From Candidatus Peribacteria bacterium RIFCSPHIGHO2_02_FULL_51_15 (lineage in GTDB: Bacteria; Patescibacteriota; Gracilibacteria; Peribacterales; Peribacteraceae), in assembly GCA_001788965.1 (NCBI GenBank), contig MFXU01000047.1, forward strand, positions 1-40,561: a DNA stretch of 40,561 bases, read 5' to 3'. Positions 1 through 40,561 of the stretch are shown in pieces (the stretch's first letter is position 1; each line of letters opens with the position of its first letter). The notes beneath the pieces are model-generated. The model saw only the letters and a list, made by a program, of their open reading frames with translations. It did not search any database and was not told the DNA's origin. A program made the translations under genes and the position numbers.

Positions 1-1
1 T

Positions 2-505
2 GCTTCCGTCGGAATAATTCTCTATCTGGCTTTTGCCTTTCGTAAAATCCCCAGGCGCTACAATCCCTGGAAATTCGGCATCGCCGCAGTCGTCACTCTG
101 CTTCACGACGTGATGATAACGACCGGAATTTTCGTAATTTTGAGTTATTACACCAGCTTCGAGGCGGACACCCTCTTCGTCACTGCTCTTCTCACGATCC
201 TCGGCTACTCGGTAAACGACACCATCATCGTTTTCGACCGCATCCGCGACAATCTTTTCGTCCAGGAACGCAAGGAATCTTTTGCCGAAATATCCAACCG
301 GTCGGTTAATCAGGTTTGGAAAAGGTCGGTTTATACCTCCACCTCCACTTTGATCATGCTTTTCGCTTTGCTGCTGCTTGGCAGCGAGTCGATCCGCTGG
401 TTCGTGCTGACTCTGATCATCGGGATAATTATCGGCACGTATTCCTCCGTCTTCGTCGCCACTCCCCTGCTTGTTTATTGGAACGACCGAAAGAAAACTC
501 AATGA
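2..505 (+). CDS. secF: Protein translocase subunit SecF, C-terminal part (truncated by window start)
   Basis: Frame 2 is open from the window start; LLHDVMMTTGIFVILSYY...NDTIIVFDRIRDN...TLIMLFALLLLGSESIRWF...GTYSSVFVATPLL is characteristic of SecF. Confidence 0.9.
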   Translation, partial: ASVGIILYLAFAFRKIPRRYNPWKFGIAAVVTLLHDVMITTGIFVILSYYTSFEADTLFVTALLTILGYSVNDTIIVFDRIRDNLFVQERKESFAEISNRSVNQVWKRSVYTSTSTLIMLFALLLLGSESIRWFVLTLIIGIIIGTYSSVFVATPLLVYWNDRKKTQ

Positions 506-550
506 TTTTAAATTTTTGATTCCTGGTTCTTGATTCCTGATTCTTTTTTT

Positions 551-1849
551 ATGCAACCCATCGTCGAAAAACTCAAGCAATCGCGCATCAAAACAACGAT
601 AGTCATCTCGGCGGATGACAGGAAAAAAGCCGAGGAAGCAGCTCTCGTAAAGCTGGGTCAAAACATCGAGATCAAAGGTTTCAGGCAGGGCAAGGCGCCG
701 AGCAGTCTCATCCGCGAACGCGTGAAAGACGATGATTTGCTGGAACAGGTTGTCTCTTACCTGCTGCCCGGCATAGTCACCGAGTCACTCAAGCTCAGCG
801 GCGCAAAACCAGTGATCCGCCCGGTGGCGAATATAAAATCCTTTGACCCGCTCACAATCGAGCTGATCTTCGTCGAACGGCCGGCAGTAATTCTCAGGAA
901 GCCGGAAAAAATTTCAGTTGAGAAGAAGAAGCCCCAAGAAGCGACGGCGGAAGAAATCAATGATTTTATCAAAAAAATTATGATGCATGACCGGACCGAG
1001 ACTTTAGCCGACCGCCCGGCCGCGAAAGGTGATCTTGTCCGTATGTCGCTTTCGGCGAAGGATGAAAAGGGGACAATGGTGCAGGAACTCGTTATCGGCC
1101 ATTACAATATCCTGATGGGATCGGATGACCTGCTTTCCGAGCTGGAACCGGCCCTAATCGGCATGAAGAAAGGTGAAAAAAAGACGGCAGAAGTTTCATT
1201 CCCGCAAGACCATGACATCACGACTGTCCGCGGTAAAAAAATTCAGGTCGAAATGAACGTCAAAGAAGTCGCCGAAGTCAAAATGCCCGAGCTGACCGCG
1301 GAATATATAAAAACCCGCCTGGGAGCCGACCGCACGCCGGAAGTTTTCAAAGCCGACATAAAGGAAATGCTTACGCGGAAAAACAGGGAGCAGGAACTGA
1401 AACGGCGCGAAGAAGAGCTTTTTGAAAAGGTCAGCCAGTCGACCTCGGTCGACCTGGCCCCGGAGTTTATCGAAACCGAAGTCCGTGAAATGCTCCATGA
1501 TCTGGGAGAAAGGCTCAAAAAACAGCAGATGACGATGGAAGACTGGCTGAAATCCACGGGGAAGGAAGCGAAAACAGTCACCGACGAAATGCGAAAAATA
1601 GCGGCGGACAGGATAACCCTGCGTTTCGGAATGCAGGAGCTGGCCAAACACCTGAAAACCGAACCTGCGGAAGATGAAATCAAAAAAGCCCTGGCGGAAG
1701 CGCAGAAAAACGATTCGCATGCGGGACATCACCATCCTGAAGAGGACTCTCTATCCGGCGGCGCGCTCTATGAAGATGTCCGGTGGGAGCTTACCATCCG
1801 GAAATTGATGGAAGAGATCATCGGAGAGGTCACGCCCACCTCACTTTAA
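551..1849 (+). CDS. tig: Trigger factor
   Basis: N-terminal ribosome-binding motif GFRQGKAPSSLIRERV, PPIase-like middle and helical C-terminal region; Met at 551 is the likely start. Confidence 0.9.
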   Translation: MQPIVEKLKQSRIKTTIVISADDRKKAEEAALVKLGQNIEIKGFRQGKAPSSLIRERVKDDDLLEQVVSYLLPGIVTESLKLSGAKPVIRPVANIKSFDPLTIELIFVERPAVILRKPEKISVEKKKPQEATAEEINDFIKKIMMHDRTETLADRPAAKGDLVRMSLSAKDEKGTMVQELVIGHYNILMGSDDLLSELEPALIGMKKGEKKTAEVSFPQDHDITTVRGKKIQVEMNVKEVAEVKMPELTAEYIKTRLGADRTPEVFKADIKEMLTRKNREQELKRREEELFEKVSQSTSVDLAPEFIETEVREMLHDLGERLKKQQMTMEDWLKSTGKEAKTVTDEMRKIAADRITLRFGMQELAKHLKTEPAEDEIKKALAEAQKNDSHAGHHHPEEDSLSGGALYEDVRWELTIRKLMEEIIGEVTPTSL

Positions 1850-3761
1850 TCCTCCGTTGCGGATTTATGCCCCGCACCATCCGGCATTTGTCTTTATGAA
1901 TACTGATGTGGCCGCTGCGCGAAACCACCCCCACCAATTTTTCCGGCCGCGGATCGGCGGCCTGGGCGTTGCAGCATTTGGCGAACCGGTAAGGCATGCC
2001 GGTCGGCGCGCCTTCCAGGACAACAGGTTCCTTCTCTTTTTTCGTCAGGGTTTTTTTTGCCGGTGAATTTCGTTGCCGTTTTTCGGGCAGCGAACCCGAG
2101 AAGACATGCCTGAGCACGGCCGAGGTGCGGACCGAACCCATCCCGACCTTCACAATCAGGTCTTCCCGCTCTTTCATGCTTTGTTCTTTCCCGTCAAAAG
2201 ACGCCAGCGCACTCAGATCGTTGTCGAGCTTTGGGAGCCCCCGGGTCTTTAGTTCCGCGTTTATCGCTTCGCGGCCCTGGAGCAGGAATTGCGGGCGGTT
2301 ATGCGCGAAAAAGTATGTTTTCAGCTTCGACCGGGCCGATGGCGTTACCATTTCTTCCAGCCATTGGAGCGCCGGGCGGGGATTTTTGTGAGTCAATACC
2401 TCGACCACATCGCCGTTTTCCAGCTTGTGGGAAATGGGGACGATCCCGCCGTTTACCCGCGCCGCTTTGAACCTGAGCCCCAGATCGGTATGCAGCACAA
2501 ATGCGAAATCCAGCGGCGTGCCGCCTTCCGGCAGCTCGATTATGTCTCCGCGCGGAGTGAGGACATAGATGTGGTCCGCCAGCTTGAAATCCGCCGGCTG
2601 GTTACCTCCGCCCGGTTTGCCGATGCCGACTGACTGCTGTTTGAAAAGTATATCGGTAAGCTGCATGTTCTCGGCCCCGCGCATCACCCGGCTGTCCCTT
2701 TTTTGCTCTTTATACAGCCAATGCGCAGCCACGCCGTATTCCGCCTTGCGGTGCATTTCGAATGTCCTGATCTGCACCTCCATCATCGCGTTCTTCGGAG
2801 AACCGGGCAGCCCGATGAGGCAGGTATGGAGACTCTGGTATCCGTTTGGCTTGGGGAAAGAAATATAGTCCTTGAACCGGTGACTGAATGGCGTCGCGAT
2901 CCGGTGGAGCAGCCCCAGTGTCTGGTAACAATCGGGAATCGTCGGAACCACTACGCGGACTGCGAAAAGGTCTGTGATTTTTTGCAGATCGCTCAGGCTT
3001 TTCACGCTCATTTTCTGAAAGATCGAGTATGGCTGTTTTTCCCGGGCGATTACTTCGGCTCCTATCCCCTCTTTTTTCAGAAAAGCCTGGAGCTGGCCCG
3101 ACATGCCGGGAAGGAACGAACCGTACTCCTCATGAAGCAGCTTCAGTTGTCCGTCAATATGCACCGAGTCAGTCAGGTAACACTCGGGAAAAGCATGCCG
3201 TTCGAGCCGGTACTTGAGCGCGTAAATGCCGAGCCTCGCGGCTACCGGCGCAAAAAGCTGCAATGATTGGCGCGCCAGCCTGGTCCTGAATTCCGGCCGG
3301 ACGTCACTCAAGTGCTCCATCAAATAGGATTGGACCGCCAAAGCGATCAGCAGAACCCGGATATCATCCGAAACCGATACCAGCATGATTTTCATGTCAT
3401 CCACCGATTTCCTCCAGTCGCTTGTGTGCAAATGCGACAAAAGATGGATCCGGCTGACAATGTCCCGTACGTTTCTGCCGAAAAGATCCTTTATCTGCTG
3501 CAGCGAACAATCGGGGACTTTCAGGGCATGCTGAAGCAGGCAGGCTATCAGCGCGTCTTCATCCGGACAAAATTCGGACAAAAGCCCGGCGACTTCGCTG
3601 GCCTGACGGGTCAAAGTCATTGTCATCAGCTGGCATTGCCGGTCGCCGTATGTCTGCTTTATGAATTTCTGGGCTTTTTTTAAACGTTCCTCGTCAAGCA
3701 CCGGTACTTGGCGCCGGATCGCTTCCATGGAAGAGCCTGCACTGGACAAACTGGTATCCAT
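1830..3761 (-). CDS. RelA/SpoT family (p)ppGpp synthetase with degenerate HD domain
   Basis: Synthetase motifs DCYQTLGLLHRIATPFSHRFKDYISFPKPNGYQSLHT and EVQIRTFEMHRKAEYGVAAHWLYK; TGS-like DHIYVLTPRGDIIELPEGGTPLDFAF; expected HD...ED motif replaced by LLQHALKVPD. Confidence 0.9.
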   Translation of the reverse strand: MDTSLSSAGSSMEAIRRQVPVLDEERLKKAQKFIKQTYGDRQCQLMTMTLTRQASEVAGLLSEFCPDEDALIACLLQHALKVPDCSLQQIKDLFGRNVRDIVSRIHLLSHLHTSDWRKSVDDMKIMLVSVSDDIRVLLIALAVQSYLMEHLSDVRPEFRTRLARQSLQLFAPVAARLGIYALKYRLERHAFPECYLTDSVHIDGQLKLLHEEYGSFLPGMSGQLQAFLKKEGIGAEVIAREKQPYSIFQKMSVKSLSDLQKITDLFAVRVVVPTIPDCYQTLGLLHRIATPFSHRFKDYISFPKPNGYQSLHTCLIGLPGSPKNAMMEVQIRTFEMHRKAEYGVAAHWLYKEQKRDSRVMRGAENMQLTDILFKQQSVGIGKPGGGNQPADFKLADHIYVLTPRGDIIELPEGGTPLDFAFVLHTDLGLRFKAARVNGGIVPISHKLENGDVVEVLTHKNPRPALQWLEEMVTPSARSKLKTYFFAHNRPQFLLQGREAINAELKTRGLPKLDNDLSALASFDGKEQSMKEREDLIVKVGMGSVRTSAVLRHVFSGSLPEKRQRNSPAKKTLTKKEKEPVVLEGAPTGMPYRFAKCCNAQAADPRPEKLVGVVSRSGHISIHKDKCRMVRGINPQRRIKVRWA

Positions 3762-3877
3762 CCGTTGTAGGAATTTGATTTTACCATAACATGCGTAGAT
3801 TTTTTGCGTTTTTTGGAAAGAAACCGAGGAGTCCGAAGAGTCCGAGGATTTAAAGGAATATATTATAGGAACATCTG

Positions 3878-3973
3878 AAAAATTGTTAAATTGCTAAATT
3901 GTTAAATTGCTAAGAATGTATAAAACGTGCGTTACGCTTGCGAACAATTTAGCCATTTAACAATTTAACAATT
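3878..3973. repeat. 8-bp repeat palindrome (AAATTGYT)n nested between 9-bp GAAACCGAA arms (3822-3851 and 4021-4046)
   Basis: Left arm 3878-3912, core CGTGCGTTACGCTTGCG 3926-3942, right arm 3943-3973. Confidence 0.85.
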
Positions 3974-4057
3974 ATGTCAGGGTAACAATAAAAAGCAGTT
4001 AATCAGAGCTTCCTATACATAATTCTTCGGTTTCTTCGGTTTCTTTTATAAATCGCA

Positions 4058-4085
4058 TTGACATTTTTCTCCCTATCGTTAAGAT
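4058..4085 (+). promoter_or_regulatory. Sigma70-like promoter of the rplJ leader
   Basis: TTGACA (4058-4063), 16-nt spacer, TAAGAT (4080-4085). Confidence 0.6.
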
Positions 4086-4091
4086 GTAGCC

Positions 4092-4235
4092 AAGTCCGAA
4101 GACCGGAGGCACTAGGCCTTAGGCTGAAAGTAAGCCCTCCCGAGGAGTACAGCAGCGCTCACCCGGCCCCGGCTTGGTGGATCGTGCCGTGTTCCTCGCT
4201 GGTCTCCCGGACCCTAAGGGAGACCTTTTTTTATT
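4092..4235 (+). ncRNA. Ribosomal protein L10 leader, autoregulatory mRNA leader
   Basis: Position directly upstream of rplJ-rplL; structured AGGCACTAGGCCTTAGGCTGAAAG...CCCTCCCGAGGAGTACAGCAGCGCTC..., ending in a hairpin plus T-tract. Confidence 0.7.
4201..4232 (+). terminator. Intrinsic terminator/attenuator at the end of the rplJ leader
   Basis: GGTCTCCC-ggaccctaa-GGGAGACC followed by T7-T8, about 15 nt before the rplJ ATG. Confidence 0.75.
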
Positions 4236-4246
4236 ACCCGTGTTTT

Positions 4247-4801
4247 ATGGCTCTTACCAGGCAACAAAAAGAATCCCAGCTAAGTGAGCTGCAAAAGAAA
4301 ATCCAGGAAGCCAAATCCGTGATATTTGCCAATTATATCGGGTTGACTGTGGCTGACATTTCCAAGCTGCGCTCGGAATTGAAAAAAGGAAAAGCGGAAT
4401 TCAAAGTGGCAAAAAAGACCCTGATCCAGCTCGCGCTGAAACAGCTTAATTCACCTGAGATCAGTCCGGATGCTTTGCCGGGTCCTGTGGCCTGTATTTT
4501 CAGCATGGAGGAACCCGTGAGCGGAGCCGGCATCGCCTTCAGGTTCGGCAAGGACCATACTCAGGTGAAGTTAATTGGCGGACTCTTCGGTAAGCAGGTT
4601 CTGTCCGCGGCGGAAGCAATTGAATTTGCCTCCATCCCTTCGAAGCCCCAGCTCCTGGCCATATTTATGTCGATGTGCAATTCTCCGCTGACCCAGTTTG
4701 CCACTACCTGTTCTTCTCCCCTTTCCGGTTTCGCCCGCGCTTTGAGTGAATTAGCCACCAAACGCTCTGCCAACCCTAACCCTAACCCTAACCCTTCTTA
4801 A
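4247..4801 (+). CDS. rplJ: 50S ribosomal protein L10 with a repeat-encoded PNPNPNPS tail
   Basis: MALTRQQKESQLSELQKKIQEAKSVIFANYIGLTVADISKLRSELKKGKAEFKVAKKTL is typical L10; C-terminus encoded by CCCTAA repeats. Confidence 0.92.
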   Translation: MALTRQQKESQLSELQKKIQEAKSVIFANYIGLTVADISKLRSELKKGKAEFKVAKKTLIQLALKQLNSPEISPDALPGPVACIFSMEEPVSGAGIAFRFGKDHTQVKLIGGLFGKQVLSAAEAIEFASIPSKPQLLAIFMSMCNSPLTQFATTCSSPLSGFARALSELATKRSANPNPNPNPS

Positions 4802-4818
4802 ATTTTCCCCAAATTTTT

Positions 4819-5211
4819 ATGTCAGATACTTTAACTCTCGCGAAAGAGGAGCAAGCCGTAATCGATGCACTGGAAAAGCTGAATGTCATCCAGCTGAATA
4901 ACGTCGTCAAATTCATGGAAAAGCAATACGGCATTTCGGCTGCCGCACCGGTTGCTGCTGCTGCCGCTCCGGCCGCCGCTGCCCCGGATGCAGAGGAGAA
5001 ATCCTCATATGACGTCGAGCTGACCGATGCCGGCGCGCAGAAAATCGCGGTCATCAAGGTACTGCGCGAGCTGACCCAGCTGGGCCTGGGCGAAGCCAAA
5101 GAAATGACCGAGAAAACCCCCGCCATGATCAAGAAAGGCGCAGCCAAGGCCGATGCCGACGCGATGAAGAAGAAGATCGAGGCGGCGGGAGGGAAGGTTA
5201 CATTGAAGTAA
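4819..5211 (+). CDS. rplL: 50S ribosomal protein L7/L12
   Basis: Ala-rich hinge and C-terminal KIAVIKVLRELTQLGLGEAKEMTEKTPAMIKKG...AAGGKVTLK. Confidence 0.95.
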   Translation: MSDTLTLAKEEQAVIDALEKLNVIQLNNVVKFMEKQYGISAAAPVAAAAAPAAAAPDAEEKSSYDVELTDAGAQKIAVIKVLRELTQLGLGEAKEMTEKTPAMIKKGAAKADADAMKKKIEAAGGKVTLK

Positions 5212-5228
5212 ATCCGGTAAATGAAGTT

Positions 5229-5257
5229 AGAGGTGGCCAAAGCTGCCTCTTTTTTTA
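5229..5257 (+). terminator. Intrinsic terminator after rplL
   Basis: AGAGGTGGC-caaa-GCTGCCTCT then T7. Confidence 0.75.
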
Positions 5258-5337
5258 ATGTAAAATGTACAATGTAGAATGAAAATTTTTAAAGGGTTGT
5301 TTCCATTCTAAATTCTACATTTTACATTTTACATTTT
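5256..5337. repeat. 7-bp tandem repeat palindrome (TAAAATG)n ... (CATTTTA)n
   Basis: TAATGTAAAATGTACAATGTAGAATG ... CATTCTAAATTCTACATTTTACATTTTACATT. Confidence 0.8.
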
Positions 5338-5342
5338 TTTCC

Positions 5343-5759
5343 ATGCGTTCCCTTCTCCAGGAATATATATTTCTCATCCCGCTTTTCGTCGGAATTTTCT
5401 CCGAAGCTGTGAAAATCTTCACCGAAGGCATCCAGCGCGGAGCCTGGCACGAAGGTCTGTTCCGCCCCGGTGGCATGCCATCAACACACTCCGCCTTCGT
5501 CACGGCGCTGCTTATCGTCGTGGCGAAAAAGCTCGGCGCGGATTCCACGGAGTTCGCTATCGCGTTCGTTTTTGCCTGCCTGGTCTGGTATGACGCCATC
5601 AGTTTTCGCCATGCTTTGGGCGAACAGGCCAAAGTCTTAAACCGCCTGCAACATTGGGAACATTTCTCGGAACGACTCGGGCATTCACTCAAAGAAGTAG
5701 TCGGCGGAATACTCTTCGGAGCACTGGTGACGATGCTTGTAATATGGATTTCGGGCTAA
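5343..5759 (+). CDS. Divergent PAP2 family protein (YuiD-like membrane phosphatase)
   Basis: GGMPSTHSAFVTAL, YDAISFRHALGEQAKVLN, FSERLGHSLKEVVGGILFG motifs. Confidence 0.85.
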   Translation: MRSLLQEYIFLIPLFVGIFSEAVKIFTEGIQRGAWHEGLFRPGGMPSTHSAFVTALLIVVAKKLGADSTEFAIAFVFACLVWYDAISFRHALGEQAKVLNRLQHWEHFSERLGHSLKEVVGGILFGALVTMLVIWISG

Positions 5760-5835
5760 AAAGAATTTCACCTTCCTTACTTTCCTTACATCTCTTACCT
5801 TTTCATTCAAGTCCTCTTGCCATCCTTTAATATTA

Positions 5836-5865
5836 TTGACTTATCACAATTACCTACTCTATAGT
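5836..5865 (+). promoter_or_regulatory. Sigma70-like promoter of zinc-ribbon gene
   Basis: TTGACT (5836-5841), 18-nt spacer, TATAGT (5860-5865). Confidence 0.55.
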
Positions 5866-5871
5866 TTCCGG

Positions 5872-5960
5872 TAAGCAAACGCCTTCGTCTCAGTCGATCG
5901 GACCATTACCGAGGACGCCAGAAAAGAAGGAAGGTTGCGTTCTCTACTTCTTTTTTTTTA
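5872..5960 (+). ncRNA. Candidate structured 5' leader with mutually exclusive stems ending in a U-tract
   Basis: AACGCCTTC (5878-5886) can pair with GAAG-gtt-GCGTT (5930-5941); alternative AAAAGAAG (5922-5929) / CTTCTTTT (5947-5954) followed by more T. Confidence 0.35.
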
Positions 5961-5964
5961 TTAT

Positions 5965-6267
5965 ATGGCTGATCAGCAGATCACCTGCCGCGACTGCGGT
6001 AATGCTTTTACGTTCACCGAAGGTGAGCAAGCCTTTTATACCGAGCGTGGGCTCGCGGCACCGCAGCGTTGCAAGGACTGCCGCGTGAAGCGCAAAAACG
6101 AGCGGCTCAGTAACCGCCAGATGTATCCCGCTGTCTGCGCCAAATGCGGCGCGGAATGCGAGGTGCCGTTTAAACCGCGCCCGGAATCCGAAGGAGGCCG
6201 GCCGGTTCTCTGTCTCGCCTGTTTCAAGGCCGAGAAAGAAGCTGCCCCGGCTCAAAGCCCCGCCTGA
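5965..6267 (+). CDS. Zinc-ribbon domain protein
   Basis: MADQQITCRDCGNAFTFTEGEQAFYTERGLAAPQRCKDCR and CAKCGAECEVPFKPR...PVLCLACF. Confidence 0.85.
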   Translation: MADQQITCRDCGNAFTFTEGEQAFYTERGLAAPQRCKDCRVKRKNERLSNRQMYPAVCAKCGAECEVPFKPRPESEGGRPVLCLACFKAEKEAAPAQSPA

Positions 6268-6289
6268 TCGCGACAAAAATCCACAAAAG

Positions 6290-6315
6290 AGCCCGGGGAA
6301 AACCGGGCTTTTTTT
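6290..6315 (+). terminator. Intrinsic terminator of zinc-ribbon gene
   Basis: AGCCCGG-ggaaaa-CCGGGCT then T-tract. Confidence 0.8.
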
Positions 6316-6326
6316 AAAAAAATTTT

Positions 6327-6412
6327 CACCTTCCTTACCTTCCTTACCTTCCTTACCTTCCTTACCTTCCTTACCTTCCTTACCTTCCTTACCTTCCTTA
6401 CCTTCCTTACCT
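6327..6412. repeat. 9-bp tandem repeat (TTCCTTACC)n
   Basis: About nine near-perfect consecutive units between convergent genes. Confidence 0.9.
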
Positions 6413-7421
6413 ACCTTACCTTTTCCCGTAATGCTTCCACCCCCTTCAAATCACAAACCAAAGTAGATTGCGTCACCCGGTGTACCGGTGTTTCCCCCGC
6501 CAGCCATTCATTAATCGAATGAAAAGACTCTTTATACATCTTTTGCGTGCTTTCCTCGGCATAAAAAGCGATATGCGGAGTTACCAGCACGTTGGGATGA
6601 CTGATCAGTTTTTCATTCCACTGGAAATCTTTTTCATGCTCCAGCACGTCAAGTAATGCATGCGAGATCTTCCCGTCGTCCAGAGCTTTAAGCAGCGCGT
6701 TTGAATCAATCAGCTCTCCCCGTGCCGTATTGATGATGATTGCCCCCGGTTTCATCTTGTTCAGCGCATGTTCGTTTATCAGGTGGTTTGTTTCCGGGAG
6801 AAGCGGCACATGCAGGCTTACTACATCGCTCAAACCCAGTACTTCCTCGAAATCCACATACTTAACCCCAAATTGAGTCTCCAGCTCGATAACCCGGCAT
6901 TTGTCGCAAGCCAGGATGTTCATGCCAAATCCGTGTGCGATTTTGGCCGTATTTATGCCGATCTTGCCGGTCCCTATTATCCCCATCGTTTTCCCCATAA
7001 GCGCCATCCCCCTAAGCCCGTGGTAATCGAAATTGCCTTCCCGGACCTGCGCTTTTGCCTCGGTGATCCGGCGCAACGCCGACAAGAGAAGGGCGAATAC
7101 ATGTTCGGCGATTACATGCGAGCCGTAATCCGGAACATTGCATACCGCGATATTCCGGGCTTTGCATGCATCGAGATCGATGTGGTTGAAACCCACTGAA
7201 CGGGTGGAAATCAGTTTCAGTTTGGGAAGTGACTTTATGACTTCCGCGGTAAATTTTGAATATATGAAACCGCTAACGACATCTTTATCCTTGCAGGCCC
7301 GGATGAGATCGATTCCGTTCAGAGATTCCGTGCGAATCTCGGCTTTGGGATATTGGTCCAGAACTGTTTTCAGGTCTTCGGAATCGACTTCAAGAAAGAG
7401 AATCGAAGGAGGCGGAGGCAT
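6411..7421 (-). CDS. D-2-hydroxyacid dehydrogenase family protein (NAD-binding)
   Basis: MALMGKTMGIIGTGKIGINTAKIAHGFGMNILACD, LLPETNHLINEHALNKMKPGAIIINTARGELID, NVLVTPHIAFYAEES; start set at MPPPPSILFLEVD because the upstream extension is repeat translation. Confidence 0.85.
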   Translation of the reverse strand: MPPPPSILFLEVDSEDLKTVLDQYPKAEIRTESLNGIDLIRACKDKDVVSGFIYSKFTAEVIKSLPKLKLISTRSVGFNHIDLDACKARNIAVCNVPDYGSHVIAEHVFALLLSALRRITEAKAQVREGNFDYHGLRGMALMGKTMGIIGTGKIGINTAKIAHGFGMNILACDKCRVIELETQFGVKYVDFEEVLGLSDVVSLHVPLLPETNHLINEHALNKMKPGAIIINTARGELIDSNALLKALDDGKISHALLDVLEHEKDFQWNEKLISHPNVLVTPHIAFYAEESTQKMYKESFHSINEWLAGETPVHRVTQSTLVCDLKGVEALREKVR

Positions 7422-7429
7422 AGAAAAAA

Positions 7430-7503
7430 TTGAGAATTGAGAATTGAGAATTGAGAATTGAGAATTAATTGTCAATTGTCAATTGTTAATTGTTAATTGT
7501 TAT
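7430..7503. repeat. 7-bp tandem repeats (GAGAATT)n followed by (AATTGTY)n
   Basis: Direct reading. Confidence 0.85.
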
Positions 7504-7559
7504 TCTGTTCACCTTCAAACGATAGCAATCCCCGGTTAATTCGTTTACAATTCCCCCCG

Positions 7560-9155
7560 ATGTCTTTCACAGTCCGACCTGTCCGCGAGGAGAGGAAGTC
7601 TGATGTCAGGTTCAAGAAGTACGTTCTTCTGGCTGCGGCTTTCGTCCAATCGATATTTCATTTGTATCGGTGGAAAAAGGAGCGTAACCAAAAGGAGCGA
7701 AAGGAGCTCAAACGGATCGCTACGCTCAAAAAAACAGTGACAGTGTTGCTCGCCGTCCTTATCGCGTTCCTGCTGATAATCGGGACGCTGCGGGTTCTGC
7801 TCCGGTTGAAAGCTTTTTCTTTGACCGGAATGTTTTCCGCAGTCAGCGCCGATCTCCCCGCGGACGAAAACGGCCATACCAACGTATTGCTGCTTGGCGT
7901 CGGCGACTCCAATCACGATGGCGTTGACCTGACCGACACGATAATGGTGGCCAGCCTGGATCCGGCTAAAACCCGAAGCGCCGTCCTGCTGTCCCTGCCA
8001 AGAGATTTGTACATATTGAATTCGGAAAAAATGGGCAAAGGCCGCATAAACGACCTGTACAGAGACTACAAGTCCTTTCTGATCTCGCAGGGATCCGACA
8101 AAGCGAAAGCCTCCGGTGAAGCCATGAAGCAGCTGGCGAAAGAAATCGGATCCTTTGTCGATTTGCCGATACACGGCGTGATAAAAATAAATTTCTCCGG
8201 CTTCACCCAGGCGGTTGATGCCATCGGCGGCGTGGATGTTTTCGTTCCGGAAGACATAAGTGACCCCGAATATCCGGGGCCGAATTACACTTTTGAGACT
8301 TTTGCATTGACGAAGGGGCCGCAGCACCTGAGCGGGGAAACGGCGCTGAAATATGTCCGCAGCCGCCATTCGACCAGCGATTTTTCCAGATCGGCGCGCC
8401 AGCAGCAGGTTATGGCCGCAGCCGCAGCCAAAGTGAGGGGAAGCGGACTTTTAAAAAACGCGAGCAAGATGACGGATCTTCTGAGCATAATTTCAAAAAA
8501 TATGGAAACGACCTTCACGACCCGGGAACTTTTCGGCTTGGCCGGCCTGGGCCAGAAAATAGACCAGAAAAAAATTGTTTCGACGCAGCTTTCGGATCAA
8601 AACGGCCTGTATGACGGCCCTGCCGGACGCGGAGGTTTCTTGTATGCGCCTCCCCGCGAACAATTTGAGGGAGCTTCTATCCTGCTGCCGGTCTCCATGC
8701 CGGAAATGCCAGTGACCTGGAAACAGATCAGATCACTCAGCCGTCTGCTTTTTGAAAACCGCGAATTGTTTGTCCGTCCGCCAGCCGTCGCCGTATTGAA
8801 CGCCGGGGCCAGAGAAGGATCGGCCAGGAAACTCGCCGGTGAGCTTTACAAGTACGGCTTCAATGTCGTCGATTCACGAAATTTTTTGAAGGGTGACAAT
8901 CCTTCATTTGAAAAATCGTTCGTCGCCGTTTACCCTTCCCAGAAAACCGAAGAAGCAACGGAAGAAGCGGCCAATAAGCTTTCCAAGGCAGAGGACAACG
9001 CCGATTTTTTCAAAAAACTTTTCAAATTTTCCTCTCCTTTGTCCACGGTCGACATTGCGGCTTTCGGGGAAAATCCCGCAGATATCATCATCGTTTTGGG
9101 CAAGGATTACCGTTTCGGCAATCTGCAAGATTTGATTCTCACTTCAACCGAATAA
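7560..9155 (+). CDS. LytR-CpsA-Psr (LCP) family protein with LytR_C-like C-terminus
   Basis: NVLLLGVGDSNHDGVDLTDTIMVASLDPAKTRSAVLLSLPRDLYI...GRINDLYRDYK; later AVLNAGAREGSARKLAGELYKYGFNVVDSRNF. Confidence 0.9.
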   Translation: MSFTVRPVREERKSDVRFKKYVLLAAAFVQSIFHLYRWKKERNQKERKELKRIATLKKTVTVLLAVLIAFLLIIGTLRVLLRLKAFSLTGMFSAVSADLPADENGHTNVLLLGVGDSNHDGVDLTDTIMVASLDPAKTRSAVLLSLPRDLYILNSEKMGKGRINDLYRDYKSFLISQGSDKAKASGEAMKQLAKEIGSFVDLPIHGVIKINFSGFTQAVDAIGGVDVFVPEDISDPEYPGPNYTFETFALTKGPQHLSGETALKYVRSRHSTSDFSRSARQQQVMAAAAAKVRGSGLLKNASKMTDLLSIISKNMETTFTTRELFGLAGLGQKIDQKKIVSTQLSDQNGLYDGPAGRGGFLYAPPREQFEGASILLPVSMPEMPVTWKQIRSLSRLLFENRELFVRPPAVAVLNAGAREGSARKLAGELYKYGFNVVDSRNFLKGDNPSFEKSFVAVYPSQKTEEATEEAANKLSKAEDNADFFKKLFKFSSPLSTVDIAAFGENPADIIIVLGKDYRFGNLQDLILTSTE

Positions 9156-9228
9156 TATTTATGGAATCAAGAATGAAGGCAGAAATGTTTACCGACCTTT
9201 CCCCCTTTTCTGCCCTTTCTCACTTTGA

Positions 9229-9262
9229 TACCTGATTCTTGATTCTTGATACCTGATTCTTT
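9229..9262. repeat. 7-bp tandem repeat (TGATTCT/TGATACC)n
   Basis: TGATACCTGATTCTTGATTCTTGATACCTGATTCTT. Confidence 0.75.
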
Positions 9263-9265
9263 TCC

Positions 9266-10222
9266 ATGCTGACACCACGCGAGATCATTGCGCAGGCCTG
9301 GACCATAACCACGACCGAGCGTTCGTTGAAACGCTGGGGGTTTGTCGGCTCTTTCTTCCGTCTGCTACTGGATATCAAGCTGGTCGCTTATCAGATTTAT
9401 TTCTCTTACGCATTCATGGTGGCCGGCAAGGAAGTGGGGCTCTTTGACGACATCATCTGGGCCTATGACCGCCTGCCTTTCGGGCTGTTTGTAACCTTGT
9501 TTGTCGGCTTCATACTGCTGCTAGGCGTTGAGTTCCTGCTGCCGAGTTTCACCGACGGAGCCATCATCGGCCTCGGAGCCAAGTCTCACAATAAGGAAGA
9601 GGTCAAAGGCGGTTTTGTCCTTGGGATGTACAATTTCTTTCCCATTTTTACGGTACATGAAATTTTCGTATTCAGCGGCCTGAACCTTCTGATCACGGCC
9701 GTATCGATACTTTTGCGCTACGGAAGCGGACTTCAGGGTTTCCTGATCGTTGTCGCAGTATCCTTGTGGTGCGTATCGGGCATCCTGAAGTTTTTCTCCA
9801 ATTTCGCCGAACCGGCGATAGTGATAGACAAGGAAAATGTGTTTATGGCGATCGGCAAAAGCATGAAACTGGTGATCAGTTATCTCTGGCATGTCATATT
9901 TCTGGTCATGCTGATGCTCATAATCAGTATCCGCATTTTCATAAACACCGTAATCGCCGTCCTCATTCCCGTCGCGGTATTCGGCATCGGGATAGTTCTG
10001 ACTTACATTTTCACCCCGGCGGTCAGCTATACCATCGCCGGCATAGTCGGACTGGTTTTGATCTTCATCGCGGCATATTTCTTCACTTATCTGCATGTCT
10101 TCAAACAAACGGTCTGGACGATCCTCTATATGGAGCTGGTGAAAGAAAAGGAGCTGGACCGGATAGAAATCAAAAATGAGGACGTTATCTTGCCGCAGGT
10201 TCAAGCAGTACCGCAAATTTAG
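9266..10222 (+). CDS. Polytopic membrane protein of unknown function
   Basis: Several long hydrophobic segments; no recognised motif. Confidence 0.7.
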   Translation: MLTPREIIAQAWTITTTERSLKRWGFVGSFFRLLLDIKLVAYQIYFSYAFMVAGKEVGLFDDIIWAYDRLPFGLFVTLFVGFILLLGVEFLLPSFTDGAIIGLGAKSHNKEEVKGGFVLGMYNFFPIFTVHEIFVFSGLNLLITAVSILLRYGSGLQGFLIVVAVSLWCVSGILKFFSNFAEPAIVIDKENVFMAIGKSMKLVISYLWHVIFLVMLMLIISIRIFINTVIAVLIPVAVFGIGIVLTYIFTPAVSYTIAGIVGLVLIFIAAYFFTYLHVFKQTVWTILYMELVKEKELDRIEIKNEDVILPQVQAVPQI

Positions 10223-10303
10223 GTAAGGAAAGTAAGGGAGGTAAGGGAGGTCATATTTTTTACCTTCCTTACTTTCCTTACTTTCATTACCTTCCTTACC
10301 TTT
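10222..10303. repeat. Inverted 9-bp repeat palindrome (GGTAAGGAA)n ... (TTCCTTACC)n
   Basis: Left arm 10222-10251 and right arm 10261-10303 around a short AT-rich loop. Confidence 0.85.
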
Positions 10304-10313
10304 CTAAAATCCC

Positions 10314-10342
10314 TTGACTTGTGAACGATCGTCCACCATTCT
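10314..10342 (+). promoter_or_regulatory. lexA promoter
   Basis: TTGACT (10314-10319), 17-nt spacer, CATTCT (10337-10342). Confidence 0.45.
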
Positions 10343-10359
10343 GGTGTACGATTGTATCC
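10321..10359 (+). promoter_or_regulatory. Two candidate LexA operators upstream of lexA
   Basis: GTGAACGATCGTCCAC (10321-10336) and GTGTACGATTGTATCC (10344-10359), related to the perfect palindrome GTGGACAATCGTCCAC upstream of rmuC. Confidence 0.6.
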
Positions 10360-10367
10360 AATCTTTT

Positions 10368-10976
10368 ATGACCCTTACGCCTCATCAAAGAACGGTTCTG
10401 AACTATATCACTGAATTTCAGAACAAACGCAGCTACTCGCCGTCGCTGGCCGACCTCGCCGTGGCCTTCGGTGTACGCAGCAAGAACTCGGTTGCCAAAG
10501 TGGTGAACACTCTGGTCCACGAGAAACAGATTGAGAAAGATCCGAAAGGCCGGATAAAAATCATCGCTATGGCTCATTTCGACGACCGGCCCGCTCCCCT
10601 GACTCTGCCGCTCTTCGGTCCCATTGCCGCCGGTTTTGCCGCCGCCGCCGAGCAGGACGCCACGGAACAAATACGGCTCGATCAATATCTGATCAAAGAC
10701 CGGGCTGCGACTTTCCTGCTGCGGGTAAAAGGCGACAGCATGATCAATGCCGGCATCCACGAGGGTGATCTGGTGATAGTTGACCGTACCTTTGAACCCC
10801 GGCCAGAGAATATCGTTGTCGGCATTATGGACGGCGAATTTACCCTGAAACGCCTGAAGAAAGACAAGGGAAAATATTATCTAAAAGCCGAAAATGACGA
10901 ATTCCCGGATCTGCACGCCCTCGACGAACTGAAGGTGGCGGGAGTAGTGGTGGGGGTGATTAGAAAATATCACTGA
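10368..10976 (+). CDS. lexA: LexA repressor (SOS regulator, S24 peptidase)
   Basis: N-terminal wHTH TPHQRTVLNYITEFQNKRSYSPSLADLAVAFGV, Ala-Gly cleavage site PIAAGF, catalytic GDSM and TLKRLKK. Confidence 0.92.
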   Translation: MTLTPHQRTVLNYITEFQNKRSYSPSLADLAVAFGVRSKNSVAKVVNTLVHEKQIEKDPKGRIKIIAMAHFDDRPAPLTLPLFGPIAAGFAAAAEQDATEQIRLDQYLIKDRAATFLLRVKGDSMINAGIHEGDLVIVDRTFEPRPENIVVGIMDGEFTLKRLKKDKGKYYLKAENDEFPDLHALDELKVAGVVVGVIRKYH

Positions 10977-11108
10977 GAATTTTTTTCGCCGTATACACCG
11001 CGGCCGGGAACGTCTGCTGCTGATTTCAATTTTTAAAAGCTTCCTTAGTTTTTAATTGCAAGTTGGTATCAGAGCGGGCGTTCGCGCCCGCGGTTTGGAT
11101 GAGATTCA

Positions 11109-11243
11109 TACCACTTCGCGTTTAAAACGTTCTTAATCAGACGCGCTGGCGGTATGGAGTTCTTGGCTTGAGTAAACGCTACGCGGTACGAGATGATGCC
11201 GTTACGAATGACCGATTAGTTATGTTTTAAATGCAAAATGGTA
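11109..11243 (+). mobile_element. MITE-like element copy 1 (135 bp) with TCA target duplication
   Basis: TACCACTTCGCGTTTAAAAC...GTTTTAAATGCAAAATGGTA; flanked by TCA at 11106-11108 and 11244-11246; reads identical to copies 2 and 3. Confidence 0.9.
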
Positions 11244-11435
11244 TCACTTTGCGAATAAACCAGCTGATTCTTTGCTGTTCAAATTTCTCTGCCCTTTCTT
11301 TGTGCGCGACAAAAAAAAGGGCGAAAGAAAACGCGCGCGCCACAGTCCCTCCTTTGGGCCGCTCTGAACCCCATGGCGCGCACCCACATGGCTCAATTAT
11401 TTATCGCCAACGCAGGTTCTTTTGCTCAAAGCTGA

Positions 11436-11570
11436 TACCACTTCGCGTTTAAAACGTTCTTAATCAGACGCGCTGGCGGTATGGAGTTCTTGGCTTGAGT
11501 AAACGCTACGCGGTACGAGATGATGCCGTTACGAATGACCGATTAGTTATGTTTTAAATGCAAAATGGTA
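11436..11570 (+). mobile_element. MITE-like element copy 2 (135 bp) with TGA target duplication, inserted in the 3' end of valS
   Basis: Same sequence as copy 1; flanked by TGA at 11433-11435 and 11571-11573. Confidence 0.92.
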
Positions 11571-14455
11571 TGAGCCAACCGCTCATCGATTTTCTTCAGC
11601 TTCTCTTCGACCTCCGTAAGCTTCCCCTTTTCCGCTTCCACAAGCGATGCCGGCGCACGTGAAACGAAGTCCTGATTCCGGAGCTTCTGTAAGAGGCCAT
11701 CACGATACCGCACGAGCGACGTCTGTTCCTTCAGGAGACTCTTTTTGACCTTCACCGGATCGAAGAGGCCCTCGAGTGAGAGATGAATCTCCGTGCCGGA
11801 GAGGAATGCGCTCGCGACGTTCGTGTGCTTGACCGGCTTCGCATCGATCATGAGCGTCCCCACATGCCCAAGTCGCCGGATGTGGGCCTCCTGGGACTGA
11901 AGGAGCTCGGCATGCTTCTTCGTGTAAATGAATACCGCAACGTCCTTCCCCGCTTCGATCTCCTGCTCCACCCGCAGCTTGCGAATCGCGGAGATGACAT
12001 CAATAAGTACTTGAAACTGCTCACGCGGAGTTATCCCTTTGCCCTCAGCAAGAGCAATGTCTACCGGCCAAGGATGTTTAATAAGAATATCGGCATTTTC
12101 ATGTTTTAGAGATGACCAAAGCTCCTCTGTGACAAAAGGACAAAATGGATGAAGTAATTGCAAGATTTCTCTGAGAGCGTTAACAAGAAATGGGAGATTC
12201 GATTCCCCTTTAGAAAGTTCCAGGTACCAATCACAAAAGAAGTCCCAAACAAAACTATATAAAGAATCCCCTGCAACGCTAACAGCATAATTTTCTAGGC
12301 CTAACGTAACTTTGCCACGCACAGATAATAGCTCGGAAAACAAAGCGAAATCTGCAAGTGTTTTTGGCTCATAAGCACTAGGTATTATTGCTTTCGGATC
12401 TAATTTCTCCTTTTCACACTGTATCAACACGAACCGTGCCGCGTTCCAGAGCTTGTTGACGAAATTTCTGTACCCCGCGATTTTCTCTTCATAAAGCCGC
12501 GTGTCGTTTCCCGGGCTTTGCCCAATGGTCATGGAAAGTCTCAAGGCATCTGCTCCGTATTTCGGGATGATATCGAGCGGATCGATGGCGGTTTCCGGGT
12601 GGCTCTTGCTCATCTTTTCCCCGTTTCTGTCCAAAACCAATCCGTGGAGATAAACCGTTTCAAAAGGAATTTCACCCGTCGCGTAAGTCGTCATCAGGAT
12701 CATTCGCGCCACCCAGAAAAACAGTATATCGGCGGCGGTTTCCAGAATCTGCGTCGGATGAAAATCCTGAAAATCAGGACTTCTCTTCAACATTTCATCG
12801 AGAGAGATGGAAAAATCATCGGCCAGTGAGGGATCTATAAGCGTCGACCATGTCCATAGTCCAGAAGAAAACCAGGTATCAAGCGTATCAGGATCCTGAT
12901 GAACCACCCCGCCGCAATGAGGACAACCGTCGATCGGTCTCGAAGAAACAATAATGCCGGATTGCCCACCGGCTGTGAGCTGTGAGCTGTGAGCTGTGAG
13001 CTGCTCATCACTCATAGCTGACCGCTCATCGCTTGTCTGCGCATTCTTTGCGTCACCGCACTTCGAGCAATAGTAAACAGGCACCCTGTGTCCCCACCAG
13101 ATTTGGCGGGAAATACACCAGTCCCGGAGATTATCTATCCAATTGAAATAAACTTTTTCAAATCTCTCAGGAATAATTTTTATTTCTCCGTTACGCACAA
13201 CAGATTGCATAATTTCCTTCAAGCTGAACAATTCTCCTTTCCTTGCCCCGCGTAGCCCGAAGGGCGTAGCGGGGTGCCTTCTTGCCCCTTCTTGTCGGCC
13301 GAAACCTTGGCGAAGGCTGATGCCTTCTTGCTCTTCCCAGGTGACTACCTTTTTATTTACATCAATAAACCACTGCTCCTTTATCTGCGGCTCCACTATC
13401 CCCTTCCCGCGATAGCTAACCGCTACCCGGTGAACGTAATTTTTATCCACTTTGACCAGTAATCCTTTGGCCTTCAATTTCTCGACGACTTTCGGCCGGG
13501 CTTCCTCGATCGGCATCCCCGCAAATTCGCCGGCGATCTGAAGCAAGCGGCCGTCGAAGCCTATTATCTGCTCGCGCTCAAGCTTGTGCCGCTCACTGAG
13601 CTCAAAATCGGTCATGTCGTGCCACGGCGTGATGGTCATCACTCCGGTTCCGAATTCCGGATCGACGATCTTGTCTTTTATCACCGTGGCTTTCACCGGC
13701 CCGTTTATCCATTCGGCGGTGAAAGTTTCCCCATCCTTGTATTTCGCGTACCGCTTGTCAGCGGGGTGCATCACGACATACTTGTCGCCGAATTTTGTCT
13801 CCGGGCGGGCGGTGGAGATCTGAAAGGGACCGTATTGAAAGGTGTAGTACGGCGTCTTTTCCTCGATGTATTCGATCTCGTCATCCGAAACCGTCGTCTG
13901 CATCTTCGGGTCCCAGTTCACCGCACGGTGGCCGCGGTAAATCAAACCATCTTGGTACATTTTCACGAAGACCTCGCTCACACAGCGGTTGAGCGTCGGA
14001 TCCAATGTGTAACGCTCCCGGGACCAGTCGCAGCTGGCACCCATCTTCCGGACTTGTCCGCGGATAGTCCCGCGGCTTTTGTCGACGAAATCCGCGATCC
14101 GCCGGATCAATTCTTCGCGCCCGAGCTTGGCCCGGGGGTCGGGAATATTCTCTTCTTTCTGAATCTGTTTTATCACGACGCTTTCGGTGGCGATGGAAGC
14201 ATGGTCGGTGCCCGGCACCCAGAGCACGCGCTTGCCGCGCATACGATTGAACCTGATAAAAATATCCTGTAGAGCGAGCATCACCGAGTGTCCCAGATGC
14301 AGCTGCCCCGTCGCATTCGGCGGCGGCATGCTTATCGTAAAAGTTTCAGCTTTCTCATCTTTGCAACTTTCCGGCCGGAAAGCTCCGCTCTTTTCCCACA
14401 TTTCATAAATCCGATCTTCGGAGGCCTTCGGGTCGTAAGTTTTGGGAAGCGGCAT
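11543..14455 (-). CDS. valS: Valine--tRNA ligase with in-frame repeat insertions and MITE-derived C-terminus
   Basis: PPPNATGQLHLGHSVMLALQD, LWVPGTDHASIATE, DWCISRQIWWGHRVPVYYC, DPDTLDTWFSSGLWTWSTL, KMSKSHPETAIDPLDII. Confidence 0.93.
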   Translation of the reverse strand: MPLPKTYDPKASEDRIYEMWEKSGAFRPESCKDEKAETFTISMPPPNATGQLHLGHSVMLALQDIFIRFNRMRGKRVLWVPGTDHASIATESVVIKQIQKEENIPDPRAKLGREELIRRIADFVDKSRGTIRGQVRKMGASCDWSRERYTLDPTLNRCVSEVFVKMYQDGLIYRGHRAVNWDPKMQTTVSDDEIEYIEEKTPYYTFQYGPFQISTARPETKFGDKYVVMHPADKRYAKYKDGETFTAEWINGPVKATVIKDKIVDPEFGTGVMTITPWHDMTDFELSERHKLEREQIIGFDGRLLQIAGEFAGMPIEEARPKVVEKLKAKGLLVKVDKNYVHRVAVSYRGKGIVEPQIKEQWFIDVNKKVVTWEEQEGISLRQGFGRQEGARRHPATPFGLRGARKGELFSLKEIMQSVVRNGEIKIIPERFEKVYFNWIDNLRDWCISRQIWWGHRVPVYYCSKCGDAKNAQTSDERSAMSDEQLTAHSSQLTAGGQSGIIVSSRPIDGCPHCGGVVHQDPDTLDTWFSSGLWTWSTLIDPSLADDFSISLDEMLKRSPDFQDFHPTQILETAADILFFWVARMILMTTYATGEIPFETVYLHGLVLDRNGEKMSKSHPETAIDPLDIIPKYGADALRLSMTIGQSPGNDTRLYEEKIAGYRNFVNKLWNAARFVLIQCEKEKLDPKAIIPSAYEPKTLADFALFSELLSVRGKVTLGLENYAVSVAGDSLYSFVWDFFCDWYLELSKGESNLPFLVNALREILQLLHPFCPFVTEELWSSLKHENADILIKHPWPVDIALAEGKGITPREQFQVLIDVISAIRKLRVEQEIEAGKDVAVFIYTKKHAELLQSQEAHIRRLGHVGTLMIDAKPVKHTNVASAFLSGTEIHLSLEGLFDPVKVKKSLLKEQTSLVRYRDGLLQKLRNQDFVSRAPASLVEAEKGKLTEVEEKLKKIDERLAHTILHLKHN

Positions 14456-14501
14456 TGGGAGAAAGTCTACTACATGAGAGCTGTAAGCCAAATTATGATT
14501 A

Positions 14502-14529
14502 TTGACATTTATTATTTTTCTAATATATG
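14502..14529 (+). promoter_or_regulatory. Sigma70-like promoter of orphan ncRNA candidate
   Basis: TTGACA (14502-14507), 16-nt spacer, TATATG (14524-14529). Confidence 0.55.
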
Positions 14530-14534
14530 AACAT

Positions 14535-14653
14535 AACTCCTTTCAACGGTTTTTGGAGTTGGGATAGGTAAGCCTGCATTGTGGGCGACCACTATCCACC
14601 CCGGGGCGATGCTTCTCCTCTTTTCTCTCTCAAAGAAGCATCGCCCCATTTTT
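14535..14653 (+). ncRNA. Candidate independent small RNA, about 120 nt
   Basis: Hairpins AACTCC/GGAGTT and GGATAG/CTATCC, then a 14-bp perfect terminator stem and T-tract; own promoter; no credible ORF. Confidence 0.5.
14603..14653 (+). terminator. Strong intrinsic terminator
   Basis: GGGGCGATGCTTCT (14603-14616) / AGAAGCATCGCCCC (14634-14647) then ATTTTT. Confidence 0.85.
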
Positions 14654-14824
14654 AAATGTTTTGATTTTTTCAAGCTGCCCTTCAACTTCGCTCAGGGTAA
14701 ACAAGCCATCAGCTACCAGTGACGCCAAAGCTTTTAGTTGCCGCGCCCGCGGAGGGGCGCTGCTGAGTGGAAAAAATAACTGTTTTTTTACAAATTTTGT
14801 AGATAAAGACCTATAATTACCAGC

Positions 14825-15310
14825 ATGGAACGAGAGCATATATTTCTAGGGTCAAAAGAAAACCGCCTGATACCGAGAGGGGTTTTCGGCAATTTGAAAA
14901 ATGTTGTGGCCGGCTCTTTCGATGAAAACGTTATCGTCCCCGCGGAAAAAGGCAATGTGCCCAAAGCGCTGCTGGGCGTTCCGATCGCGGTAGCGGATAC
15001 CGTCCTTACGGCGCCGGACGCCGCACTGGCGGGACTTGCGGGCGAGGATATCGAGCCGCTCAAAGCCCAGTCCTTCGCCCGAACCAGCCGCGATATTCCG
15101 CTGATCGTAAGTCATACACTGGATACCATCGCGAACCTGCTGACACTGAAACCATGGCAAGCAACCAAAAGTTTTGTAAAAGGCGGGCTGGGAGTACTTC
15201 GCCTGCCCTCCGATATCCCGATGGATATCGTCAATGACGCGACGGGGGTGAGCGTCATCGAAAGAAAACAGGCACATTACCATGACAAAATTCTCGCGCT
15301 CGCGGCATGA
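14825..15310 (+). CDS. Hypothetical protein
   Basis: 161-aa ORF with coding-like composition; no recognised family. Confidence 0.6.
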   Translation: MEREHIFLGSKENRLIPRGVFGNLKNVVAGSFDENVIVPAEKGNVPKALLGVPIAVADTVLTAPDAALAGLAGEDIEPLKAQSFARTSRDIPLIVSHTLDTIANLLTLKPWQATKSFVKGGLGVLRLPSDIPMDIVNDATGVSVIERKQAHYHDKILALAA

Positions 15311-15412
15311 GCTACGATCCGCGGACTTATAAAGGCTGCTGCTGAACCTAAATTACTATTTTTTATGATTCCATTTTCACCGTTTTTCTGCTAGAATAAG
15401 AGCATAAAACCT

Positions 15413-15664
15413 ATGCAAATATCGCCCGAAAATTTGCCTGTCGCGCCGAACCTGGCAAATTCGCCATCCGTTGCTCCAGTCGTTTTCGCCACCCAGTCGG
15501 TGGGAAGAATTTTCAATTTTGTCGGAACCATCGCTCCCCCATTGCTTACTCTGGCCATCGCCGGTATGGGACTGAAGATTTTGACGGGAAAAAACCCGAA
15601 ATACTCGGAAAAAGCTGAATTCTCAATTCTCAATCATCAATTATCAATTTCATCTAAACTCTAA
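15413..15664 (+). CDS. Small putative membrane protein with repeat-derived C-terminus
   Basis: IFNFVGTIAPPLLTLAIAGMGLKIL hydrophobic segment; C-terminus SILNHQLSISSKL is encoded by heptamer repeats. Confidence 0.5.
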   Translation: MQISPENLPVAPNLANSPSVAPVVFATQSVGRIFNFVGTIAPPLLTLAIAGMGLKILTGKNPKYSEKAEFSILNHQLSISSKL

Positions 15665-15704
15665 AAGAAAAAAACCGTTAAAATCCAGTCAAGCCTCAAG
15701 CCAT

Positions 15705-15995
15705 ATGCCGACTTACGATTATAAATGCACAGTCTGTTTCGCCTCTTTTCGGAAGGTACTGCCTTTCGGAACGGACGAAATCCCGCAGTGTCCGAGGTGC
15801 GGAGGGGTGTCACAAAAAATCATCATTCCTCCCATGATCCACTTCAGGGGAAACGGTTTCTATAAGACCGACAGTTCCGTGAAAAAGGAGTCTAACCCCA
15901 ACCCCAACCCCAACCCCAACCCTAACCCTAACCCTAACCCTAACCCCAACCCAAGCCCCAACCCAAGCCCCAGCCCCGCTTCCGCCAAAACATGA
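15705..15995 (+). CDS. FmdB-type zinc-ribbon protein with (PN)n tail
   Basis: MPTYDYKCTVCFASFRKV...PQCPRCGGVSQKIIIPP; tail SNPNPNPNPNPNPNPNPNPNPSPNPSPSPASAKT. Confidence 0.88.
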   Translation: MPTYDYKCTVCFASFRKVLPFGTDEIPQCPRCGGVSQKIIIPPMIHFRGNGFYKTDSSVKKESNPNPNPNPNPNPNPNPNPNPSPNPSPSPASAKT

Positions 15996-16846
15996 AAAAA
16001 AACAGATCCAAAAAAATGACGGCGAATAATCCGTGGGTGACCAAGCTCACAGGACTTTCTTACCAGTCTCTCTTGTTTCTGTATGTGGGGTTGATCGTCG
16101 GTTTCGGCATGATTTATTATTTCCTTTCCACCTTTATCCCGGCCCACGGACCGGGGATCCCGCTGGGCGCGCCGGTTTGGTACCGATTTTTGGACAGTCT
16201 GTACTTTTCTACGATCACGGCAACGACCGTCGGTTACGGCGACATATCTCCTCACGGATTTTCGAAAGTCCTGGCGGGGCTGCAAAGCATTTCCGCCCTC
16301 TTCGTCTTCGCGATATTGGTATCGAAACCCATCTCCCAGAAGCAGGAGACCGCGCTTTTTGAGATGCATCAGCTGACCTTCGACGATGTTTTCACCTCGG
16401 TTCGCGAAGGTTTTTTCATAATGCGCAAAGACTTCGATGACCTGATAGTGGAAGCCCGACACCATAAAACTCTGAAACCGACTTCCTGGGAAAACCTGCT
16501 GACCGCTTACCGGCAGGGCGAAGTGCTGTTCGAGGAAATCCCGAAGTTTTACGACACCGAGAAACAGCTCTATGTCATCGATATCCACCGGGAGCAGCTG
16601 CTGATCGAATCGGTCCAGAGGACGCTCGAGCGGCTGGCATCGCTCCTGAAAACTTTCGATGAACATGAAATCGGATGGCGTGCTGACGAAAAACACACCA
16701 AGCGGTTCGACGAATTCCTCACTCTGGCGGAGAAAACCAAAAAATACTGGCACTCCCAATCCTTGAACCGGGAACGGGAAGAATTCACCGAACTGGAAAA
16801 GATCTTCACTGAAATCATCGGGTTGAGGCAGAGCGCAACTTCGTAA
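15992..16846 (+). CDS. Two-TM potassium channel family protein
   Basis: Selectivity filter TITATTVGYGDISPHG between two hydrophobic helices; start overlaps the upstream stop (ATGA). Confidence 0.85.
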   Translation: MKKNRSKKMTANNPWVTKLTGLSYQSLLFLYVGLIVGFGMIYYFLSTFIPAHGPGIPLGAPVWYRFLDSLYFSTITATTVGYGDISPHGFSKVLAGLQSISALFVFAILVSKPISQKQETALFEMHQLTFDDVFTSVREGFFIMRKDFDDLIVEARHHKTLKPTSWENLLTAYRQGEVLFEEIPKFYDTEKQLYVIDIHREQLLIESVQRTLERLASLLKTFDEHEIGWRADEKHTKRFDEFLTLAEKTKKYWHSQSLNREREEFTELEKIFTEIIGLRQSATS

Positions 16847-17011
16847 AGGGAATCAATAACCAACCTGCTCAGATAATCTAGAACACCGCGGCCACGGAGG
16901 GCCGCTACTGATGGAGTCTGTTATTTTTTTGCACTCAGCAGCACCCCTCCGTGGGTGCGTCGGTTCAATAAAATGGCTCTGGAAGCCGATTAAAATGTTA
17001 ACACTAATTAA

Positions 17012-17075
17012 TAGGAGCAGGTCTCCGACCTGCGTACGCGGCTCAAGAGAGCCGTTCCTATTCTTGGAGCTCCTA
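17012..17075. repeat. Branched palindrome (outer stem plus two inner hairpins)
   Basis: TAGGAGC [GCAGGTC-tcc-GACCTGC] gtac [GCGGCTC-aaga-GAGCCG] ... GCTCCTA. Confidence 0.7.
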
Positions 17076-17087
17076 TTCATAAAAACC

Positions 17088-17150
17088 TTCGCGTTAGCGA
17101 TTAGCGGGGAGCTTTTTTCTCCCCGCTATCCGCTCATCGCTTATCGCTAT
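17088..17150 (-). terminator. pnp 3' heptamer-repeat terminator
   Basis: On the minus strand: GATAGCG ATAAGCG ATGAGCG GATAGCG GGGAG-aaaaaa-gCTCCCCGCT AATCGC. Confidence 0.65.
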
Positions 17151-19390
17151 CTCCTAAATCCGCCTCTGCCTCCCCCTCCCGGTCTGCCTCCTCCCCTCGG
17201 TCCGCCCATTCGCGGGGGCGGCGGTATCCAGCCGGCGGGAGGAGCAGTCATTTGCTTGAGCGAAAAGCGCGTCTTACCCTCGAGCGCATCGAATTCCACG
17301 CACTTGGCCTGGATGACATCTCCAACCTTCAATATGTCTTCGACCTTTTCGGTCCTGGCCCATTGCAGCTCCGAAATGTGGATCATGGCGTCCTTGCCGT
17401 GGCCGAATTCCACTATCGCTCCGACTCCGTCGATGATTCGCGCCACTTTGGCGTCGTAAATCTTCCCGACTTCCGGTTTCTCCACTATGCCGAGAACCCA
17501 TTCTTTGGCTTTCTGCATCGCTTCGCCGTTTACCGAAGTTATGAAGATCAAGCCGCTGTCCTCGATATCGATCTCGACTCCGAGATCCTTGGTGATCTTT
17601 TGGATCGTTTCGCCGCCCTTGCCGATCACCAGCCGGATATCATCCGGATTTATCTGAATCGTCTCGATCCTGGGCGCGTACGGGCTCATCTCTTTCCGCG
17701 GTTCGGCTATCTCCTTCAGCATCGTTTCCAGTATCTGTGCGCGGCCGACTCTGGATCTCTCCAACGCTTCGGCAAAAACATGATCGGGGAGCCCCTTGAT
17801 CTTGACATCCATCTGGATAGCGGTGATGCCCTTCGCCGTGCCGGCGACTTTGAAATCCATGTCGCCGCCGAAGTCCTCCTCGTCCTGAAGATCAGAGAGG
17901 ATGACGTACTTGTCTTTGGATTCATCGGAAATCAAGCCGAGTGCTATGCCGGATACCGGCGCGGTTATCGGCACACCGGCCGCCATCAGCGCAAGCGTTG
18001 AACCGCAGGTCGCTGCCATCGAAGAGGAACCGTTTGACTCCAGAATTTCCGTAACGACTCGGATGGTGTACGGGAAACTTTCGAGCGGCGGAAGCGCCGG
18101 CTCCAGCGCGCGCTGCGCCAGACTCCCGTGGCCGATCTCGCGGTTGCCGACAAAGAGACGATTACTGGTCTCCCCGACCGAGAACGGCGGGAAATTGTAG
18201 TGATGCATGTACCGGAGCTCTTCTTCACCCTCCATGCCCTCGATCAGCTGCCGGTCACCGGGTGCGCCGAAAGTACAGGTAGTGAGCCCCTGAGTTTCGC
18301 CGCGCTGGAACAAAGCCGAGCCGTGGACCCGCTTGGGCAGAATGTCCACCTGGCAGGTTATCGGCCGTATCTCATCTATTTTCCGGCTACTCATGCGGAT
18401 ACCTTTTTCCAATATCAACCGCCGGACTTCGCCTTTTATGATCTTGTCGACCATTTCGGGAGCCTTCTTGTAGAGCGTGATCAAGTCCTCATTTTCGCCT
18501 GCCGGACCGCCTGCGGTGAGCGAAGCCGAACCGTGAATGGCTTCCAGTTTTTCGGCCGCCTGGTCCATGAGACTGGTGAAAATCCTGCGGCGCGCTGACT
18601 TGGCCATGGGTTCGGTGATCGCTTTGGTGGCGATGGGCAGCACCCAGTCGGTCAACATTTTCATATCCTCTTTTGACGGCTCAAATGCTGGTTCGATTTC
18701 AAATTTCTTCTTGCCGATTTCCTTTTGAATATCAGCAAAGAACCGGGCGATTTTCTGCGCCCATTTTTTGCCGAACTCGATCGCCTTTAGGATCTCCGGC
18801 TCCGGGATCTGATTCGCCCCTGCCTCGATCATCACCACCCGCTCAAGCGAAGCAGTCACGAACATGTCGAGATCGCTCTTCTTGCGGGCTTCAACCGTCG
18901 GATTCAAAACCAGCTCCCCGCCGATGAGGCCGACTCGCACGGTTCCGAGTGGGCCGCCTGCTGGACAGTCCGACAGGGCTACAGCCAGATTCGCCGCATT
19001 CGCGGAAGTAATGTCGTGTTCGTGTTCGAAGTCGTAACTCAAGACCGTCGCGAAAACCTGTATGTCGTTTCGGATGTGTTTTGGGAACATCGGCCGAAGT
19101 CCGCGATCGATGACGCGCCCGAGTAATACATACGGATCGGCCGGTCGTCCTTCGCGCTTTCTGAAACGGCTGCCGGCGATCTTCCCTCCAGCGTAAAACT
19201 TTTCCTGATAAACGACCTGCAGCGGCAGGAAATCCACGCCTTCGCGAGCTTTCAGGCTTACGGTGCAGTTGCCAAGCGATACCGTATCGCCCATCTGGCA
19301 GACGACCGACGCGTTGGCCTGAGTCGCCAGTCCGCCGGTTTTTATAATAAGCGGCTCGTTTCCGAGTACCAACGAATATTCTTTTTGCAT
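17147..19390 (-). CDS. pnp: Polyribonucleotide nucleotidyltransferase
   Basis: GREGRPADPYVLLGRVIDRGLRPMFP, two RNase PH domains, KH (RLVIGKGGETIQKITKDLGVEIDIED) and S1 domains, RGG-rich tail. Confidence 0.95.
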   Translation of the reverse strand: MQKEYSLVLGNEPLIIKTGGLATQANASVVCQMGDTVSLGNCTVSLKAREGVDFLPLQVVYQEKFYAGGKIAGSRFRKREGRPADPYVLLGRVIDRGLRPMFPKHIRNDIQVFATVLSYDFEHEHDITSANAANLAVALSDCPAGGPLGTVRVGLIGGELVLNPTVEARKKSDLDMFVTASLERVVMIEAGANQIPEPEILKAIEFGKKWAQKIARFFADIQKEIGKKKFEIEPAFEPSKEDMKMLTDWVLPIATKAITEPMAKSARRRIFTSLMDQAAEKLEAIHGSASLTAGGPAGENEDLITLYKKAPEMVDKIIKGEVRRLILEKGIRMSSRKIDEIRPITCQVDILPKRVHGSALFQRGETQGLTTCTFGAPGDRQLIEGMEGEEELRYMHHYNFPPFSVGETSNRLFVGNREIGHGSLAQRALEPALPPLESFPYTIRVVTEILESNGSSSMAATCGSTLALMAAGVPITAPVSGIALGLISDESKDKYVILSDLQDEEDFGGDMDFKVAGTAKGITAIQMDVKIKGLPDHVFAEALERSRVGRAQILETMLKEIAEPRKEMSPYAPRIETIQINPDDIRLVIGKGGETIQKITKDLGVEIDIEDSGLIFITSVNGEAMQKAKEWVLGIVEKPEVGKIYDAKVARIIDGVGAIVEFGHGKDAMIHISELQWARTEKVEDILKVGDVIQAKCVEFDALEGKTRFSLKQMTAPPAGWIPPPPRMGGPRGGGRPGGGGRGGFRR

Positions 19391-19618
19391 AGAAATTATG
19401 GGAAGCGGATATACGCCCTTCCCCTTTTAAAGGATTTTTGCTTTGAGTGGACTTACATATGAAGGTCTGGTGGCAATTGGCTATTAGCTAACTGCCAACT
19501 GCCAGCGCCGCAGGCGCTCGTACGTAAATCCACAAAAATCCGGTGATAAAGGAAAGAGCGTGGATCCATCATATACCGCCCCTGACGTTTTTTCCAGTTT
19601 TATGTGATAGGCGATGAT

Positions 19619-19921
19619 AAATTGCTAAATGGCTAAATTGCTACGCCCATTCAATCAACTCAGGTCGACCTTATTCAGCCACAATCCCCAATGTCATCAT
19701 GGGCGACCTGATACCACTTCGCGTTTAAAACGTTCTTAATCAGACGCGCTGGCGGTATGGAGTTCTTGGCTTGAGTAAACGCTACGCGGTACGAGATGAT
19801 GCCGTTACGAATGACCGATTAGTTATGTTTTAAATGCAAAATGGTATGAGCTTGTCGAAGGTCGCAAGCGAAACGCACGTTCTTGCTTGCAAACAATTTA
19901 GCAATTTAACAATTTAGCAAT
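19619..19921. repeat. 8-bp repeat palindrome (AAATTGYT)n split by nested insertions
   Basis: Left arm 19619-19642, right arm 19892-19921, core CGCAAGCGAAACGCACG at 19863-19879. Confidence 0.7.
19712..19846 (+). mobile_element. MITE-like element copy 3 (135 bp) with TGA target duplication
   Basis: Same sequence as copy 1; flanked by TGA at 19709-19711 and 19847-19849; lies in the rpsO-pnp spacer. Confidence 0.92.
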
Positions 19922-19940
19922 CTGTTCCGAAGTCCAAAAA

Positions 19941-20210
19941 TTACTTCTTCAAATCTAACGCATCAATAACCTTCTGGTATTCATCCGTCTTGTTCATCCG
20001 AAGATAGGACAGTAGCTTCCGGCGGCGCGAAACCTTGGCGATTAGCCCTCGTCTGGCTGAATTGTCCTTTTTGTGATCTCTGAGGTGTTTGGTCACCTGA
20101 TCTATCTCCTTCGTGAGGATCGCAACCTGGACCGACGGGGAGCCTGTGTCGCCGTCATGCAGACGATGCTTGGTGATGATTTTCTTTTTCGAGGCGCGCT
20201 TCAGAGCCAT
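19941..20210 (-). CDS. rpsO: 30S ribosomal protein S15
   Basis: HDGDTGSPSVQVAILTKEIDQVTKHLRDHKKDNSARRGLIAKVSRRRKLLSYLR. Confidence 0.95.
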   Translation of the reverse strand: MALKRASKKKIITKHRLHDGDTGSPSVQVAILTKEIDQVTKHLRDHKKDNSARRGLIAKVSRRRKLLSYLRMNKTDEYQKVIDALDLKK

Positions 20211-20346
20211 AAAAATGGGGGTTAATTTCCCGAAGTGTAAAATCACAAACCTTCTTCGGGCCTTCTCCAGCGGATATCCGACAGGAAAAAGTGCGATAGC
20301 GGGCTTAGACTAGCGGGACTTTGTCCAAAGTCAAGAAGCTGGACAC

Positions 20347-20462
20347 GATAAAGAAACCGAAGAAACCGACGAGTCCGAAGAAACCGAAGAAAAAAACCGG
20401 TTCATGACCTTCTGTTGCACTCCTCGGGTTCCTCGGTTTCCTCGGTTTCGTCGGTTTCCTCC
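20347..20462. repeat. 9-bp repeat palindrome (GAAACCGAA)n ... (TTCGGTTTC)n
   Basis: AAAGAAACCGAAGAAACCGACGAGTCCGAAGAAACCGAAGAA ... CTCCTCGGGTTCCTCGGTTTCCTCGGTTTCGTCGGTTTCCTCC. Confidence 0.85.
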
Positions 20463-20469
20463 CAAAATA

Positions 20470-20485
20470 GTGGACAATCGTCCAC
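20470..20485 (+). promoter_or_regulatory. Candidate LexA operator upstream of rmuC
   Basis: GTGGAC-AATC-GTCCAC, perfect 6-bp arms, overlapping a putative TGGACA (20471) / TAGTAT (20493) promoter. Confidence 0.6.
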
Positions 20486-20505
20486 CCTGTGCTAGTATGG
20501 CCATT

Positions 20506-21681
20506 ATGGAAACTGCTTTGATCGTTATAGGCTTACTGATTGTCGCCGGAATTGGCGTTAACATAGCTCTTCAACTTAGAACACCCCCACCCCCAACCGG
20601 TTCCAGAGACTTGAGTCTAGATTTGGCCAAAACTGAAAAAGAGCTTGAATCCGAGAAAGCGGAAAAGAACAAACTGGCCGGTATGAATAAGCAGCTTTTC
20701 GCCGAAATACAACAAATTAAAGGGGACTTGAAAGCAACAGAAAAAGAACGTGACAGTCTCCAAGCTCGCGTGACCAAATTCGAGACCAATAAGGAACATC
20801 AAGAAAAGGAGAATAAAGAAATGATTCTAAACCAGGCAAATGCCCTAAAGGCTTTGGACGAAGAGCGACAGAGAGTAACCAAAGAGGATCAGGATCGGCA
20901 AAGGCTGCGAGAAGAAGAACGTGATCGGATTTGGGGCGAGCATGAAAACGATGTCATTTCGGCACTGCTCGATCTTTGCAAGCTTCCACAGTTTCAGTTC
21001 ACCTGCTACACAAACAAAACTCTACCAGATGAATTCGACGGCAGTCTCAAGCCCGATTTTTTAATCGAATTTCTGGATCAATACGTTATTTTCGACGCCA
21101 AAGCGTCTAAAGCGCAGAGTTTGCAAACCTACATCGACGACGCTGTGAGAAAAACAGCGGACAAAGTCCGGAAAAACAAGAATATTTATCCTCACGTTTT
21201 CTTAGTCGTACCGAGCCAGGCAATATCGGAGCTGAAGAAAGTGATTTATCCAAAAGATGAATTGATATTTTACGTGATTTCCCGGGAGGCATTAGCTCCG
21301 ATTCTTGCTTCACTCAAAAGGATTTCTACTTATGAATTGGCTGAGCAACTGGATCCCCAAAAGCGCGAAAATATCATCAATATGATTGCCGAACTGGTGA
21401 CCCATATCAGTTACCGGAATGCTCACGAACTGATCCTTACCCGGATGGGAGCGGATACAGTTGAACGCATCCAGCACATCGATCCCGATTTGGCGGAGGA
21501 GATTGATCAGAAACAATCTGAGAAAAAGATGACCCAGTTGACGATGTCAGAAATAAAACGCTTGGCCTCCAGCGTTTCCGAGCAAAAAAATGCCGCTTCA
21601 CAGTTGGCTTCGCCGAAAGCTGCGGTAAAAAAACCGTTTATCCAAAGCGCTGAAACAGTCATTGCTGGAAAAATGCTTTGA
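20506..21681 (+). CDS. rmuC: RmuC-like DNA recombination protein
   Basis: N-terminal TM helix, long coiled coil, then KPDFLIEFLDQYVIFDAKASKAQSLQTYIDDAVRKTADKVRK nuclease-like domain; alternative start at 20497. Confidence 0.75.
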   Translation: METALIVIGLLIVAGIGVNIALQLRTPPPPTGSRDLSLDLAKTEKELESEKAEKNKLAGMNKQLFAEIQQIKGDLKATEKERDSLQARVTKFETNKEHQEKENKEMILNQANALKALDEERQRVTKEDQDRQRLREEERDRIWGEHENDVISALLDLCKLPQFQFTCYTNKTLPDEFDGSLKPDFLIEFLDQYVIFDAKASKAQSLQTYIDDAVRKTADKVRKNKNIYPHVFLVVPSQAISELKKVIYPKDELIFYVISREALAPILASLKRISTYELAEQLDPQKRENIINMIAELVTHISYRNAHELILTRMGADTVERIQHIDPDLAEEIDQKQSEKKMTQLTMSEIKRLASSVSEQKNAASQLASPKAAVKKPFIQSAETVIAGKML

Positions 21682-21809
21682 CAGAATTCCGGTAGGGACT
21701 AAAGTTTGATTAGTGTTGTTTCAAATGTCTCAATTGAATACGCTCATCAGCCTCGTCCTCGTAGTCGTCGTTCCTTAGGAACCGCGCGAGCCGTGCTGAA
21801 ATAAACCCA

Positions 21810-21840
21810 CCTCGCGCCAAGCGGGGTTTTTTGTTTTTAT
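21810..21840 (+). terminator. Intrinsic terminator
   Basis: CCTCGC-gccaa-GCGGGG followed by T6. Confidence 0.55.
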
Positions 21841-21853
21841 TCCCATCAATACA

Positions 21854-22081
21854 ATGCCAAAATTCTCGGAAACACCACCGATGACCATCGTCCAATCCGA
21901 AGGCAATGGTTACGAGTTCTGGCACGGATCGGGGCGTATCACCGTGCGTAATTGCAATAATATCTTTCGAATGACCAGTGTGCTTGTCCGCAATATTCAG
22001 CCGGATGCCGATGTCGATAAGATAATTGAAGCGATGGGCAAAAAGGTTACTTCTGCAATTAAAAACGGATCGGATAAATAA
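21854..22081 (+). CDS. Small hypothetical protein
   Basis: 75-aa ORF with coding-like composition, no overlap with a larger credible ORF in the same region. Confidence 0.5.
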   Translation: MPKFSETPPMTIVQSEGNGYEFWHGSGRITVRNCNNIFRMTSVLVRNIQPDADVDKIIEAMGKKVTSAIKNGSDK

Positions 22082-22101
22082 AATCTTCGATAAACGCGCT
22101 T

Positions 22102-22150
22102 TCGCATGGGCGCAACGCCCATGCCCCCACGGCCGGGACGGCCGTGCCAC
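22102..22150. repeat. Two adjacent GC-rich hairpins
   Basis: GCATGGGCG-caa-CGCCCATGC then CACGGCC-ggga-CGGCCGTG. Confidence 0.75.
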
Positions 22151-22224
22151 ATCGTAATCAGAAATTTTACTTGTCTTGATTCTTGATTCCTGGTTCTCAT
22201 ATGAAGCGCTAAGATCAATCGCCA

Positions 22225-24462
22225 ATGTCTTATGATGATCCGATACTCGGCCCGCTTAACGAATCGCAGAGAGAAGCGGTGCTGAAGATAAAAGGCCCAG
22301 CGCTGATACTCGCTGGAGCCGGCAGCGGAAAGACACGCACGCTGACCCATCGCATCGCTTACATGATCGAACAGGGCATACCACCCTGGCAGATATTGGC
22401 GGTTACTTTTACGAACAAAGCTGCCGCGGAGATGAAAGAACGCATTCGGACCCTGCTCAAAATCACCAACGTCGAGGGCACCGAACGCGAGCATCTGCCG
22501 GCAAGCGGGACTTTCCATTCCATTTGCGCCCGGATACTCCGCCGCGATATCGAAAATATCGGTCGAAACAGGAACTACGTGATTTACGATTCCGACGATC
22601 AGAAAAAGGTCATGCAGCATGTTTTGCGAAATATGAAGATCCCGCCGGAGGAGCTGAAGCCCCGGGCGGCCATGGCCCACCTCGGCCGGTTCAAATGCGA
22701 AGCTCTGAGTCCTCATGAAGTGAAAACCCAAGCCACGACTTACACTACCCGGCGTATGGCCGAAGTATATTCCGCTTACCAGCAGGAGCTGAAAACCGCC
22801 GACGCGCTGGATTTCGACGACTTGATACTCGAAACCATCCGGCTTTTCAAAGAATGTCCGAAAATTTTGGAAAGATACCAAATGACCTGGCGTTATCTGC
22901 ATGTCGACGAATATCAGGACACGAACCATGCGCAGTACCTTTTCATCAGCCTGCTGGCAGCAGGGCAGCGGAACCTGTGCGTCATCGGCGATCCGGATCA
23001 AGCGATCTACGCTTTCCGCGGCGCCGATATCCGGAACATCCTGGAGTTTCAAAAAGAATATCCGAATGCCGTTTCGGTGAAGCTGGAACGAAATTATCGT
23101 TCGACTCAGCAGATCCTGGATGCCGCCGACGCAATCATCGCGGCCAATCCGAACCGGCCACAGAAAAAGATGTGGACTGACCGGAAAGACGGGAAGCTGA
23201 TCACGCTGTCGGAAGTTTTGGATGAGCGGCGCGAGTCCGAGGAAGCGGTGAGAGGGGTGCTGGAACGGCAAAAAGACGGCGTGCCGCTGATCGAGCAGGC
23301 GATTTTGTACCGCACCAATGCCCAATCCCGCCTGCTTGAGGAAGCCTGCCTCCGGGCTTCGGTCCCCTACCGGATCTACGGCGGGGTGAAATTTTACGCC
23401 CGCCGCGAAGTGAAGGACGTAATCGCTTATCTGTATGTCCTCCTCAATCCGAACGACACGGTATCGCTTCTCAGAATCATAAACGTCCCTTCCCGGAAAA
23501 TCGGCGAAACGACTATCGGCCGGATGCAGAATTTTTGTAATGAACGAAGCCTGTCTCTGTGGCAGGCTCTCAGGCACATCGAAATGGTCGAAGGCCTTAG
23601 TGACCCGGTAAAGCAGCGGCTGATCGGTTTCGTGGAAATGATCGAAAGCCTGAAAAAGCTTTCGGAAACCGAAGTCGTAAGCGGTCTTGCGGCAAAACTG
23701 ATCGAAAAAACCGGACTCGAAAAACATCTGCGGGATGACACCGACGAAGGCGAGACGCGGTGGGAAAACGTGCTGGAGCTGCTCTCAGTGACCAAAAAAT
23801 ACGACTATCTCCAGCCGCCCGAATCACTTACCAGCTTCCTCGAAGAAGTCGCGTTGATTTCGGAAGTGGATGCCATGACCGAAACCCGTTCCGATTCGCT
23901 GACTCTCATGACACTGCATCTTTGCAAAGGACTGGAATTCAGCTCCGTTACGGTCGTCGGCTGCGAAGAGGGGCTGCTGCCGCACAGCGCGGGGCTTTTC
24001 GATCACAACCAACTGGAAGAAGAACGCCGCCTGCTTTACGTCGGCATGACCAGAGCGAAAGACCGTCTGACTCTGCTTCACACCATCCGCAGGACGCTGT
24101 GGGGGAAAACCGAAAGTAACCTCCGAAGCCGGTTTTTGGATGACCTGCCGCACGCAGTGATCGAAGTGAAAAGCGATACCCTAAACAGCAAGTTCGGCTG
24201 GCTCACCAGTTCTGTAGTCGCCGCAACGTCCCAACCCAAACCCCAGCCCCAACCCTATAACGACTTCAATCAGGACACTTCTGCTGAAGAATGGCTGCAG
24301 CCAATCGAGGAAGAGCTCATCGACGGAACGCGCATACTCCACCGGACTCTCGGCGAAGGCACGGTCCTAAAGCGCAGCGGCGACGTGGTGGAAGTGCTTT
24401 TCGACAATGGGAAAAAGAAACATCTGGCGCTGGGAATAGCACCGATAAAGATACTCAATTAA
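22225..24462 (+). CDS. UvrD/PcrA-type ATP-dependent DNA helicase
   Basis: LNESQREAVLKIKGPALILAGAGSGKTRTLTHRIAYMIE, HVDEYQDTNHAQY, GDPDQAIYAFRGAD, LMTLHLCKGLEFSSVTVVGCEEGLLPH. Confidence 0.95.
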   Translation: MSYDDPILGPLNESQREAVLKIKGPALILAGAGSGKTRTLTHRIAYMIEQGIPPWQILAVTFTNKAAAEMKERIRTLLKITNVEGTEREHLPASGTFHSICARILRRDIENIGRNRNYVIYDSDDQKKVMQHVLRNMKIPPEELKPRAAMAHLGRFKCEALSPHEVKTQATTYTTRRMAEVYSAYQQELKTADALDFDDLILETIRLFKECPKILERYQMTWRYLHVDEYQDTNHAQYLFISLLAAGQRNLCVIGDPDQAIYAFRGADIRNILEFQKEYPNAVSVKLERNYRSTQQILDAADAIIAANPNRPQKKMWTDRKDGKLITLSEVLDERRESEEAVRGVLERQKDGVPLIEQAILYRTNAQSRLLEEACLRASVPYRIYGGVKFYARREVKDVIAYLYVLLNPNDTVSLLRIINVPSRKIGETTIGRMQNFCNERSLSLWQALRHIEMVEGLSDPVKQRLIGFVEMIESLKKLSETEVVSGLAAKLIEKTGLEKHLRDDTDEGETRWENVLELLSVTKKYDYLQPPESLTSFLEEVALISEVDAMTETRSDSLTLMTLHLCKGLEFSSVTVVGCEEGLLPHSAGLFDHNQLEEERRLLYVGMTRAKDRLTLLHTIRRTLWGKTESNLRSRFLDDLPHAVIEVKSDTLNSKFGWLTSSVVAATSQPKPQPQPYNDFNQDTSAEEWLQPIEEELIDGTRILHRTLGEGTVLKRSGDVVEVLFDNGKKKHLALGIAPIKILN

Positions 24463-24564
24463 ATTGCTAAATTGTTAAATTGCTAAATTGTTCGCAAGCG
24501 GAACGCACGTTGTTGTGCGCTCGTCCACGAACATGGTGGTCATTCTAACAATTTAGCAATTTAA
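24461..24564. repeat. 8-bp repeat palindrome (AAATTGYT)n containing the stop codons of both convergent flanking genes
   Basis: Left arm 24461-24491, core CGCAAGCGGAACGCACG 24493-24509, right arm 24546-24564. Confidence 0.85.
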
Positions 24565-25745
24565 TTTTGCCAATATGTCCCATCCGCTATCGGCGCTGGC
24601 AGCGAGACCCACTCGAATGTATTTGAGCCGTCCCACCAGCTTATCGCTCCGGAAGTCAAAATATCCCCGGCCTGGTTTATCGAAATCCGCAGGCTCGCGT
24701 TCTGCGTATTGTCGGGAATGAATACAGAGCCGTAAACCGTCAGTGTCCGCGGACCCTCATTTAGCTCTCCGAAACCGGCCGAAACCAGGCAGGTGATTTG
24801 CGATGCATTGGCCGTGCAGGACCTGCGGTCATCGCTTCCGTCGGCGCGCATATAAACATTGCTGAGCTCTATTCCTCCGGTCCGGCCGATATCAAAAACC
24901 ACTTGCTGGATCTGGATATGCGCGACCGGGTCCGATCTCCGTCCCTCGAAAGTGAAAGCGCCCAGCTTGCGGTCCTGTCCTGAGACAAGCGAATCCGTCG
25001 CGCTCAATGCGTTTGCGACTTTCGTTATCTCCGAGCGCGCAGTCAGGAAACTCGGGAAATTTTCAGTCGAGGATTTCGCGTATTTCTGGCTGGTCCATTC
25101 GCCGTTTCCCTCGACCAGCAGATTGCTCACCGCTATCACTTCATTGCTCAAAGCGCCCTGATCCCGAGAAAGCAGTTTCGGTCTCACATAAAAATGGAAA
25201 TCCTGACGCCGGGGCACGGTCAGCGCGCCGGCGGCCAGAGACAGCTTGTACTTGCGGTTCGTGGTATTTGACGGATCCATACGGGCATGGCCGAGCAAGC
25301 GGCGGTTTTCGTCGAATATCAGCAAATCGTCTATCACGTTCGTTTCGGCTGCCAGATTGACCGATATCGACGTGACAAAAAGCGCTTCATCATCCAGGAA
25401 TATTTTTGCCGCTGCGACCGTCGGCCCGGTTTCTCCGAGAAGAACGAATTGGGTGTGAACGGTCGTGTCATCGAGAGTGTCGACAGAGAAAGAAGAAACC
25501 GAGGATGCCGAAGAAACCGACGAAGAGGTTTTAGATTGAGTTGAGGCCGTGCTTGCAGCCCCCGGTAGCGCGCAATTGGCTTTCCTCCCGGCACGGATAA
25601 GCCGCTTGGCCCGGCGTATCGAAGCCCTGGATTCACACTGTTTCAAAGCCTTGTTTTGGGCTGTGAAATACGTGCTTTCCTTTGCCCAAGCTATCTGGGA
25701 AGCAAGCAAAGCACCGATAACGATCAAGGGCACGAGTAAACGCAC
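24561..25745 (-). CDS. Putative secreted protein of unknown function with Ser-rich repeat-derived segment
   Basis: N-terminal signal-like MRLLVPLIVIGALLASQIAWAKES; SSSVSSASSVSSFS encoded by 9-bp repeat units. Confidence 0.7.
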   Translation of the reverse strand: MRLLVPLIVIGALLASQIAWAKESTYFTAQNKALKQCESRASIRRAKRLIRAGRKANCALPGAASTASTQSKTSSSVSSASSVSSFSVDTLDDTTVHTQFVLLGETGPTVAAAKIFLDDEALFVTSISVNLAAETNVIDDLLIFDENRRLLGHARMDPSNTTNRKYKLSLAAGALTVPRRQDFHFYVRPKLLSRDQGALSNEVIAVSNLLVEGNGEWTSQKYAKSSTENFPSFLTARSEITKVANALSATDSLVSGQDRKLGAFTFEGRRSDPVAHIQIQQVVFDIGRTGGIELSNVYMRADGSDDRRSCTANASQITCLVSAGFGELNEGPRTLTVYGSVFIPDNTQNASLRISINQAGDILTSGAISWWDGSNTFEWVSLPAPIADGTYWQN

Positions 25746-25785
25746 TTCAACATGATAGGAGAATCAAACAGTAGGAAGCAAGAAT

Positions 25786-25892
25786 AAGGTAAGGAAGGTA
25801 ATGGAGGTAAGGAAGGTAAGGCAGGTGACGAAACAAAAGAAAAACGAGGCACCTTCCTTACTTCCCTTACTTTCCTTACCTACCTTACCTTT
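25786..25892. repeat. 9-bp repeat palindrome with conserved core
   Basis: GGTAATGGAGGTAAGGAAGGTAAGGCAGGTGACGAAACAAAAGAAAAACGAGGCACCTTCCTTAC...; closely resembles 28193-28360. Confidence 0.85.
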
Positions 25893-25898
25893 TGTCGC

Positions 25899-26780
25899 AT
25901 GAGGCATAATATCCCCATGCTCCGGCAAGAAGTCACTGATTTTCTCAGACTCCATAAGATCCGCCTGGACACTCGCTCCGGTCAGCATTTTCTGGTAGAT
26001 GAAGAAGCGTTAACCGAAATCGTCGAGGTCGCGCGCCTGAAGCCGAATGACAACGTGGTAGAGATCGGCCCGGGTATCGGAATACTCACACGTGAACTGA
26101 TCAAGCATGTCACCCATGTAACCGCGGTCGAAATCGACGAACGTTTCATCAAATTACTGAATACTTTCATAACCAAAAACCCGCCTTCGCCTGAAGGTTT
26201 CGGACGGGCAGGCCAGCAACAAAAAACCAAAAAACTTACAATAGTTCATGGTAATGCCCTCCAGGCTTCCCTGCCGCTTAAACCTTACAAAGTCGTCGCC
26301 AACATCCCGTATTACATCACCTCTCCCCTGCTGCATCATCTGCTTCTGGAAAGCGCAAAACTTCCGGAAACGCTCACGCTGCTTATCCAGCGGGAAGTCG
26401 CCGAAAATATCTGTGCTCCGGGCAGCTCGGGGATACTGGCGGTGCTCGTTAAGCTTTTCGGGACACCGGCACTCATACGGATCGTCCCGAAAGATGCATT
26501 TCTTCCACCACCGGAAGTGGACTCCGCTATTCTTCATATCGATTGTTCCAGGCCAAAAATCACGGATGCCAAAACCGCAAAACAAATTTTGGGACATGCC
26601 AAGCTGGCTTTTTCAAAACGCCGGAAAATGCTCGGCAATTCAATCGGCAAAACGCCCGGCGGTATGGAGGCACTGAGAAAGGCCGCCATAGATCCGATCC
26701 GCCGGCCGGAAACACTGGAAATAGAAGAATGGATCAAATTCAACAATATTTTTAAGCAGATAAAAACTCCGAAATTATGA
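25899..26780 (+). CDS. rsmA: 16S rRNA (adenine1518/1519-N6)-dimethyltransferase
   Basis: SGQHFLVDEEALTEIVEVARLKPNDNVVEIGPGIGILTREL, VVANIPYYITSPLLHHLL, DAFLPPPEVDSAILHI. Confidence 0.93.
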   Translation: MRHNIPMLRQEVTDFLRLHKIRLDTRSGQHFLVDEEALTEIVEVARLKPNDNVVEIGPGIGILTRELIKHVTHVTAVEIDERFIKLLNTFITKNPPSPEGFGRAGQQQKTKKLTIVHGNALQASLPLKPYKVVANIPYYITSPLLHHLLLESAKLPETLTLLIQREVAENICAPGSSGILAVLVKLFGTPALIRIVPKDAFLPPPEVDSAILHIDCSRPKITDAKTAKQILGHAKLAFSKRRKMLGNSIGKTPGGMEALRKAAIDPIRRPETLEIEEWIKFNNIFKQIKTPKL

Positions 26781-28192
26781 AAATATCACGGCTAACTTAC
26801 GGCTTTTTGATTTCCTTTGTCATCGCCGTTTTTCTGCTTCAGTGGTGGCAAAGTCCGCATTCAGTCGCCAATCTGTGGTTTTCGATTTCCGGCGCGGGAA
26901 TATGCTCGGTGGTCATGATTTTTTTCCGCCGCAGAGAGATCGGCTTCCTGTCGCTCGCCATCTGCGCCGGCGTCTCGGCGGCCTTCATCGCGGTGATTCA
27001 CTCGGCTCACGTGACAACGAATCGGGACATCGAATCTTTTGCCGACGGGAAAAAAATGACGCTGCTCGGCCGCGTCGCGGATATGCCCGACCGCCGGCCG
27101 GATGTGACGAAATACAAAATCCAGGTCACTGCCATAACCCGCGGCAAAGTAAAAAAAGAAGTAACCGGCAATGTTTTGGTAAACGACAAAAACGGTTGGC
27201 CGAGGTATCGGTACGGTGACCAGGTCAAAGTCAGCGGAACACTCGAACCGCCGGGCAAAATAGAGGATTTCGACTATGGCGCTTACTTGAGCCTCAGCGA
27301 CATCTACGCCATAGTGCCCTGGGGCCGGATCGAAGCGGTTCCCGCAGCTGCAAAGACCGGAACAATTTCAAAAATATTTTCAGCTCTCTTCGGTTTGCGC
27401 GAAACCGCCGAAGGCTGGATAAACCGCGTGCAAACCGAGCCGCATGCCTCGCTGCTCTCAGGATTGCTCACCGGATCGCGCCGCGGCATACCGGAAAATC
27501 TGACGGCATCTTTTCGCACCGCCGGGCTGTCTCACATCGTGGCCATCAGCGGTTACAACGTGACGATAATACTGGCTCTCCTTTCCGGGCTTCTCTTTTG
27601 GCTGCCGATAAAAGCGCGGTTTCCCTTTCTTCTGATAGGCATCGTCGCCTTCACGATTTTCGTCGGCGCCGGATCGACCGTCGTCCGCGCGGCGATAATG
27701 GGCATACTGGGTTTGGCCGCTCTTGAGTCCGGCCGCCTTCCTGCCATGCGGTTAAGCATTCTCTGGACCGCGTTTTTCATGCTCATCTTCCGTCCGGCAT
27801 TCATCTGGGACGACGCGGGTTTTCAGCTTTCATTCCTGGCCGTCATCGGCATCGCCGGGCTCGGCGCGCCGTTAAAAAAAATATTGAACCGTGTGCCGGA
27901 ATCTTTCGGCCTCAGGAAAGCGCTGGTAGCCACTCTCGCCGCGCAGATCGCCACTCTTCCGCTCACAGTTTTTCTCTTCAGGCAGATTTCACTCGTCGCG
28001 CCGTTTTCAAATATCATCGTTGCTCCGCTGATCCCGGCCGCGATGCTGCTCGGCTTCATCGGCGCGATACTGGGCGCCGTCTACTGGCCGCTTGGTTTGG
28101 CCGTAAGCTATCCGGCTTGGGCGTTTCTGGAAATCATCATCAAAATCGCAACCTGGAGCGCAGCGATTCCGTGGGCAGCGATTAAATTTTAA
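26777..28192 (+). CDS. comEC: ComEC/Rec2 family DNA uptake channel, short form
   Basis: LLSGLLTGSRRGIPENLTASFRTAGLSHIVAISGYNVTIIL, GAGSTVVRAAIMG; overlaps rsmA by ATGA. Confidence 0.9.
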   Translation: MKISRLTYGFLISFVIAVFLLQWWQSPHSVANLWFSISGAGICSVVMIFFRRREIGFLSLAICAGVSAAFIAVIHSAHVTTNRDIESFADGKKMTLLGRVADMPDRRPDVTKYKIQVTAITRGKVKKEVTGNVLVNDKNGWPRYRYGDQVKVSGTLEPPGKIEDFDYGAYLSLSDIYAIVPWGRIEAVPAAAKTGTISKIFSALFGLRETAEGWINRVQTEPHASLLSGLLTGSRRGIPENLTASFRTAGLSHIVAISGYNVTIILALLSGLLFWLPIKARFPFLLIGIVAFTIFVGAGSTVVRAAIMGILGLAALESGRLPAMRLSILWTAFFMLIFRPAFIWDDAGFQLSFLAVIGIAGLGAPLKKILNRVPESFGLRKALVATLAAQIATLPLTVFLFRQISLVAPFSNIIVAPLIPAAMLLGFIGAILGAVYWPLGLAVSYPAWAFLEIIIKIATWSAAIPWAAIKF

Positions 28193-28360
28193 AAGGTAAG
28201 GTAAGTAATGGAGGTAAGGAAGGTAAGGAAGGTGACGGAACAAAGGAAAACGAGATACTTTCCTTACTTTCCTTACTTTCCTTACTTTCCTTACTTTCCT
28301 TACTTTCCTTACTTTCCTTACCTTCCTTACCTTCCTTACTTTCCTTACTTTCCTTCCCTA
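28193..28360. repeat. 9-bp repeat palindrome with long right arm
   Basis: (GGTAAGGAA)n, core GGTGACGGAACAAAGGAAAACGAGATA, then about eleven TTCCTTACY units. Confidence 0.9.
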
Positions 28361-28929
28361 ATTATTTTTTGCTTTTCCCAAACATACCGATACACCTTTG
28401 TATTCCTCCCCATCCAATGCGGAACTTTTCTGGTTTCCACGGGCGTAATGCCCGGGATTTTGAAGGCATGGCTCACGATTTTCGTGCCGGGGCGCAGCTC
28501 CGATTGAAATTTTTCTCCGAGTCTTGCCATCGCCTGAGGGGAAAGATACGCGAATATCACCGAGAACTCCGACAAATCCTGCTTGTAAAAATTTTTGAGC
28601 TTCATCTCGACATCGGTTTTCGAGAGCCACACCCGCAGCCTGGCGAGCAACCATACGCCCAAAGCCCCTTCGTATCCGACAGCCGTGACTCCCGGCCGCG
28701 CTTTCTTCGCCATTATCAAAACCCGCCCGTCCCCCGCCCCGAGATCGGCGATCCTGTCACCCGGCTTGAGTCCGGCCATCTCGATCATCGCTCTTGCGAC
28801 CACCCTGGGCGTCGGCACAAAAGGCACGAGCCACTTCAGCTGCGCAACCACCGAGGTCATAAACAAGCCGAAAAAGATCAGTACCAGCGCCAACAAGGCC
28901 AGTGCGACAACCAATGCGAAGGTTTGCAT
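28345..28929 (-). CDS. Membrane-anchored class I SAM-dependent methyltransferase
   Basis: N-terminal TM helix; MIEMAGLKPGDRIADLGAGDGRVLIMAKKA. Confidence 0.8.
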   Translation of the reverse strand: MQTFALVVALALLALVLIFFGLFMTSVVAQLKWLVPFVPTPRVVARAMIEMAGLKPGDRIADLGAGDGRVLIMAKKARPGVTAVGYEGALGVWLLARLRVWLSKTDVEMKLKNFYKQDLSEFSVIFAYLSPQAMARLGEKFQSELRPGTKIVSHAFKIPGITPVETRKVPHWMGRNTKVYRYVWEKQKIIREGK

Positions 28930-28950
28930 TTGGATAACTATAGCGGACTT

Positions 28951-29063
28951 AAAATGTAAAATTTAAAATGTACAATGTACAATGGGTTTAGGTTTCACAG
29001 ATTAAAAAGTTGGTGACTAAAAAACCTTATCATTTTACATTTTACATTCTACATTATACATTC
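28951..29063. repeat. 7-bp tandem repeat palindrome (TAAAATG)n ... (CATTTTA)n
   Basis: AAAATGTAAAATTTAAAATGTACAATGTACAATG ... CATTTTACATTTTACATTCTACATTATACATT. Confidence 0.8.
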
Positions 29064-29080
29064 GCGCCGCAGCGCGACGT

Positions 29081-29155
29081 GGCCCCATCGTCTAACGGTT
29101 AGGACAACGGGTTTTCAATCCGTTAATCGGAGTTCGATTCTCCGTGGGGCTGCCA
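29081..29155 (+). tRNA. tRNA-Glu (UUC), CCA encoded
   Basis: GGCCCCATCGTCTAACGGTTAGGACAACGGGTTTTCAATCCGTTAATCGGAGTTCGATTCTCCGTGGGGCTGCCA; anticodon loop TTTTCAA. Confidence 0.95.
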
Positions 29156-29309
29156 CTCGATTCGCCTCGTTCACTTCGTTCACGAGGCTCACTCGTGGTC
29201 TTCGACCAACTTCCAGCAAATCGAGTGCCTCGAGCGAAATCCGAACGAAGTGAGGATGAGCCGAGAGGCTGCGTAAGTCTCAAATTTTATTGAGCGATAC
29301 AATCATTCT

Positions 29310-29576
29310 ATGCCTCAGTACTTTTATATCGCTCGTTGTTCCGATGGATCACTCTACGTCGGTTCATGCAATAACTTGCAAGAACGCGAGGATCGGCATA
29401 ACGAAGGAAAAGGAGCTAAGTACACAAAGGATCGTCGCCCGATCAAGATTATCTATTCGGAAAAATTTTCAACGTTACTAGAAGCTAGGAGACGAGAGTT
29501 ACAAGTAAAGAAATGGAGCAGGGCAAAGAAGGAAAATCTTGTTGAGGGAAAACATCCGACGAAAATTACGTACTAG
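29310..29576 (+). CDS. GIY-YIG nuclease family protein (UPF0213-like)
   Basis: YFYIARCSDGSLYVGSCNNLQEREDRHNEGKGAKYTKDRRPIKIIYSEKFSTLLEARRRELQVKKWSRAKKENLV. Confidence 0.9.
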   Translation: MPQYFYIARCSDGSLYVGSCNNLQEREDRHNEGKGAKYTKDRRPIKIIYSEKFSTLLEARRRELQVKKWSRAKKENLVEGKHPTKITY

Positions 29577-30417
29577 CATCAAATCGCTCATTCTCGTGCA
29601 ACGTTTTGCCTTGTTCATCTTTCCATTCATGCCAGCCATTAGCTGCTCTCGCTAAGACCATAACAGCAGCAGGTGAAGGCATGGGGAATTTATAATCACG
29701 AGTGAAACGATAGGAGTTTGCATTGGCTTCTTCAAGAACTCCATCAGCAATCATCTTTTCTCTAATGGGTTTTTCCCTATCTACTGATGGCGTCCATTCT
29801 TTTCGTGTTAAGGATCCTTTTAATACAACAAAACCTTCTTCAGTATAAATTCCTTTTGCCGCAGCGAATGGTCCTTTGCAGAAGTATTTCTTCTGCTTTT
29901 TGTTTTTACTCAGCAACGTCAAAATTGGGAAGCCAAGTGAAGGCAAAAGAATTTGAATATCTGAGAGAAATTGCATGCAGGTAATATTGTCGGACGTGGG
30001 TAGTTTCTGAGTTTGTGGGGCATTACCATTGTGAAGGTGGGTTCTGCCAGATGTCTTTGCCAAACGACAAAGACAGCTTTCCAAGAGCTTTGCATGACTT
30101 TTGTGAAGGCTCCCGTCGGAGGTTACGAAGCATACGGCGTAGTTCCAAAAATCCTTTTCGGCATCAGACACATGGCGACTAACTCTATCTAAAACGTTCT
30201 GGGCTTCGCCTATGTAGACATTGAATAAGCCCTCTTCATTCTGTTCGCCAATGAGAAAATAGACTCCCGAGTGCTGTAATTCATTCATGCTATTAGCTGC
30301 CACTTTCCAAAGCGCTCGCGGCACTACAAACGCTCTTAAGCTCTTGCTTGGAATTTCAGCCGTGCGGATCCCTAGTGGATTATCATCCGGAATGATTAAG
30401 TGTATGAGGGTTGCCAT
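29566..30417 (-). CDS. GIY-YIG-like protein with C-terminal DUF4357-like domain
   Basis: GVYFLIGEQNEEGLFNVYIGEAQNVLDRVSRH...; C-terminal SPAAVMVLARAANGWHEWKDEQGKTLHENE. Confidence 0.8.
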   Translation of the reverse strand: MATLIHLIIPDDNPLGIRTAEIPSKSLRAFVVPRALWKVAANSMNELQHSGVYFLIGEQNEEGLFNVYIGEAQNVLDRVSRHVSDAEKDFWNYAVCFVTSDGSLHKSHAKLLESCLCRLAKTSGRTHLHNGNAPQTQKLPTSDNITCMQFLSDIQILLPSLGFPILTLLSKNKKQKKYFCKGPFAAAKGIYTEEGFVVLKGSLTRKEWTPSVDREKPIREKMIADGVLEEANANSYRFTRDYKFPMPSPAAVMVLARAANGWHEWKDEQGKTLHENERFDAST

Positions 30418-30645
30418 GCGATTGGATCATACGCCCAATGTCCTTGAATGACAGACTCAAGGTTTGGATCAAGCTTTAGCGACAGTTGCGATATTTTTCA
30501 GCGCTTCAAACCATCCCACCATCACTTCCCAAACGTTTGCACCGTTGCCACCAAGGGCTGCCAGCTCAAATTTAAGCCAAAAAAAACAGGATGAGGTAAA
30601 TCGTACCTCATCCTGCTTCTCATGAACCTTGTAAAAATTTTTCCT

Positions 30646-33600
30646 CTATCGCTCCAAAGGCGCATCCGACGAGTCTTTCACATCGGAACCGGAGAATTCC
30701 TGCGTCGTCAGGTAATCCACCGCGGCCTCCTTGGTGAGGACGAGGAACTTCGTAAGCGCGGCTTTCGTGAGCTCATCCTCGGGATCATATGTTCCGTCGG
30801 CATCCACGACCCCCAAATCCGCCAGGGTGTTGATTGTCTGTTGCGTATCCCGGGGCAGGCTTCCGATATCCTTGAATTGAGCGCTTGTTGCCGTCGCTTT
30901 GAGTTCCTCCGGAAGCAGATTAGCCGCGGCCTCGGCAAATTCCGCGCGGGTCACTGCCCCGTTTGGGTCCCGGTCAAACATACTCAAATCAATATCGGCC
31001 TGAGCGAGGCCGGCTACTGCCTCCTTGGCCCATTTCGGGTATGAAGCAAACTTCGCCGGCACATCGCCCTTCGCCGGCTCGATCCCCAAAGCGTTCGCGA
31101 GCATCTTCACCGCAGCGGCGTTATTGACGGCTAAAGCGGCGCCCAGCGTCCCGTCGGGATTACCGGTGACAATACCCTCCTCCTTGGCCTTCTCCGCGAA
31201 CCCGGCATACCACTCCGGGTTGAGTTTACTGACGTCGGCAAAGGGAGCGATGCCTTTCAGATACTCCTGCTCAACCGACTTCTTGACGAGCTTCTGGTAT
31301 TCGGCCTTGGCCGTATCCACGTTCTGACCGCTTGCCGCCTGCAAAGCCAGCTCAGCGGCTTTGTCCGCAATAGCACTGTCCGCGAAGTTGAACTGCCGGA
31401 TACTGTCAATGAGCTCCGAAACGACTGCTTTTGCGGAAGCCTTGAGCGCTGAAAGCTCGGCTTTCGCATCCTCGATTTCCTTGAGCAAACTTGTTTTGAG
31501 GTCAATCAAGTTCTTCATTTCGGTGATGCTCAAATCATCGGCAACAGCCAGAAGATCAGCGCTATCGCCTTCCTGGCCCGACTGGAACTCGAGGTACTCG
31601 TCGAGGGTGTCATCATCTTTTCCTTTGTAAAAATCCTGCAGGGTATCCATGCGGGTCATATCACCGCGGTCGAAGCCCTGCGTTTCAAAATAGCCCTTCA
31701 TTTTATCGTCATATCCGTGCTTCTGAGCGAAGTCATCGTAGATCTTCCCGTTATCCGGACCGAAGCCCATGCCAAGCCCGCCGGGAGTGGACTGCCACTG
31801 CCGCTCGCGCTCCATGAGTTCCCGCTGGACTCCGTCGAGAATGGCAAAAACCTGCTGATATTGTCCCGCATCCTGTGCCGCCCGCGCCTGCTCGACCGCT
31901 GCGAATGCCTTGGCCTGCAGCGTCTTCATTTGCTGGGCAACTACCGGATTCTTGGCCGCAATCTTAGCGATCATCTCGCTCGCGCTTTTGGCACCCAGCT
32001 CCATTTCCTTGATGTAGCGCGCCGTATCAGCCTTCATACTGACTGCCTGCGACTCGTAGAAGATGGCATCGAGTTTCATCCGGTAATCATTCATCTTCTG
32101 CTGAGATGTAAACTGGAGATTACCCATGTTCTCCGGTGATGCACCGGCTACCATCGCCTCCATGTCCTTACGACACTGGTTTCCCAGATCTTTGATCTTC
32201 TGCTCGGATCCCGGAGGCCCGAACATCGTGCTGAATTGATCGCAGTTTCTCTGCAATTCAGGCGCCATTCTTCGCAGCATCTGCTGCCCCATTGCCTGCT
32301 GCGTCGGCATCGGCTGATCAAAAGGGCCGGCGCTGTGATACCCATTCTGTCCGGACCCGTATCCGCCCTGATTATATCCGCCTTGATTTAAGCCTCCCTG
32401 GTTAAAATTACCCTGATAGTCACCATTCTGGTTATACCTATACCCGCCCGTCCCCCCTTGCGAGGCGCCGGCCGGATTACAGAGCGGACGGTTATTGTAG
32501 CTGCCCGCATTCATGCACCGTGGGTCACTGCAGGAAATCGTTTCCACCGGCGTGGCGCATGCCGGCGTGCTGAAGTGGCATGCCAGGCTGAGCGTGCAAC
32601 TCATGGATCCACCTTGCGTACCACCAGACATCGGCTGCCACCTGCAGGGATTCTGAGCTGTCGGAAATTCATTCGGTCCGCAATCGCGCATCGTGGGACT
32701 CGGCATGTCGCCGCCGTAGCAACGTGTCCTGCACGCCGCATAAGCCGGGTCGGACCCCGAAATCCCGCGGCTGCAGTCCGCGAAACACTGATCAGTACCT
32801 CCTTGCATAGAACCTCCGCCTCCCGACCATCCGGATTCGCCCCCGGAGCCTCCCTGGCTCCCGCCGGAGCAGTCGGCCGTTGCACCGTTGCTCCCGACTT
32901 CCTGGGACGAAAGGATGCGTCCGCCGGCCGATTCGCTGCAGTCGACGTGCGGGCTCCTGCACCAGAGGATCTTGCCGTTGGGATAGACGCACCTCATGCT
33001 CTGCGGTCCGCCGCCCCATCCACCGGAGGAGCCGCCGCTCATGGATCCCCCGACCGGGTAGCAGCCGGACGCCTCACCATTGAACGTAATCTGGCCGGAG
33101 ACCTGCAGAGAAGAGGTTTCCGACCCTTCGCGACAGTCTGTTTTGTCCGGTTTGCAATTCAACGTCCCACCCCACTGTTTACCTTGCGACACGCTGTACC
33201 ATTCCGCGGGGAAGAAACAACGTTGAACACCTGATGTACCGGTCGTTCCACTCGTACCGCTGCTTGTCGTAGTCGTGCCGCTGCGATTGCAGGTGTCGTA
33301 ACATGCCTGCCGTGTCTCCGGAGTGGCTGATGGCATCGCGTCACACCCCTGGGTGCACGACATGCCATTCATATCGGGGCTATAGTTCGTTCCGGAGTTG
33401 TAATTTGTCCCGCTCTTCATCTGCGCACACGTCCAGTTGCCGGATGTACAGCTGAAGGTCTCACAATCCGGCCAGTTTGGTTGTGTTTCGCATGTGCCAT
33501 TGGCGGGCATGCCCTGGTTTCCGCCGGTGTAACTTCCCATATTCGCGCAGCCCGATTCGCAGGTTGCTCTCATGCTGGCGCAATCCGTATTTTCCGGACA

Positions 33601-33786
33601 TGTCATGCTCGCGCAGCCCGAGATACACGCTTGCACCGGATCGGACTGCGCTCCGATCGTGAAAATTTGGTATGTCGTGCCCCCGATAACGCCGAAGACA
33701 GCCAGCGCTATCAGCACGTGCTGCGTTTGAATAGGACCCCTCAACACTTGGGCAGCTCGTCCCAGGACAGTATTACTTCGTGACAT
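30646..33786 (-). CDS. Large Cys/Gly-rich surface protein with N-terminal TM helix and C-terminal SLH-like repeats
   Basis: TM segment HVLIALAVFGVIGGTTYQIF; CxxxC-rich region; SLH-like GIVTGNPDGTLGAALAVNNAAAVKMLA, DPNGAVTRAEFAEAAANLL, LADLGVVDADGTYDPEDELTKAALTKFL. Confidence 0.8.
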   Translation of the reverse strand: MSRSNTVLGRAAQVLRGPIQTQHVLIALAVFGVIGGTTYQIFTIGAQSDPVQACISGCASMTCPENTDCASMRATCESGCANMGSYTGGNQGMPANGTCETQPNWPDCETFSCTSGNWTCAQMKSGTNYNSGTNYSPDMNGMSCTQGCDAMPSATPETRQACYDTCNRSGTTTTSSGTSGTTGTSGVQRCFFPAEWYSVSQGKQWGGTLNCKPDKTDCREGSETSSLQVSGQITFNGEASGCYPVGGSMSGGSSGGWGGGPQSMRCVYPNGKILWCRSPHVDCSESAGGRILSSQEVGSNGATADCSGGSQGGSGGESGWSGGGGSMQGGTDQCFADCSRGISGSDPAYAACRTRCYGGDMPSPTMRDCGPNEFPTAQNPCRWQPMSGGTQGGSMSCTLSLACHFSTPACATPVETISCSDPRCMNAGSYNNRPLCNPAGASQGGTGGYRYNQNGDYQGNFNQGGLNQGGYNQGGYGSGQNGYHSAGPFDQPMPTQQAMGQQMLRRMAPELQRNCDQFSTMFGPPGSEQKIKDLGNQCRKDMEAMVAGASPENMGNLQFTSQQKMNDYRMKLDAIFYESQAVSMKADTARYIKEMELGAKSASEMIAKIAAKNPVVAQQMKTLQAKAFAAVEQARAAQDAGQYQQVFAILDGVQRELMERERQWQSTPGGLGMGFGPDNGKIYDDFAQKHGYDDKMKGYFETQGFDRGDMTRMDTLQDFYKGKDDDTLDEYLEFQSGQEGDSADLLAVADDLSITEMKNLIDLKTSLLKEIEDAKAELSALKASAKAVVSELIDSIRQFNFADSAIADKAAELALQAASGQNVDTAKAEYQKLVKKSVEQEYLKGIAPFADVSKLNPEWYAGFAEKAKEEGIVTGNPDGTLGAALAVNNAAAVKMLANALGIEPAKGDVPAKFASYPKWAKEAVAGLAQADIDLSMFDRDPNGAVTRAEFAEAAANLLPEELKATATSAQFKDIGSLPRDTQQTINTLADLGVVDADGTYDPEDELTKAALTKFLVLTKEAAVDYLTTQEFSGSDVKDSSDAPLER

Positions 33787-33823
33787 AAAAAGATGTGGAA
33801 AGAAATTGGTATGTGTATAAGTG

Positions 33824-34615
33824 CTACTTTTTCTTCTTCTTGAGCATTTGGATAAGAGGAATTTTCTTGGACTGCTGTCCGTCTACCGGGTTCTGCATTT
33901 CGACACCTGCCGGGATATTCGTTTCCGCCGGTACTGTGGGCTCCACTGGCTTGAGCGGCTTCAGCCACTTCCATTCACTCGGTGAAATGCCGGAACAGGT
34001 GATATCGGGCTCAAGCGAGAGATGCGTACCCGGATCAGCCGGCAAGCCGCGCACCCCGTCGGCATTGGCCCAGCTCCAGAAAGCAAAATTGAGCGCTCTA
34101 TTTGACCAGCAGCGCATTTCCTTCTGACTCGGGAAAACCGTTGCCAGCCATCCGGTGCAGTACCCCGACGACCCATAGTTTGCAAATCCGTTCTTGTCCG
34201 AAAATCCCTGACCAATGATGTAGACAGTCTGGTCCACCTCGGCCTTGGGAGACGGCCGCCAATACATGACATATTTTGTTCCTATGCCGATCTTCCCGTC
34301 CTCGATGACGGCGCCCTTCGTTACGTCAAACGCGACCCAGTCTCCATTCTCGTGGTAGTACGTCGCCGGATCCGCATTGACCGATGTGATTTCCCGCTGA
34401 TACATGTCATAGCACTTGCGCGTTGTGTAGACGTCAGTGGAGACGGCTGCCGATGACGAGGCAGCGCTGCCATAATTGCTGTATTGCGCATAGGTATAAT
34501 AATAGTGCACTGCGCTCTGGTAGAAGAAGAAAGCAAACGCAAGCACGACAATGCCGAATAATGTATTTTGCTTTGTACACGCATTTTGAATACGTTCTCG
34601 CACTGTTTGAACCAT
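33824..34615 (-). CDS. Single-pass membrane-anchored extracytoplasmic protein, poly-Lys C-terminus
   Basis: TM FGIVVLAFAFFFYQSAVHYYY; start set at MVQTVRER because the ORF-track Met at 34639 directly abuts the -10 box. Confidence 0.75.
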   Translation of the reverse strand: MVQTVRERIQNACTKQNTLFGIVVLAFAFFFYQSAVHYYYTYAQYSNYGSAASSSAAVSTDVYTTRKCYDMYQREITSVNADPATYYHENGDWVAFDVTKGAVIEDGKIGIGTKYVMYWRPSPKAEVDQTVYIIGQGFSDKNGFANYGSSGYCTGWLATVFPSQKEMRCWSNRALNFAFWSWANADGVRGLPADPGTHLSLEPDITCSGISPSEWKWLKPLKPVEPTVPAETNIPAGVEMQNPVDGQQSKKIPLIQMLKKKKK

Positions 34616-34639
34616 GATTTTTATTGGTATTTCTTGCAT

Positions 34640-34668
34640 ATTATATGCTATTTTGAATTTTTTGTCAA
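34640..34668 (-). promoter_or_regulatory. Perfect-consensus sigma70 promoter of the surface-protein pair
   Basis: TTGACA, 17-nt spacer, TATAAT on the minus strand. Confidence 0.85.
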
Positions 34669-34841
34669 TGCTGGGAACCTACTCACGGATTGGCAGATTT
34701 TTTCAAAGAAGTAAGAATTATCGCATCGCCGCGGCCGGGGACGGCTGCTGCTGATATGAGAGAAAATTTTATTAATTCGAAACAAATACTTTAGCATCGG
34801 CTTTTTTAGGCCGCAGTGACTCGGGGAAGTAAACGGATCAG

Positions 34842-35369
34842 CTAATTCGTGAGTTTATTCTGCCTGCTGTGCATCAGCTCCAGCATCTCCTGCCTCCGCG
34901 CGCGGAGATAGAGGTAAAGATCGGCCTCTGCCTCCTGCTCGGGTGTAATCGTTTGCTCGAGCTCAGCCAAAGGAGGGACTGATACGATCCTTCCGCCGAT
35001 TCCGAAATTTGGCGAGCGTCGCTGGTGGGCGACTCCCAGTAGTTCATCCCGGCGAGCGGAACTTGTCCCGGCCCAGGTTTGAAAACGCTCGCGTTCGTCC
35101 GCTGTCAGCTGATCGACGGAATGTCTCCTGACACACTCCGCGCTGTAGGTTCCGATATCCACGTCGTTCGCGGTCACAAGCATTGTTTTACTTTGATGGG
35201 GATGGCACCTCAAGTTGGCAACGGTGCCGACAAGACTTACCTCACCGTCTTGCAGGAGTCCCTGAACCGGAGGAACAAAACGGCATTCCTTCAGCCAGGC
35301 TGCGTCGGATATTTCCCCAAAATCATCGCTGTCCTCAAAAAGGTCACGCCCGAAAGCGCGAAGATGCAC
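34842..35369 (-). CDS. Hypothetical protein (start uncertain; antisense to a plus-strand ORF)
   Basis: C-terminal part PPLAELEQTITPEQEAEADLYLYLRARRQEMLELMHSRQNKLTN looks coding; GTG start. Confidence 0.4.
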   Translation of the reverse strand: MHLRAFGRDLFEDSDDFGEISDAAWLKECRFVPPVQGLLQDGEVSLVGTVANLRCHPHQSKTMLVTANDVDIGTYSAECVRRHSVDQLTADERERFQTWAGTSSARRDELLGVAHQRRSPNFGIGGRIVSVPPLAELEQTITPEQEAEADLYLYLRARRQEMLELMHSRQNKLTN

Positions 35370-35782
35370 CTAAAGCACCTCACCATCCAGACCGGAGTAT
35401 CGATCTATACGTTCCCGCATACGAAGGAAGTCTGGAGCGGCGTGCATAAGCTGTTTGAATCACTCAAACAGAGCGCAGCTACTTCACTCTCTCGGAAGGC
35501 ATGCAGGAAATCACGTTTCTGCTGGAAACGGTGCACGAATCCCGCATCGCCAAGTACTTCGCGGCGAAGCCGAAGCATCATCTGAGCAATCTGGCGGCGC
35601 TGGGCATGACATTCGATGAGGCCTATGTCTCCGCTCCCGGCATCATCTACCTCATACTCCAACAGCTTTTGCTTCAGGGAATAAACATCATCGAAATTTC
35701 CTCAACCTACTGCGGCCTGACATTGTACGTAGCTCAAAAAGATGCAAAATTTGCGTTCGAGACGCTGTATAGGTTGCTGTGA
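35183..35782 (+). pseudogene. Possible frameshifted ACT-like regulatory-domain gene
   Basis: Frame 3 KMHLKHLTIQTGVSIYTFPHTKEVWSGVHKLFES passes into frame 2 ERSYFTLSEGMQEITFLLETVHE...GIIYLILQQLLLQGINIIEISSTYCGLTLYVAQKDAKFAFETLYRLL. Confidence 0.45.
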
Positions 35783-35798
35783 AATAACCTCTAACCTG

Positions 35799-37451
35799 CT
35801 ATCCCCTCCTCCCCATCATCACAATCCGCATCAGCCTCAGATCGTCGAAAGGAACGGTTCCGGCCAGATCATCGAAGACCGGGCGGAGGCGCTCGAGACC
35901 CCGGAAAGTGAAAGCAGAGGCGATTTTTTGGTTATCCGGGATTGATTCGGCTAAATAAGCAAAGTCTGACGCCTCGCCGCTAGTGACCATTTTCTCCAGA
36001 TAAAGCATCACCCGCTGCGGCTTGATGCCGCATTCTTTGGCGATATTTGCCAAACTGATTTTTTGCTGAACAAGTTTTGCGATGGTGCGCATACGCATCT
36101 GCCGCGTGGGTTTCATCGGCTTGGCTTTCCTTGTCGTAAATTCATCCGGAGGTCCCAGCGAAGGAACGAAAAACGGGCGGGGCACGTATTTCCTGGCCTG
36201 GTCGGCAAGGCCGTCATAAAAAGCGGTGACCAGCGGTTCGGCGCGTATTGAAGAGGGATGCCAGCGTGAGACCATCAGGCCATCACCCGAGCGCACGCGG
36301 CTGAGGGCTACATACGCCTGCCCCGGCTCCCAGAGCTGATGCAGATCGACGATCAGGCGGTCGAGCGACGCGCCCTGGGCTTTGTGAATCGTCGTCGCCC
36401 AGGCGAGTGAAACGGGGAAATTCCAGGCGGCTTGCACTTCGTTTCCGTCGCCGTCCATGACCGTGAACTTTTCTTTTTCAATCTCGATATCTTCGCCCGT
36501 AAAAAGCCGGATAGACAGCGTGTCCTCGCCGAAGCCCCGGATATGTCCCAGACTGCCGTTTACGTACCTGAATCCCGTGATATCGTTCTTGCGCATCATT
36601 ATGAGAGCGCCGACCTTGAGCATCAGCTTGTCCGGTATCGGCACGGACCGCTTCGCGGCTTCCAGATATTTTTCGGAGCCGGAGTATTCGGTGAGAAAAG
36701 TATGCAGATCCCGCGGTACGGCCTCGAGCCGCCGCAGATTATACTGCTCGGCCTGCGCGCGGTGCGGATAGAGGCGCGTGCCGTCAAAAGAGTCACCCGA
36801 AGCGACGGTGCGTGCCTGCAAATAATCTCGGACTTTTTCGTTCACAATCCCTTCCCGCACGAAATTCAATATTTCCAGAAAGTTGACATCCTGGGTCCGC
36901 ATAACTGTGGAGAGCAGCGCCGGAGTGAAATCACTCTCCGGCCAGACCGGATGCCGGAAAGCCCAGTCCTTCTGCACTTGATCCGAAGCTACGGGCGGCA
37001 GCTGAGCAAAATCTCCCACCGCGATGATCCTGAGCCCTCCCCAGGGCTTGTCCACGTTGCGCGCGCGGCGAGCCACCGTTTCCGCCGCTTTGAGCGTCAC
37101 CCCCGAAAGCATCGATATTTCATCTATGACGACGCAGCACGCGCGGTTCATACGGTTTATCACTCTGTGGTTCTTCAGCGCCTTGGCTATGGCGCTGTTC
37201 ACTCCGCCTTCGAGTATCCCGAGACCGAAGAAGCTGTGAAAAGTCCGTCCGGAGACTATGACCGCCGCGGCGCCGGTGGATGCCACAACCGGGAAACTGT
37301 CGGTCGGTTTGCCGGCGAGGTAGCGGTCTAGTAGAAAGCTTTTGCCGGTACCGGCTGCGCCGGTGAGGAATACGTTTCCCTCACGGTTCAGCATGTCCAG
37401 AGCTTTCGTCTGGCAGGAGGTGAGACAAGCCGAAGAACCGGATGAGTCCAT
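35799..37451 (-). CDS. PIF1/RecD-like helicase with C-terminal helix-turn-helix
   Basis: NVFLTGAAGTGKSFLLDRYL, CCVVIDEISMLSGVTL, SLAWATTIHKAQGASLDRLIVDL...YVALSRVRSGDGL; C-terminal ISLANIAKECGIKPQRVMLYLEKM. Confidence 0.88.
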   Translation of the reverse strand: MDSSGSSACLTSCQTKALDMLNREGNVFLTGAAGTGKSFLLDRYLAGKPTDSFPVVASTGAAAVIVSGRTFHSFFGLGILEGGVNSAIAKALKNHRVINRMNRACCVVIDEISMLSGVTLKAAETVARRARNVDKPWGGLRIIAVGDFAQLPPVASDQVQKDWAFRHPVWPESDFTPALLSTVMRTQDVNFLEILNFVREGIVNEKVRDYLQARTVASGDSFDGTRLYPHRAQAEQYNLRRLEAVPRDLHTFLTEYSGSEKYLEAAKRSVPIPDKLMLKVGALIMMRKNDITGFRYVNGSLGHIRGFGEDTLSIRLFTGEDIEIEKEKFTVMDGDGNEVQAAWNFPVSLAWATTIHKAQGASLDRLIVDLHQLWEPGQAYVALSRVRSGDGLMVSRWHPSSIRAEPLVTAFYDGLADQARKYVPRPFFVPSLGPPDEFTTRKAKPMKPTRQMRMRTIAKLVQQKISLANIAKECGIKPQRVMLYLEKMVTSGEASDFAYLAESIPDNQKIASAFTFRGLERLRPVFDDLAGTVPFDDLRLMRIVMMGRRG

Positions 37452-37497
37452 AATCGGATATTAGCAGGAAAGTGTTTCGGATCGACCCAAAAAAAAC

Positions 37498-38436
37498 TTA
37501 ACCTTCGACCCCGAACACCTGCTTCACGCCAAAACCGATGAAGAAATTCAGCGCCGCGATGGTCAGGCTGATGGCAGCCATCTCCACGAATCTTGCGCGG
37601 AAGGGCAGGCGCCGGGCGACCGACGTATAAAAAGTGAAGAGCAATATGATTATGAGTGCGACCAGCAACGTCATCAACAAAGCCGTCAAAGCATTTGAGA
37701 TGAAGAAGTACGGCAGTATCAGGAGAACGACGGTGATCAGGTAAGCGACCCCGGTCATGATTCCCGCCTGCAGCGCGTTCTTCCCCGGCTCTTCCTTGGT
37801 GGAGAGATATGCAGCGGAAGACATCGAGAGCGCCGCGGCGATGCCGGTGATCAGCCCCACGGTCGCGATAAGCCTGGTTTCATGGAGCGCGAGAGTAAGC
37901 CCCGCCAGTGCGCCGGTCAGCTCCACCAGCGCATCGTTTAAGCCCAGCACGAAAGAGCTGACGTACTGCAGCACGCGTTCGTTTATCAAGCCCAGTAATT
38001 CCTGCTCATGCCTTTGTTCGTCATCCATCACATCCAGCGCTTCGGGTATCGCCTGTCCTATTTCCCCGTAAACCTGCTGCGAGAGAGACTCGCCTTTTTC
38101 CATCAGCCGCAGCGAAAAACTGAGCCCCAGGAATCTGGCGAGGTTGGTATATAAAAAGACCTTCCATTTTGACGGAGCGACGTCCTCGCCGAGAAGCCTG
38201 CACCAGCGCTCGTAGTGGCCTTTTTCCTGCATGGCAATCTTCTCAACTACTTCGCGGTTGGGACCGGCCGGCAGTATGCGCGCCACGTTCCGGTAAATCA
38301 TGTGTTCGGTAATTTCGTTCCGGGCGGCGAAGCGCAGCCGCTTTCTAAGCCTCAAGCGATTTGCATCCCCTCCTTCGGCCTCGATGAGACTATCTTGCAT
38401 GGAAAACATTTTATCATGGGAAGAATCAAGAATCAT
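37498..38436 (-). CDS. Rubrerythrin-like domain fused to VIT1/CCC1 family transporter
   Basis: N-terminal E-x-H-type helices (EITEHMIYRN, EKGHYERW, DEQRHEQE) followed by VLGLNDALVELTGALAGLTLA...SMSSAAYLSTKEE. Confidence 0.85.
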   Translation of the reverse strand: MILDSSHDKMFSMQDSLIEAEGGDANRLRLRKRLRFAARNEITEHMIYRNVARILPAGPNREVVEKIAMQEKGHYERWCRLLGEDVAPSKWKVFLYTNLARFLGLSFSLRLMEKGESLSQQVYGEIGQAIPEALDVMDDEQRHEQELLGLINERVLQYVSSFVLGLNDALVELTGALAGLTLALHETRLIATVGLITGIAAALSMSSAAYLSTKEEPGKNALQAGIMTGVAYLITVVLLILPYFFISNALTALLMTLLVALIIILLFTFYTSVARRLPFRARFVEMAAISLTIAALNFFIGFGVKQVFGVEG

Positions 38437-38469
38437 GAATCAAGAAACAAGAATCAAATTTCAAAGACG

Positions 38470-39618
38470 CTATCTGATCGCATACGGATGCACGATGGAG
38501 CCCAGACCGAAAACAGCTCCCAGTCCGAGAACGAGTATTGCCAGAAGAAGCAGCTTCCCGGCCCGGCCCATTTTGCCGGCTTCATATGCAGCCAAAGGAT
38601 AAACCGGCGTTATCGCCCGTCCGATGGAAGTGATCGAACCCCAGATATGCAGCGGCATAATAAGCATTATCGCCAGATATCCGCATAAAAGCGTGAGCGT
38701 AAGCGAGATTTTTGCTTTTTCACGCCAGGCGTTTTTTAGCGCGAGAACCGCGGCCGGGGCAACGAACAAAGCGAACAAGGCGACCGAAGAAAGCGTATAT
38801 ATCGAATAGCCTTTGGTCCCGAAAAGAATCGACAAAGGCGCGATCAAAGGCCAGGTCGCGTTGTCGCTGTTCACCAGGAACGGGATTGACCCGAATATTT
38901 TTGAAAGCAGCGCCTGCCAAAGTATGAAAACCGCAATCGCCGGTAAAGTCCAAAAAACCGAAGGCCTGTCCCGCCGCAAAGAAAACCAGATAAAAACCAT
39001 TACGACCAAAGGAAAATTGATTTCCCGGGTTATGACAAGCAGGCAAAGTAGCAAGCCGTTCCAAAAATCGATGCCTTCGCGCTTCTTGAGCCGTAACAAT
39101 AAAATCGTCAAAAGCGCGATATTCAGCGGTTCGGCGGTCGAGAAATGCAGCCCGATCAAAGCAGCCGGGGAGAAAGCCATAGCACAAGTCTGGAGGCCTT
39201 TTCCGGTCATCCGATAAGTCAGATACCCGCACATAAGAAGCGAAAAAACGGAAATCAAAAGGAACGTCCAGGGCAGCCAGGCGATATTGCCGAATGCGAG
39301 TATGAAAGCCAGAAACGGGTATAAAAATCGCTGATAAGCGTAGGCTCCGGGGGAAACCCCCTTGAGCTCGTTCCACCGATCGGGGCTAAGGAAGGCGGGA
39401 ATCCGTTGCGCAATGCGGAAATATTCGGCTCCGTCATACGAAGGCACTCCGAGCACGACGAAACCCGAAGGCAGTGACTGCTGATCTGCGACCTCTTTTC
39501 CCAGGTGGAAAAGCGCTGAAACCCGAAAACCGTAAGGATATATGTACCAGACAACGATTCCGGCAAGCAATATGCAGGCTAAAACGATAAAAGCCTTTGA
39601 TTTGGTTGCTGGTTTCAT
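38470..39618 (-). CDS. Polytopic membrane protein, glycosyltransferase-like
   Basis: Multiple TM helices; SVSPGAYAYQRFLYPFLAFILAFG and similar, resembling DUF2029/PMT-like proteins. Confidence 0.6.
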   Translation of the reverse strand: MKPATKSKAFIVLACILLAGIVVWYIYPYGFRVSALFHLGKEVADQQSLPSGFVVLGVPSYDGAEYFRIAQRIPAFLSPDRWNELKGVSPGAYAYQRFLYPFLAFILAFGNIAWLPWTFLLISVFSLLMCGYLTYRMTGKGLQTCAMAFSPAALIGLHFSTAEPLNIALLTILLLRLKKREGIDFWNGLLLCLLVITREINFPLVVMVFIWFSLRRDRPSVFWTLPAIAVFILWQALLSKIFGSIPFLVNSDNATWPLIAPLSILFGTKGYSIYTLSSVALFALFVAPAAVLALKNAWREKAKISLTLTLLCGYLAIMLIMPLHIWGSITSIGRAITPVYPLAAYEAGKMGRAGKLLLLAILVLGLGAVFGLGSIVHPYAIR

Positions 39619-39623
39619 CTGAG

Positions 39624-39704
39624 CAATTGCTAAATTGTTAAACTGTTAGAAATAACTTGCGCTTCGCTTGTAAACAATTTAGCCATTTAACAATTTAACA
39701 ATTT
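39624..39704. repeat. 8-bp repeat palindrome (AAATTGYT)n
   Basis: AATTGCTAAATTGTTAAACTGTT ... AACAATTTAGCCATTTAACAATTTAACAATTT. Confidence 0.85.
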
Positions 39705-39709
39705 GGTAG

Positions 39710-40366
39710 TTACTTGGCAGCCTTATTGTCCAATCTTGTTTGGATTTGCATGATCGGACTCCCCTCGGGCTTGCTCAAAACATAATGCTGCGGTGAGCCG
39801 GTTTTTTCCGCGACGTAAGATATCTGGTAAGTGAGAAACGGCAGGCGCGGGAGAAAAAAAGTCCACTTTACAATGATCAGCGAAAAGAAATTGCCGATTT
39901 CACTGAATAACCTGAATCCCGTCCGCTCCAGTATGTTCCGCATGTTTATGCGGGTAAAAGACATGAAATGGCCTTCCTGCCGCGCTTTCATCCGCGGAAA
40001 CTTCACGAGAAGATTCTGCATGTATTCCCAGTAATAATACGGATTCGGAGTGCTGACAATCAGCGTGCCGCCAGGCTTTAGGACCCGGTTTGCCTCGCAA
40101 AGCATGGCCATGGGATTGGCCACATGCTCGATGACGTCATTTGCCAGAACGGTGTCGAAAAATTCATCGGGGTACGGGATCCGCTCGGTATTGAGATCCG
40201 TTTGCTTAAGCTCTACATAATTCGGCAGCCGGTCAGCCGGCAGCGGTACGGAAATGTCTATGCCGTAAAGATTTTTGCTTACCCTGTTCGGAAATTCACT
40301 GTATCCGATATCCAGGGTCCTGCCCCGGACAAAGCGGTCCTGCGCGATATGTTTACGATGAGGCAT
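39710..40366 (-). CDS. SAM-dependent methyltransferase (class I)
   Basis: IPYPDEFFDTVLANDVIEHVANPMAMLCEANRVLKPGGTLIVSTPNPYYY. Confidence 0.85.
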   Translation of the reverse strand: MPHRKHIAQDRFVRGRTLDIGYSEFPNRVSKNLYGIDISVPLPADRLPNYVELKQTDLNTERIPYPDEFFDTVLANDVIEHVANPMAMLCEANRVLKPGGTLIVSTPNPYYYWEYMQNLLVKFPRMKARQEGHFMSFTRINMRNILERTGFRLFSEIGNFFSLIIVKWTFFLPRLPFLTYQISYVAEKTGSPQHYVLSKPEGSPIMQIQTRLDNKAAK

Positions 40367-40471
40367 CCACAGTCATCTTACATCTTACGTCTTGTCTCTT
40401 ACATCTATGCAAAACAATATTGATTTTGGATATTTTTGGATAAAATTAAAACCGCATCAATACTCAGCTGA

Positions 40472-40561
40472 TACCACTTCGCGTTTAAAACGTTCTTAAT
40501 CAGACGCGCTGGCGGTATGGAGTTCTTGGCTTGAGTAAACGCTACGCGGTACGAGATGATG
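40472..40561 (+). mobile_element. MITE-like element copy 4, truncated by window end
   Basis: Identical to the first 90 bp of copies 1-3; preceded by TGA (40469-40471). Confidence 0.9.

Follow-up and report, generated by a model that had tools for sequence, protein, structure and literature searches.

In Coxiella burnetii, the functional genes affected by QMITE1 and QMITE2 carry the MITE at their 3' ends, and tolerance of the C-terminus has been offered as the explanation (PMC5896051). An amidase gene of Erwinia has lost its normal stop codon to an RU-1 element lying at its end, and this element now supplies a new C-terminus (PMC2759123). The Rickettsia palindromic elements, small repeats of about 150 bp, also ended up in coding sequence (reviewed in PMC10969869). 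An element that supplies a new protein end is an already known kind of event; the instance described here, its host group and its element family seem to be new, and a search of the open-access literature found no description of the element or its family in this lineage.

The Peribacterial element resembles QMITE1 and QMITE2 in being a multi-copy MITE in a small genome (PMC5896051). Element and host are different, however, and the Peribacterial copies are nearly identical, so that the earlier stop codon can be rebuilt exactly. The enterobacterial RU-1 adds a longer stretch (PMC2759123), whereas the tail from the Peribacterial element has nine residues in ValS and stays below ten in most frames. 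In Rickettsia, translation passes in frame through the palindromic element and on into the rest of the host protein (PMC10969869), whereas ValS ends inside the element. We consider it very probable that a recent, tolerated MITE insertion rewrote the end of ValS, and valS offers a clear and recent case of an essential enzyme whose end a mobile element has rewritten and whose earlier end can be recovered with single-base precision.

The present and former ends of ValS

The window is the whole stretch of DNA analysed, 40,561 nucleotides of one contig. The features around the end of valS are as follows.

10314..10976, plus strand: lexA, convergent neighbour of valS (Pfam LexA_DNA_bind and Peptidase_S24; order kept in 13 relatives)
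11109..11243, plus strand: MITE copy 1, between lexA and valS, with TCA on both flanks
11426..11428, minus strand: orphaned former valS stop codon TGA (joined flanks ERLAQL-TGA; relatives' ends at the same place)
11433..11435, no strand: left target duplication TGA (sequence; equal TNA triplets at 83 copies)
11436..11570, plus strand: MITE copy 2 (135 bp), source of the valS end (100% identical to most genome copies; edges fixed by 91 full copies)
11543..11545, minus strand: present valS stop codon TAA, within MITE copy 2 (translation)
11546..11572, minus strand: the nine acquired codons, HTILHLKHN (translation)
11571..11573, no strand: right target duplication TGA, on the valS side (sequence; equal TNA triplets at 83 copies)
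11543..14491, minus strand: valS as now read (longest TTG-started ORF), ending in the element (Pfam tRNA-synt_1, Anticodon_1 and Val_tRNA-synt_C)

The sequence-only reading held that the valS frame enters MITE copy 2, which codes for its final residues, and translation confirms this: the minus strand reads ...KIDERLA, then HTILHLKHN, then TAA. Upstream of HTILHLKHN the frame reads VEEKLKKIDERLA, and the present end of ValS is ERLAHTILHLKHN. The first acquired codon, CAT (11570-11572), lies partly in the element and partly in the duplicated TGA. The last two residues of ValS and its stop were lost, and nine element-encoded residues and a TAA were gained. At the other end of the gene, the ATG at 14453-14455 is a more likely start than the TTG of the longest ORF.

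When the flanks are joined over one TGA, they read GAG CGG TTG GCT CAG CTT TGA, that is, ERLAQL followed by a stop. In nearly 40 Peribacterial relatives the ValS chain stops one to six residues, mostly two or three, after the one that aligns with the junction, with final residues such as ERLAAI, ERMQQL, DRLAQLG, ERLKSL and ERLKAL; the reconstructed end fits this pattern, and none of the relatives has a long, unrelated C-terminal extension. The pre-insertion stop had been called exactly recoverable, and here the joined flanks and the relatives' ends agree, the earlier end being deduced from these flanks and from relatives at about 60% identity. The profile of the ValS tRNA-binding arm (PF10458) matches residues 934-986 over profile positions 11-63 of 66, with position 63 exactly at the junction. 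By this match, the predicted arm domain is intact to within about its final two or three positions, and this completeness would explain why the insertion was tolerated.

CysS is a second such case in the same genome. Its chain now reads ...RDTGKG followed by HTILHLKHN, which replaces QELKRR. In nine of 11 relatives the CysS chain runs exactly six residues beyond the junction before it ends, as in the joined-flank reading; this agreement is a second confirmation of the joined-flank method.

Other genes have also had their ends rewritten. An acyl-CoA ligase (ATP-grasp_5) now ends in ...IVVG followed by YTILHLKHN, a nucleotidyltransferase has lost 21 residues and gained DTILHLKHN, a cobalamin adenosyltransferase has lost 13 and gained IPLRV, and a DJ-1/PfpI protein has the new tail DTTSRLKRS. 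The ends of some hypothetical proteins are rewritten as well. In a further six genes the duplicated triplet, TGA or TAA, serves as the stop codon, and the encoded protein is not altered. Read from either end, every frame of the element meets a stop within 21 residues; we rejected the idea that stops in every frame are a built-in adaptation, since 13-16% of shuffled sequences do equally well.

The element and its distribution in the genome

The host draft genome amounts to 1.18 Mb in 63 contigs, and its ValS relatives place the host in Ca. Peribacteraceae (Peregrinibacteria, a lineage of the Candidate Phyla Radiation). Exact element ends occur 117 times for the left end and 112 times for the right, corresponding to about 115 copies, or roughly one per 10 kb. 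Our copy analysis used 91 full copies, fetched from stretches around the copies. The length is 135 bp in 90 of these, and 75 match the valS copy at every base, which indicates that the burst was recent and that the valS copy is very young. Equal flanking triplets, always T-N-A, border 83 copies of 135 bp; this regularity, together with the ends of ValS in relatives, takes the valS observation beyond chance. The triplets in the full set are TGA, TCA, TAA and TTA, and an orientation-specific (IS200/IS605-like) insertion was discarded as an explanation because the almost uniform TGA flanks that had suggested it came from a list ranked by similarity to a TGA-containing query. Besides copies 1 and 2, the window holds two others.

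19712..19846, plus strand: MITE copy 3, intergenic, with TGA on both flanks
40472..40561, plus strand: MITE copy 4, truncated here where the window stops; on the contig it is a 147-bp variant

The element has the traits of a bacterial MITE: it is short and without a transposase gene, and it has many copies, terminal inverted repeats and a target site duplication. The inverted repeats are imperfect (TACCACTTCGCGTTTAAAAC versus TACCATTTTGCATTTAAAAC), and the ends are of the type TACCACTTCGCG...TGGTA, the outer bases of copy 2 being TACCA...TGGTA. The IS1031 group of the IS5 family makes a 3-bp duplication at TNA targets (PMC12016507), a trait that the 83 copies share. The element differs from this group in having no transposase inside, with none of IS1031 type found in the draft genome, and its terminal repeats differ from those of one IS1031-group example (PMC12016507). 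The search for IS5-type transposases (PF01609, PF13586 and PF13340) found none in the draft genome, where a multi-copy IS can drop out of a short-read bin. No autonomous partner with matching ends was found in the host's own draft genome or at the PF01609 loci of relatives, and the element end was not found in viral contigs. The mobilising transposase was probably of the IS5/IS1031 type.

Related elements occur in several other genera of Peribacteraceae. They have TNA duplications and related ends resembling TACCxCTTCGCGTTTAAAA, are mostly 126-138 bp long, and are about 65-75% identical to the element described here. For most of these relatives, a segment near the middle of the element is an inverted match to the left end, which we take as a structural feature of the family on the evidence of these per-sequence matches. 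The pairing of left end and internal segment is 87.8% in the alignment, on which covariation is weak.

Tandem duplications bounded by element copies are found at the window end (C47:40472-42312) and at C31:7320-8815, and the acyl-CoA ligase and DJ-1/PfpI genes lie within such duplications. Their pattern, A-el-B..C-el-B..C-el-D, is what two copies recombining unequally would be expected to leave, though assembly could also account for it.

Taking the 83 equally flanked copies, we joined the flanks, called the open frames that cross the junction, and compared the result with that for TNA sites drawn at random from this genome. The contrast is large, although the ORF calls rest on length and codon use and may be wrong in single cases: one copy lies in a gene interior where 55 are expected, and 64 lie outside ORFs where about 17 are expected. 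Two copies fall in the first 25 codons (4.4-4.8 expected), four in the last 11-25 codons (about 3 expected) and five in the last 10 codons (2.1-2.4 expected). The final codons of genes take the element about as readily as intergenic DNA does. About 115 young copies in a reduced genome of 1.2 Mb come close to a natural insertion-tolerance experiment that marks alterable sites.

Tolerance and its alternatives

In the explanation we favor, a 135-bp non-autonomous DNA transposon, moved by a transposase probably of the IS5/IS1031 type, would have inserted into a TGA, which reads TCA in the coding strand, two codons short of the valS stop, with duplication of three bases. Translation of valS would then enter the right end of the element, read nine codons by accident of frame, and stop at TAA. 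Like the insertions at other gene ends, this one would have been tolerated, without any function of the tail being required. The rewritten gene ends are the survivors of tolerated insertions. To judge by where copies have inserted and by how complete the arm domain is, the ValS tail is probably nearly neutral, and a longer ValS protein is presumably produced.

The element could instead be kept at gene ends for a useful role, such as terminating transcription or stabilizing mRNA 3' ends, and this we regard as unlikely. A long hairpin forms when either strand is folded (z about -3.2 and -3.5), the valS copy sits between convergent genes, and stop codons are hit by seven copies where 1.1 are expected, a comparison of small numbers in which the stops TGA and TAA are themselves TNA sites. 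Hairpins are, however, expected for any element with inverted ends, the element contains no hairpin followed by a T run, and no known RNA family was found at the valS insertion site.

It is very improbable that assembly through the repeated element attached unrelated sequence to the end of valS. Many contigs of the draft genome do end inside element copies, and eight of the 91 full copies have unequal flanks or odd length. Against this, the valS copy has the same TGA on each side, the joined frame reaches its stop after two more codons, in keeping with relatives, and the convergent order of valS and lexA in 13 relatives supports the assembled junction. We rejected misassembly on these matching duplications, the agreement in length and the lexA synteny.

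The sequence-only reading went further than a tolerated insertion and had the element domesticated as coding sequence. Its account of a MITE insertion, of a replaced end and stop in ValS and of a reconstructible earlier end stands, but domestication is not supported. On that reading HTILHLKHN is kept by selection and improves or regulates ValS and the other tailed proteins; the same tail, with at most its first residue changed, does end ValS, CysS, the acyl-CoA ligase, the nucleotidyltransferase and a hypothetical protein. The tail is set by the element sequence and the frame, however, and the same or similar tails arise wherever the element fell near a stop; other frames give IPFCI, IPLRV and DTTSRLKRS. 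The valS copy, being identical to most others, is too young for adaptation to show, the majority of copies are located outside genes, and the density at gene ends is about that of intergenic DNA. Because there are several different tails on young, identical copies and tolerance explains the pattern, we do not accept domestication and give it hardly any credence. Equally implausible is a portable C-terminal tag, with xTILHLKHN altering the stability, place or partners of ValS, CysS and several other proteins alike, under selection.

Other repeats in the window

Positions 11247-11432, between MITE copies 1 and 2, are part of another dispersed repeat; 124 bases of this interval are 78% identical to another stretch (L186 1246-1367). 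Between genes at 6310-6422, 10226-10302, 25768-25891 and 28191-28360, a 9-bp repeat (ACCTTCCTT and its complement) forms arrays whose units stand in direct and inverted order. Repeats of 8 bp of the type TTAAATTGC, adjoining the common stretch AACGTGCGTTACGCTTGCGAACAATTTAGC, also lie between genes, in both orientations, at 3870-3973, 19609-19922, 24451-24511 and 39614-39704.
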